Of a stretch of DNA of 64,000 bases, positions 1-64,000 are shown one piece after another (positions within the stretch are counted from its first letter, which is position 1; the number at the start of each line of letters is the position of its first letter). The position numbers were made by a program, and so were the translations under genes. Origin of the DNA: Siphonodentalium dalli. Lineage: Eukaryota > Mollusca > Scaphopoda > Gadilida > Siphonodentaliidae. The stretch is taken from assembly GCA_032622095.1 (NCBI GenBank), contig CP136069.1, positions 184,501,122 through 184,565,121 on the forward strand. Reading direction: 5' to 3'. Below the pieces are notes generated by a model. That model was not told the DNA's origin, searched no databases, and worked only from the letters and a program-made list of their open reading frames with translations.

Positions 1-360
1 GAGTACTCGCAAATCAAATCGAATATCGAATCGAATATATCAGTTCGGTGACAGGTAGTGATTAGCGAGAAAACCCCAATGAATGTTTTGAATCTGGTAA
101 ATAACATTGTATACAACCATGCATTCCTCATATATGAATCGGAAGATTATAAAATTTGTAGTTTGCATTGAATACATTGTTGTAATATTCATATTAGCTC
201 CCCGAAAAGAGATCAATGTTCTACGTCGGGAAATTAGATATAACAATAAACCAGAGGATGGTAAGTATACACCGAACGATAGTCATCATGTTTAGGTATC
301 GTATACACCGTATGACATATACATGTATCTGGTTCAGGACGGAGTTATATTAGTACTAGG

Positions 361-729
361 TCAGAGAATGAACTTTGAAATGACTTCACTATATTCAGGC
401 TGTCCATATTTAGAAACACAGGTATTCCCAACACGGAATCCGAAACGGACAGCACATGGATGCTTAGTAATCAAAGTTTCATGTGTAAGTTCTGTTTTGA
501 AATGCTGAGATGTGACCTCTTTGAAGCTTAGGATTTCACAATTTAAAGTGATCATAAGTATTCCAGTCTGAGCATCAAGCTTCAAAAGATCCCCATGAAG
601 ACCACTATATATAGTACTGAATGTTGAGTTTTGCGAGTTATTATTGGTGATCTTGGTAATGCGTTCAGTTTCCTCGGTCATTTTTATTTGCATTTTGTCA
701 AAATATGGTCTGTAAACGCTCGATGACAC
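361..729 (-). pseudogene. Degenerate cadherin-repeat fragment
   Basis: The minus strand reads RPYFDKMQIKMTEETERI, then STIYSGLHGDLLKLDAQTGI, resembling one extracellular cadherin repeat (PxF...V.E at the start, then F.LD..TG.I). The open frame has no ATG start, the usual DxD and DxNDN calcium motifs are absent, and after about residue 75 another frame looks more cadherin-like, suggesting a frameshift. It is either a decayed exon copy or part of a gene beyond the left edge. Confidence 0.4.
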
Positions 730-735
730 TATGTT

Positions 736-1117
736 TTAAAGTCATATTATGTACTTGTTCGGGTGCATGAAACTGATAAGTTCGTATTCAGGCGCTATGT
801 CAACTGGGGGAATGTAGCATTCTACTAACATCACTGAAAATTTCAAGCAAATCGACCGTACCACTCCATAGAAAACATTGTCTGAACTACGCTAAATTGT
901 AAATATTTACTACTCGAATCGGGCCGCTTCTATTGGCGATAAACTAACGAAAACGATTTCGCCATCGGCAGTCACAGCATTTAATTAATATACAGGTGTA
1001 AGAATGACGGTGTGTGTTGTCAATTTAGATACAATATTTGTAAAAATAACTATTTTGAACAAGATTATTCTCCATTTCTATTTGATCACCCTATAGGAGT
1101 GTTTCACATCACTTTAA
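736..1117 (-). mobile_element. TTAA-flanked ~380-bp repeat, copy 1
   Basis: Flanked by TTAA on both sides. Aligns by eye along its length with 39043-39411 and with the interrupted copy at 21978-23202 (for example GTAAATATTTACAATTTAGC and the CACCCGAA end). The TTAA borders suggest a piggyBac-type non-autonomous element; the inverted ends are imperfect. Confidence 0.7.
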
Positions 1118-1329
1118 GACGGCCAGAGATTGGTCAGCAAGCCCAAAAGGGACCCTCAAGACAAATTACTCTCATATTGAGGGGGGTGTTTACGTCTCTA
1201 CTTCATTGTCATGAATGCGTGCTTATTACAGAACAATGCCTTTCATTGGATCACATTCATGTGTGGTGAATAATCTGACATATAATAGCATTGCGAAGAT
1301 AAATGGAAATATTGGATAGATATTCGGTG

Positions 1330-1400
1330 TTGATTGTCCAATCGAATATGAATCGAATACTCAGGTCAAATCGAATATCAGTATTTTTGTGAGCACAAGC
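1330..1400. mobile_element. TCGAAT-rich remnant of the hAT-like family, with 1-60
   Basis: Positions 1-60 and 1330-1400 both contain repeated AATCGAATATC motifs like the ends of the hAT-like elements at 50079-51214 and 55667-56477. Termini are not clear, so this is a probable fragment only. Confidence 0.35.
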
Positions 1401-1517
1401 AAACATGTTTCATTCTTTATATGTTATGTTGTGGAACCGTAGAGTGAAACTGAAAGTGAACTTATTACTTATCATTTTCCATCCATAGAAAACAATTTTC
1501 TTTACAAAGTTACCAAA

Positions 1518-1680
1518 CCCTCAAGTTACACGTGGTACCTGACATATGTCAGATTGTCCCTCAAGTTACACGTGGTACCTGACATATATCAGATTGTCCC
1601 TCAAGTTACACGTAGTACCTGACATATATCAGATTGTCCCTCAAGTTACACGTGGTACCTGACATATGTCAGATTGTCCC
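1518..1680. repeat. 40-bp minisatellite, four units
   Basis: Four near-identical 40-bp units beginning TCAAGTTACACGTGGTACC and including the palindrome TGACATATGTCA. Units differ at one or two bases. Confidence 0.95.
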
Positions 1681-1682
1681 TA

Positions 1683-2630
1683 AATAATTAAATCCAGACT
1701 TGATCTGGATACACTTGAATATTCCCAGGTATTTTCAAAAGTTTCGTTTTCTTTATGACCATATTAGTGTCACTCTAGAGTTAGTGATATGATGACAATG
1801 AATAAGTGGAAAAATTGATATCTATTGACTGATAGGTACTTTGGCATGAATTGTCAATACATTAAAAAAATCCATATTTCAAATGCCATAAATAATCTAA
1901 AAAGTGTCTGGAACCTTAAATACAATTTTTAATTGACATTCACAGAAATTTTTTAATGATGTACGTATATGTATAGCCTTATTAGTCTTGATCAAGTTAT
2001 AAGATGATAGGAATTGAAAGATAACAGCTTTATAGTGAATTTCAATTGACAAAGGCTTCACAGAAGGCTGAAAGCTTGTGAAATTAAGTACTAATGAGTC
2101 TATAAAGGTGTTATCTTTCAATGCCTGTCATCTTATAGCAAACTTTTACTGTTTGATTTGCGAACAGCAAAGGTAAATTCACTAAAAGGAGGGGGAAGTA
2201 AAATAAAAAAATTCAATCCGTACACTATCTACGATATTCTTTGTGACTGCTGTCGGATTTAAAGTGCAGATAATCATTAAAAATAATTTATTGCAATATT
2301 TCAATTGAAATATAGACAAAACAGTTAAAACAATTTTCCCATTTTCCCAGGATATTATCTGGTGGCCCCCCGCTTCGCTGAGCACAGTGTGATGAAAATA
2401 TAGAACAGGTTTGGTCCCCATCTCAATGGCATGACCATTTCTGCTTTCGCAAGGAATAACCTCTCCCATAACTAGACACATGATGTGCTGGACTATTTCA
2501 ATCACATGATTGATCATGCATACTACCGGGAAAATTGTCTGTTGATGGAACTAATCATTGATATTTATTGAACTATTTATATAATTATCTGTTGAAACCT
2601 CTGCATTCTCCAAAATTGCATATCCTTAAG
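1683..2630. other. AT-rich intergenic DNA, no gene recognised
   Basis: Short open frames only. One stretch (2405-2480) is similar in inverse orientation to 3963-4060, around GGGAGRGGTTATT and GCGAAAGC, so the two sides of the hAT-like insertion carry a diverged inverted repeat. Confidence 0.5.
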
Positions 2631-3819
2631 CAGTGTTCGCGCTGTCGGTAGCCAAATTAGCCAATGGCTAATCTTTTTCGAATTTGGCTAATAAATATTT
2701 CATTTGGCTAAAATTTTGGCTAAACTTTTTTTGAACCCAAATGGAGACTGAAAGCATGGAGCCAGAAAGCTAATTAATAAAAGCGCTCAATAGATCGACA
2801 TTCAAGATGAAGTTAGGTGACGAAAGTATTTCATTATTTTCGTACTTATGAAATATCGTACAAAGGGAAACCCGATCGACAACTCTATCAACCAAGCGAC
2901 CACATAGTGATGTGTAATCATCTTTAGTTTTCACAAGACGGACATTCAAAGACGCATGGACATTAAACCGACCCTGGTTGAATTATGACAATGTGAAGAA
3001 AGCAGTGTTTTGTAAAGTGCATTGACGCCGGTATAAAAGCAATTTGTTCGCAACAGGCTGTTTTAATCTGGAGAAAGATTACGTCACTCTGCACGAAGCA
3101 GCAAAAGGTCATTCTTAATTTTTACATTTAATCCCCTAATCACCCATTCAGCCCATTGTCTGTCTGGTCACTCACGGCGCACCTGCACAATGCATGTTTA
3201 TGATGACATTGTATTTAAGACGGTCGAGGTTTATGAGTACCAAGTGTAAGACAAAAGCTTAATCAGCCAAATGTGAATCACGACAGATATTTTGTTGCTA
3301 TTTGTCGTCAATACCGATACACTCAAAATAATATGCATGCTTTTATGACAGATTGTAATTTGATAATGGCGTAACAATATTAAGTTATTAGTTTCCAGAT
3401 GTCACTTAGATATTTTCGCAAGGATAAATATTTAATGATTTAAAAAAAGATATTGATATAAAACAAAAAAATAATGACATTAAGAAGGACAATCCCGGGT
3501 TACCCCCCCCCCCCCCCCCCACCCCCACCCTAAAATCACTCTTTCACATAAAGATTAATAAATTTTTAATAAATGATATATATAAAAATACTTCTAGTTC
3601 ATCAAAATTATTTTAATTATTGTGTATTTTACCTGTGTCTGTTAGATTTTACGTTTTAGTCATTAATTGTGAATCGACCAGAAAACGATGATTTAATTTG
3701 GCCAAAGTTTTTTTTAATTTGGCCAAAAAACATTTGGCTAAAGTTTTTCATTTGGCTAATAAAATTTTCATTTGGCTAAACTTTTGGCTAATGTTTTTTT
3801 CGGTCCAGCGCGAACACTG
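2631..3819. mobile_element. hAT-like non-autonomous element, 1189 bp
   Basis: Terminal inverted repeat CAGTGTTCGCGCTG at both ends and an 8-bp target duplication, TCCTTAAG (2623-2630) against TCCTTAAA (3820-3827). Both subterminal regions repeat ATTTGGCTAA-type motifs in inverse orientation. There is a C-tract at ~3505-3525. No transposase frame was found. Confidence 0.88.
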
Positions 3820-4091
3820 TCCTTAAATCCTTTAAGTCTATACAGATGTGTGAGTGTGTACGCCATCGGCAGTTCTCCTGGCATAGGAGGTATATACATT
3901 AAGATAGATAGAGAGCTATAAAATAATGACGCCTATTTCCAGGGCCATGTATTGTCGCTGATATGGTGTCTATATATTTATGGGAGGGGTTATTTCCATG
4001 CGAAAGCGCATATAGCCGAGCTGTTGAGATTGGCCTGGTCCATAAGCATCGAGGGCGAGTGAAGGGTGCAATAGACACACCAAGTACTCAC

Positions 4092-4254
4092 TTGTTTGCA
4101 GTGAAGTTTGTAATCAGTGCAATCATATATTCACTGATGTTTCTGTCAGGATAGTCATACTCCTGTCGCGGGTACAGCCCAGTCAAGTTCACGTAGGTCT
4201 CATTAAAAAATGGTAAACCGAATATATACTGTAAGTCTTGACCATGTGCCACAC
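4092..4254 (-). CDS. Carboxylesterase exon 9 (catalytic histidine)
   Basis: Encodes residues 481-534 plus two bases, phase 1 to 2. Joined to exon 8 it reads PWRGVAHGQDLQYIFGLPF, with His484 as the catalytic histidine, followed by EYDYPDRNISEYMIALITNF, a family hallmark close to the C-terminus. Donor AACAA|GTGAGT. A further exon of roughly 30-40 codons is required; I do not see it between here and position 1. Confidence 0.94.
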
Positions 4255-7200
4255 CTGGAATCCATGAAATTTACTTCATTATAGACTCACAGTTGTCATA
4301 AATTTTTATCAAAATCCGCTGATAAATAAACATATACTAGTAGGCTATTAAAATAAAATATCGGTGTTCTCAGGCAATTAGATCTAAATTTTGAGATGAG
4401 AGAGGGAGGCTATTTATTTTTCTCAAAATCTGGAAAACATCCTCCAGAAACAAATAAAGAACATTTTCGTTGTCGAAATCCAATATTTCTAACAGCAAAT
4501 GTTGAAAAAAATGCTTGACAAGCTTTTTAAAAGAACATTTCAGTGATGAGGGAGGGGTCTGAGAACACGGAATGTTTACAAGGCTTAAAACAATTTTTTT
4601 TTTACTGCCTGTCAAAATGACAGGTGCATGGAGCTGGTCATTTCAGAATGGTGCCTGTCAAATTTTCACAATGACAGGACATGTGGCTTACTGTCTCCAA
4701 ATTCTTTATAATTTACAAATAACCAACAGTCGATGGTCCTTTATTGTTTATGTAATCACAGGACAATTAACTGTCAAATATGATTCATACCTGTATGTGT
4801 TTAATTATTTATTGAATAAAATAAAACAAAAATAAATAAATAATGTAAGCAGACGACAGATATACGAAAAGATAATAAAGGATTTCTATTAATTGGTGGG
4901 AAATATTCAGATAATAAGTTCAACAAACCTGTTCAACTTACTATCTGAACATTTCCTAAGGGAACTACGTACTCAAAAATGAGTATTTTGTATAGAAAGG
5001 GTTACTAAGGGAACTACTCATCAATGAGTATTTAGTATAGAAAGGTCTAATAAGGGAACTACTGATCAATGATTATTTAGTATAGAAAGGGTTAAAATAA
5101 TTGTATAGTTAATGAACCAGTACCAGTAACCATGATAAAAGCACACATGATTTACCAATTTTTTCACAAAAATATACGACATGAACTTCACTTATAAATA
5201 CAAAACTGATTGAATGTTATACAAAAATATAGAAAAATGACCAATTATGTATAACCCAATAAGTCTTTAAAACCCTTTCAGTGCCAGGTCCGATTTTTGT
5301 ATCAACCCATATACCCTGTGCCAATGCATTCTCTTATATATGTGAGTCGACCATAGGTCCCCTCGCATATATAAGAGAATGCATTGGCCTAAAAAAAATT
5401 CATCATTTGTTATTATTTTTTACAATTTTTTACAATTTTAATAATTTTTTCTTATATTCTTTAACAGACTTATTTTGTAGGTTTAGTGCCAGGCAATCTT
5501 ACGTTTTTCATGGGCAGCAAAATTATTACTATGAATACTTGGTGATAGTTTTGAGGTACAACATACCCCAAAGGTTTTATCCAGTTTGTTTTTAAATTCG
5601 CTATAGCATGCTTAAGCATACCCAAACAAAATTCAACCCAAAAAAATCTAAAACAATTTTTATTTTTTTTATTTTTTTAGGGCCGATTTTACAGACTGTA
5701 AATTAGGGCCGATGAGATCGGCCCCTGGCACTGAAAGGTTAAAATGAGTAATTTAAACAGATTTTGTTTTCATCCGACCATAATGTACAAAATTTGTAAA
5801 CCAGAAAATCAAACAACCATGGCCTTAAACACATGCACAGAATACAAACCTCTCCATGGTGGCATATCTTACACACATGCACAGAATACACACCTCTCCA
5901 TGGTGGCATATCTTACACACATGAATACATACCTCTCCATGGTGGCATATCTTACACACATGCACAGAATACATACCTCTCCATGGTGGCATATCTTACA
6001 CACATGAATACATACCTCTCCATGGTGGCATATCTTACACACATGAATACATACCTCTCCATGGTGGCATATCTTACACACATGAATACATACCTCTCCA
6101 TGGTGGCATATCTTACACACATGCACAGAATACATACCTCTCCATGGTGGCATATCTTACACACATGCACAGAATACATACCTCTCCATGGTGGCATATC
6201 ATACACGCATGCACAGAATACATACCTCTCCATGGTGGCATATCATACACGCATGCACAGAATACATACCTCTCCATGGTGGCATATCTTACACACATGC
6301 ACAGAATACATACCTCTCCATGGTGGCATATCATACACGCATGCACAGAATACATACCTCTCCATGGTGGCATATCTTACACACATGCACAGAATACATA
6401 CCTCTCCATGGTGGCATATCTTACACACATGCACAGAATACATACCTCTCCATGGTGGCATATCTTACACACATGAATACATACCTCTCCATGGTGGCAT
6501 ATCTTACACACATGAATACATACCTCTCCATGGTGGCATATCTTACACACATGAATACATACCTCTCCATGGTGGCATATCTTACACACATGCACAGAAT
6601 ACATACCTCTCCATGGTGGCATATCTTACACACATGAATACATACCTCTCCATGGTGGCATATCTTACACACATGAATACATACCTCTCCATGGTGGCAT
6701 ATCTTACACACATGAATACACACCTCTCCATGGTGGCATATCTTACACACATGAATACATACCTCTCCATGGTGGCATATCTTACACACATGAATACATA
6801 CCTCTCCGTGGTGGCATATCTTACACACATGCACAGAATACATACCTCTCCATGGTGGCATATCTTACACACATGCACAGAATACATACCTCTCCATGGT
6901 GGCATATCTTACACACATGCACAGAATACACACCTCTCCATGGTGGCATATCTTACACACATGAATACATACCTCTCCATGGTGGCATATCTTACACACA
7001 TGAATACATACCTCTCCATGGTGGCATATCATACACGCATGCACAGAATACATACCTCTCCATAGTGGCATATCTTACACACATGAATACATACCTCTCC
7101 GTGGTGGCATATCTTACACACATGCACAGAATACATACCTCTCCATGGTGGCATATCTTACACACATGAATACATACCTCTCCATGGTGGCATATCTTAC

Positions 7201-10200
7201 ACACATGAATACATACCTCTCCATGGTGGCATATCATACACGCATGCACAGAATACATACCTCTCCATGGTGGCATATCTTACACACATGAATACATACC
7301 TCTCCATGGTGGCATATCATACACACATGAATACATACCTCTCCATGGTGGCATATCTTACACACATGCACAGAATACATACCTCTCCATGGTGGCATAT
7401 CTTACACACATGCACAGAATACATACCTCTCCATGGTGGCATATCATACACGCATGCACAGAATACATACCTCTCCATGGTGGCATATCTTACACACATG
7501 CACAGAATACATACCTCTCCATAGTGGCATATCTTACACACATGCACAGAATACATACCTCTCCATGGTGGCATATCATACACGCATGCACAGAATACAT
7601 ACCTCTCCATGGTGGCATATCATACACGCATGCACAGAATACATACCTCTCCATGGTGGCATATCTTACACACATGCACAGAATACATACCTCTCCATGG
7701 TGGCATATCATACACGCATGCACAGAATACATACCTCTCCATGGTGGCATATCTTACACACATGCACAGAATACATACCTCTCCATGGTGGCATATCATA
7801 CACGCATGCACAGAATACATACCTCTCCATGGTGGCATATCATACACGCATGCACAGAATACATACCTCTCCATGGTGGCATATCTTACACACATGCACA
7901 GAATACATACCTCTCCATGGTGGCATATCTTACACGCATGCACAGAATACATACCTCTCCATAGTGGCATATCTTACACACATGCACAGAATACATACCT
8001 CTCCATGGTGGCATATCTTACACACATGAATACATACCTCTCCGTGGTGGCATATCTTACACACATGCACAGAATACATACCTCTCCATGGTGGCATATC
8101 TTACACACATGAATACATACCTCTCCATGGTGGCATATCTTACACACATGAATACATACCTCTCCATGGTCGCATATCTTACACACATGAATACATACCT
8201 CTCCATGGTCGCATATCTTACACACATGAATACATACCTCTCCATGGTGGCATATCTTACACACATGAATACATACCTCTCCATGGTGGCATATCTTACA
8301 CACATGAATACATACCTCTCCATGGTCGCATATCTTACACACATGAATACATACCTCTCCATGGTGGCATATCTTACACACATGAATACATACCTCTCCA
8401 TGGTGGCATATCTTACACACATGCACAGAATACATACCTCTCCATGGTGGCATATCTTACACACATGAATACATACCTCTCCATGGTGGCATATCTTACA
8501 CACATGAATACATACCTCTCCATGGTGGCATATCTTACACATATGCACAGAATACATACCTCTCCATGGTGGCATATCTTACACACATGAATACATACCT
8601 CTCCATGGTGGCATATCTTACACACATGAATACATACCTCTCCATGGTGGCATATCTTACACACATGAATACATACCTCTCCATAGTGGCATATCTTACA
8701 CACAGAATACATACCTCTCCATGGTGGCATATCTTACACACAGAATACATACCTCTCCATGGTGGCATATCTTACACACATGAATACATACCTCTCCATG
8801 GTGGCATATCTTACACATATGCACAGAATACATACCTCTCCATGGTGGCATATCTTACACACATGAATACATACCTCTCCATAGTGGCATATCTTACACA
8901 CATGAATACATACCTCTCCATGGTGGCATATCTTACACACATGAATACATACCTCTCCATGGTGGCATATCTTACACACATGAATACATACCTCTCCATA
9001 GTGGCATATCTTACACACAGAATACATACCTCTCCATGGTGGCATATCTTACACACATGAATACATACCTCTCCATGGTGGCATATCTTACACACATGAA
9101 TACATACCTCTCCATAGTGGCATATCTTACACACATGAATACATACCTCCCCATAGTGGCATATCATACACACATGAATACATACCTCTCCATGGTGGCA
9201 TATCTTACACACATGAATACATACCTCCCCATAGTGGCATATCATACACACATGAATACATACCTCTCCATAGTGGCATATCTTACACACATGAATACAT
9301 ACCTCTCCATGGTGGCATATCTTACACACATGAATACATACCTCTCCATGGTGGCATATCTTACACACATGAATACATACCTCTCCATAGTGGCATATCT
9401 TACACACATGAATACATACCTCTCCATGGTGGCATATCTTACACACATGCACAGAATACATACCTCCCCATGGTGGCATATCTTACACACATGAATACAT
9501 ACCTCCCCATGGTGGCATATCTTACACACATGAATACATACCTCTCCATGGTGGCATATCTTACACACATGAATACATACCTCTCCATGGTGGCATATCT
9601 TACACACATGAATACATACCTCCCCATAGTGGCATATCTTACACACATGAATACATACCTCTCCATGGTGGCATATCATACACACATGAATACATACCTC
9701 TCCATGGTGGCATATCTTACACACATGAATACATACCTCTCCATGGTGGCATATCTTACACACATGAATACATACCTCTCCATGGTGGCATATCTTACAC
9801 ACATGCACAGAATACATACCTCTCCATGGTGGCATATCTTACACACATGAATACATACCTCCCCATAGTGGCATATCTTACACACATGAATACATACCTC
9901 CCCATAGTGGCATATCATACACACATGAATACATACCTCCCCATGGTGGCATATCTTACACACATGAATACATACCTCTCCATGGTGGCATATCTTACAC
10001 ACATGAATACATACCTCCCCATAGTGGCATATCTTACACACATGAATACATACCTCCCCATAGTGGCATATCTTACACACATGAATACATACCTCCCCAT
10101 GGTGGCATATCTTACACACATGAATACATACCTCTCCATGGTGGCATATCTTACACACATGCACAGAATACATACCTCCCCATGGTGGCATATCTTACAC

Positions 10201-13200
10201 ACATGCACAGAATACATACCTCTCCATGGTGGCATATCTTACACACATGAATACATACCTCCCCATAGTGGCATATCTTACACACATGAATACATACCTC
10301 TCCATAGTGGCATATCTTACACACATGAATACATACCTCCCCATAGTGGCATATCTTACACACAGAATACATACCTCCCCATAGTTTCATATCTTACACA
10401 CAGAATACATACCTCTCCATGGTGGCATATCTTACACACATGAATACATACCTCTCCATGGTGGCATATCTTACACACATGAATACATACCTCTCCATGG
10501 TGGCATATCTTACACACATGAATACATACCTCTCCATGGTGGCATATCTTACACACATGAATACATACCTCTCCATGGTGGCATATCTTACACGCATGCA
10601 CAGAATACATACCTCTCCATGGTGGCATATCTTACACACATGAATACATACCTCTCCATGGTGGCATATCTTACACACAGAATACATACCTCTCCATGGT
10701 GGCATATCTTACACACATGAATACATACCTCTCCATAGTGGCATATCTTACACACAGAATACATACCTCTCCATGGTGGCATATCTTACACACATGAATA
10801 CATACCTCTCCATGGTGGCATATCTTACACACATGAATACATACCTCTCCATAGTGGCATATCTTACACACAGAATACATACCTCTCCATGGTGGCATAT
10901 CTTACACACATGAATACATACCTCTCCATGGTGGCATATCTTACACACATGAATACATACCTCTCCATAGTGGCATATCTTACACACATGAATACATACC
11001 TCCCCATAGTGGCATATCTTACACACAGAATACATACCTCTCCATGGTGGCATATCTTACACACATGAATACATACCTCTCCATGGTGGCATATCTTACA
11101 CACATGAATACATACCTCTCCATGGTGGCATATCTTACACACATGAATACATACCTCTCCATGGTGGCATATCTTACACACAGAATACATACCTCTCCAT
11201 GGTGGCATATCTTACACACATGAATACATACCTCTCCATAGTGGCATATCTTACACACAGAATACATACCTCTCCATGGTGGCATATCTTACACACATGA
11301 ATACATACCTCTCCATGGTGGCATATCTTACACACATGAATACATACCTCTCCATAGTGGCATATCTTACACACATGAATACATACCTCTCCATAGTGGC
11401 ATATCTTACACACATGAATACATACCTCTCCATAGTGGCATATCTTACACACATGAATACATACCTCTCCATAGTGGCATATCTTACACACATGAATACA
11501 TACCTCTCCATGGTGGCATATCTTACACACATGAATACATACCTCTCCATAGTGGCATATCTTACACACATGAATACATACCTCTCCATGGTGGCATATC
11601 TTACACACATGAATACATACCTCTCCATAGTGGCATATCTTACACACATGAATACATACCTCTCCATGGTGGCATATCTTACACACATGCACAGAATACA
11701 TACCTCTCCATGGTGGCATATCTTACACACATGAATACATACCTCTCCATAGTGGCATATCTTACACACATGAATACATACCTCTCCATGGTGGCATATC
11801 TTACACACATGAATACATACCTCTCCATGGTGGCATATCTTACACACATGAATACATACCTCTCCATGGTGGCATATCTTACACACATGAATACATACCT
11901 CCCCATAGTGGCATATCTTACACACATGAATACATACCTCTCCATAGTGGCATATCTTACACACATGAATACATACCTCTCCATAGTGGCATATCTTACA
12001 CACATGAATACATACCTCTCCATGGTGGCATATCTTACACACATGAATACATACCTCTCCATGGTGGCATATCTTACACACATGAATACATACCTCCCCA
12101 TAGTGGCATATCTTACACACATGAATACATACCTCCCCATAGTGGCATATCTTACACACATGAATACATACCTCCCCATAGTGGCATATCTTACACACAT
12201 GAATACATACCTCCCCATAGTGGCATATCTTACACACATGAATACATACCTCTCCATGGTGGCATATCTTACACACATGAATACATACCTCCCCATAGTG
12301 GCATATCTTACACACATGAATACATACCTCCCCATAGTGGCATATCTTACACACATGAATACATACCTCCCCATAGTGGCATATCTTACACACATGAATA
12401 CATACCTCCCCATAGTGGCATATCTTACACACATGAATACATACCTCTCCATGGTGGCATATCTTACACACATGAATACATACCTCCCCATGGTGGCATA
12501 TCTTACACACATGAATACATACCTCTCCATAGTGGCATATCTTACACACATGAATACATACCTCTCCATGGTGGCATATCTTACACACATGCACAGAATA
12601 CATACCTCTCCATGGTGGCATATCTTACACACATGAATACATACCTCTCCATGGTGGCATATCTTACACACATGAATACATACCTCTCCATAGTGGCATA
12701 TCTTACACACATGAATACATACCTCTCCATGGTGGCATATCTTACACACATGAATACATACCTCTCCATGGTGGCATATCATGCACACATGAATACATAC
12801 CTCTCCATGGTGGCATATCATACACACATGCACAGAATACATACCTCTCCATGGTGGCATATCTTACACACATGAATACATACCTCTCCATGGTGGCATA
12901 TCTTACACACATGCACAGAATACATACCTCTCCATGGTGGCATATCTTACACACATGCACAGAATACTAAACTCTCCATGGCGGCATATCTTACACACAT
13001 GAATACATACCTCTCCATGGTGGCATATCTTACACACACGCACAGAATACATACCTCTCCATGGTGGCATATCTTACACACATGCACAGAATACTAAACT
13101 CTCAATGGTGGCATATCTTACACACATGAATACATACCTCTCCATGGTGGCATATCTTACACACATGCACAGAATACATACCTCTCCATGGTGGCATATC

Positions 13201-16200
13201 TTACACACATGAATACATACCTCTCCATGGTGGCATATCTTACACACACGCACAGAATACATACCTCTCCATGGTGGCATATCTTACACACATGCACAGA
13301 ATACATACCTCTCCATGGTGGCATATCTTACACACATGAATACATACCTCTCCATGGTGGCATATCTTACACACATGAATACATACCTCTCCATGGTGGC
13401 ATATCTTACACACACGCACAGAATACATACCTCTCCATGGTGGCATATCTTACACACATGAATACATACCTCTCCATGGTGGCATATCTTACACACATGC
13501 ACAGAATACATACCTCTCCATGGTGGCATATCTTACACACATGAATACATACCTCTCCATGGTGGCATATCTTACACACATGAATACATACCTCTCCATG
13601 GTGGCATATCTTACACACACGCACAGAATACATACCTCTCCATGGTGGCATATCTTACACACATGAATACATACCTCTCCATGGTGGCACATCTTACACA
13701 CATGCACAGAATACATACCTCACCATGGTGGCATATCTTAGACACACGCACAGAATACATACCTCTCCATGGTGGCATATCTTACACACATGAATACATA
13801 CCTCTCCATGGTGGCATATCTTACACACATGAATACATACCTCTCCATGGTGGCATATCTTACACACATGAATACATACCTCTCCATGGTGGCATATCTT
13901 ACACACATGCACAGAATACATACCTCTCCATGGTGGCATATCTTACACACATGCACAGAATACACACCTCTCCATGGTGGCATATCTTACACACATGCAC
14001 AGAATACATACCTCTCCATGGTGGCATATCTTACACACATGCACATAATACATACCTCTCCATGGTGGCATATAGTCCGCCCAGGATTTGTAGTCAAATA
14101 CATAAAGAAATGTTGTGTTCTTCAGCGCATGGTAATTAAGAACCTCATTTGTGGCTGATCCAAACATGTAGTCTGACATCATCTGTATGAGAAGTAGAAA
14201 TTATTCAGATACGTTAGTCTGGAATCATGGAAAGTTTTGTAATTTAAAAATAAACGTCTCCAAGCCTGGACAAATTATGGAAAAAGGCACCTTATTTAAC
14301 CTCACAACAGCTCACTATAGAAAAGTTCTGGAAAATGTTACACCTCTCAGATGGACTAGAAAATTCATGGAATTTCCGAATTAACTTAATTACCAAAATT
14401 ACCTTTGAATTAGTTGAAGCGCAAGTGTAAAATTAACGTGTTGATTCTGAAAATCCTGGAAAATGTTTGGAAAAGTCATGGAATTTTATCCTTGGATACA
14501 GTAATGACCTAAGTAATCGACTCCTTAACCACAGCAGAATTATGGGTAACTTTTCAGGCAGAAATCAAATTTAGTGGATAAGGTTAATAAATTTTGTATA
14601 GAAATGTGATGAACTTGAGATCAATTTGATCACATAATCACATTTTAGCAAGGAAAAATGATCTCGAAATGACTGGGTTAAACAAAATTAATATTGATTT
14701 CCTTATCACAACCACAGAGGAAGTAAAGACACCTTCAAGAACAAATATAGTTCCATTTTAAATGTGTATTTTCATGTTGACAAAATTATACAACCACCCT
14801 TATCACCCATGTTTATCTCACAGTCAACACTAAATAACCCAACAGAAATTGAATATCATAATTATATTCTAATTCATATAATAATAAAGTTCCGTCATTG
14901 ACATCAACATCATTGCACTAAGCTCTTACGTCACTGTGCATGGCATTAATATACACGAGTCTTACTAAAAATATTAGACTGCATTTAGGAGCTTAATTAT
15001 GCGATAAAAATATGTAAAATCATCATTATTAAGAAGAATGTGAAAAAATAATTAAATTTTGTTCATATTTTTATTGTCAAAAAAATCCTCTAATAACGAG
15101 ATGTCATGAGATGAAACTGTTGTTGCTTAAGCCTTTCAGTGCCAAGTCCGATTTTTGTACCAACCCATATTCCTTGATCATTTTTCAAATTTAAGAGCTC
15201 TTTCCATCAATGTATCACATTATTATAATCAATAAATTTGAAAAATGATCAAGGAATATGGGTTGGTACAAAAATCGGACTTGGCACTGAAAGGGTTAAA
15301 CATCAACTGATAGTTACATTACTGTTTTCACTACTCTTACTGTGAAGACCACTGGTATGTTCAAATAGCACAATTAAATAATGAAAGTGAACATTAGTAA
15401 ATGTAAATAGATAGATTTTCAACTAAATAGTTGAATCACAATTGCCAATTGTGATGTTTGTTGACAAAACTGTAATAGAAGCATGCTTAGTGTAATGTTT
15501 GAGACAGTGCATATTTTTTTTTGGGGATTGAGTGTGATTCGAGCCCATGACGGTGAGCGCGCCTTGCGACTCAAAGTCCGATGTCAATACCACATGTCCA
15601 CCAAAGCGACCCCAAAAAAGGAAGCTCCTAATAAAATAAATTTGGACTTGCTTCTAAAAATAGGCGCCAGGTATATTCAAAGAGCAACGCTCGGCATGTT
15701 TCACAGATGTATATATAACATACTACTGTGCCATATCTGCTATATATAAAACTGTAATAGTTTATGTTTACATAACAATGATTCTCATTATTGGGCAATT
15801 ATTAACCCTTTCATGATGGGAGCTGCGCTGGTGCAGATTTAAATATCATGTGCCAGTGCATTCTCTTATATACGAGTCTCCCATAGGGAGCCTCACATAT
15901 ATAAGAGAATGCACTGGCTTACAAGGTCAAGGTAAATATTGTTAGGCCAATGTATTTTCTTATATATGCGAGGCTACCTATAAGACTCACATATATAATA
16001 GAATGCATTGGTACAGGGTTTTCACATAATTTCAGGAAGCTCCAGTCATGGAAGGATTCAAGCCTTGAAATACGGTGTCTGTCATTTGCAGAATGAGGTC
16101 CCCAGAGGGTGAATTTAGTGATGCTACCCCGCATAGTGGGCTAGCATCACCAAATTCACCCTCTGGGAACCTCATTCTGCTGAGGTGTAAGCAGAATGAG

Positions 16201-19200
16201 GTCCCCAGAGGGTGAATTTGGTGATGCTAGCCCGCTATGTGGGGTAGCATCACTAAATTCACCCTCTGGGGACCTGATTCTGCAAATGACAGACACCCTA
16301 TTTCAAGGCTTGGAAGGATTAACTGTAAGATGAACTCACATCAACAACCATTTGTCTGGACATTGACTGATTGAGCTTCTCTGGCCAATACGTGTACTCA
16401 AAGTCGAGAGCATCATATGACCCGATATAATTCTCAACTGTTCGATCATTCAAGAATTCTCTCAGGATATTTGCAAACTGCATATTGTCTATTCCCTCAT
16501 CTAAAGTTGGCATGTTTGCTGAAAAGATAGGAGATACAATATCATCTTCAACCTGACAAGCCTGAGATTAGTGTGAATGTCATTTGCAGAATGAGGTCCC
16601 CAGAGGGTGAATTTAGTGATTCTATCCCACACAGCAGGCTAGCATTACCAAATTCACCCTCTGGGGACCTCAGACTAAACTCAGGCTTGTCTAGAACTAA
16701 TATTTCTTTCCTGCCACATAAAGATCAATCAACAGTAATAATAATGTACAGTTTGTCAGACTTCTCACCAAACCGTTCTATCAGTCATAATAGCATGGGG
16801 CAATGAGATTAATTGAGATATTAATACGTTAATTTAAAAAAAGGTCGTATTATGTAATCAGTCTGTCCGTCCGTCCGTCCGATCTGAACCAAAGTTGGTA
16901 TTTTCCAGCTAAAGAATACAGGCCAAGTTCGATTATGGGTTCCGTCCAATTATTTTTACATGAGTTACGGCCCTTTTTCGACTTAGAAGTTGACCGCATT
17001 TTGGTATTGAAATTAGGGGTATATCAGATATTCTTCAAATGTAAGCTCAAAGTATTATTTTATGTTGCAGTAGTACAATTCGAAATGGCTAAAGGGCGTA
17101 TTTTGCCACGCCCTAGCGATGCTCTTGTTCCCTGATGTCTAGCTAGCTGTACAGGTAAACCAACTAATAAATTGCTGTGGCCAATTGGCCATGTGATAAA
17201 TGTTCCTTATTGTGTGGTAGAAGATGACCCCTGGTTAAGTGGTCCTACTAATGTGTTATGATGCAGTTGGGTCCTGCTGAATTGCTATGATGCTGTTAGG
17301 GCAAACTGATGCTGTTAACAAATAGTACCGTTATAATATTTTTTTATTTGTCTTTTTCGCGGTGTTCCGATAGTCTGAACATATCCAGGAAAAGACATTA
17401 TGCATGTCAAATATTCAAAAACATATTTATTGCGAAATAATAATGGTTGTATTAGTTGTTGAAAATCGACTATAATCAAGATGTTTATTCATGTCATTTT
17501 AGAAACACCAGCGCAGGCATTATTATATTTAAAAAAAATATATATGTTCTTGAATGTTTCAAACACACACTGGTTTCCTTTCTAAAATCGCTTGGATTAG
17601 CCAAACAGCCCGAACTGGGCAAACTGATGCTTTTAACAAATAGTACCGTTATATTTTTTATTTGTATTTTTCGCAGTGTTCCGATAGTCTGAACATATCC
17701 AGGAAAAGCCATTTCGCATATCAAACATTCAAAAACATATTTATTGCAAAATATTTTTAATAATGGTTGTATTAGTTGTTGAAAATCGACTACAATCAGA
17801 TGGTTATTCATGTCATTTTAGAAACACCAGCGCAGGCATTATATTTTTCAAAATATATGTGTTCTTGAATGTTTCATACACAGACTAGCTTTTTTCTCAA
17901 ATCGCTCGGATTAACAGCCCGAAAAGACAACTTTAGGAAAAAATAATGGTACATTTTCGTAATGGCATCAGTTTGCCCTACCCGCATCATATCAATTCAG
18001 CAGGACCCCCCGGCATCATAGTATATTAGCAGGATCACTTGACCAGGGGTGAAGATGTCTGAAAATATCACAAACTAAACTAACTAGGTGAATCATATAA
18101 CTGCATATCGTTGACAGGCTTTTAAATGTGGTATCTGGTGTTTTTGGTGCAAGGCAACTTTTTCATATTTAGAATCTATGGGTTCGATTACGTAATTTCC
18201 TCACATAAACTTGTCAATTTTTCGACTATAAATGTAATTTTTCAGGAAAAATTGTGTATGAAAATTTTTATCAGGATTTCCCGCAAAATTGTGTTTTATA
18301 TTTCTTTAAGATTTTTCAAAAATGTTGCTACTATGATAATTCTTATGGGATTGTTTTGACCAGGGGCATTTCCTCCGTATCCTGAGTGACAGAGACTAAC
18401 CGAACCCACATAAATTGTCAAAACTAAATGACATATCTCACAATTGAATAATTTTTACTTCTAAAATGTTGCATAAAACCATAAAATTATGTTTTTCTCA
18501 TCAACTAGAGGAGATATGAATATGAAAGTTTATATTTTATAACAACATTGATACATATGTGTTATATACACAATGTGTTTGTAACGATTCATGTATCGCG
18601 ACGAGGCTAGTTTTTTTTGGCCATATAGCGACGAGGCGACCTTGGTCGCCGAGTCGCTATGTGGTCACGAAAACTGTCCGAGTCGCGATACATGAATCGT
18701 TACAAACACATAACACGTTTATCTACCATTCGTGTGAGAGAATCCATCACACAAATTATATTTTAGGAGTTTTTTAAATGACAAAATCATTGGATTTGTG
18801 TTCTACGATTAGCTTACTTGAGTAAGTTCTCCCAACATACAATGTAACAGTGTCACACGATTATCTTGATTTGCTAAATTCTCCCAACCTGCATGTTCAC
18901 ATGAATACGCCTAATGGAAATTGAATTCAATGGAAAAAATCTCTTACACCTGCATTTTGATATAATTATATAATAAATACTCAACAAATATGTATTAGTT
19001 ACTTTGTGATATGTTTTACCATAATACCCATGGTGGGAGGCAATCAAATAATGTTAAAATTTAAGAAATATTTGTTTATAGTGCGCAAGAATATACATTG
19101 GAATGTTGTTTTCATTTCTCACGCGATTGATGTGACGTCAGTTCACTCATGATTTTGAACTAGTCAATGACATCATGCGCGCCTTGTACCGCAACTGCAG

Positions 19201-20193
19201 TAATGATACAGATTTTTTTATCGCCAATTCGTTATCGCCAATTTTATCGGGAAATTTCGTAGGAAATGGTCGATATAAAGGATTATCACGTAAATGTATT
19301 GGCAGATACTAATTCTATTTCCAGATACAAATAGTTTTTGTGTCTCCTGTATAATTTTATTTTTGGAAAATACAACACTTGAGCGGTCAACTGACGATAG
19401 ACTAAATTGAAAGTTGACTACTGGTTAACACTTACAACATTCTCTCCCTGAAAACTGATTCTAAGTATGTGGGTCTGTATTTATAATAGCAATTCTAAAC
19501 TATAGGTCTCAAATTCTTTGTAAATTAACTTTTAAAATAAGATTTAATATGGTAATGCAACCTGAATCAACCTTTACATGCAATTTTCCTAGTATCGGGA
19601 GATATAACAATTGAGCTGAAAATAATTGTTCAAACTAGAGATGTGACTGTCCCAAGGGGGCTATGGATACCCCCCCCCCATGTCTTTAAGATATTTCACA
19701 TGTCAGTAAACATTAAGTTAAAATAATAAAATAACAGATTCCCATTGCAGGTGTACAACCATAACCCTAATCCTAAACATATTGACCGATAAATGTAGGA
19801 ATAAAAGCTTGGACAAAATTATGCATGTTGTGAAAATGGACAGACATCATAATCGCAGGTGCACAGGTCCCCATGGTACTAAATATCTGTGCCAAGTTTT
19901 AAAAAAAATGACCTAAAAATGTAGGAATAAAAGCTTGGACAAAATTATACATGTTGCGAAAAATTTCTAAGTAAAAAAGGGGGATAACTCCACACAAAAA
20001 AAAGGCTGACAGACGTCATAATCGCAGGTGCACAGCTAGGTTCCCATGGATGATGTCTGTGCCAAGTTTAATGGAAAATGATTAAAAAATGACTGAGAAA
20101 AACTCCGGACAAATTTGTGTCCATGGACGGACGATGGATGACGGTACGACGGATGGCTGAGCTGATTCCAGTATACCCCCCACAACTTTGTTG

Positions 20194-20231
<38 letters not shown>

Positions 20232-23200
20232 ATAATAAACAATAATTATAAGAGCTAGACACATAATACTCACGAACAAAGAATGATCCTTCATCCTTAA
20301 CTAGACCACAAAGAATCCTAACTCTGTATTTATATCGTCCCTGTTGTCGCATTTTCATTGGGCTATCAGGAAGAAATGCTGCATTAATTCCTGCGGTGTG
20401 TCCATCCGGGACTGGAGCCCATGGAGTTCCCACATGTCCCGTCTGTGAATAATATAGTTAAAGATGTATTCAGAGTTCAAGAGTTGACTTATATTTTTTT
20501 TAAATAATTTATAGTTGTGCATGCTAGCATATTATTTGATAAACCATAGCATATTATTTGATTAACCATAATTTAAATTAAATGTTAAATCAGGCAGGGA
20601 TGTGGCGACGGGGGGGGGGGGGTGTTTATTTCGGGCTACCAAACTTCCCATGTCTGATAAAATAATTAGTTAAAACATTTACAACAAAATTAGGTTGAAA
20701 ATGTTCTCATAGTTTTCTAACCAGAGTAATTAGTGAGAAATTTGTTATTTTTAACAGTGCAGTCACATATGTTCATACTTTTGGAGAAAAGTTTGGACTG
20801 ATATGGCCATCAGCTGGAAGTTTTCCAACATTAAATCAGGTTAGAAAGCTTCAGGAACCAGTTGGAAAATTACAACACAAGTGAGGGGATGAAAATTACA
20901 ACACATGTGAGGGGATGAAAATTACAACACAAGTGAGGGGATGAAAATTACAACACGAGTGAGGGGATGCAAAAGGATGGTCTGATTGAAGAGGGGGAGG
21001 TGGTGCAGTTGGAAATGTCAAGGTAGACAGACACCCCCCCCCCCCAAAGAAGACTCTCAATCTAGCCATGTCCCTTAATTCAAGTTCATAGAAAAATAGC
21101 CTAAACAACACCTGTAAACACTGCATTTTTCATATAGCTAATAATTTGTTTAGTATATGTCCATCAGAAACTTTAGTCCACCCATGTACCGGAAATAAAA
21201 TATATGGGTTTCTCTCAGCAGAAAAACATTGTTTAGTGTCGGCGCACACAATCCTGATTGTCCCCGATTAATCCGGCTGCCGGATAAATCGGGGACAATC
21301 GGGACCGTGTGCGCCTAACTTTGGAGCGGTTTTTGTCGGATCCGATTTAATCAGACCGATCAAACTGAGTTTGATTTCATCAGGAAAATCCGGCTCGTAA
21401 CGATGGTAATGCGCATGTTTTGCTTGTCACATGACCATCACATGACCAAAACCTCATTCAAAATGTCGGAATAATTAACGGCGACCGCTATTCAAAATTA
21501 AATAAAGAATTCTGATCGATCAACATAAGGAACACCGGCTGGTTGACCTGTGGCCAGAAAATTAGTGACTGTATAATAATCGCAACAAGAGGGCGGCAGC
21601 TGTGGAAAGGTCTATTAATGCGCCAATTTACGGCTATTGCTCGTGACCTCAATATATTACTATTATATTTATTTAGATTATTTATTATTATTAATTATTA
21701 ATAAATATTACTAGTGTTTAGAAATACATATTAATATAAATCACCATGACTAACTATAGTAACTGGCTAGATAGGCTGACCACACCAGTTGGCTGTATAC
21801 TACAGTGACCATATAGCATGCATATGACCGGAGTGAAAATCCGACTCGTGTGCGCTGACCCCCGATTTTATCGGGCCTGTTTTATCCGGCAGCCGGATTT
21901 AACCAGGCACAATCGGGATCATGTGGGCCGACACTTATAAGATAGTAATAGTTACCTGCCTCAACCTTCCCAATTAATTAAAGTGATGAAACACTCTGGT
22001 AGGGTGATCAAATAGAAATGGAGAAAATATTGCTAAAACTAGTTAGGCCATAGGAAGTTGATTCTCTGTTTCTCAGACACCGCCGCCCCCCGAAAAAATA
22101 CGCCGCTGGGTACTTTTTATAGCCTACCAAAAATAAAAAGTATAATTCATCCCGCCTCTCGCAATCCGTGAAGTTCGCAATCGACCATTGTTAACAGGTG
22201 TGGATAAAGAGGCGCAACTCTATCTCATAATTCCAATCTTTTAATAGATCGAACAAGCCGATGTCCGGAATCTTAATCGAACGCGCCCGATCTACTTCCG
22301 CTAAAACAATGGTTGCAATTCTGAATGTTTGCGTGTGGGACGGCAACAAATATCTTATCCCCTGGACTATAGTGAGTGTTGAGATCGATGAAACATGTCG
22401 GAATTTATCGGAACGGATAACGTCCCAACACGGCGGAAGCATCAAATCCATTTCTGTTGGAAAAAACAAAACATCAGACCTCGACTTCGTCTCACCTGAA
22501 CTGAAAGCCACACAGGTTGCAGACATTTTTGGCTTTTATTTTAAGATCACGGTGACCACCAATACTTCTTAAAAAAAAATGGATTCTGCATATTGTTGTT
22601 ATTTTATGTTATGAAAGTTTAATATATTTTGTTTTTGTCTTGTATTGACACATTCAAAGATGGCTTAGTGAAGCCTGACAAGTTTCAGTATTAATAAAAT
22701 TTCATTAAAATCAAATCAAGTAGTCATGTTTCAATGTCCGAACATTGGTTTTACAATTTTAGGATAAACAAATAAAAACCTGCCTGCCGGGAAATTTTAG
22801 TCATAAAATATGGTAATAAAAACCTGCCTGCCGGTAAATTTTGGACATAAAAAATAAATATAAAAATCTGCCTGCCTGCCTGCTTTGGGAAAAAAAGTGT
22901 CTGAGAAACAGAGAATCAACTTCCTGTGGCCTTATATATATTTTACAAATAGTATATTCAAATTGACATAACACACCATCATTCTTAGATATTAATTAAA
23001 TGTAGTGACTCTCGATGGTGAAATCATTTTCGTTAGTTTATCGACGGTAGTTGCATCCCAAAACGAGATGTAAATATTTACAATTGAGCTGTTACGGTCG
23101 ATTTTCTTGAGATTTTCAGTGATGTTAGTAGAATGTTACATAGTGCCTGAATACTAAGTTATCAGTTTCACGCACCCGAATAAGTCCATAATATGTCTTT

Positions 23201-26200
23201 AACCACACAAGCTGTAATTATAAATTAACCCTGTCTATACTAAATACTCATTGATGAGTAGTTACCTTATTAACCCTTTCTATACTAAATACTCATTGAT
23301 GAGTAGTTAGTTCCCTTAGGAAATGTTGAGAGAATAATGTTTCCCACCAATGGATATCAATACTATTGCATTTCTATTTGCTTTTAATTTTCTGTCATCT
23401 GCTTTTATTACATGCACAACTAGAGGTGTGACTGTCCCAATGGGACTACAGATACCCCCCCTGTTTTTAAAATACTAAGATGTCAGTAAACATTTAGTTA
23501 AAATAATAAAATAACAGTTCCCATTGCAGGTGTACAACCATAACCCTAATCTTAAACCTATTGACCGAAAAATGTAGGAATAAAAGCTTGGACAAAATTA
23601 TGCATGTCGCGAAAAAATTTCTAAGTCGAAAAAGGGGAATAACTCCACACAAAACATGTCGGACAGACGTCATAATCGCAGGTGCACAGGTTCCCATGGT
23701 GGTTGATATCTGTGCCAAGTTTCACAGAAATTGATAAAAAAACGACTGAGAAAAACTCCTGACAAATTTGTGTCCACGGTACTACGGACGGACGTATGTA
23801 TTGTTTATTAACTGATTAGGAGAATTCATTCAGTATAGAATGGGCTAATTAAGTAGAACTCAAATTGGATGCCATAACAATATTTCAATTTACCTTTAGG
23901 CTCACTCTAGCTGATGCATTAACGATCTCATCCGCACTCCTGTATAACTGTAGACAGTCGATTAGTCGTACCATGTCATTAATTGGGCATCCAACCTGCT
24001 CTCCTAATGCTCTCGCATAATAATTAGCATCTTCAGGTGTTGGTACTGTCGCCCATTTACTGCGATCAGAGCCACTCAGCATAATGGCCTGCGTGAATAA
24101 TCCTGAAAGAAAGAATCTACACATTATATATGGTACCCTACAACAAATGCTATACCACAGATCAGAGTCAATCCCTAATTCACTATCTCCTTCTTAAAAA
24201 CTCATGAATCATGATGAATGTCCCAAAATCATTAACATACCATGCAGTTACCCCTTACCTTGGCTAAAGTCTGATAATAAACATATTAATGGGTTCTTCA
24301 AGAATTTTTAAGCCATTCAAACTTTGCAAATTTTAGAATTTCCCATTGGGATCTTCATCTGCAATATTTTAATTTAAAAGTCATGACTTGTAATTTTTAA
24401 ATTTAATGCCCATTAATTCATATAGTGTCTAGTGATGATGATTACCTTTCATTACCAGGATAATTGGCCAATAGTAGTGTGCATCCGCAGAATGACAAGT
24501 CTCAAATGTGTGGGGTAACAAATGTTAATATTAATTACTTTGGTCATAATTGAAATTCTTGCACACGCAATGATTTTTCACTCAATGTAAAATTGAGGCT
24601 CTTCTCATTCACACACCACATACTAGGCCACTGCTAATAGTGTGTTTTTGTTTGAATAGAATTTCAAAGCAAATAGCTCTCAAATTTTTTTTTAAACAAA
24701 TCGAATATATCATAATCTTGGTCGCAGAAATTTAAGATAAAGATATGTCTGTATATCAGAATTATCTATTAAATAAAACACGTTGTCATCTTATTTTGTG
24801 AATGGTGGACTCCTCCAAAGATAGATGTAACAAAAAATTTGGAAAATACAATTTTGAATTGAATGATGTCATTAATGGGGAATTCAACATCAATTTGAAA
24901 TACTGAACAGGAGATGGACCATTGTGGAATTATGCTATCGCAATTTTCTCAAAAATAAAACTTGCACTTTTGCAAACGACATTACAACTGTCACTTCAAG
25001 TCAAAACTGAGCAAACACAATCAAATAACACAAAGATAATACATCTAATAGCGTATATGCAGTCACGCGACGTACTGTTCAACAGAATTGTGAAGTATCT
25101 CTCTGTCTCCAATTCAATGTCCTCAGAATAAATTATAAACTGCTGCCAGTATATTCGAGGTCGCGAAACAAGAGGGTTAGAACAGTTAAAATGAACCTAA
25201 AACAGTGTACAAGGCTGCAAATAGCATGTCTGTCAATGAGGTCCCCAGAGTGACGCTATCTCACACAGCGGGCTAGCATCACTAAATTCACACTCTGGGA
25301 ACCTCATTCTGCTTAGGCCCTCAACTGCTATGGTATACCTAGGATCAGACTGAAGTTCCCCAGTTGAAATTGGTGATGTTCACCCATAGGGCACCTCGAT
25401 TATGCATCTTATCTGCTGCAAATTAGGGGATATAGAAACTTCCAAGAAGGGAAAACTATAAAAATTGTTAATTGGAGATATGGGGTCTCCAGAGGGTGAA
25501 TTTGGTGATGCTAGCCCACTGTGCGGGATAGCATCACTAAATTCACCCTCTGGGGACCTCATTCTGCAAATGACAGGCACGCTATTTGTAGGCTTGCAAG
25601 TGTATCTACTTTTTATATTTTCGCAGTAGTTATGACTGTTAAAATATTACTGCTAAATGCACAACGATCACGCTCACTGGTTTGAAGTATTCAAAACAGG
25701 AGGTGTGCACTCGAGTGCTAGCATACCCCCACCGTGGCAAATTCAACCCGCATTATCCGTAAACTCAACAAAAAAGATTTTTAACTTTAAAGAAAAATTC
25801 GGACTAATAATATCGATATGGTGTCACAAGAAGCTTGTACACAAAAAATTATTCAAATCGGTTCATATTTGTTAAAGTTATTAAGTCAGACAGAATTTTC
25901 TAAGTCAAAATAGGTCGAAAATGAAGTGTAATATTACGAAAAACAGACTGAGCCAATCCCTAGCCGCATCATGTAGAGAGGCCATTGTGAAAAGCATGTA
26001 TACCAAAAATTATTGAAATCGGTTCATATTTGTTAAAGTTATTATGTCGGACAAATAAGTCGAAAAAGATGCGTAACTTGAAAAATAAAGTCGGACCGAA
26101 CCGCAATTAGCATCATGCGGAGAGACCGTCCGAAGGAGATTGCATACAAAAAATTATTGAAATCGGTTCATAGTTGTTCGAGTTATGAGGTCGGACGGAC

Positions 26201-29200
26201 GGACACACGGACGGAGAAAGCGTGACGGACAGACGGACGGACGGAGTCAATCCAGTATACCCCCCATTTTCTTCGAAAGTGGGGGTATAATTACTATTCG
26301 TTGCTTCAAAGTCGATTTGAATATCGAGGTCGATTCAAAGAACAAAACGAAGTTTGCAGGGACGGAACTTATTTATAGAATATAATTTTCCTACCTTCTG
26401 ATCTTGGTGACAATAAGTGCAAACCCACTGACGCTGCACCAGTGCTTTGTCCAACTATCGTTATTTTCTGAGGATCGCCGCGGAATCCAGATATTGCTTC
26501 TTTCACAAATTCAAGTGCACGAACTTGATCCCACATTCCGTAATTTCCAGGAGCATATGTGTCTCCTGTGCTAAAGAAACCTGAAAGAAAGAGTCATATG
26601 AATAAACTCTCTATTTGAGATGCCTTAAATTTTCTTATAGGCCTATACCAGAACCAAATTTAAAAACATGCAATATGTCTATACAATAAAAATACAAAAT
26701 CAACATTCAGAACAAAGTGGGACAGTTTCCTAGCCCAATAACAAATGAAAGTGTCAATGACACTGTAGCTCAACTTAGCAAGGCATTAATAATTTTATGC
26801 TGAGCAGTCAATAGAATGATAAAGAAGAAGGAAAGTAACCAAGTTTCAGTAAAAGGATTGTATTGTGTAGATGAAATTTTTTTCATTTTTAAACATTCTC
26901 CAATACATGTGGACTGCAAGCTGGGTGTGCTGATGAATTAAAATGTGAAATCCAAGATATGGCAGCTGGTGGACATTTTTTTTTCTCACAAATTTCAGAG
27001 AAAACAAAACTCTCATCTAGAGGTCACCACAGAGAACCATACAATGTTTGGTGATGATCGGATGAGGGATGTTGCATGTTGGGTGTGCCGAAGGATTAAA
27101 AACGAAAAGAGTAAAATCCAAGATGGCCACTGGCAGCCATGTTTTTCAATAAAATTTGGAAAAAAAATGATGGCTCCCATTTAGTGGCAGCCAGAAGATC
27201 GATATGAAGTTTGGTGATGATCGGATGTGGTCTGTAAGGTGCGCCAAAGGATTTAGTCGTGCAAAGAATAAATTACAAGATAGTCTGTAGTTAACTTAGA
27301 CTGGTGTCTTCCTAGAATTAGTTACACACACATACAGCTACAGTAATGCTCTAAATAATCAACTCCGATGAATGGCAACAAGCCATATTTCCGACTAAAT
27401 CCTGAAAAGTTACCCATAATTCTGCAGTGATTAAGAAGTGAGAGCTTTCCGATGAATGGCAACAAGCCATATTTCCGACTAAATACTGAAAAGTTACACA
27501 TAAATCTGCTGTGGTTAAGGAGTTGATTATTTAGGGCATTACAGGTACATGTATGTATAACTAATGTAGGTCATGCAATGAATCTCTACTCTAGCTAATG
27601 CCCGCAGAGATCATATTCCACCAGTACAAAACTTGGGAACTTTTTGAAGTTTTGACAGGGAACCTCATAAAGTCAAAAACATAACGCAGGGAATACAGTT
27701 CTTAGTTGTTACCTGTTCCTTAATAGTGTAGGTAGGTAAAGGTCCCAACTCGAGCCAATATCGCAATAAACATCAAATTAATTACACATGATAAATTAAA
27801 TGTAGGTGACGCAAAGCAGAATCGCTCACAAAGTCACTTAAATCGTGAAATTTGAGTTGGGACCTTCACCTACAGTGAAGTACATTATAGGAACATGTAA
27901 TAACTAAGAAATATATTCACTGCGTTATTTTTTCGACATTATAAGGTTCCCTGTCAAAACTTCAAAAAATTCCCATGTGTTGTACTAGTGGAATATGATC
28001 TCTATGGGCGTTAGCTAGAGTAGAGATTTATGGCATGATCTACATGAACATGTATATATATTATACTAGCCGATGAGCCCGACGTTGTCCGGGCTATTCA
28101 AAAACCAAATTTCAAGTCGATAGCTCTACCCAGCCCGACGTTGTCCGGGCTATTCAAAAACCAAATTTCAAGTCGATAGCTCCACCCGTTTCCGAGATCT
28201 CGTCTGCGCATGCGCGAAGCTGGCGTCGCACGGGCTCGGCGACCCGATAAAATTTGTATCCGGGACAAGATACATTCACATACCAAATTTCAAGTCGATA
28301 GCTCCACCCGTTTCCGAAATCTCGTCTGCGCGAAGCTGGCGTCGCACGGGCTCGGCGACCCGATAAAATTCGTATCCGGGGCAAGATACATTCGCGTAGC
28401 AAATTTCAAGTCGATAGCTGCACCCGTTTCCGAGATCTCGTCTGCGCATGCGCGAAGCGGGCGCCTCACGGGCTCGTCAATACGACAACGTCGACCGCCT
28501 GGTCAAACTACAAACACGTACCAAGTTTCGTCCCGATCGGTCGAGAATCGTAGATTTGTATAAATGACATACAGCTAAACAGAGGTCTTCAAAATATATA
28601 TGAGATACCTAGAGCATTCAACCTGTAGCTGACTGTAACCACGACAATCTTTCTCTCTGCAAGAAACATGGCAGGGTACATCTCGGGAGTACCCATTGTC
28701 CACCCACCACCATGGAAGAAAACCATCACAGGATACAAAAACGGGTTAGATGACCTGATTTCCTCTGTGTACTGGAATGAAAATAAGGAAAAATTTGTAT
28801 TTTAAAGGTGAAATGACGAGGCTCATCAAAGGAGAATTTTAACATCAAATATTATAATCATGGTTCCAACCAGTATAATATATGACAATCTGAAAATATT
28901 TATATATTTGATGTTTTTCAGCATTAGTCTATTTAATAAAAAATTAAAAAATTAAAAACAGCTTTGGCAAGTTTTTGAGAGTACAAGTTTTTGAGAGTAC
29001 ACAGAACCTGTTGATTGGTGATTCATTTATATGTTGACCTGTTCCAGAATTCCCTTGACATATAATTGAAATGAGCAATCTCAGTTTAACTTATATGTAC
29101 ATGTAGTACCAGTGCTGTACCAAGTACTATTATGTGTTGTTGAACATTGGATCCACAATAATACACAGGTGGATGTAGGTACCGTATTTATATACTGTAT

Positions 29201-31967
29201 AAAATAAGTCAATATTGCTGCAGAAATTGAGCAAACCATGCAGAACCATGTCACTTTATATGTGACTAATTGTAGTCTTTAACTATTTCTTTAGTGACTG
29301 TATTCTCCCATTCAGTTATAAAAGTGTACATTGAAATGGTCTATTTTTCATCTAGATTTTCATGAAATGTAAGCAATTGACACATACAGTAATGCCCTAA
29401 TTAATCGACTCCATAACCACAGCAGAATTATTGGTAATTTTTCAGGATTTAGTTGGAGAGCTTTCCAATGAATGGCAACAAGCCATATTTCCAACTAAAT
29501 CCTGAAAAATTACCCATAATTCTACTGTGGTTATGGAGTCGATTAATTAGGGCATTACTGTACAGGCCTGAGAAAAAGGTGCCTGTCATTTGCGGAATGA
29601 GGTCCACAGAGGGTGAATTTAGTGATGCTATCCCACATAGCGGGCTAGCATCACTAATTGCATGGCATACCTGAGTATCAATTTGATCAATTCGTAACGA
29701 CGATAAGTGATCATCGGTACATGTATGATGTATACTGTAAATATTATCCATAAATGGATCAAATTCGCATTTAACTAATTAAGTGCACATTCTTTATGGC
29801 CATCTCTGCTATAAAATAATGAAAAAGTATCGTAAGCAATAACGAATTCAGTAAGCATGCAATCACATTCACGCATTTGAAGTTGACATATATATCAAAT
29901 TTTGCTAGATCAGTTACATCAGTCGTATATTACAATGCTTCAGCGGACTATATAGTATAGCTCAGTCTATGGTCTTTTGTTGGTATCATAATCTATATTC
30001 GCGAAAAAGCTATTTTGATGTAATGAGAATGCAACTGGTTCCAATGATTCGATATAATTCGAATCAGGACAGCCGATTTAGAATAAAATCAAATTAGACG
30101 AAAGACTCTGAATCGCATCAAATCGAATCGATTCACATGACAATAATAAAAAAACTAATGGAAATGAATCAAGCTGTGCAAGGCATCCAACAACAAACTA
30201 TAGTGGGTTAATTAGCACGCCTTTGCATCCAGTATGTCAGAGCAGTGGCTTCACTAAGTCAAAAATGTCTGCGAATTTGGCTAAAAGTTATCAAGAAAAT
30301 ACAAAGTGCACTGTTGGTGATTTGATCAGAGGCAAGGCCATCAAATGTATTCTAGATATAATATGTCAATAACTGGGTATAGACCAGTCATTTTTCTCAC
30401 ATGCATAAATTCATCAACCACGTGTCGGGTTAATTTCTTGGCAGTCCCATTTTCCCAGAAGTGGGATGGTTTATATCCATGGAGCATTTACATGTACAAT
30501 GTACATGTATGTTATATTGCCTCATAAAGCCATAAATTAATTCCTTACATTTGGTGCAAATACATTGAGATAGAGGCAATCTTCACTGGTCTGGCTGTAT
30601 CCTGGTAGAGTTTCTCTCACCAACCATAGTTGTTGTGGACATGCAGGTCGATAGTATGACGCATTGTAAATTCCACTCCATGAAGGTCTCTCAGGTTTCT
30701 GAAAATAACATATTCAACATTAACCCTTTGATTAACCTCTTCGCTGCTAGGATTACTCTTATGGTCGTAGAAGTGCATGCACGTTGTGTGCTTATGATAT
30801 GGTCTGTAGTACCTACGGACTAACTTCAGCACACTACAGCAGTAGAATCAAGCAGTTCAAAGGTGAGGTACCAAAATATATGATATCAAATTTCTGGAAT
30901 TTATTCTATCACCATCGTCTTGTTGACTGTGGACTCATACATGTATATGTCTCTAAAATACAGACGAATGTGAGGAGATATGATAGAAGTCTATAATATT
31001 ATTACTATAATATTACTACCGGTACATGTATACAATATCCACAGACATGTTCTCTTTGAAGATGTGGCCCCAGACACGTGACCACAGTTATAAACTACAT
31101 AAACACCTAATGGTCATGCAATGAGGTGACGTGCCAACACTTTTTTTTCGCAATGAGTGCATGGTCCTAGATTGGAACAATTTAATTTACTGGATAAATA
31201 CGAGATTGGCGATCAATGACATGTTGACAATTTTCCCCACACACTGTGCAAAAAACAATTTGTAATCAGTACAGAATACAATTAAGCGATACACATAAAT
31301 GTACTCATGTACATACATGTATATCATTGTATGTATTCATACTTCAATAATTACACTGTCAATTATCTACATGAAGGAGACATAATTGTGGAGTTTTTAT
31401 CTGTCAACAATTCTTTTATTGATTATCCTGTTGTTTTTATAATAAATTCAAGTAATTATAATTTAGTCTTTATCATATATACATGTACGGTAGTAGTTGT
31501 GCATAGTAATTAAATCTGATACACATGCATGTAGAGAGCAGTTGGGGGCGAAGCGATTGTCAATAAGATCAAGTGATCTTCTCGTTCACCCACATCTAAA
31601 TCTGATAAAAGATAATCCTGGGGTTTTAAGGTAACTGCATAATGATCACATCAGACCCCCCCCCCTTGTCACTTTACAACAATGGATATCAGATCTTTAT
31701 ATGACTCACCCGGAATCTGAATTCTCTCCGCCAGTCCCTGAACTGATTCGGACGCTTGGCGTATGGAATACCGAGGAACATGTTTATTCTTCTGAACGGA
31801 TATGCTTCATATTGCGATCCGATTGAAAACCCTTCCACTTTCCCATGATATGTATCAACTAGCACATTATACTTTTGCTGAACTCTCTGACTGCGCAATT
31901 TTGTTGCCAACAAAGATACCATAAAGAATAAGAGTAGCCACTTGGCACTGTCAAAAAAGTTCTTCAT
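4092..31967 (-). CDS. Secreted type-B carboxylesterase / cholinesterase-like enzyme, nine coding exons, C-terminus missing
   Basis: Hydrolyses carboxylic esters; alpha/beta-hydrolase of the carboxylesterase/cholinesterase family, predicted secreted. I joined nine minus-strand exons (31967-31710, 30698-30549, 28771-28609, 26580-26395, 24102-23894, 20442-20274, 16518-16340, 14182-14056, 4254-4092); all junctions are GT-AG and stay in phase, giving about 534 residues. Seen: hydrophobic signal peptide (residues ~8-25), FLGIPYAK near 65-72, family signature SEDCLYLNVF at 124-133, oxyanion-hole HGGG at 156-159, nucleophile elbow GQSTG with Ser236, KDEGSFF with Glu373, and GVAHG with His484. So the triad is complete with spacing close to acetylcholinesterase. 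Cys106/Cys127 and Cys291/Cys302 match the first two family disulfides. The cholinesterase choline-site Trp region is not conserved, so a general esterase is more likely than acetylcholinesterase. The last ~30-40 residues are not found in the window. Intron 8 is filled by an 8-kb minisatellite. Confidence 0.95.
4370..4600. repeat. Interspersed repeat fragment (GAGGGAGG family)
   Basis: Similar in inverse orientation to 46676-46740 and related to 46790-46860 (CTCTCATCTCAAAATTTA and GTTCTCAGGCA motifs). No coding potential. Confidence 0.5.
4950..5100. repeat. Three tandem copies of a ~50-bp repeat
   Basis: Units run GGGAACTACTCATCAATGAG then TATTTAGTATAGAAAGG. The same motif, inverted, recurs at 23245-23320 and 54590-54640, and a weaker form around 40130-40220. 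Confidence 0.75.
5267..5742. mobile_element. TTAA-flanked MITE (GTGCCAGGTCCGAT ends) with a nested palindrome module
   Basis: TTAA on both sides; the ends CCCTTTCAGTGCCAGG and its inverse carry GATCGGCCC. A palindrome with arms GCCAATGCATTCTCTTATAT lies inside. Same family as 15128-15300, 53218-53726 and 61683-61911. Confidence 0.82.
5832..14074 (-). repeat. 8.2-kb minisatellite made of a reiterated esterase exon-8/intron-8 junction
   Basis: About 200 head-to-tail units of 39 bp, 44 bp (extra 5 bp, ATGCACAGAATACA instead of ATGAATACA) or 38 bp. On the coding (minus) strand each unit contains ATGCCACCATGGAGAG|GTATGT, identical to the end of exon 8 and its donor site, then a TGTGTGTAAGAT spacer. 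The first unit overlaps the last ~19 bases of exon 8 (14056-14074). Almost every unit keeps GAG|GTATGT; the units near 12965 and 13093 (CTAAACTCTC) lose it. 44-bp units dominate 5832-8070 and 12580-14074, 39-bp units the middle, 38-bp units 8690-11270. The array occupies about 84 percent of intron 8 (14055-4255). Frames across it are open on both strands because the units lack stops in some phases; there is no evidence that they are coding. Confidence 0.97.
14056..14182 (-). CDS. Carboxylesterase exon 8, whose 3' end seeds the minisatellite
   Basis: Encodes residues 439-480 plus one base (42 codons + 1, phase 0 to 1). Contains SDYMFGSATNEV, TTFLYVFDYKSW and ends MPPWR(G). The donor is GAGAG|GTATGT at 14055. 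The last ~19 exon bases and the following intron bases are the first unit of the 8-kb tandem array, so this exon/intron junction is reiterated about 200 times downstream. Reading on through the intron stays open for three 44-bp units and then meets TAA. Confidence 0.93.
14183..15127. other. Esterase intron 7 sequence, one truncated mariner-like MITE
   Basis: A fragment of the TA-flanked palindrome family lies at 14499-14566 (CAGTAATGACCTAAGTAATC), broken off after ACTTTTCAGG. The rest is AT-rich with short GGAAAA and CATGGAA repeats and no recognised gene. Confidence 0.6.
15128..15300. mobile_element. TTAA-flanked near-perfect palindromic MITE, 173 bp
   Basis: Arms of about 60 bp starting CCTTTCAGTGCCAAGTCCG with TTAA at both ends. 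This is the compact member of the family at 5267-5742, without the nested palindrome module. Confidence 0.88.
15802..16322. mobile_element. TTAA-flanked MITE (CATGATGGGAGCT ends) containing a nested 8-bp-TSD MITE
   Basis: TTAA at 15802-15805 and 16319-16322. The left part carries two copies of the palindrome module (TGCATTCTCTTATATA). The second element at 16059-16312 sits just inside the right end. The outer element ends 17 bp from the donor of esterase exon 7. Confidence 0.8.
16059..16312. mobile_element. Palindromic MITE with 8-bp TSD (CAAGCCTTGAAATA family), dimeric copy
   Basis: Flanked by GAAGGATT at 16051-16058 and 16313-16320. Ends CAAGCCTTGAAATA and its inverse; the interior repeats GAATGAGGTCCCCAGAGGG palindromes twice. 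The same family occurs at 50030-51427 and 52309-52459. Confidence 0.9.
16340..16518 (-). CDS. Carboxylesterase exon 7
   Basis: Encodes residues 379-438, phase 1 to 0. Family match is weaker here, as usual for this helical region (DEGIDNMQFANILREFL, FEYTYWPEKLNQ). Placed by clean splice sites (acceptor ttttcag, donor GAT|GTGAGT) and correct phase to both neighbours. A nested MITE pair ends 17 bp from the donor. Confidence 0.9.
16555..16690. mobile_element. Palindromic MITE of the GAGGTCCCCAGAGG family, diverged copy
   Basis: The palindrome (AATGAGGTCCCCAGAGGGTG and inverse) is clear, but the outer ends (ACAAGCCTGAG / CTCAGGCTTGT) are altered and no target duplication is visible. In esterase intron 6. 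Confidence 0.75.
16845..17135. repeat. Interspersed repeat with CCGTCCGTCC tract
   Basis: Shares GACCGCATTTTG-type and TATTTTGCCACGCCCTAGC motifs with 48870-49730. It reads like the repeat class common in mollusc genomes; the class is not assigned. Confidence 0.55.
17220..18057. mobile_element. Inverted-repeat element containing a 318-bp tandem duplication
   Basis: Arms of about 95 bp (GACCCCTGGTTAAGTGG ... GGGCAAACTGATG) at each end. Inside, ~318 bp beginning GCAAACTGATGCTGTTAAC is duplicated in tandem (17301-17618 and 17619-~17930). No open frame of note. Confidence 0.8.
18574..18712. mobile_element. Small palindromic element (hairpin) with GC-rich loop
   Basis: Arms TGTAACGATTCATGTATCGC and inverse, about 35 bp, around a CpG-rich centre with its own short palindrome. 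Probably a MITE; the target duplication is unclear because the flanks continue the palindrome. Confidence 0.75.
18713..19635. other. Esterase intron 6 sequence, nothing recognised
   Basis: AT-rich, short open frames only, no clear repeat borders. Confidence 0.5.
19636..20235. repeat. Repeat ending in a TATACCCCC/GGGGG hairpin with a 36-G expansion
   Basis: Shares TGTGACTGTCCCAA, GTAGGAATAAAAGCTTGGAC and CATAATCGCAGGTGCACAG with 23421-23800. The end is a hairpin, GTATACCCCCCACAAC, whose G arm has grown to 36 guanines (20195-20230) before TATAATAA. It lies next to esterase exon 6. Confidence 0.8.
20274..20442 (-). CDS. Carboxylesterase exon 6 (catalytic glutamate)
   Basis: Encodes residues 323-378 plus one base, phase 0 to 1. 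Ends with GLVKDEGSFFV, in which Glu373 is the acid of the triad. Donor GTTC|GTGAGT. In the transcript a run of 36 cytosines begins 43 nt after this donor. Confidence 0.94.
20866..20968. repeat. 28-bp minisatellite, ~4 units
   Basis: Units AAAATTACAACACAAGTGAG plus GGGATG, slightly diverged. In esterase intron 5. Confidence 0.9.
21236..21934. mobile_element. Harbinger-like terminal-inverted-repeat element, 699 bp
   Basis: Ends GTGTCGGCGCACAC / inverse GTGTCGGCCCACAT with long subterminal similarity (AATCCGGCTGCCGGATAAA on both sides) and TTA at 21233-21235 and 21935-21937. A 3-bp TTA duplication is typical of PIF/Harbinger. No transposase frame. Confidence 0.8.
21978..23202 (+). mobile_element. 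TTAA-flanked ~380-bp repeat, copy 3, split by a nested element
   Basis: The two halves 21978-22045 and 22932-23202 join to the structure of the copies at 736-1117 and 39043-39411. TTAA at both borders. The insertion at 22046-22931 interrupts it. Confidence 0.82.
22046..22931. mobile_element. Harbinger-like element, 886 bp, with a 103-codon open frame
   Basis: Terminal inverted repeats of ~34 bp starting GGCCATAGGAAGTTGATTC (right end GGCCACAGGAAG on the inverse) with TTA at 22043-22045 and 22932-22934. Uninterrupted relatives of the host repeat read AGTTAT across this point, confirming the insertion. Inside, 22261-22572 (+) is an ATG-to-stop frame of 103 codons of unknown function, followed by A9. 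Confidence 0.85.
23421..23800. repeat. Second copy of the 19636-20235 repeat family, truncated
   Basis: Same order of motifs (GTGTGACTGTCCCAATG ... ATAATCGCAGGTGCACAGG) but it ends in a GACGGACG tract without the terminal hairpin. In esterase intron 5. Confidence 0.7.
23894..24102 (-). CDS. Carboxylesterase exon 5
   Basis: Encodes residues 253-322, phase 1 to 0. GLFTQAIMLSGS follows the nucleophile elbow as in all family members; Cys291 and Cys302 are spaced as the second family disulfide. Acceptor ctttcag, donor AAAG|GTAAAT. Confidence 0.94.
24103..25190. other. Esterase intron 4 sequence, nothing recognised
   Basis: AT-rich, no open frame longer than about 70 codons and no clear repeat borders. 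Confidence 0.5.
25200..25590. mobile_element. Long member of the GAGGTCCCCAGAGG palindromic MITE family
   Basis: Two palindrome halves (25237-25310 and 25490-25575) separated by ~180 bp containing GATCAGACTGAAGTTCCCC. The same middle segment occurs at 54770-54930 and, inverted, at 42895-42995. It is a fuller element from which the short palindromes may derive. Confidence 0.72.
25690..26290. repeat. Repeat with GACGGACGG tract and terminal GTATACCCCCC hairpin
   Basis: Internal triplication of AATTATTGAAATCGGTTCAT with GTTAAAGTTATTAAGTC-like phrases, then GGACGGACGG and a terminal hairpin GTATACCCCCCATTTTC / GTGGGGGTATAAT. Its start (AGGTGTGCACTCGAG) resembles the last bases of the window, where another copy may begin. 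Confidence 0.65.
26395..26580 (-). CDS. Carboxylesterase exon 4 (catalytic serine)
   Basis: Encodes residues 191-252, phase 1 at both ends. Contains GNYGMWDQVRALEFV, the typical stretch before the nucleophile, and ITIVGQSTGAASVGLH with the catalytic Ser236 in a GxSxG elbow. Acceptor ctttcag, donor GAAG|GTAGGA. Confidence 0.95.
27339..27545. mobile_element. TA-flanked mariner-like palindromic MITE, rearranged copy
   Basis: Ends TACAGTAATGCTCTAAATAA and GGGCATTACAGGTA. The right-arm sequence (GATGAATGGCAACAAGCC) is present twice in direct orientation, so the copy is internally duplicated. Confidence 0.75.
27564..28045. mobile_element. Foldback element with ~185-bp arms
   Basis: Left arm ATGTAGGTCATGCAATGAAT through CCCAACTCGAG is matched by the inverse of 27850-28045. 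Shared landmarks include AGATCATATTCCAC, GAAGTTTTGACAGGGAACC and GGTCCCAACTC. Target duplication not determined. Confidence 0.85.
28070..28565. repeat. GC-rich tandem repeat of unknown class
   Basis: CAAATTTCAAGTCGATAGCT recurs at about 28106, 28162, 28284 and 28400; the larger unit (~120 bp) includes CCGTTTCCGAGATCTCG and CGACCCGATAAAATT. CpG-rich, unlike the AT-rich surroundings. It lies in esterase intron 3, ending ~45 bp from exon 3. Confidence 0.8.
28609..28771 (-). CDS. Carboxylesterase exon 3 (oxyanion hole)
   Basis: Encodes residues 137-190 plus the first base of codon 191. Contains YPVMVFFHGGGW, whose HGGG forms the oxyanion hole, and VVVTVSYRLNAL. A GT 14 bases upstream of the true donor would put exon 4 into a frame with a stop, so CTAG|GTATCT was chosen; it restores GFFSTGD across the junction. 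Confidence 0.93.
28772..29385. other. Esterase intron 2 sequence, nothing recognised
   Basis: AT-rich with short direct repeats; no gene or element borders seen. Confidence 0.5.
29388..29563. mobile_element. TA-flanked mariner-like palindromic MITE
   Basis: Palindrome with ends TACAGTAATGCCCTAATTAA and its inverse; TA at both borders. Interior GAATTATTGGTAATTTTCAG and inverse. Related to 52811-53030 and 56884-57075. Confidence 0.85.
29580..29665. mobile_element. Truncated palindromic MITE of the GAGGTCCCCAGAGG family
   Basis: Left end CCTGTCATTTGCGGAATGAG and most of the palindrome are present; the right arm stops after CTAGCATCACTAA. Confidence 0.7.
29670..30340. other. AT-rich intron sequence with a TCGAATC-rich stretch
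   Basis: 30040-30140 contains repeated GAATC/TCGAAT motifs like the ends of the hAT-like family, but no terminal repeat or target duplication is evident. Confidence 0.4.
30549..30698 (-). CDS. Carboxylesterase exon 2
   Basis: Encodes residues 87-136 (150 nt, phase 0 both ends). Acceptor ttttcag, donor AAT|GTAAGG. Carries RPACPQQ and SEDCLYLNVFAPN, the carboxylesterase type-B signature 2; the two cysteines match the first disulfide loop of cholinesterases. Confidence 0.95.
30720..31700. other. Esterase intron 1, nothing recognised
   Basis: AT-rich with many ACATGTA steps and a C-tract (~31657-31666). GATCAAGTGATCTTCTC at 31568 recurs near 62092, so a small shared repeat is possible. Confidence 0.5.
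31710..31967 (-). CDS. Carboxylesterase exon 1 (signal peptide and N-terminus)
   Basis: Encodes residues 1-86, phase 0 end. The ATG at 31965-31967 was chosen because a basic/hydrophobic signal peptide (WLLLFFMVSLLA) follows within 10 residues. It contains VDTYHGKVEGF and the conserved FLGIPYAKRP motif of the esterase family. The donor is CGG|GTGAGT at 31709-31704. Confidence 0.93.
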
Positions 31968-32382
31968 TTCCTAGTGATTAGTAATCAAACTACCTGTACA
32001 GGTGCGAAAAATGGCGACACCAATCAGGTGTTAGCTTTTTATCGACTGTCTAAAACGTGTGACTTCAGTCCAGATTAACGATTTTTAACAGAAAAATCTA
32101 ACTACGATATTGGTGGTCGTGTATGCAGGCCTATCCTATATGCACTACATAATCATAACCATGCAACCAAAATATCACAATAGTCAATTGATACTGTTAA
32201 CAAACAGAAGTTCTGAAATTGGGCGCCATTGTTGGTAACAACTCGCGCTCGAACGGTTGCGTTTCAGTTGACGCACCTGTAGTTTCCGGCTTCTTATTTT
32301 TAAATTACCCTCAATCGATCTCATTAGAATTTTTTCGAGATAATCCCGTCTGATTTAGTGACACATTGGCATTTTTAAAGAG
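31968..32382. promoter_or_regulatory. Candidate bidirectional promoter and untranslated first exon of NEK7
   Basis: The esterase ATG lies at 31967 on the minus strand and the kinase needs an upstream non-coding exon on the plus strand. 32220-32300 is richer in CpG than its surroundings (GGGCGCCATTG, CTCGCGCTCGAACGG), and AAGAG|GTAAGA at 32378-32388 is a good plus-strand donor that could splice to the acceptor at 36418. No TATA box is obvious. Inferred from layout and splice signal only. Confidence 0.35.
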
Positions 32383-32789
32383 GTAAGATAGCAGAGGTTA
32401 CAATGCATTGCTAAACCCTTCTCGCCTTATGTAGGTTATGTTTTTGAGATTGATAAAATAATTAATAACAATGTTTTTGTTGTAACTTGTAAACGAAATA
32501 AGGAGAGACATAATTTAACCTGAATTTGGGAATTTTGGCTTCCTGGATACCGACGCTAAATTTAGAAGTTAGCTAATCGGATTAACATTGAGACTACAAT
32601 TCCGTAAGTTCGATTAACTCAATTGGAATCCTTATATAAAGGTACATGTAAATTAAAATTATAAAGTCTAACTTGAACAGTGTTGAATTATAATTTTCTA
32701 TATGGGGTGAATAAATTTTGTCAAAGTTCTTGCATATGTTTCATTGATTATCAATATCATTATTGTACCGGTCGCTGTTGTAAAAATAG

Positions 32790-32889
32790 AAGATTTCTTG
32801 GTCACAGTCGTTCGACACTTTGTGTGATCACCGAAGTTAAGCAATATCAAGCTTGGTAGGTCCTTGGATGGATGGCCGGCTTGGGATTC
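32790..32889 (+). pseudogene. 5S-rRNA-derived sequence, left part
   Basis: GATCACCGAAGTTAAGCAAT, CTTGGTAGGTCCTTGGATGG and GCCGGCTTGGGATTC follow the order and spacing of eukaryotic 5S rRNA, including its internal promoter region, with many substitutions. The remainder, AAGGTGCTGCC, is found 3 kb away at 35951 after an insertion. Either a 5S pseudogene or the head of a 5S-derived SINE; the trailing sequence to ~36050 favours a SINE. Confidence 0.75.
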
Positions 32890-35800
32890 CGGTCCTTAGA
32901 CTAAACAACGAACACAAACGAACATAAACGAACACAGGCCCAAAAAGCGGAATAGAAGGGTGAAATTTGGTTTGTGGGTCCACTCTATGTGTATGTGGTG
33001 TTATTTCCAACTTTGATCACTTATTTTTTGAGTTATGCTAAATTTTTTGAGTTATTAGCATTATTTGAATACAAAGCTACTAATTAACAACGAACACAAA
33101 CGAACATAAGATTAGCCGTATTGCAAAGGTGTTAATTAATTACGGCTTACTCTTTGCACATCTGTGAGTTGTTTTTACTGCAATGTGATTGTCAGTTTTG
33201 TCACTGATGGCAATAAAACACGGGAAACATCAGAGGTCGGCGTTTTAATGCATATCTAACAAAACATTTGAGTTGCTCTTTTTATCGACCTTATATAACG
33301 TCGTGTGAGAATCAGATGGTTCTATCCAACATTAATCATTTTGTTGGGAAATCGATGTTGAAATTTCGAGACGGGAATTACCAAGTAAATCGTTTTCAGT
33401 GTGCATGCACATGTCGTCATGTTTCAAAATGTTAAAGCTAACTAAAATATTATTATATCCGAAGTCTCAGTTCTAGAAACTCGCCAGTTTTATAATAAAA
33501 GACACTATGAAAAATGTGTTTAGAGATAGAACCCTTTTGCTTACGAAACCATCGTCTCGCTTCCGGACCAGAGTGCACATGGAGATAGAACTCTCTAGCC
33601 TGAATTTTTCCTCCATTTTAAGTAGTAGGCCTATGTGGTTAAATTCGACAGCATGCAGTTAATCAAGAAATATGTTGTATTTTCTCTCGCGGTTTGTGAG
33701 GGGATTGTGTTAGAGTATATGAGCGAGTGGTCACTATTCTATGCATATATATAGGCCTGATAATGGCGTGACGCGCAGAATAACTTCTCACATTTTCCAG
33801 GTTCACAAGCATTCACACACCATGGAAATGAACGAAACAGTAATTTCCAATCAATCGATTATTTATATTATTATGTCTTACTGTAAAATGTTTGTCAAAT
33901 GTTTAAATATGTTATTATTTTGATTGGAATAAAATATGTTTACACTAAACATATTATATTATATTTCAACTGCAAAAACCTCAAAGGAATATGAAAAAAA
34001 GAGGTTGGAGCTATGTCTCGCGCACAGTATCAGACAAGCCTGGGGAAAGGTTAGGTGCACTCTAAACTAGTATTTATTATTTTCCGAAGAAGGAGCGAAT
34101 ATTTTCGGTAGATACACGTAACAGAATTTCCCTAATAACCAATTTCACCAAAAACAAAAACATGAAAGCCAGACTGGTTCCATCCTTTGGATTTTCGAAG
34201 GAACAACTCAGTTAATAACTAACGTTGATGTATTTTGATAATGCTTTGGTTCACCATCTGGTAGACTGCTGGTCGCATTGATTTGTTCTCCAACAACACA
34301 ATATTCTAAAGATGGTTTCTCGGTTATAGTTGTTACCGTGGACGGGTACATGAGACATCTATATATAGTTCCATGCCCACAAAATATGATCGATCAACAC
34401 ACGAAAAAGGTCCGAAATATAATACATATACATGTACACGTGTATACGTGTGGTCTGAGATATTCTCGCTACACCAATTCAAATCAGAAAACAACTGCGC
34501 TTCCGCATTGAAATAGGCAAAAACAGACACAAGTCTGGCGAACTGTCATCTCCAATGGAGATTAATATGTCAATGTTATTAAACAATACTAGTACATAGA
34601 AATGGAAACTTACCTTCATATGTGTCACAAAATTGGGAACTTTTTTGGAACAGGAGATTGTAGTTGGGCAAAGTTAGCACTTTGCTATCATAGGACCGAA
34701 TGTGTCTTTCGACAGTTCAAAATGCTGCCGGTTTTTTGTAGACATGTTGATAAAATTAGCAATGGTTGGTATGAATTTCTCCCAATTACCATTACTTATA
34801 TACCATATCAGGTGGAGGTAATAAAAACACGATCACAAGAGTGATCTATTAGTAATCTATTGTCAATTATTTGAAGTTGGTTTCTCATTGTATTTATCAA
34901 AACAAGCATCAAAGGTTAACCAATGCTTTAGCAAACAAACAGCAGGTGTCAACAGAATTCACAATTGAGACACAGTGGTTAGAAACTCGTGTGTTGTGAC
35001 AACATAGTGATAGCCAGTCACCAGTCTTATACTTTGAAGTTTGGATGAAATAATTGGAAGAATCATGAAAGAGAACTTTGAGAAGAACAAGTACCTGTGA
35101 TTTTGAAGTAATTGAAATTAGACCCTAATTACAATTACAATTACATCATAACCAATTACAATTGCAATTACATGTAATTGAGAATAAGCTCAATTACCAA
35201 TTACATGCAATTACTTGAAAAAATGTAATTAATTACAGTCAATTACAATTACAAATTACAATTACCCCATCCCTGATCTCCATTATAAAACACAACAACC
35301 GATCGAACTACATCAATTTTGTTCAACTTCATGTCGCTGCAATTCGATGTCTAAACTACGACGGGACTGACCTTACCTGTAGTATCTTAAGATGGCAGTT
35401 GAACAAATTTGATGTGCAACTTTTTCGACTTATAAAAATAACGAACATAATATCCTCTATCGAGGAGCAGTGGAAAATCGAACGACGAAATTAAACTTAG
35501 AAAGAACCATATGTATGTGTGGCTATGTGCGAAACAATAGTTCGTACTTCGGATCACATTCATACATGAATTCATACATACCGCCGACCTCTGATGTTTC
35601 CCGTGTTTGTATTGCCATCAGTGACAAAACTGACAATCACCTTGCAGTAAAAACAACTCACAGATGTGCAATTAACAAGGAGACAGAGTAAGCGTAGTTA
35701 ATTAACACCTTTGCAGTGTGGCTAATCTTATGTTCGTTTGTGTTCGTTGTTTAGTAGTTTTGTATTCAAATAATGCTAATAACTCAAACAATAAGTGATC

Positions 35801-35942
35801 AAAGTTGGAAATAACACAACATACACATATAGTGGACCCACACGCACACACAAACCAAATTTCACCCTTCTATTCCGCTTTTTGGACCTGTGTTCGTTTA
35901 TGTTCGTTTGTGTTCGTTTGTGTTCGTTGTTTAGTAGGACCC
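32890..35942. mobile_element. 3.05-kb hAT-like element with ~350-bp terminal inverted repeats, inserted in a 5S-derived sequence
   Basis: The 8-bp target duplication TGGGATTC lies at 32882-32889 and 35943-35950. Ends read CGGTCCTTAGACTAAAC and, inverted, GGGTCCTACTAAAC. The long arms share AACGAACACAAACGAACATA, AAAAGCGGAATAGAAGGGTG and CACTGATGGCAATA. The interior has no open frame above about 80 codons and no recognisable transposase, so it is non-autonomous. Confidence 0.88.
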
Positions 35943-36050
35943 TGGGATTCAAGGTGCTGCCAACTTTCGTAACTAAAGTTTCGACTCCCGCACTTCTCTG
36001 GCTCGTTCTGTTGCATTATGAGAACCAGAATCTCTGATCTGCCTTACATG
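35943..36050 (+). pseudogene. 5S-rRNA-derived sequence, right part and tail
   Basis: Begins with the duplicated TGGGATTC followed by AAGGTGCTG, the 3' end of 5S rRNA, then a non-5S tail (CCAACTTTCGTAACTAAAG ...) that could be a SINE body. Confidence 0.6.
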
Positions 36051-36440
36051 TGTATAAATGCAAATGTACACTTACTAGTAATACATGTTTCCTAACCGAT
36101 CGGCCTGAAAGTTTGGGTCCCGATGTATATATATTTTTTTTGTATTATAATTTAATCAACGAAAAAATTTAAAAGAAACTACATGAAACAGTAAATTTAG
36201 GTTGAACTCAATTAAGCGTGATTCATGGTTGAGCTCGGAGACACGTAAGACAGAAGTTGTAAATCCCAACGCGCTCTATTCAAATTTTGTGTGACCTTCA
36301 GAGGATGGTGCTGGTGAATCGAAAACTGAAGTTAGTTAGCTCTCGACAAATCATATTAGCGTACCCCAGTATATTAGCAGCAAATTCAACTTGAATTACA
36401 ATATGTTATTTATTTCAGTGAGTTATTACCAGAGTCAAAG

Positions 36441-36605
36441 ATGGATGCAATGGATGTTGAACAATCGGTTCAAGCCTCGGATCCAAACACAACATCTTTA
36501 AGTGATTTTGAAATAGACAAGAAAATTGGCAAAGGACAGTTTTCAGAGGTGTACAGAGCACAATGCATTAGCTTAGAGAACATTGTCGCCCTCAAGAAAG
36601 TTCAG
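36441..36605 (+). CDS. NEK7: NEK7 coding exon 1 (start codon, glycine loop, catalytic lysine)
   Basis: Residues 1-55. The exon begins at 36419 after atttcag, so 22 nt of 5' untranslated sequence precede the ATG and at least one upstream exon must exist. Residues 30-37 are the glycine loop and Lys52 the ATP-anchoring lysine. Donor CAG|GTGAGA. Confidence 0.96.
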
Positions 36606-39600
36606 GTGAGAGGTTAAATAGACCTTGTCCAATTAGACACCATTTGTTATAATAATTAATGGCATCTGGAAATACCATGAGAAGTGACTGTCAGCCTTTT
36701 AAAAGCCACTAACCTGCATGCAAGCGATGTACTAGTACATGTATATACTAGTACCTGTATACCGGTACATGTAAATACCACAAGCAGTGATGGTCAGACC
36801 TAAACCACTAACCCACATGCAAGCAATATATATTTACCATAAAAAATATACCACAAGAAGTGACGATCTGACAGCCCTAAACCACTAACCCGCATGCAAG
36901 CAATGTATCCATGTTTATATAAATACCACGAGAAGTGACGGTCAGCCCTAAGGCTATATAACCACAAACGATATATAGTTTTGGGACTCATTGTAGAGTA
37001 TATCATATTTTCATAAGAACGATTACAATGTCAACTAAATAAACAGTAGCATACTAGTAATTGGTGTCATAGCGGTGGCATAATATTCAGAGGAAGAAGC
37101 TCACATTTCAGATTATGTACATGTATCATATTGTATGACCAACTGATAGCAACGGCGAAGCATCTTGAAAAATGGCGGAAACTATGCAAAGGTAAAAAGT
37201 TTACATTCACCACAAGAATACTGTCATTATCACATTTAGATGTAAATTAAAGGACCATAACCTCATCAACCTGATGTTGTGTCTGAATAATTTAGAAATA
37301 ATTTAGGATGCAGCGGAGGGCTGAATTTAACTTTAATTTATAGCCAAACAGTTTAACCCTTTCATGACGGGAGCTTCCTGATTTTTTTGTGAAAACCCTG
37401 TGCCAATGTATTATCTTATATATGCGAGTCAACAGTAGGTCACCTCGCACAGATAAGAGAATGCATTGGCCTAACAAACATATTAATTTTCTATAATTGT
37501 TAAAAAATGTAAGAAAAAATGAAAGCAATGATTAAAAATGTTAAAGAATGAACCCTGCTGGAAAAAACAAATGTCCACTTAACCGCGGTGCTGTTAGCGT
37601 TGCCACCGCGGCCGAAATTCAACAACACCGCAGCTCCACCGGCTAACTACAGTTGGGCCGCGGTGTACTTGCCATTCGGCCATGGTGTAGTTGCCGCGGT
37701 GTACGTTCATTAAACTGAAAAAAGACGATACAATCCAGAAATCTAACCATGGTGTACATGCCATTCAGTCGCGTTGTAGTTGCCTTTCGGCCATGGTGTA
37801 CTTGCAGTTCGGCCGCAGTGTACTTGCCGTTCGGCCGTGGTGCTCAACTGCAGTTACAAACTCTGACACCGCGACCGAACGGCAAATACACCGCGGTGCC
37901 AATTGACACTTGTTTTGTCCAGCGGGGTAAGAAAAATTTATAAAATTTGATAAAATTGTTAATGGATATAAGAAAAATGATAAAAATTGTTAAAGAATGT
38001 AAGAAAAAATGATAAAAAAAATAAAAAAATTGTTAAAGAATGTAAGAAAAAATTATAAACAATTGTTAGGCCAATGCATTCTCTTATATATGCGAGGCGA
38101 CCTACATTGCGGTGGCTTTTCATTTTATTTTATTTTTTCATTTTATTTTCAACTTTGTTCAAAATAAATATGAATAACCCCCAGACTGCTTCTCCTTGTT
38201 TTAATGTACTATAAAATAATAAAACTAAGTACATAATATTATAATATAGTGTAATTTAATATTTTATTGAATAAAAGATGAAAAAATAAGTTTGATTCGG
38301 CTGTGATCTAATTGAATTGTGGTATTTCCGGTTTAACAGTACATGTGATGTGTCCGTTTTATGGGGAAATGAATCGGTTTACATGGAAAATAAAATGGGA
38401 TGCGTACTAATTTAGCAAAATCAATAAAATGAAAAACCGTCGGGGGCGTCGGAATAGGGGCGGGTGGGTCACCAGAAACACAGGTCTTTTTTATTTTGGC
38501 CCAAGGAAATTCTGAATTTGCTTAGCTTCAAATCAGACAATGGATCTTTTAGCAGGCCGGAACCTACCAGTACATTTATGTCATAATTTCCTCGAAAACT
38601 GAGGCAAGAGGTCTCACATCGAAGTGAGTATCCATTGCTTTCATCTGCAATGTACATGTATATAACTGAACCAAAAAAGATAGTGAATGTGCTATATATA
38701 AATATTTGCTACAGGTAGCTTACTATCTATTCCATCGCCATATATGTATAAATATGACTGTTGACTCAGTGTCGATTAGCTATAAGTGTTCAAGTGACAT
38801 CGGTCACCATTTTACGCCAAAATATTCTTTAAAACAAATCTCTTCGATATCTTGTATTAAGTATTTGCAGTATCGGAGATGAGTTGTTGGGATAGCTTAT
38901 TCGGCTAGTAGCTTTAAATAGTACCTTGAACAGTAAGCTTGCTGGAAGATTGTTACAATCAACTGTTATTGCCAAAAAGTGCAGTTGAGATGTTTCAGAA
39001 ATCACAGCACCTGAACAATGAAAAAATCTAAATACATGTATATTAAGTGATCAATGTGAAATACTCCGGTAGGGTGATCAGATAGAACTGGGGAATAATC
39101 TTGTTCAAAGTAGTTATTTTTTACAAATATTATATCTAAATTGACAACACACACCGTCATTCTTATATATTAATTAAATGCAATTGCTACTGAATGCGAA
39201 ATCGTTTTCGTTAATTTATTGCCGATAGAAGCATCCTGATTCGAGTAGTAAATATTTACAATTTAGCGTAGTTCAAACAATGTTTTCTATGGAGTGGTAT
39301 GGTCGATTTGCTTGAGATTTTCGGTGATGTTACATACCTCCAGTTGGCATAGCACCTGAATACTGACTTGTCAGTTTCACGTACCCGAAAAAGTACATAA
39401 TATATCTTTAATTCAAACTGTAGTAATCAACGATAAACTTTCAAAAAAGATCGCAGTATCCATGATGACTCAAGTGATGAGTCAGTCAGACATTTGATGG
39501 TGATACTGTATATGATTTTACGGTATGAAGTCAGACATTTGATAGTGATGCTGTATATGATTTTATGGTATGAAGTCAGACAATTGATGGTGACATATGA

Positions 39601-42600
39601 TTTTACGGTATGAAGTAAGACATCTGATGGTGATATATGATTTTACGGTATGAAGTCAGACAATTGATGGTGATATATGATTTTACGGTATGAAGTCAGA
39701 CATCTGATACTGATATATGATTTTATGGTATGAAGTCAGACATCTGATGGTGATATATGATTTTACGGTATGAAGTCAGACATCTGATGGTGATATATGA
39801 TTTGACGGTATGAAGTCAGACATCTGATGATGACATATGATTTTCATTAACAGATATTTGAGATGATGGATGCTAAAGCGAGACAGGATTGTATAAAGGA
39901 GATTGATCTTCTGAAGGTGAGTCCAACACCCGTGTTAACCCTTTCTATACTGGATGGATTCTCCCATTCAGTTATAAAAGTATTCATTGGGATGGTCTAT
40001 TATTCATTTAGAGGGGTGTTTTGGTAATAAAAGCAGATGATGTGCAGAAAAACAGATAACACAAAAGCAGAATTATTCATATTCATTAGAGGGAACTGTT
40101 CAGATGATAAGTTCAACAAATGACCTACGGTTGTTTGTTCAACTTATTATCTGAACATTTCCAAAGGAACTACATGTACTTACAGGTACATGTATGAATG
40201 AGTTTTTAATATAAAAAGGGTTAATTAGCAACTGCTTTCAGCTGAGACAAAAAGAAATTCCATGTGCTATTATTTAGACAAGGCAAATATTAGTATCTGC
40301 AAATATTCTGTGCAAAATTTAAACAAATTGCTGGCAATTTGCTGCAGACAGTGTCTTAGTGTCACATGGTGGAAGTCTGCAGATAACAAATATTAATGGT
40401 TAATGCCAAGGACTACTGCGATAACAAGGACTATCTTGATAATGAGCCATTTTTATCCAGACCCAACCAACGTCTGCCATGATAATAAACCATGTTCCAT
40501 TTGTGTACTGAAGTTAACATGTTGTACATGTAGATATATGCATAGAGTATGCAACTGCTACAGAGTTATGCCTTTTGAAATGATATTTATTAATATACTG
40601 CCAAAGTCTTGTTAAAATTTTATGTAACAAGATGTTCTCTAATTGCAGGCATTTGTTTGAGTTATCTCATATTAAGTGTCGCTATCACATGTTGCCATTT
40701 ACCTTATAAGCTACACATTAGAAGTTACAAGCACAATCTCTATATTAACTTAGTCTAAGTTAAAATGCCCATTGCGTTGATTTTTCAAAGCTACTCAAAC
40801 AGTAAATCAGATTTCTTTGTCATCTATTATAAAAAATGAAGTGGCATGGCTATTTACTACTATGCATTTGGTATTCTATATTTGTTAATTCAGTGAATGT
40901 AGTATGATTCAAAACACACAACCACAAACATAATCAGTATAGCCAGTAAGCAACTAAAACAATAATTTCACTGAAAAATGCATCAGAAACCACCCTTTAC
41001 ATGTACATGGAAGAACCATACATGTTCATTATATGCATCATTGTCCTCGCACACAGCTTGTGACGGTTTGTTGAATGATGCAACTTAACCAGACCCCCCC
41101 TCTAATTTACATGTATATAGATGTGTACTGTATTTTTCACTGTAACATTCTACATGTACCTAATAAAAATATTTAAAAAAAACAAAAAAACATTCTACAT
41201 GTGTATCATTCACTGTAACATTCTAATAAATGCATTCAGTTCAGTAAGTTCAGTAAGTTGTAACAATGACAGCACAAAGTAGTGGCCTTGTATCTTTGAC
41301 ATTAGAGTGTTATCCAAAGTTGATACATGTATCTGAGTACTGGGCTTTATACAGTTGATACATGTATCTGAGTACTGGGCTTTATACAGTTGATACATGT
41401 ATCTGAGTACTGGCTTTATACAGTTGATACATGTATCTGAGTACTGGCTTTATACAGTTGATACATGTATCTGAGTACTGGGCTTTATAATTCCAATGAA
41501 AATATAGAGTAAAATTACAAATTAAATTTTGAATGACTTTGAATAAGTTTCCTGGAGCACCAATCTGATTAATACACGCACTTTATGAATATATTTCAGC
41601 ACCTGGATCATCCTAACATAATAAAGTATCTGGCGTCGTTCATTGAGAACAACGAACTGAACATTGTTTTAGAGCTAGCCGATGCCGGAGATTTAGGCCG
41701 CATGATAAAGGTAAGTATCATGACTGATTAGAAGCTTGCATTTCAAAAATATACTTGGTAGGGCTGCAACGATACACTTGGTCACAATATGATACAAATC
41801 ATGGTACATGATCAATGATATGATTCATATCACGATACACAGGTTTATAACTGGAGGTACATGTAGAGTTCATTTTAAACTAAAATGGAGTTTAAATGTT
41901 GGTTAGATGAGTCAAATATACATAGTATACATGTAAACTTGAGAGATATTTGGAGATTTAGCTTTTTTACACCAGCCCATCTTCAGACATTACTTGATTC
42001 CTGTATCACGATACACATGACAGGATACGATACGCGTATCTTTTGAAAGTGTATTGCGATACATTGAAATCATGATGAATTGTTGCAACCCTAATCCTTG
42101 GTGATGTAATTCATGGTCACTTATTATAGAAAACCTGTTGCCTTTACACACTGATAACGATCGAGACAAGACTACTTCTAATGTTGGCAGGGTTCATGAT
42201 ATCATCAGTGTTTGCGATTTGCCTGAAAAAAATTATGAAATGGCCTGAAAAATATCGCCAATGGTCCAATTGATGGTCCATGTTAGTTTTATATACACAA
42301 TGGAGTAGATCTCCGATTACTCTGAGAGCTTCTGGGAAGTCGCTAAACTAATCAAACACAGTACACGAATCAACAGTTGAACAAAGGACTCGCACACTGC
42401 TTGCTCCCTGCTTTTCCCCATGCATGTGTCTAGGATTCCAATAGCTTGACGGTTTATGGTTAGTAAACAATACAACACATGTCTCAAATAAATGCAGGCT
42501 GTGTTTAAGCAATATAAGAGTATAATAGATACCGGTAGCATGTGAATGAGTAGTCAAAATTCCTGGGCCAACATATATTGTGAGCCAAAATTAGATTTCA

Positions 42601-45600
42601 ATAACGGAGTTAACAAAAAAAAAAATAACGAACTTCTTCATCAACTCTCAAGCAAGTCTTCCATATTCCATGTGAAAAAAAGGGATATAATTTGACAATG
42701 ATCAAGTCTGGATATAGCTTGTCTTACATTTGCAGAATGAGGTCCCCAGAGGGTGAATTTAGTGACACAGGATAGCATCACCAACTTCACCCTCTGTGGA
42801 CCTCATCCTGGTTAAGCATATATTTCTGTGAAGTATCTTATAGTATCAAAATAACATTGTTTTTTGTTAATTTTTCCCTTTTGTTCAGTTTCTGTAAACC
42901 CTAATTTGCAGAAGATAGATTGTATAATCGAGGTGACTAATGGGTGAACACTGAACATCAACAACTTCAACTGGGGAACATCAATCTGATCCCAGAATTG
43001 GAATGCTATTTTTATCTTAGAAGATTTGATACATTGTTTTTGTTTTTAGCATTTCAAGAAACAGAACAGGTTAATACCTGAGAAAACGATATGGAAGTAT
43101 TTCATACAGATCTGTAGTGCATTGGATCATATGCACTCGAGAAGGATTATGCACAGAGGTAAATTTAGGGGATGATGTGATTTTGAGATGTTTATCGATG
43201 GGTTTTACGATGGAAAATGCTGTTTTGCAATGACACAAGGAGTCGGCAAAGCAGATATTTTTCATCGGAAAACCCACTGATAAATGTTCCAAAATCATAC
43301 CACATAGCACATCATTCTAATTCACACATATCACAAAAAACATGAAATAGCCATGAGAATCTGCCAAAAAGTCGCTGAATTGGACTTGGTTGACAGTTTT
43401 TGTAGAGTCCTAGAAATTGTGCTCCGCTCCATGAAGATATAGTTCCATATTTCGGACAGAAAGGAATCTGCAAAATTTATCGACTCGCATTCCATATGAC
43501 GCTAAATTTGGCATTGTACATGTATATGCATAGATTATATTAACCCTTCCATGACTGAAGCTTCCTGAAATTTTGCGACAACCCTGTGCCAATGCATTCT
43601 CTTATATATGTGAGTCTTCCATATGGAGCCTTGCATATATAAGAGAATACATTGGCCTAACAATATTTATCTTGACCTTGTAAGCTAGCTCATTGTCTTA
43701 TATATGCAAGGCTTTTTTCAAATATGTCATAGTTTTGGTGCAAAATTGTACATATTTTCCTCTTGTTCTAGCTTAATACCACATAAACGCAAGGTCTCAT
43801 GCTCAATTAGCATATCATCACCAGAGTATTATAATTTCGTATGTGCATTTTGGCCGGAAATTAATTATTGGTATCATTCGATTTGTGGCTTGCATTGCTT
43901 GTATCGTGTGCCCAAACCCAATAGTTTTGCACCAAGTGAATCGAAGTGATGTCATTGTGCTGTATCTCCACTGCCAGCCAAATGAACTGACCCATTCAAT
44001 ATCATGTGAACACAATAAAGTGAGTGCTAAAATGTTAACCCTTTACCCAACAAAACGACCAAAACCGGCCAAATAAAGCTTCAACAGCCTAATATATCTT
44101 CGATCTGTCTCAATAGAACCATACAAATATGGATATCATTGGAACCGGCTCCTTGACCACATTGTGATAGTTACAGTTATGCCCTGTGCCAATGCATTCT
44201 CTTATATATGCGAGTCGACCATAGGTCGCCTCGCATACATAAGAGAATGCATTGGCCTAAAAAAAATCTTTTTTTAACACTTTTTACCATTTTTTCTTAC
44301 ATTCTTTAACAATTTTATAATTTTTAATGTGTTAAGCCAATGCATTCTCTTATATATGCGAGGCGACCTATGGTCGACTCGCATATATAAGAGAATGCAT
44401 TGGCACAGGGCCCTTCTGTTGGGTAAAGGGTTAAACCAGGAATCTTAAATCTTCAACAATAAGTAATGGCAGCGACAATTTAGTTACGAGCCAGTGAGCG
44501 CATGGCTGAAAATGGTGCTTTCTCATTCTATTTATATACATGCTTTATTATCTGAGCCAAGATTAGATATCATATATGGACATTGAGTAAAATGTTGTTA
44601 TTTATGCAAAAGAGAGACAGATTGAAATGAAGAAAGAAAGGAACATATATACAATATACCGGTATCTAAAACATGTACATCGACTCCCGGTTTTACATGC
44701 AGCCTGGTGACTTCTAATTTGATTGCAATTCACTGTCTTCGTCATCATTATCATCGCCATCATCAACAGCATCATTTCATTATCATAATAAGCATCATCG
44801 CCATCTCAATCATCAACAGCATCATCTTCATCAACAACAGCATCATCACCTTCAACATCATAGGGCCCTCGGTGGCTCAATTGGTTAGGGGTACAACTCC
44901 AAGCTGTTTCGCCCTCCGGCACTGGCGATAACAGTTCAAATCTGTATGTTTCCATCGTGGACTTTGCAACTCAAAATCGTCATCTGGAGGAGTTGCCAGG
45001 TACTCTCAGATGGCCGGTGGTTTGCCGCACATGGTCCATGAGTTTATCAGCTATTGAAATCACTGTCAGATTTAATAGCCAGATTTCCTCCACCACTAAA
45101 ACTGGCAATGTCGTGATATGGCCTTAGTTGCTCAATTAACCCTTTACCCAACAGAATGGCCCTGTGCCAATGCATTCTCTTATATATGCGAGTCGACCAT
45201 AGGTCGCCTCGCATATATAAGAGAATGCATTGGCTTAACACATTAAAAATTATAAAATTGTTAAAGAATGTAAGAAAAAATGGTAAAAAGTGTTAAAAAA
45301 AGATTTTTTTTAGGCCAATGCATTCTCTTATATATGCGAGGCGACCTATGGTCGACTCGCATATATAAGAGAATGCATTGGCACAGGGCATAACTGCAAC
45401 CATCACAATGTGGTCAAGGAGCCGGTTCCAATGATATCCATATTTGTATGGTTCTATTGAGACAGACCGAAGATATTTTAGGCTGTTGAAGCTTTATTTG
45501 GCCGGTTTTGGCCGGTTTGTTGGGTAAAGGGCTAAATATCACTAAAATATCCTCCTCTTTATTTTCAGATATAAAGCCACCGAATGTGTTCATTACGGCT

Positions 45601-48600
45601 CAAGGTATTGTGAAATTGGGAGACTTAGGACTTGGCAGATTTTTCAGCTCTAAAACAACTGCAGCACATTCTCTAGGTAAATATATAATGAATAGCTTTC
45701 TTTGCTTTCTCAATAAGTATAATCACACTGGATAATTATAGCTACCTTAGGGCCAAATAAATAAATATTCCATGTTCTGAGGCACCACCCTCGTCACTCA
45801 GGCACCACACTCGTCACCATTCTCGTCACTCAGGCACCACCCTCGTTACTCAGGCACCAACCTCGTCACTCAGCCACCACCCTCGTCACTCAGGCACCAC
45901 CCTCGTCACTGAGTCACCACTCTCGTCACTCGGGCACCACCCTCGTCATTCAGGCACCACCCTCATCACTCAGCCACCACCTCATTACTCAGGCACCACC
46001 CTCGTCATTTAATTTTTCTTTTAAAAAGTCGTCAAACATTTTTAGCTCATCTTTACTTTGTATTTTATTGAAAAACATGGCTGTCAGTGGCCATCTTGGA
46101 TTTTACTCTTTCTATGACTAAATCCTTCAGCACACCCCAAAGGCCATCTCCCTAATCCGATCATCACTAAACATCATATTTACCTTCGGTGTGACCTCTA
46201 GATGGGAGCCATCTATTTTTTCCAAAATTCTTTTAAAAACATGGTCGCCAGTGGCCATCTTTGATTTCAAATTTGAATCCATCGGCACACCTATTGAAGA
46301 ATTGTTTTGAAAATTTACTGCATGTTCTGGATCATCTCTAGATGGGAGCTATCGATTTTGAAAAATTTTCAATCACGAACATGGCTGCTGGTAGTCATCT
46401 TGGATTTTACTCTTTGCATAACCAAATCCTTTGGCACGCCCTACAGACCACATGCTGCATCCGGTCATCACCAAACTTGGATCTTTTCATTACTTAAGCA
46501 TTTAAACTGTCCGAGTTCGCTATTGCTCTATGGACTGTAATATATGGCATGATCCTATTACCAAGTTGAGCTACAATGTCATTGACACTTTCATTTTTAA
46601 TGTTTTCAGTTAGCAATATTGGATTTGAACAACAAATTTTGTTTTGTTTGTTTCTGAATTATGTTTTCCAGATTTTGAAAAAAATAAATAACTGAAAAGC
46701 CCTCCCTCTCTCATCTCAAAATTTAATTCAAAATGCTTGAGACACAAATATTTTATTTCAATGGCCTAATCAAATATAGTGCAAATATGGCCATTAAAAA
46801 TAAATATCTGTGTGCTCAGGCACATTATATATGGAAATTTTGATGAGGGAGGGAGGCTTTTAATTATACCCCATCCAAAAGATATGTCTGTCCATCCATC
46901 TGTCCATGCTCTCATATATCTCAACCATGAGTTATCAGATCTTGATGACATTTAGTATGCTGGTTTGTCATCAGGAGGGCTTTCAAAAGAGGATTCATTG
47001 TTCATTGACATTGTTCGCATTTTCCGTTCAAGATTAATCCCTCTGTATTATATCTGAAAATTTTGGATTTCCATTCGTGCGCTCATATATCTCAACCATG
47101 AGTTATCAGATCTTGATATAATTTGGTGTGCAGGTTTGTCATCAGGATGGCTTTCAAAAGAGGATTCATTGTTCATTGTTCGCATTTTCCGTTCAAGATT
47201 AATCCCTCTGTATTATATCTGAAAATTTTGGATTTCCATTCGTGCGCTCATATATCTCAACCATGAGTTATCAGATCTTGATATAATTTGGTGTGCAGGT
47301 TTGTCATCAGGATGGCTTTCAAAAGAGGATTCATTGAGTTGTCCCTCTTTGTTTATCTGAAAATGATGGATTTTCGTCCATCTGCTCATATATCTCAACT
47401 AGCTTTGATGAGATGGAGTCATCTGATAATATTTTTTTTCTGCAGTTGGCACACCTTACTACATGTCACCAGAGAGAATCCACGAGACTGGATACAACTT
47501 CAAGTCAGATATTTGGTCTCTGGGCTGTCTTCTGTATGAGGTGAGCAAATAATGCTATTTCTTAAAAATATTTCTATGAATTCATAATTTGGATTGTTGA
47601 CAGATGATTAAGAGTATGTGACAGTTGACCTTCCAACCAACAAACCATGTGACTTTTTGTGTACCTACGTACCTTTGTGATAGTAACACATTCCAGAAGT
47701 CACAAGTATATGTATGATAACATGTCTAATATTGTCCCATCCATCAGTTGGGGTTATATTCATTGCATTACTATTATGAGGCATTTCGTGTTTGGCTAGG
47801 ACCTACGGAAACAGTGCACGATATTGTGGGCTGTAGGAGGGCTGAAAAGTATTAACAAAAAAAGATATTTGATTCTCAGGGAATTTTTTTAATTTATTTT
47901 TATTTTTTATTCTTTTTCTGACCATATTATTTATTTATTTTTTATTTTTTATTTTTTTCTGCCCATAGACTGGCATAGTAAGTTATTATACCTTCACAGG
48001 TCCAGAAAATGTAGGGAGAACTTTGTAACGGATATAAACTAATTTCATCTGAAGAAAAAAGAATGACAAATTATGACATTGTACTACCCATACTACCCAT
48101 ACATGATATATATATTGATATGATTTTAATATCGGCACAATCATTTTTAACAGCAGGCAGAACTACATATCCGATTCATATAAAAATTCTGAATGTAAAT
48201 ACAGTCAAAATGAAAAAATAATGTGATCTTTCAAACTATAATAGAAAGCCTTGATTCACTTATTCTGCGTACAAATTAGAGACACTATGTACCACAATGG
48301 ACGATAGACAATAAAACTTGAAACAACCATCATAAACATGGCCAATATACACAGCTTGTCAAACTGTAGGCCAATTGCACTCCGGTTTGCATAATTGCAA
48401 TAGCGTAGCGCAATTTGTATGTAAAATTTAGTTTGAAATACGTATTTTATGGGATAACTTAAAAAAGGTTGTTAGCGAAGATATTTGAACGGTAAATTTC
48501 ATTACACACATGCTTTTCTATATCTTCTATCATGTTTATTTTCATACACATTTCCTGTAAATGCATGTACTGTAACAGATTCTTTCATTAATATCCATGC

Positions 48601-51600
48601 AGTCTTGATGTGAATCATTTCTCCAGGGATTTTGTTAACAATTTCAGATGGCCGCTTTGCAGTCTCCATTTTATGGCGATAAGATGAATTTATACTCGCT
48701 ATGTAAAAAGATTGAGCAATGTGATTATCCGCCCCTACCTGCCGATTGTTACTCGGAGGAGGTAAGTTATTGATTTATTGGTATTGGAATTAACTGTCTC
48801 TATTAAGTCTGATTCGATCATCCTATATTTGACAACAAAATGTTCAAATTATCTCTCAATTTATAATTATACGCCGTTTTGAAAAAAAGTCTGAACTGAA
48901 TGTAATGAAATTTGGTTTTATTAGCACAAAATACAGGACAAGTTCGAATTCAGGTTCCGCCAACCAATTATCACAAGAGTTAAAGATACGGGCGGCGTTG
49001 GCGGTGGGTATGCTGTTAAAATATTCAGCTCCGTCAAACACCGCCATAAACAGAAAGAATAGTAAAATATAGACAGACCTTGTTCTTATACCAATCAGAA
49101 ATATGGCATACAGTATGTTATTGTCAAATATTTTTCCTTTATTATGTATACAAAAGCAAAAAACATTACAGAACCTGGCTTTTGTTTAGATCCAGATATG
49201 GTAAACATAAAGAGCGTTATTTGTTACTGTTTTCCTGATATGGAAAAAATAAAGAGCGTTTATATCATTTGTGTGTGATTAACCAATAGAATTGTGCCGT
49301 GTTATGTGAACAGAAGCAAAACTTCTGTAGCACAAGCAGGTTCTTGTTAATGTACACCATCGTACGTCTTGATGACAATATACTATTTATGCGCTGATTA
49401 TGTTTGGCATATGAACAAAACTATATATGTTTTAATAAATATTCATTCTGTTGATGGCGATTTGAACAAATATGAATATTTCTGCAACGAACGCCGCCCG
49501 TGCCTTTAAGGCCCTTTTTGTTGGACTTTGCACTCAATTTTCATTTCTGGATGATAACTTTAGTATGTCTGAACTGAATGAAATGAAATTTGGTATGCAA
49601 GTTTAACAGCCCAAAATACAGGTCATGTTCGAATTTGGGTTTTGCCCACCAATTTTCACAAGAGTTGTGACCCTTTGTTGAAATTACCAGTCGTATTTTG
49701 CCATGCCCTAGCCTTGCTCTTGTTTACAATTATTATTTTATGTAAATGTTTCAATTTGTGTGTACCCGGTACCTCTGTTCTATTTTTTAAATTTCCTGAC
49801 AAGATTGGTGAAATGAGGCAATGTCATGTAAAGTTTTCTGAAAATTCCACAATTTATTTAGGTAAAAGAATTAACCTTAAAATTTAGCATGTCTGTGCTA
49901 GAGTCGACTGGATGGGCATTATCTGCAAAAAAACCTTGCTCATCAAATTTCCGGTGAATGTTTGCAGAAACTTAGTGCCACAGGTAGTCAGTCTCTTTAT
50001 AAAAACAGTTTCAGTGATGGCACTACATTCAAGCCTTGAAATAGTGTGCCTGTCATTTGCAGAATGAGGTCCCCAGAGTAGGGTCCTACGAATTGGAGAT
50101 TTTGATCGAATCAAATATCGAATTCAGGAAATCGAATCGAATATCGAATCGAATCATATCTGTGTGTTGCATTCTCAAATGGGCATGTTTTGTCAACGAT
50201 TAGACGATTTGTGAAATGTTCTATGAACTACATGCACGAAGTTCCATCATAACTTATGTGCCGATGAACCGTCGTTTGCAATACTATTAACTTCAAATGA
50301 TAATTGTCGAGAGAAAAAAAAACAGATTATAAAAAACAGATTTAAAAAAACGTCCATGCGGCCGTCACGACGATTAATATATAACCACTAAACGGATTAT
50401 CGGAACAAAAATCCCACATGAAATTTGTACAGTTTGCATGTACATGCAAAATAGCAAATCGACATTCGAAATCACCCGTTGTTATAAACTTGAAGATGCA
50501 ACAGGGTAGCCTGTTTATGTAGTGCTGGATGCTTCTTGAACAGATGATTACATAGATGGGTCGTTGTCGCAGATGCTTGAGATTTATACACCATGTTGCA
50601 GTCATCACACGCACGTGTAAGTCCCTGCACTACCTGCAACTTTATCATGTTTAAAATAAACATGAATAACGGATGACATTTTGTCAAGTGTCAAAGTACG
50701 CTCCGAAATTGAAAGTAAACTTCAAAAGAAAACACCGCCAAAATGCAATTTTCGATGCCGGGAACATGTGTTGTTTAAATTCTCAGCGATATTACATAAC
50801 GCAGAATCTTAGGATAGACGGCGGATAATGCTAGCGGTTGCTCAGTCGCTATTATTATTCACGCGTGTCGTCGGTCCAACGGTGATCTCCGAACTTTTGG
50901 CTACCATCATGTTCAAAGCTAGAATTCAGGCGTATTTATTCGTCCTATAGTGGCTAATTGCTGGCTATACTTATATTTAAAATATATAATCGCGATGTAC
51001 AATAAGAATTATTAGGTGCATATTATATACATCATTTTCTGTAATTAAATGGCACAAAAAACAGCTAAGATCGACTTGTACTTGTCCGTAAACAGCCTAC
51101 TTTTCCATTAGTGTATAATCGAAATTTCGAGTTGGCAATTTCGACTCGAATTCGAATCGAATTTGACTTTCGAATCGAATCTCGAATCGAATATTGAATA
51201 TTCGCAGGACCCTACCCCAGAGGGTGAATTTAGTGATGCTGCCCCGCATAGCGGGCTAGCATGATCAAATTCACCCTCTGGGGACCTCATTCTGCTTACA
51301 TCTCAGCAGAATGAGGTTCCCAGAGGGTGAATTTGGTGATGCTAGCCCGCTATGCGGGGTAGCATCACTAAATTCACCCTCTGGGGACCTCATTCTGCAA
51401 ATGACAGACACCCTATTTCAAGACTTGACTACATTTAATTACATATTCTGTGTGTATGAGGACAGTGCTCCTTCTTGCATTGTACTGTCCACAATTGTAG
51501 AAATTGTGTACAACTAACAGTGTTAAGTTTTGGCACCAAGAGGACTTTGTCAAATTATTATTGTTAGTAAAATCTCTTTTACAGCTAAGGAACCTTGTAA

Positions 51601-51713
51601 AGATCTGTATAAATCCCGATGCTGATCAGCGTCCAGATATAGGTCACATCTACGAGATTGCTAAACAGATGCACCAAAAGTTCACGGAGAATGATAGCTC
51701 CGCCCACCGATGA
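36441..51713 (+). CDS. NEK7: NEK6/NEK7-type mitotic serine/threonine kinase, complete, eight coding exons
   Basis: A NIMA-related kinase; vertebrate NEK6/NEK7 act downstream of NEK9 in spindle assembly and cytokinesis. Coding exons 36441-36605, 39854-39916, 41600-41710, 43050-43158, 45569-45676, 47446-47540, 48648-48761 and 51585-51713 join in phase to 297 codons plus TGA, against 302 in human NEK7. Seen: glycine loop GKGQFSEV (30-37), catalytic Lys52 in VALKKV, HRD at 148-150 in HRDIKPPNV, DLG at 168-170 (replacing DFG, as in NEK6/7), activation loop [16 protein letters not shown] with Ser184, and [13 protein letters not shown] constant offset of 11 maps Lys52, Tyr86 and Ser184 to NEK7 Lys63, Tyr97 (autoinhibitory) and Ser195 (NEK9 target). 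The N-terminal extension is short, as in the family. NEK7 fits slightly better than NEK6 ([20 protein letters not shown]); it may be the single invertebrate pro-orthologue. Confidence 0.97.
36660..36970. repeat. ~80-bp degenerate tandem repeat, about four units
   Basis: Units share AAATACCAC(A/G)AGAAGTGA, CAGCCCTAAACCACTAACC and GCATGCAAGCAATGTA. In NEK7 intron 1 (between coding exons 1 and 2). Confidence 0.8.
37353..38105. mobile_element. TTAA-type MITE with the palindrome module, truncated and interrupted
   Basis: Starts TTAACCCTTTCATGACGGGA like 15802-16322, carries the palindrome module, then A-rich AAAGAATGTAAGAAAAA repeats. A second element (37552-37927) is inserted and the right end is lost after GAGGCGACCTAC. 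Confidence 0.7.
37552..37927. mobile_element. Small element with a ~21-bp CCGCGGTGTA tandem core
   Basis: Inverted ends CTGCTGGAAAAAACAAATG and inverse of ACTTGTTTTGTCCAGCGG enclose about ten diverged copies of TGCCGTTCGGCCGCGGTGTA. Strikingly GC-rich against its surroundings. Confidence 0.72.
38106..39042. other. AT-rich NEK7 intron sequence, nothing recognised
   Basis: TTTATTTTATT-rich stretches at 38120-38150 and AAAATGAAAAACCG near 38430 might be ends of one element, but I cannot define it. Confidence 0.4.
39043..39411 (+). mobile_element. TTAA-flanked ~370-bp repeat, copy 2, uninterrupted
   Basis: TTAA at both ends; collinear with the copies at 736-1117 (inverse) and 21978-23202. This copy provides the intact reference across the insertion point used by the 22046-22931 element. 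Confidence 0.78.
39485..39842. repeat. 40-bp minisatellite ending at the NEK7 exon-2 acceptor
   Basis: About eight or nine units of TATGAAGTCAGACATCTGAT plus GGTGATATATGATTTTACGG; the first units are a few bases longer. The last unit runs into ATTTTCATTAACAG, the acceptor of exon 2. Confidence 0.93.
39854..39916 (+). CDS. NEK7: NEK7 coding exon 2
   Basis: Residues 56-76, [20 protein letters not shown], the conserved alpha-C segment of NEK6/7. Acceptor attaacag, donor AAG|GTGAGT. A 40-bp minisatellite ends about 11 bp before the exon. Confidence 0.96.
39917..41316. other. NEK7 intron 2, no gene recognised
   Basis: Includes diverged members of the GTATAGAAAGGG repeat (about 39935-40225). Otherwise AT-rich with ACATGTA steps. 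Confidence 0.5.
41317..41492. repeat. 35-bp minisatellite, five units
   Basis: Units GTTGATACATGTATCTGAGT plus ACTGGGCTTTATACA, very similar to each other. In NEK7 intron 2. Confidence 0.93.
41600..41710 (+). CDS. NEK7: NEK7 coding exon 3
   Basis: Residues 77-113, with [11 protein letters not shown] and [17 protein letters not shown] covering beta-4, beta-5 and the hinge. Tyr86 aligns with the autoinhibitory Tyr97 of human NEK7. Acceptor atttcag, donor AAG|GTAAGT. Confidence 0.97.
41759..42093. mobile_element. hAT-like MITE, 335 bp, with GCTGCAACGATAC ends
   Basis: Starts TAGGGCTGCAACGATACAC and ends TTGTTGCAACCCTA, with an 8-bp duplication ATACTTGG (41751-41758) / ATCCTTGG (42094-42101). 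Many internal ATACGATAC and TCACGATACAC motifs. NEK7 intron 3. Confidence 0.88.
42720..42995. mobile_element. Palindromic MITE of the GAGGTCCCCAGAGG family, long form
   Basis: Palindrome at 42733-42812, then ~90 bp, then the inverse of the middle segment described at 25200-25590 (GGTGACTAATGGGTGAAC, CTTCAACTGGGGAAC). Right end degraded. Confidence 0.65.
43050..43158 (+). CDS. NEK7: NEK7 coding exon 4
   Basis: Residues 114-149 plus one base: [18 protein letters not shown] and [13 protein letters not shown], leading into the HRD catalytic loop split across the intron. Acceptor ttttag, donor AGAG|GTAAAT. Confidence 0.97.
43540..43715. mobile_element. Truncated TTAA-type MITE with the palindrome module
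   Basis: Begins TTAACCCTTCCATGACTG and contains TGCCAATGCATTCTCTTATA with its inverse and part of a second module; the right end is missing. Confidence 0.7.
44035..44434 (+). mobile_element. 400-bp TTAA element (CCCTTTACCCAAC ends), left copy of an inverted pair
   Basis: TTAA both sides. Contains two copies of the palindrome module separated by an A/T-rich spacer. Nearly identical to 45136-45535 in inverse orientation. Confidence 0.9.
44740..44870. repeat. CAT/ATC-rich simple repeat next to a SINE
   Basis: Imperfect (CAT)n and CAACAGCATCATC repeats immediately upstream of the tRNA-like sequence at 44872. Confidence 0.8.
44872..44975 (+). mobile_element. tRNA-derived SINE head
   Basis: CGGTGGCTCAATTGGTTAGG fits a pol III A box and CAGTTCAAATCT a B box, about 50 bp apart as in tRNAs with a long variable arm. 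The sequence continues into AACTCAAAATCGTCATC. It sits in NEK7 intron 4 inside the loop of the inverted 400-bp pair. Not a functional tRNA (no clean acceptor stem). Confidence 0.65.
45136..45535 (-). mobile_element. 400-bp TTAA element, right copy of the inverted pair
   Basis: Inverse of 44035-44434 with only scattered differences; the right border TTAA is mutated to CTAA. Ends ~34 bp before NEK7 exon 5. Confidence 0.9.
45569..45676 (+). CDS. NEK7: NEK7 coding exon 5 (catalytic loop and DLG)
   Basis: Residues 150-185 plus one base: [33 protein letters not shown]. Asp150 is the catalytic base and Asp168 the metal ligand. A 400-bp TTAA element ends about 34 bp before the exon, just upstream of its polypyrimidine tract. 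Confidence 0.97.
45779..46012. repeat. ~20-bp minisatellite, about 11 units
   Basis: Units CACCACCCTCGTCACTCAGG with small changes. In NEK7 intron 5. Confidence 0.93.
46015..46480. repeat. Interspersed repeat (GGCCATCTTGGATTTTAC family)
   Basis: Repeated phrases CATGG(C/T)(T/C)GCCAGTGGCCATC, CACCAAACTT and CTAGATGGGAGC. Related, inverse, to 26940-27260. Confidence 0.6.
46880..47410. repeat. Tandem ~165-bp repeat, about 3.5 units
   Basis: CTCATATATCTCAACCATGA recurs at 46911, 47082, 47247 and (diverged) 47385; units also share GGCTTTCAAAAGAGGATTC. NEK7 intron 5, ending ~35 bp from exon 6. Confidence 0.88.
47446..47540 (+). CDS. NEK7: NEK7 coding exon 6
   Basis: Residues 186-217: [19 protein letters not shown] and [13 protein letters not shown], the P+1 loop, APE-equivalent SPE and alpha-F. 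Acceptor ttctgcag, donor GAG|GTGAGC. Confidence 0.97.
47541..48647. other. NEK7 intron 6, nothing recognised
   Basis: AT-rich, with a TTTATTTTT-rich tract at 47886-47960 and no element borders. Confidence 0.5.
48648..48761 (+). CDS. NEK7: NEK7 coding exon 7
   Basis: Residues 218-255: [20 protein letters not shown] and [18 protein letters not shown], nearly invariant in NEK6/7. Acceptor atttcag, donor GAG|GTAAGT. Confidence 0.97.
48870..49730. repeat. Interspersed repeat interrupted by an inverted-repeat element
   Basis: The flanks belong to the repeat seen at 16845-17135 (AATACAGG(A/T)CA(A/T)GTTCGAAT and GCCATGCCCTAGCC). Between them, about 48988-49502 is bounded by CGGGCGGCGTT and AACGCCGCCCG, inverse of each other. 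Confidence 0.6.
50030..51427. mobile_element. Palindromic MITE with 8-bp TSD, hosting a nested hAT-like element
   Basis: ACTACATT flanks at 50022-50029 and 51428-51435. Ends CAAGCCTTGAAATAG and inverse. Without the insert at 50079-51214 the sequence reads GAGGTCCCCAGAGGGTGAAT, as in the intact relatives. Confidence 0.92.
50079..51214. mobile_element. hAT-like element, 1136 bp, carrying a BED zinc-finger remnant
   Basis: Target duplication CCCCAGAG at 50071-50078 and 51215-51222. Ends TAGGGTCCTACGAA and inverse TAGGGTCCTGCGAA with TCGAATCGAATA-rich subterminal DNA. On the minus strand, 50687-50472 encodes [20 protein letters not shown] followed by [11 protein letters not shown], i.e. Cys-x2-Cys ... 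His-x4-5-His of the BED finger found at the N-terminus of hAT transposases. The rest of the transposase is absent. Confidence 0.93.
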
Positions 51714-52308
51714 CTACTGTGTTCACCACCATCACGCCTTCAATCACATCTCACCATTGTGAAATGTTCACAGTATTAAGTCACTATAGAGTTTAGGAGA
51801 ATTTAATTCTTTCCTAAAATTGATTTGTTTCAAAGTTATTTCCACAACAATTGGTAATATGAGTAGTTTGGCATTTTGAGATGATTTTTTGCCAAAAGAT
51901 TTGAAAAAGTGTTTTAGACTGCACTCTGTTAAGAAAACAACATGGCAAAGTTATTTCTCCTATAGAGGTAGAGGTATCTTCAAATATTTTTAGATTTTGT
52001 TCTAAATTTCAAAGAATATATATAGAGCGTATGTTTTTTTTATAAAGGAAAACATATTTCAAATGGCATTAGTAATGGAGAAACCATTTGATTTTTTGCA
52101 TGGCTGTTTCACCATTATGAGATCATCTGTATATAGATCTAGATGTCTTTGGTTTGTGGTCTTTTCAAATCTTTACAATTTTTGTCCCGCCGACATTCCA
52201 TCGGAGGACTATAGTAATGACTCTCGTCCGTGCATCTATGCATCCGTCCATCGTCTGTGCTTACATTTCGATACTTATGTGGCTATTACTACATTATATA
52301 ATTATTGT
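51428..52308. other. End of NEK7 intron 7, exon 8 and its 3' flank
   Basis: After the stop at 51713 the flank is AT-rich with no repeat signature to ~52300; it probably includes the 3' untranslated region, though no canonical poly(A) signal is visible. Confidence 0.45.
51585..51713 (+). CDS. NEK7: NEK7 coding exon 8 (C-terminus and stop)
   Basis: Residues 256-297 and TGA at 51711-51713: [20 protein letters not shown] then a tail ending SSAHR. Acceptor ttttacag. I see no canonical AATAAA in the kilobase after the stop, so the 3' end is unplaced. Confidence 0.95.
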
Positions 52309-52459
52309 CAAGCCTTGAAATAGGGTGTCTGTCATTTGCAGAATGAGGTCCCCAGAGGGTGAATTTAGTGATGCTACCCCACATAGCAGGCTAGCATCAC
52401 CAAATTCACCCTCTGGGGACCTCAATCTGCAAATGACAGACACCCTATTTCAAGGCTTG
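52309..52459. mobile_element. Intact palindromic MITE, 151 bp, with 8-bp TSD
   Basis: ATTATTGT at 52301-52308 and 52460-52467. Near-perfect palindrome from CAAGCCTTGAAATAGGG inward. The cleanest reference copy of this family in the window. Confidence 0.93.
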
Positions 52460-52810
52460 ATTATTGTATTGATGTATGATGCTCAAACTACTCACCACTG
52501 CCTTTTTACAATTTGGCATTTTCTATTTACTAGTAATGTGATTAAGGCCAAATATGTACAAATTCTGTGTTCTCAGGCACCTTTCTCATCACCCAAAATT
52601 TACCCACAATTCTCTGAGAGTTCAAAGTTCAATCTCCCATTTTTGCACTATTTGTCGCCCGAAAATTTGGGAGGACTATTGTAATCAGCTGCGTTCGTTG
52701 GTGCGTGTGTCTGTCCATCCAATCGCTCGGGTGCACATTTGATTCTTAGGTGGTCAGGGGAGGAGCCTAAGACAAAAGAAAGTTTGACATGATCGACCAC
52801 CTAATGTCAA

Positions 52811-53030
52811 ACTACAGTAATGCTCTAATTAATCGACTCCTTAAACACAGCAGAATTATGGGTAACTTTTCAGGATTTAGTCGGAAATATGGCTTGTTGC
52901 ATTCATCGGAAAGCTCTCGGGGAGAGCTTTCCGATGAATGGCAACAAGCCATATTTTCGACTAAATCCTGAAAAGTTACCCATAATTCTGCTGTGTTTAA
53001 GGAGTCGATTAATTAGAGCATTACTGTACC
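52811..53030. mobile_element. TA-flanked mariner-like palindromic MITE, nearly perfect
   Basis: Arms of ~105 bp from TACAGTAATGCTCTAATTAA; the centre is AAGCTCTCGGGGAGAGCTT. TA at both borders and CAGT at the terminus, as in Tc1/mariner elements. Confidence 0.9.
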
Positions 53031-53217
53031 ACCTAATGCCCATTATTCCGTACAATTTAGTAGTTAAGTGGTATTCTTAAGTTGTCAAAAGCAACAAAAG
53101 AAAGACCACTTAAAGACCATATGTATGGGTGTCCGTCCAGACGTTAACTCCAATTCAAGTTATCTGATCGAAACGAAACTTGGTATGAAGAATAACCATC
53201 ACATTATTGAGGTGAAG

Positions 53218-53726
53218 TTAACCCTTTCAGTGCCAAGTTCGATTTTTGTATCAACCCATATGGCCTGTGCCAATGCATTCTCTTATATATGCGAGTCGAC
53301 CATAGGTCTACTCACATATATAAGAGAATGCATTGGCCTAACAATTTTTCATCATTTGTTATTATTTTTTACAATTTTAATAATTTTTTCTTATATTCTT
53401 AAACTCTTTCAGTGCCAGACTTATTTTGTAAATTTAGTGCCAGGGAATCTTACGTTTTTCATGGGCATCAAAATTATTACTATGAATACTTGGTGATAGT
53501 TTTGAGTTATAACATGCCCCTAAGGTTTTACCCAGTTTGTTTTTAAATTCGCTATAGCATGATTAAGCATACCCCAAAAAATTCAACCCAAAAAAAAAAG
53601 AAACATCTAAAAAAAAAAAAAATTATTTTTATTTTTTTTAGGGCCGATTTTATCGGCTCCTGGCAGGCACTCTACAGACCGTAAATTAGGGCCGATGAGA
53701 TCGGCCCCTGGCACTGAAAGAGTTAA
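53218..53726. mobile_element. TTAA-flanked MITE (GTGCCAAGTTCGAT ends) with nested palindrome module
   Basis: Same structure as 5267-5742, with the palindrome module at 53270-53340 and CCCTTTCAGTGCC / inverse ends. Confidence 0.85.
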
Positions 53727-54189
53727 TAACTGATAAATGGAGTAATCTTCAAAAGAAACTCAAAGATTGAAATTTGGTGTGTGGCTCACCTTTGAGAACA
53801 TGCAGGTTATCGTCTAATGGGAGTAAATTTGCTAGAATTTGACTTCTTTATTCCTAAGAAAAAGCCAACTTCTCTAAAAGCACCTCCATTTGGGTGATGT
53901 GGGGTCTGCAACCTTTTATATAAATTTAGGTATCCTCTTGAAGATATAGCGACTAAATAGGGACTGGATAATAGGTTTTATGTACATGTAGCATATCTTT
54001 ACAATTCTCTATATATACATTTATATCTAGAATTCTTGAAAAAAAATCTGAAAAGGTTCCCACCATCATCCAAGTTTCCACACAACCCGAGAACATAGTT
54101 ATTATATTAGAAGCATAATTATTACAAACCATCTTTGTCACATTTTGTTATGTGATTTTTTTTTTGTATCAAGATTGCGGGTTGACCCA

Positions 54190-54457
54190 TTAACCCTTTC
54201 ATGATTGGACCTTCCTGAAACTTTGTGAAATCCCTGTGCCAATGCATTCTCTTATATATTTGAGTCTCCCATAGGGAGCCTTGCATATATAAGATAATAC
54301 ATTGGCCTAACAATATTTACCTTGAACTTGTAAGGCAGTGCATTCTCTTACATTATATATGCAAGGTTCCCTATGGGAGACTTGCATATATGAGAAAATG
54401 CACTGTCACATGGTGTTTAATGCTGCACCAGCGGAACTCATGTCATTAAAGGGTTAA
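54190..54457. mobile_element. TTAA-flanked MITE (CATGATTGGA end) with two palindrome modules
   Basis: TTAA at 54190-54193 and 54454-54457. Contains TGCCAATGCATTCTCTTATA and a second, diverged module. Same family as 15802-16322 and 62205-62432. Confidence 0.82.
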
Positions 54458-54654
54458 TGTCCATTCCAATTATTGTGATGTCTGCGTATATTATTGACAA
54501 ATGGCTTCATTATTATCATTCCATTGATCGGTTTGTTGAAGGAACTGTAAATAACTTTGAGATCATCCTTTGCTGGACAAAGGTTTTAACCCCTTCTATA
54601 CTAAATACCATTGACGAGTAGTTCCCTTAGGAAATGTTCACAAGCCTGCAAATA

Positions 54655-55060
54655 CTGTGTGTGTTATTTGCAGAATGAGGTCCCCAGAGGGTGAATATAG
54701 TGACACTATCCCGCATGGCAAATTCATCCTCTGGAAACCCCATTCTGCTTAGGCCTCAACTGCTATCAGAGACTAGGATCAGATTGAAGTTCCCCGGTTG
54801 AAATTGGTGAAGTTCACCCATTAGTCACCTTGATTTTATGCATTTTATCTTCTGCAATTTAGAGGATTAGAAACTTCCCAGAAGGGAAAAAGTAACTTAA
54901 AATAATGTTAATTTGAGACTTTTGATACTTCCCAGATGAGGCCTAAACAGAATGAGGTCCCCACAGGGTGAATTTGGTAATTCTAGCCCGCTATGAAGGA
55001 CATCATCACTAAATTCAACCTCTGGGGAACTCATTCTGCAAATGACAGACACACTATTTG
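54655..55060. mobile_element. Long-form palindromic MITE of the GAGGTCCCCAGAGG family
   Basis: Collinear with 25200-25590: left palindrome half, GATCAGATTGAAGTTCCCC segment, then right half ending CTCATTCTGCAAATGACAGA. Confidence 0.72.
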
Positions 55061-55658
55061 CTTGGTAATGTTAAGATAATAAGTTCATCAAATGGCCTAC
55101 TGGTCAATGAGTGTTTAGTAAAGAAAGAGCTAACAAGTATGGGGTATATGATAACTACATACTATCAAGTTTGTGAATTAATAAATATAACTTCTTGAAC
55201 TTAATAGAAACACAAGTTATTTCTTATAATTTAGTCCTAAGATTTACCAAAAATAACTTTTTTTCTTAATATATATCAAGAGAAAAAGATATTGTTTTTA
55301 TGCGATTACATTGTGCACCTGACTCAAGAAACGATTGTATCAGGCACGTTTATATATACAGTACGTGATACCTACCTGTATGTGCCACACATCTGTAGAG
55401 GAACCTGATTTCCATTAAGTCTCTTTTGACATTGCTAATTTTGATATGGCATGTGTGATTGATTTTGTCCTATTATTATATCACACACTTGTGCTTCTAC
55501 AAGGAGTCATGTATTCACTATGGCATCATTAATAAATAGCAATTTAGTTAATTGAGATATTTCATGATTGACAGCTTTTGATTAATATTGTATGCATATT
55601 TCCTGATTATAGAGGCCTAGTATGACCCAAATAATAATATTGTAGGACTATATGAAAC
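55061..55658. other. AT-rich intergenic DNA, nothing recognised
   Basis: No open frame or element border seen. Confidence 0.5.
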
Positions 55659-55666
55659 ATATCAGT

Positions 55667-56477
55667 CAGGGTCCTGCGAATCGATTCAATTCGATGTGAT
55701 TCAAAATCATTCGTCTGTCTGATTCGATTCGAAATCGGCTACCATGATTCGGATTTTGTCGAATCTTTGGTGACAGGTGCATTTCCGCGCTTACTGCAGA
55801 CCACAATGCTCTTAACAGAAAAGAAAATTCACTATAATGTAGTAAACCACTTAAATGTACCTTTATGTCCAATGGCAGGACATGTAATGTTATCGCCAAC
55901 TAATCTATAATTAATTGATCCAATTTGTAAGAAGTAAGTGAACAACAAAATTGCCATACAAGGCTGTGTGCTATTGTCATTCCAGGAATCATGGAAATTC
56001 CATAACACACATGTATGCTAGATTTTAGATCTTTATTTGATTTGTGTAAATGCAAGTCTGATTCTAATTCCTGAGTATTTTTGTAAACACTGTCGGATAG
56101 GTCTGTCAATTTAAGAGACAGACAACACAATCATCGCAAGTGTAATGAAAAAACACTGCGCTATTCAATGAAATGAAACAGGCATCACATGTTAGGCTTG
56201 TCCGTATTTACGTCAAAATTGGTTCTCTCATGCATGTATGCTCTTGTCTGTACATTGTTAGGCACAGAAAATGCATAGAGGTGTGCAGATAAGCGCATAT
56301 TTCACAACATTGACGATCACCAGGCTGTTTTCCCCCAAGGCGGTTTTAGGTGTTTCTTCGAAGTTGTATGTATTTGAACTCGATTGGCTCAGTAACAATG
56401 ATTCGATTCGAGATTTGTTTTCCTGATTCGATTCGAGATTTGATTTGAAATGAAAACACCCGATTTACAGGGCCCTA
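55667..56477. mobile_element. hAT-like element, 811 bp, same family as 50079-51214
   Basis: ATATCAGT duplicated at 55659-55666 and 56478-56485. Left end CAGGGTCCTGCGAATCG; right end, inverted, TAGGGCCCTGTAAATCG. TCGAATCGAGAT-type motifs next to both ends. No BED finger seen. Confidence 0.88.
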
Positions 56478-56777
56478 ATATCAGTTCTTATTTCTATGGT
56501 TTATACTGAGGAATTAAATTTGGAGGCTGCTTTACTTTTTTGTGATATAAACTTTTTTCAAAGTTACGTTATTATGTGAGAGGTTTTGGAAATTCATGTT
56601 AAGCAGTTTTTAGTCCTGGCATTATCGTATGAATATAAATAAGCATTAATTGTCGTGTTGTTTGACTTCGTGACATTTTGAAACCCTAAAGCATTTATGT
56701 TGAAAACATCAGCTATTGTGATTAGCCAAATCATAATTTTTTGGCAGGGGTGTTTCTATGAGTTACCACAACAGATG

Positions 56778-57136
56778 ATACAGTAATGCCCTAAGTAATC
56801 GACCCCTTAACCACAGCAGAATCACTAAACATGATTAAAATTTGTACGCAGAGTTCCAAACCAATAAGTTTATTATTGTAACTACAGTAATGCTCTAAGT
56901 AATCGACTCCTTAACCACAGCAGAATTATGGGTAACTTTTCAGGATTTAGTTGGAAATATGGCTTGTGAGAGCTATCCGATGGATGGCAACAAGCCATAT
57001 TTCCGACTAAATCCTGAAAAGTTACCCATAATTCTGCTGTGGTTAAGGGGTCGATTACTTAGAGCATTACTGTAGTTACAAAAATAACCTTATTGTTTTG
57101 GAACTCCACCTACAAATTTTACTCATGTTTAGTGGT
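56778..57136. mobile_element. Nested palindromes: mariner-like MITE inside a second palindrome
   Basis: An intact TA-flanked palindrome (56884-57075, ends TACAGTAATGCTCTAAGTAA) lies at the centre of a larger inverted repeat (arms CACTAAACATGATTAAAATT ... TAACTA, 56827-56883 and 57076-57136). A broken end of the same MITE family lies at 56779-56822. Confidence 0.85.
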
Positions 57137-57700
57137 GTGATTGGTATTGACCACATTATTTGAGACTGCTGAAGTGAATTTTCAAAGCTTCTCTATGACC
57201 AAACCAATTAAATTTCTTGGTCTTACAACTATTCTATATTAAGTAATTAACCCTTTGATATTATAGAGTTTTCCTGATAAACTTATACACTGGAATTGTT
57301 AATTCTTCGTTTGTAGCGATGTTCAGATACCATAAGCAAATGTCAGACAGATAAACACTCAAAAGGATTCGTTTGTGGGAATGTTTAAACCTAGGCCATT
57401 AGCTGAACATCCCAACAGGTATATCAATGATAACTATTCATCAACAAGTAATTAATTATCCAACTATTTCCCGTTTGCGCAAAAAAAATCTCCAAAAAAT
57501 AAAAACAAAACCAATTATGGCAGAGGGTTTGAAAACCAGAAGATACAATTGGTTTGGTCTAATTATGAATATATCATATTGAGTTTATTATGAATATATC
57601 ATATTGAGTTTATCTTTTATTGAATGTCCTTCGCATTAATAAGTCCGTCCAGAAAGGATCTAAAAGCTCATGGGTTTGGTGGCAGATATGACATCCTATC
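57137..57700. other. AT-rich intergenic DNA with a short direct repeat
   Basis: AATTATGAATATATCATATT with GAGTTTAT is repeated twice at 57562-57613. No gene. Confidence 0.5.
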
Positions 57701-58403
57701 TTGAGACGTTGGTATGTTGAACCAGTACCAGATACAACAGTTTCATATATCATCCAACATTTTATTCCCAAAAAAAGAGTTAGAATTTTTGTCATTTCTT
57801 CAAAATATTATATGGAGTTACTCATTTATGATTTATCCACACAAATTTTGTCTATCTCTTCCCAAAATTTGTTTTCAAGAGAGCGCCCCAAGGATGCTAT
57901 ATTGACTAGACTTGTAATGCGGTGTAGTCAGCTTTATTCCTACCCACAAATCACTCAACAAAATACAAAAAATGTGGGCACGATTGCACCACAAGTTTTA
58001 TATATATTCCAGGGTATAAATTAATAATATGAATCAAGGACACCTGTTTGGAAAATTTTCTATCAATCAATATCAATTTTATTTCGTATTTGTTATCACA
58101 TCTTCGCGACAGTTTCAGGGGCTATTTCTAGAACATAAATACCCGCGAAAACGTTTGGAGCATACCAAGGACAACACTATTTTGTTTGCACCCTCAATCA
58201 CAAGAATTTGCATTTCGACTATAGATTTACCAGGATCTTTCGATCGGAATAAACCACTTTATTATGACTTTATAAACAAATTATACACCGAGTCTTCAGT
58301 TTTATCTGTATTTTGTTCACAAATTAGCTACTACAAACGTAGTAGTTTTGAAATCTGGATTTATAAAAATTATGATGTTGTAATTGTGGCTGGGAAAAGA
58401 TAG
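57701..58403 (+). other. Two adjacent open frames of unknown identity, followed by a poly(A) signal
   Basis: Frames of ~107 codons (57701-58024, no ATG at its start) and 124 codons (58029-58403, ATG start) lie in different phases, 4 bp apart. The second starts MNQGHLFGKFSINQYQ and ends VVIVAGKR. AATAAA occurs at 58591-58596 after about 190 bp. I do not recognise either product; they may be exons, a decayed mobile-element frame, or chance. Confidence 0.25.
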
Positions 58404-58668
58404 ACCATCATTAAAATCATCTGCCACCAATTCCACTTTATTTGGCACGTTTTACAGATGTTTTGTTAAAGTTTAAAGTGAATTTTATGATGTATTTTAT
58501 TGACACATATACATGAACTTGCTTGTTGATACGTAACATGTTTGTTGTCTTTTGATATTTATCTTTAAATGTAGAGTGTTTAATGTTCAATAAAGAGTAA
58601 TCTGCGAGATTTAATTGTTTTATGCATGTTATTCAGCAGCGTCTCCAGATGTGGTGAGGTGTGTGACT

Positions 58669-58916
58669 TTCATTCCATGTTTCCTTGGGACTAAACCAGT
58701 TGAGATAATACTTTAGTTTAGTCCAAGCCCTGTCCCTATACAATTCTATACCATACTATAAACATTGTTAATTGACCCGCTTCCCTAAAACCACCAATAT
58801 ATTACTGTAATAAATTATCACAACTGACAGTAAACCAGTTTATTCCATAGAAGACATATTTGTTCTGAAAACCACATGAGTTATCAATTGACAGTGGTAA
58901 TTTAATGTGAATAAAA
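58669..58916 (+). repeat. Direct repeat copy 1 (~250 bp), interrupted at its end
   Basis: Collinear with 60014-60275 (CATGTTTCCTTGG, ACTTTAGTTTAGTCCAAGCC, AAAACCACCAATATATT, CAACTGACAGTAAA). Copy 1 is followed by an insertion at ~58917-59688, after which its similarity resumes. Confidence 0.85.
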
Positions 58917-59688
58917 GGCCGCTCGGCCACAGTGTCCCCCGAACCGGTGGCTTCATTTGGAGTGGAGGCTTTGTAGAAGTATACTATATGGATAAGACAC
59001 TTGTGCATTATCTCATTACTGACATGCATACATATAACCAAATCTTAAAAAAACTCTTAAAGTAAAAATATAAACCTCAAATTGGCACAAAATGAAGAAA
59101 ATTACAAGAAAAATTGAATTTTCTAAGTCGAAAAGCCCATAACTCTGAGAAAAATCATCGGATCAAACTCAAATTCGAACTTGACCTGTATCTTGATATG
59201 ACTGATCCACATAAAAACGGTATTTGCAATTAAAGGATCCAAACTTGAGATATTATCCGGAAACCGAAAAAGTGAGAAATTTTCTAAGTAAAACAAGTCG
59301 AAAAAGGGCCACAACTCTCGCAAAAATGGGTGGAGCATACCCATATAAGAACTTGACCTGTACATAGGGCTGATAAACTCACATACCAAATTTGGTTCAG
59401 ATATGATCACACAAACTGAAGTTATCATCCGGAAACCAGAAAATTACAAGATTCTAAGTAAAAAAGGGCCATAACTCTCGCAAAAATGGGCGGAGCAAAC
59501 CCATATTCGAACTTGACCGTTATTTTGGTCTGATAAACTCACCTATGAAATTTTCTTTTGATATAATAACCGAAACTAAAGTTATCATCCGGAACCCATT
59601 TCCGGGACGCACGCACGCGGTACGACACACGGACGGACACCGGCTATTTTAATAGTCCCCCGAAATTTTTTTTTCGGGGGACAAAAAT
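58917..59688. repeat. Inserted repeat ending in a GTCCCCCGAAA hairpin
   Basis: Contains three copies of a block including AAAGGGCC(A/C)CAACTCTCGC and AACTTGACC, a GCACGCACGCGG/GACGGACAC tract, and a terminal hairpin GTCCCCCGAAA / TTTCGGGGGAC. The uninterrupted relative at 60265-60300 shows the empty site. Confidence 0.7.
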
Positions 59689-60013
59689 GTTTACATAATT
59701 TCAAAAGAATACAAACTCATTCACCAGATGTGGAGGTGCGATATTAATTTATTATCCCAGTCAACAAAGTTTTGCATGGGATATAGAAATGTGTTCTGTC
59801 TGTCCATAACAACTTTGGGGTGCTCTCTTCTGTGATCATAGTTCTGATTTGAATGATCTTAGGAATGAATCACCACAAGGGAACGGATATCCACATGGAA
59901 CAGGTTCCGTCCATTCTGTCTTTGCAGGGTTATGAGTGAAAATGAATGTGTGCCAAATTTGGACCTCTGTATCTCAATCTTAGGTCACGTTTGACTGATC
60001 TTTAGTATGCTCT

Positions 60014-60303
60014 ATTTCATGTTTCCTTGGACTAAACCAGCTAGTGAAATCAGTTGAGATAAAACTTTAGTTTAGTCCAAGCCCCGTCCCTATACCACTA
60101 TATAGCACACTTTAAGCATTGTTAATTGACCTGCTTACCTAAAACCACCAATATATTGCTATAATAATTTATCACAACTGACAGTAAATTTGTTTATTCC
60201 ATAGAAGACATGATATTTGTTTTGAAAACCACACAAGTTGTCAATTGATAGTGGTAATTTAATGTGAAAAATATGTCAACATAATTTCGAAAGAATATGA
60301 ATT
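60014..60303 (+). repeat. Direct repeat copy 2, uninterrupted
   Basis: Second copy of 58669-58916, running on through AACATAATTTCGAAAGAAT, which in copy 1 is displaced to ~59690 by the insertion. Confidence 0.85.
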
Positions 60304-60356
60304 CCTTTGACCTCGAGAAGTGACCGTTAATTTATCTGGTAAACATAAACATGAGC

Positions 60357-60582
60357 ACACTATTATGGGCTTTTAAAATTGTATTAAGCGGTCACATATT
60401 ACTTGTCAGAAAAACATTAAGTCTTAAACTGGACGTCTCACAATTTACATTGTATACGTAATTTACAAATTACCAGGTATTTCTTTCAATGTACATTGTG
60501 AGATGTCCAGTTTAAGACTTAATGTTTTTGTGGCAAGTAATATGTGACCACTTAATACAATTTTAAAAGCCCATAATAGTGA
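60357..60582. mobile_element. 226-bp palindromic MITE
   Basis: Arms of ~95-100 bp starting CACTATTATGGGCTTTTAAA, nearly perfect; short AT-rich loop around GTATACGTAATTTAC. Confidence 0.88.
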
Positions 60583-60614
60583 ATGTGATAAAATCAAAGT
60601 GCACATGTTATAAT

Positions 60615-61020
60615 ACTATAATAATAATGATGGAGCTTATATAGCGCCTATCCCCGCGAGGGCCCTAAGCGCTTCACATTATTATCCCAGCTGATGAGTA
60701 ATGCCGAGTCTTCTGCATGCTGCCATAGTGGCGCTTCACAAGATTGCTCTCGGCTTACACTTACCCAACAACCAGGTCCTTATTTCTCGTCTATGTACGA
60801 CGAAGCGAGCGCAGAACAAGTGACCTTGCCCAAGGGTCACAACCTGGCTCGAGAATTGAAACAGCGTGTGGCTATATATAGCACATACATGTACACTGCT
60901 TAATTCGGCCAAGCCACTGTTGCGGAGACGATAGTCCACCGGTTGGGCGCGAACTCACACCAGTGCACTAACACCATTACAAGTCCCGACACTCTTCTAA
61001 CCGCTGGGCTACCACTTCAT
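60615..61020 (-). mobile_element. tRNA-derived SINE
   Basis: On the minus strand the head (61017 down to ~60935) reads GTAGCCCAGCGGTTAGAAG, then GGTGTGAGTTCGCGCC, matching pol III A and B boxes. The body ends in CGCGGGGATAGGCGCTATAT, a tail type widespread in metazoan SINEs/LINEs. Confidence 0.75.
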
Positions 61021-61097
61021 GTTGGCATGTTAATATTGATTTGGGTAGGTTTGATTGTCACTTCGAAAAGCCGATGATTGCCGATTAAACCTCTGAA

Positions 61098-61600
61098 CAT
61101 GTCATCATCATCATCTTTATTTGAGAACGAGTCTGTTTGACTCTTAGTCCCGGTTAATAATATAATCGTTTACAATTTCGACATCACAATAAATTGAGTA
61201 ATACTGCTTACACTGGCGTGCACTTTTTCTAAGTATAATGTTCCACTATCCGATTACCTTCCGAGCGGAAATTTCTAGAAGGGTAAACGTTCTGTTTCCT
61301 TTTCAGTTCTATGCAGAGTTCATAGAGCTGTTCTATTTGCATTTTCGTGAGATCTAAATTAAAGTATATTTTTTCACTGCCTGTTGTTTTACTGTCCTTT
61401 TTATTGTATCCGATAGCATCACGAATCATTTTGTCTCGAGTTTGTTTATTCTTCAGGACTATCTTGACCGGTCGATTTTTGTTCGAAGACCTGTTGCCAA
61501 GTCTGTAAAAGGACAAGACATCGCTGTCGCTAAATGTTGACCTTTCTTGTAATTCATTGCTTATGATGTGCCAGTCCTGTTCTCTTGAATATTCTTCCGT
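61098..61600 (-). mobile_element. Non-LTR retrotransposon fragment: ORF1 C-terminal domain and 3' end
   Basis: On the minus strand, ~61590-61229 reads DVLSFYRLGNRSSNKNRPVK, then a YFNLDLTKMQIEQLYEL block and ELKRKQN, matching the RNA-binding C-terminal domain of LINE ORF1 proteins, and ends in a stop. It is followed by a short 3' region with AAATAAA and (GATGAT)n at ~61098-61120, typical of CR1/L2-like LINE 3' ends. ORF2 (endonuclease and reverse transcriptase) is missing, so the copy is internally deleted. Confidence 0.7.
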
Positions 61601-61682
61601 TTGTCATGGTTGAATTAAATGTAAACAAACCGAGGTTAGTCCTTATTACACGGCATATTCTATGTGTACATGAATGTTAAGA

Positions 61683-61911
61683 TTAACCCTTAGAGTGCCA
61701 GGTCGATTTTTGTATCAACCCATATACCCTGTGCCGATGCATTCTCTTATATATGCGAGTCGACCATAGGTCGCCTCGCATATATAAGAGAATGCATTGG
61801 CCTAACAATTTTTTTTTTTTTAATAATTTTTTACAATTTTAATAATTTATTCTTATATTCTTTTGTAGGTTTAGGGCCGATGAGATTGGCCCCTGGCACT
61901 CAAAGGGTTAA
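61683..61911. mobile_element. TTAA-flanked MITE with nested palindrome module
   Basis: TTAACCCTTAGAGTGCCAGG and inverse ends, TTAA at both borders, palindrome module at ~61728-61803. Same family as 5267-5742 and 53218-53726. Confidence 0.85.
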
Positions 61912-62204
61912 TATACATCATTATTCTTGTAAGATGTCACTCTTTCCGATATATATAGAGCATCGGGTAAAATAGATTAAAATTTACAAAAAATCCTCCA
62001 CTGAATCTCAACAAAACCAGTATTATCCCGACCGATGTCCTGTCTGGTTTAGTCCATAGAGTAGTTTTCGCACCCGGGATGGTCGAAGAGATCAAGTGAT
62101 CTTCTCCTTCACCCCATAGATGGAATCTTGGACTAAGTATGCTCATGACGGGAACAATTAACACATGTGACAGGTTTTGTCTGTTCATTTCTTATTTCTA
62201 GGCC

Positions 62205-62432
62205 TTAACCCTTTCATGATGGGAGATCCTCTTCATGGTGCAGCATTAAATACCCTGTGCCAGTGCATTCTCTTATACATGCGAGTCTCATATATAAGAT
62301 GATGCACTGGCTTACAAGGTCAAGGTTAATATTGTTAGGCCAATGTATTCTATGGAGGGTGCCACATATAGAAGATAATGCATTGCCAGATTTTTCAAAA
62401 AAATTCAGGAAGCTCCAGTCATGGAAGGAGTA
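62205..62432. mobile_element. TTAA-type MITE with degraded palindrome modules
   Basis: TTAACCCTTTCATGATGGGA at the left, AGCTCCAGTCATGGAAGG at the right without an intact TTAA. Same family as 15802-16322. Confidence 0.75.
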
Positions 62433-64000
62433 CAAAATATGTCTGTCCCTGGATTTCCATCATCTTAGATCGGTGGTGAATGAACCATAGTGCTATGAAG
62501 GTTACTCAATTGGAAAAGTTAGTCACCTATGCAGGGGATTATCTGTATGATGCACTTGTATGAACATGTATGCATGGTATATACCCCTATTGTAAATAGG
62601 TATTGTTGGGTTCTCTCAGGGACATGGCTAGTGGGTCTCCGTTGTGGGAGGGGAAGGTTCACTTTAAAAATTTCTAACTGAACCCCCGCTCCTTGAACCA
62701 GATCAAAAAATCAAGTTCATAATATTTCATTTGCAACACATGCCCCCCCCCCCCCAGCTTGCCGATTGTTGGAAAGTTCCAAAACTCTCCAACTCACAGG
62801 GTAGTAACTGTTCAATGAGAAAAGATCCTCTTGTGATTTTCTGTCCAGTTCACTATCGATCAGTGTCCAGTTCACTTGCAAGTTTTTGTGAAAAATGATG
62901 ACATTTACTACAATTCCGTGAGTTATTTCATAGAATTTCCATAAATAGACCATGTATGCAAATAGCATGACAATGAACTTATTTTGATACTTAAGATTAT
63001 ATTAGTTCTATATATCTACTGGTTTCAAAACTGAGAAATTTACTATTAAACCACTTCATGACTTGGTCCAAAACAGACGTTCTTTACACCATTTACGAAA
63101 CTACTGTATCGCGATAATCATTAGTGATTAATTTCTAACAAATGTGAGTCTATTGTGAAGTTTTAGTTCCAACATTATTTTAGGGTAGTGAACCGATCTT
63201 ATCAATGGTGAACTGGGGCCCCATCACTAGAGAACTGGAACATTTTGGAAAATGGATAAATTCTACAATTCCACGTTTACTTAACAATTTCCAACTAGGA
63301 TGTTTTGATAGTTGATGTAGCCGGAAAGGTATATTCAACAAATGAACTGCATATATTTCTCAGTTATGGAAAACTTGCTTTATTTACCATGGGAAAATCC
63401 CCAGTGACCTTGATCAGATCGGATAAGAACTGGACCGAAAATCATTGAGTTATCAGCCTAGTAGAGCAGTTCCTACCCCGTACAACTGAAGGCCACTTCA
63501 GGCCCAGAATTTGGATGAAGGTAGGAAAGTATGCGACTGTTGACTGCATAGGTATGAGAACAATTTCAAATTATTTTTGGTGAAATTTCCAACTGATGTT
63601 ATGCCAGGCAGGAAGTTTCCAATATTTTACTGAAGTTGGGGAGGAGAGCGAGGTATGTGCTTGCATATGTAACGTGTCTAATAGCAAAGCTGCCGATTGG
63701 CCCAGGGATCAGCTTGGAGGTTTGAATTTGGAGTCACTTCTCCCTGTTTTGGTTGCAGTGAGAAATAGACTGTTATGGAGAAGTAACAATGGCTGAAGTT
63801 CAATTTACACCCTCTGATAAAAGGTGGTAGGGAGGAGTTGATCACACCAATATGATATAAAGTGCATATTCACCAAATAAGTTGTACATATGTGTCAGTA
63901 ATAATGGCCTGAAGTTTTAGGTACATACCGGTAGGATGCACAAATTGTAGAAGGTTCATTTCACAGTTAAGTCGAGACAGTATCAACAAGAGGTGTGCAC
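62433..64000. other. Intergenic DNA, nothing recognised
   Basis: Contains a C-tract (~62743-62755) and only short open frames. The last bases (AAGAGGTGTGCAC) match the start of the repeat at 25690-26290, so another copy may begin at the right edge. Confidence 0.5.

Follow-up and report, generated by a model that had tools for sequence, protein, structure and literature searches.

We found that intron 8 of a carboxylesterase gene carries 204 tandem copies of the end of exon 8 together with its own splice donor, and that only the first of these donors leads into an open reading frame in exon 9. With a probability of roughly three in four, we read this array as a giant mirage, the name used in amphioxus for tandem repeats that cross exon–intron boundaries (the mirages of the amphioxus Adh3 gene are reportedly the subject of a paper by Canestro from 2002). 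By chance, a tandem duplication would have crossed the border between exon 8 and intron 8, and slippage or unequal exchange would have expanded it into an intronic minisatellite of 204 units. Splicing would use the first donor, which adjoins the complete exon, and would remove everything after it as intron, copied exon ends included. The array may be tolerated because splicing takes the first donor, so that all later copies become intron, and the founding event was probably an ordinary duplication without any aim at splice sites.

The array lies in the window, the whole 64,000-nt stretch of DNA that was analysed, and its neighbouring exons match the carboxylesterase family PF00135 on the minus strand, in agreement with the preliminary description, which had placed it within an esterase intron. 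Nine exon pieces were found in all, seven placed via paralog alignment and two (exons 6 and 7) by eye; four of the six pieces given to the family search matched PF00135, with exons 7 and 8 giving no match alone. Exon 8 (14056..14182, minus strand; ending ..YKSWADYMPPWR-G in phase 1) was aligned to the paralog L006, and exon 9 (4092..4254, minus strand; GVAHGQDLQYIFG..), which follows an acceptor AG at 4255-4256, is supported by the frame test and aligns to PF00135 positions 429-469. The frame test also placed the authentic donor 1 (GTATGT, 14050..14055, minus strand, with the donor G at 14055), and these exon borders delimit a 9,801-nt intron 8 (4255..14055, minus strand), about 84% of which is array. 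The open exons keep the motifs GQSTGA, KDEG and VAHG, the first within GQSTGAASV in an exon at 26395..26574 on the minus strand (PF00135 and paralog alignment, borders by eye). From cholinesterase alignments, we take GQSTGAASV, KDEG and the exon 9 motif to be the sites of the catalytic Ser, Glu and His. The authentic copy of the border is present in a gene whose coding sequence is intact across the nine exon pieces found. By-eye comparison gave no indication that the intron itself was made by an AGGT tandem duplication, since its 3' end (..TTTCATGGATTCCAG) is unlike the end of exon 8 (..GCCACCATGGAGAG).

TRF detected a single array in the window (5836-14073, about 204 copies), and anchored decomposition resolved 204 units from 14074 to 5832 on the minus strand. 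The 203 unit spacings comprise 132 of 39 nt, 60 of 44 nt and 11 of 38 nt, and each unit consists of 18 nt of exon 8 end followed by an intronic part of 20, 21 or 26 nt. The 44-nt unit reads ATATGCCACCATGGAGAG up to the exon–intron border and GTATGTATTCTGTGCATGTGTGTAAG after it, and the shorter units are this unit minus 5 or 6 nt of its intronic part. Its first 18 nt match the end of exon 8 exactly, where they code within ..DYMPPWR-G; about 1e-6 exact copies of this 18-mer would be expected by chance, given base composition and both window strands. The earlier claim that each unit comprises the end of the exon plus its donor is borne out: 197 of the 204 units carry GAG/GTATGT (slash, exon–intron border), four have GTGTGT, two have TTTAGT, and the last (donor copy at 5844..5849, minus strand) has changed to GTTTGT. 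GAG/GT is retained in 202 units and GT is lost in two. The array does not start exactly at the authentic junction, as had been stated, but 18 nt within exon 8. A second donor-like hexamer, GUAAGA, had also been described in most units; the array does contain 184 copies of GTAAGA (and 151 of GCCACCATGG), but its computed pairing with U1 is weak, at -4.3 kcal/mol compared with -8.9 kcal/mol for GAG/GUAUGU. A genome-wide search with the first 269 nt of the array, in which counts are a lower bound, returned at least 41 matches, 39 of them inside the esterase array and two weak ones in an array on contig C2 (70% and 69%). That array, at C2:20136036, has a 40-bp unit with about 15 nt in common and was judged unrelated; it adjoins what appears by eye to be a Penelope-type reverse transcriptase frame.

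The preliminary description knew of no intron built this way, but amphioxus mirages (passages of PMC3087553 and PMC3902484) and a human minisatellite in IFI6 (passages of PMC4526556) precede it. In amphioxus, tandem repeats across exon–intron boundaries are described in the Adh3 and globin genes, at both 5' and 3' borders and with unstable length (passages of PMC3087553), and also in PGBD5 and TnC (passages of PMC3902484). Like the mirages of BflGb6/BflGb9, Adh3, TnC and PGBD5, as these passages portray them, the esterase array is a minisatellite across an exon–intron boundary with many copies of AG/GT: its unit joins an exon end to an intron start, and AG/GT is retained in many copies. It differs from them in scale, with 204 units over 8.2 kb compared with the 3 and 6 repeat units given in those passages for an amphioxus globin gene. 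Internal tandem repeats at exon–intron boundaries in human segmental duplications can likewise alter gene structure or form introns, though those average four 30-bp units and belong to primate-specific paralogs (passages of PMC2812944). Among the matches listed in the open-access literature, we found no mirages by that name outside amphioxus, which is no proof of absence; in the passages of PMC10693001 and PMC8309469 that contain the word, it occurs in reference titles on other subjects. The present host also differs in being, by its Lox5 gene, a lophotrochozoan. A Hox gene on contig C7 carries KLTGPD after the homeodomain. We take KLTGP to be the Lox5 signature of lophotrochozoans, and a Lox5-type Hox gene in the genome means that the host is not amphioxus. 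Searches for the molluscan haemocyanin family PF14830 and the annelid linker family PF16915, run without a positive control, gave no match and carry no weight for the lineage.

Of the 204 donors, donor 1 alone opens a frame into exon 9. Splicing from donors 2 (+44) and 3 (+88) shifts the frame, and donors 4 to 204 (201 of the 204) lie past an in-frame TAA at 13945-13943 on the minus strand, which is read from donor 4 or any later one. Both consequences had been foreseen in the preliminary description, and a coding transcript requires the first donor; any other would give a protein that lacks what exon 9 encodes, the histidine motif included. Because donor 1 is the sole coding donor and the exons found are open and carry their motifs, production of the enzyme would require it, and we infer that the gene is transcribed and that donor 1 is used. 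The computed U1 pairing of donor 1 equals that of the repeat donor (-8.9 kcal/mol). Accessibility in the predicted RNA fold was low at all 29 donors for which it was computed and lowest at donor 1 (0.0019), which leaves this donor with no obvious advantage in sequence. RNA structure favouring donor 1 was rejected as an explanation, since neither this accessibility nor the structure z-scores of four pieces (-1.37, -2.20, -1.87 and -1.51) point to it. Where identical 5' splice sites compete, the intron-proximal one is often favoured, which would predict trouble.

The equal U1 pairing is also what would be expected if splicing were leaky, with the first few donors all used and a mixture of coding and frameshifted or nonsense transcripts lowering or regulating esterase output. 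There is a human example of such use: the minisatellite of IFI6 (6-16/G1P3) supplies several splice donors (Turri et al. 1995, cited in PMC4526556; a title on this donor minisatellite also stands in the references of PMC2572611), and two downstream repeat units serve as donors and give rise to isoforms, according to passages of PMC4526556. The esterase array resembles IFI6, as described there, in being a minisatellite that offers several donors. It departs from it in that every later donor leads to a frameshift or stop and destroys the frame, unlike the useful isoforms of IFI6. Amphioxus mirages, moreover, are said to leave regular splicing apparently undisturbed, on the basis of Adh3 data and globin RT-PCR (passages of PMC3087553). 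We therefore consider leaky splicing of this kind unlikely, and favour the tolerated mirage with use of the first donor.

The near-perfect conservation of so many donors might suggest that they are maintained by selection, and the preliminary description had offered roles as a U1 sink or a shield against premature polyadenylation. On this reading the array would have been selected as a platform for U1 snRNP, either to sink U1 or to guard the long intron against premature polyadenylation. In its favour are the 197 GTATGT donors and the absence of both AATAAA and ATTAAA from the array's minus strand, compared with 71 and 50 on the minus strand of the whole window, though with one unit repeated 204 times the absence of poly(A) signals is one observation and not many. 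Variation among the units tells against it. Over the 29 distinct unit types (last unit excluded), we counted 8 changes in the 6 donor sites and 19 in the 13 exonic sites that precede them; the corresponding counts are 9 for the 6 GTAAGA sites, 8 for the 8-14 spacer sites and 1 for the 5 ATATG sites. Across all 204 units, the hexamer GTATGT is intact in 197, TGTATT and GATATG in 202 each, GTAAGA in 184 and CATGGA in 148. The donor hexamer is conserved no better than the neighbouring hexamers of the unit; because donor sites vary like the rest of it, the near-perfect donors reflect homogenisation and not visible selection. Together with the weak pairing of the second hexamer and the occurrence of comparable duplications in unrelated genes, at a rate close to that within introns (see below), this leaves the proposed roles unsupported, and we regard a functional array as the least credible of the alternatives. 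A giant mirage that is probably neutral accounts better for this pattern. Mean divergence from the class consensus is 1.7%, and identical units are neighbours in 49 of 203 pairs, compared with a mean of 36.7 (sd 4.6, max 53) in 2000 shuffles; the unit classes and this clustering of like units are compatible with array turnover. Unit 204, at one end of the array, is altered and unit 1, at the other, carries a private base, but blocks of 17 units revealed no clear end effect.

We detected a second array of the same design in a paralog on contig C3, which was recognised by its exon borders among the PF00135 matches. The exon borders of this gene match those of the array-bearing gene on contig C9, and its intron between exons 8 and 9 lies at the same place and in the same phase. 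This intron opens with tandem copies of its exon end and donor, comprising four CAGGAG/GTAAGT donors at 0, +86, +186 and +266 nt along with a fifth, partial copy that lacks a donor; here too the frame is kept by the first donor only. The C3 units are unlike the C9 units in both sequence and length, and the end of exon 4 in the same paralog (L058) has straddling units of its own, 79 nt long. A query spanning exons 8 and 9 returned four paralogs, all of which (4/4) cross the junction without an intron, a type of query that would miss intron-bearing paralogs. The existence of the C3 gene also bears on whether the array sits in a pseudogene or silent locus, or is a product of assembly. This would fit with the failure to find an exon past exon 9 in 4 kb of the window and 8 kb beyond it, a weak point because the paralog queries end soon after. 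Set against it are the nine open exon pieces with plausible splice sites (exons 6 and 7 by eye only), the ordered unit variants of an array that lies within a 215-Mb contig, and the shared design of the paralog, all of which make such an origin very improbable.

Copies of splice borders were not confined to these two introns. We examined 60 hand-picked exon ends, 40 of them from the 85 myosin matches and 20 from the 59 esterase matches. Five of these 20 belong to the C3 paralog, in which the array at exon 8 was already known. To these we added 52 exon starts from the same myosin and esterase matches and both ends of the best 30 of 53 CCT/Cpn60 matches. This sample is small and partly paralogous, with esterases contributing 20 of its 90 exon ends. 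For the 90 exon ends and 82 exon starts, an automatic caller could place 80 donors and 72 acceptors, respectively; the 10 dropped on each side include L023 and L100. A tandem copy straddles 7 of the 80 called donors (L021, L033, L050, L052, L058, L147 and L151), which represent six distinct events because L033 and L052 are paralogous; at L021 and L050 the caller had put the donor at the second copy, not the first. An eighth straddled donor, the uncalled L023, was recognised by eye and is a paralog of L021. The myosin-like exon L050 has 28-nt units, 14 of them with TACAG/GT; the myosin pairs L021/L023 and L033/L052 have two copies each, and among CCT exons L147 has two copies and L151 has 10 exon-end copies, with GT kept in 6. 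Use of the second donor leads to a stop or frameshift in all five cases with an assigned frame (L050, L058, L021, L023 and L052). At acceptors, an upstream copy was present at 1 of the 72 called (L148), and by eye the uncalled myosin exon start L100 has an array with 13 copies of CAG/GTCTGGTCGATGCC. Repeats also occur near the match start of L105, whose exon start was unplaceable and was left out of the count. The junctions of the C9 gene itself, with the exon 6 donor left out, have straddling copies at 1 of 8 donors (exon 8) and 0 of 8 acceptors; the borders used here were placed by eye, and some are off by a few bases.

Donors and acceptors did not differ significantly in the frequency of straddling (7/80 vs 1/72, Fisher p 0.066; 8/90 vs 2/82, p 0.10, with L023 and L100 added by eye). 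By the same criterion, tandem copies on the donor side covered the junction itself in 7 of the 80 loci. Within the exon they covered 2 loci at a depth of 60 nt, 6 at 40 nt and 5 at 20 nt, and within the intron 6-12 loci at offsets of 50-300 nt. On the acceptor side, 1 of 72 loci was covered between the junction and a depth of 60 nt in the exon, and 1-5 of 72 were covered at intronic offsets of 50-300 nt. In this small sample donors are struck at a rate close to that of intron positions, with depletion visible only deep in the exon. On this comparison we reject the donor as a hot spot of duplication (7/80 at the junction, 6-12/80 in the intron). Within 300 nt, tandem copies were found in 24 of 80 donor flanks and 8 of 72 acceptor flanks (p 0.005), and in 22 of 78 and 8 of 70 after rough removal of paralogs (p 0.014), both contrasts being post hoc. 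The small sample suggests that splice borders have commonly been copied in this genome, and the esterase array is the largest of several in it.

With about 1 in 11 exon ends straddled by a tandem copy of their own donor, at roughly the density of the intron interior, we tentatively propose, at a little under even odds, that donors are a seedbed of intron growth and that the esterase array is its extreme. Donors would be almost transparent to duplication because the donor transcribed first is the one kept, and rules of first donor and first acceptor would help explain the excess of tandem copies at intron starts. The array also amounts to a natural experiment in splice-site choice, since a single intron offers about 200 near-identical donors and the first alone can be right. 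Should RNA reveal exclusive use of donor 1, position or timing would have to far outweigh sequence in that choice. The recurrence of such borders across three kinds of gene in a non-chordate (myosin, CCT and esterase) would turn mirages from an amphioxus curiosity into a measurable route of intron growth.

Among the sampled exons, whose splice sites were called automatically and which are partly paralogous, tandem copies were present within 300 nt past the donor in 24 of 80 flanks versus within 300 nt ahead of the acceptor in 8 of 72, a post hoc comparison. On the donor side, a myosin-like exon end marks the beginning of the L050 array (C3:221197193-221197993, 60-585 within the locus), with a 28-nt unit, GAAGACCCATTAAATTACAG/GTAATAAT, and 14 occurrences of TACAGGT; every unit spans GT..AG, resembling a miniature intron. 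The mirror case of these donor-side arrays is L100 (C4:291688642-291689442, about 295-769 within the locus), where 28/32-nt units (CAG/GTCTGGTCGATGCC.., 13 exact copies) lie upstream of a myosin exon start. In the chaperonin gene at L151 (C2:20445158-20445289, a CCT exon and the intron after it), a fuzzy-pattern search recovered 10 copies of a CCT exon end, with GT retained in 6.

Within the esterase array (5832-14074, minus strand), the perfect Kozak string GCCACCATGG occurs 151 times, probably an accident of exon sequence. Elsewhere in the window, recurrent palindromic elements at 16088-16283, 25233-25646 and 5300-5390 (GAATGAGGTCCCCAGAGGGTGAATTT.. and CATTCTCTTATATATG..) look like short inverted-repeat transposons. 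First exons of esterase type (PF00135 matches, positions about 2-97) form two clusters, at C4:205.6-206.5 Mb and C4:238.2-238.7 Mb, a pattern that suggests tandem gene families.
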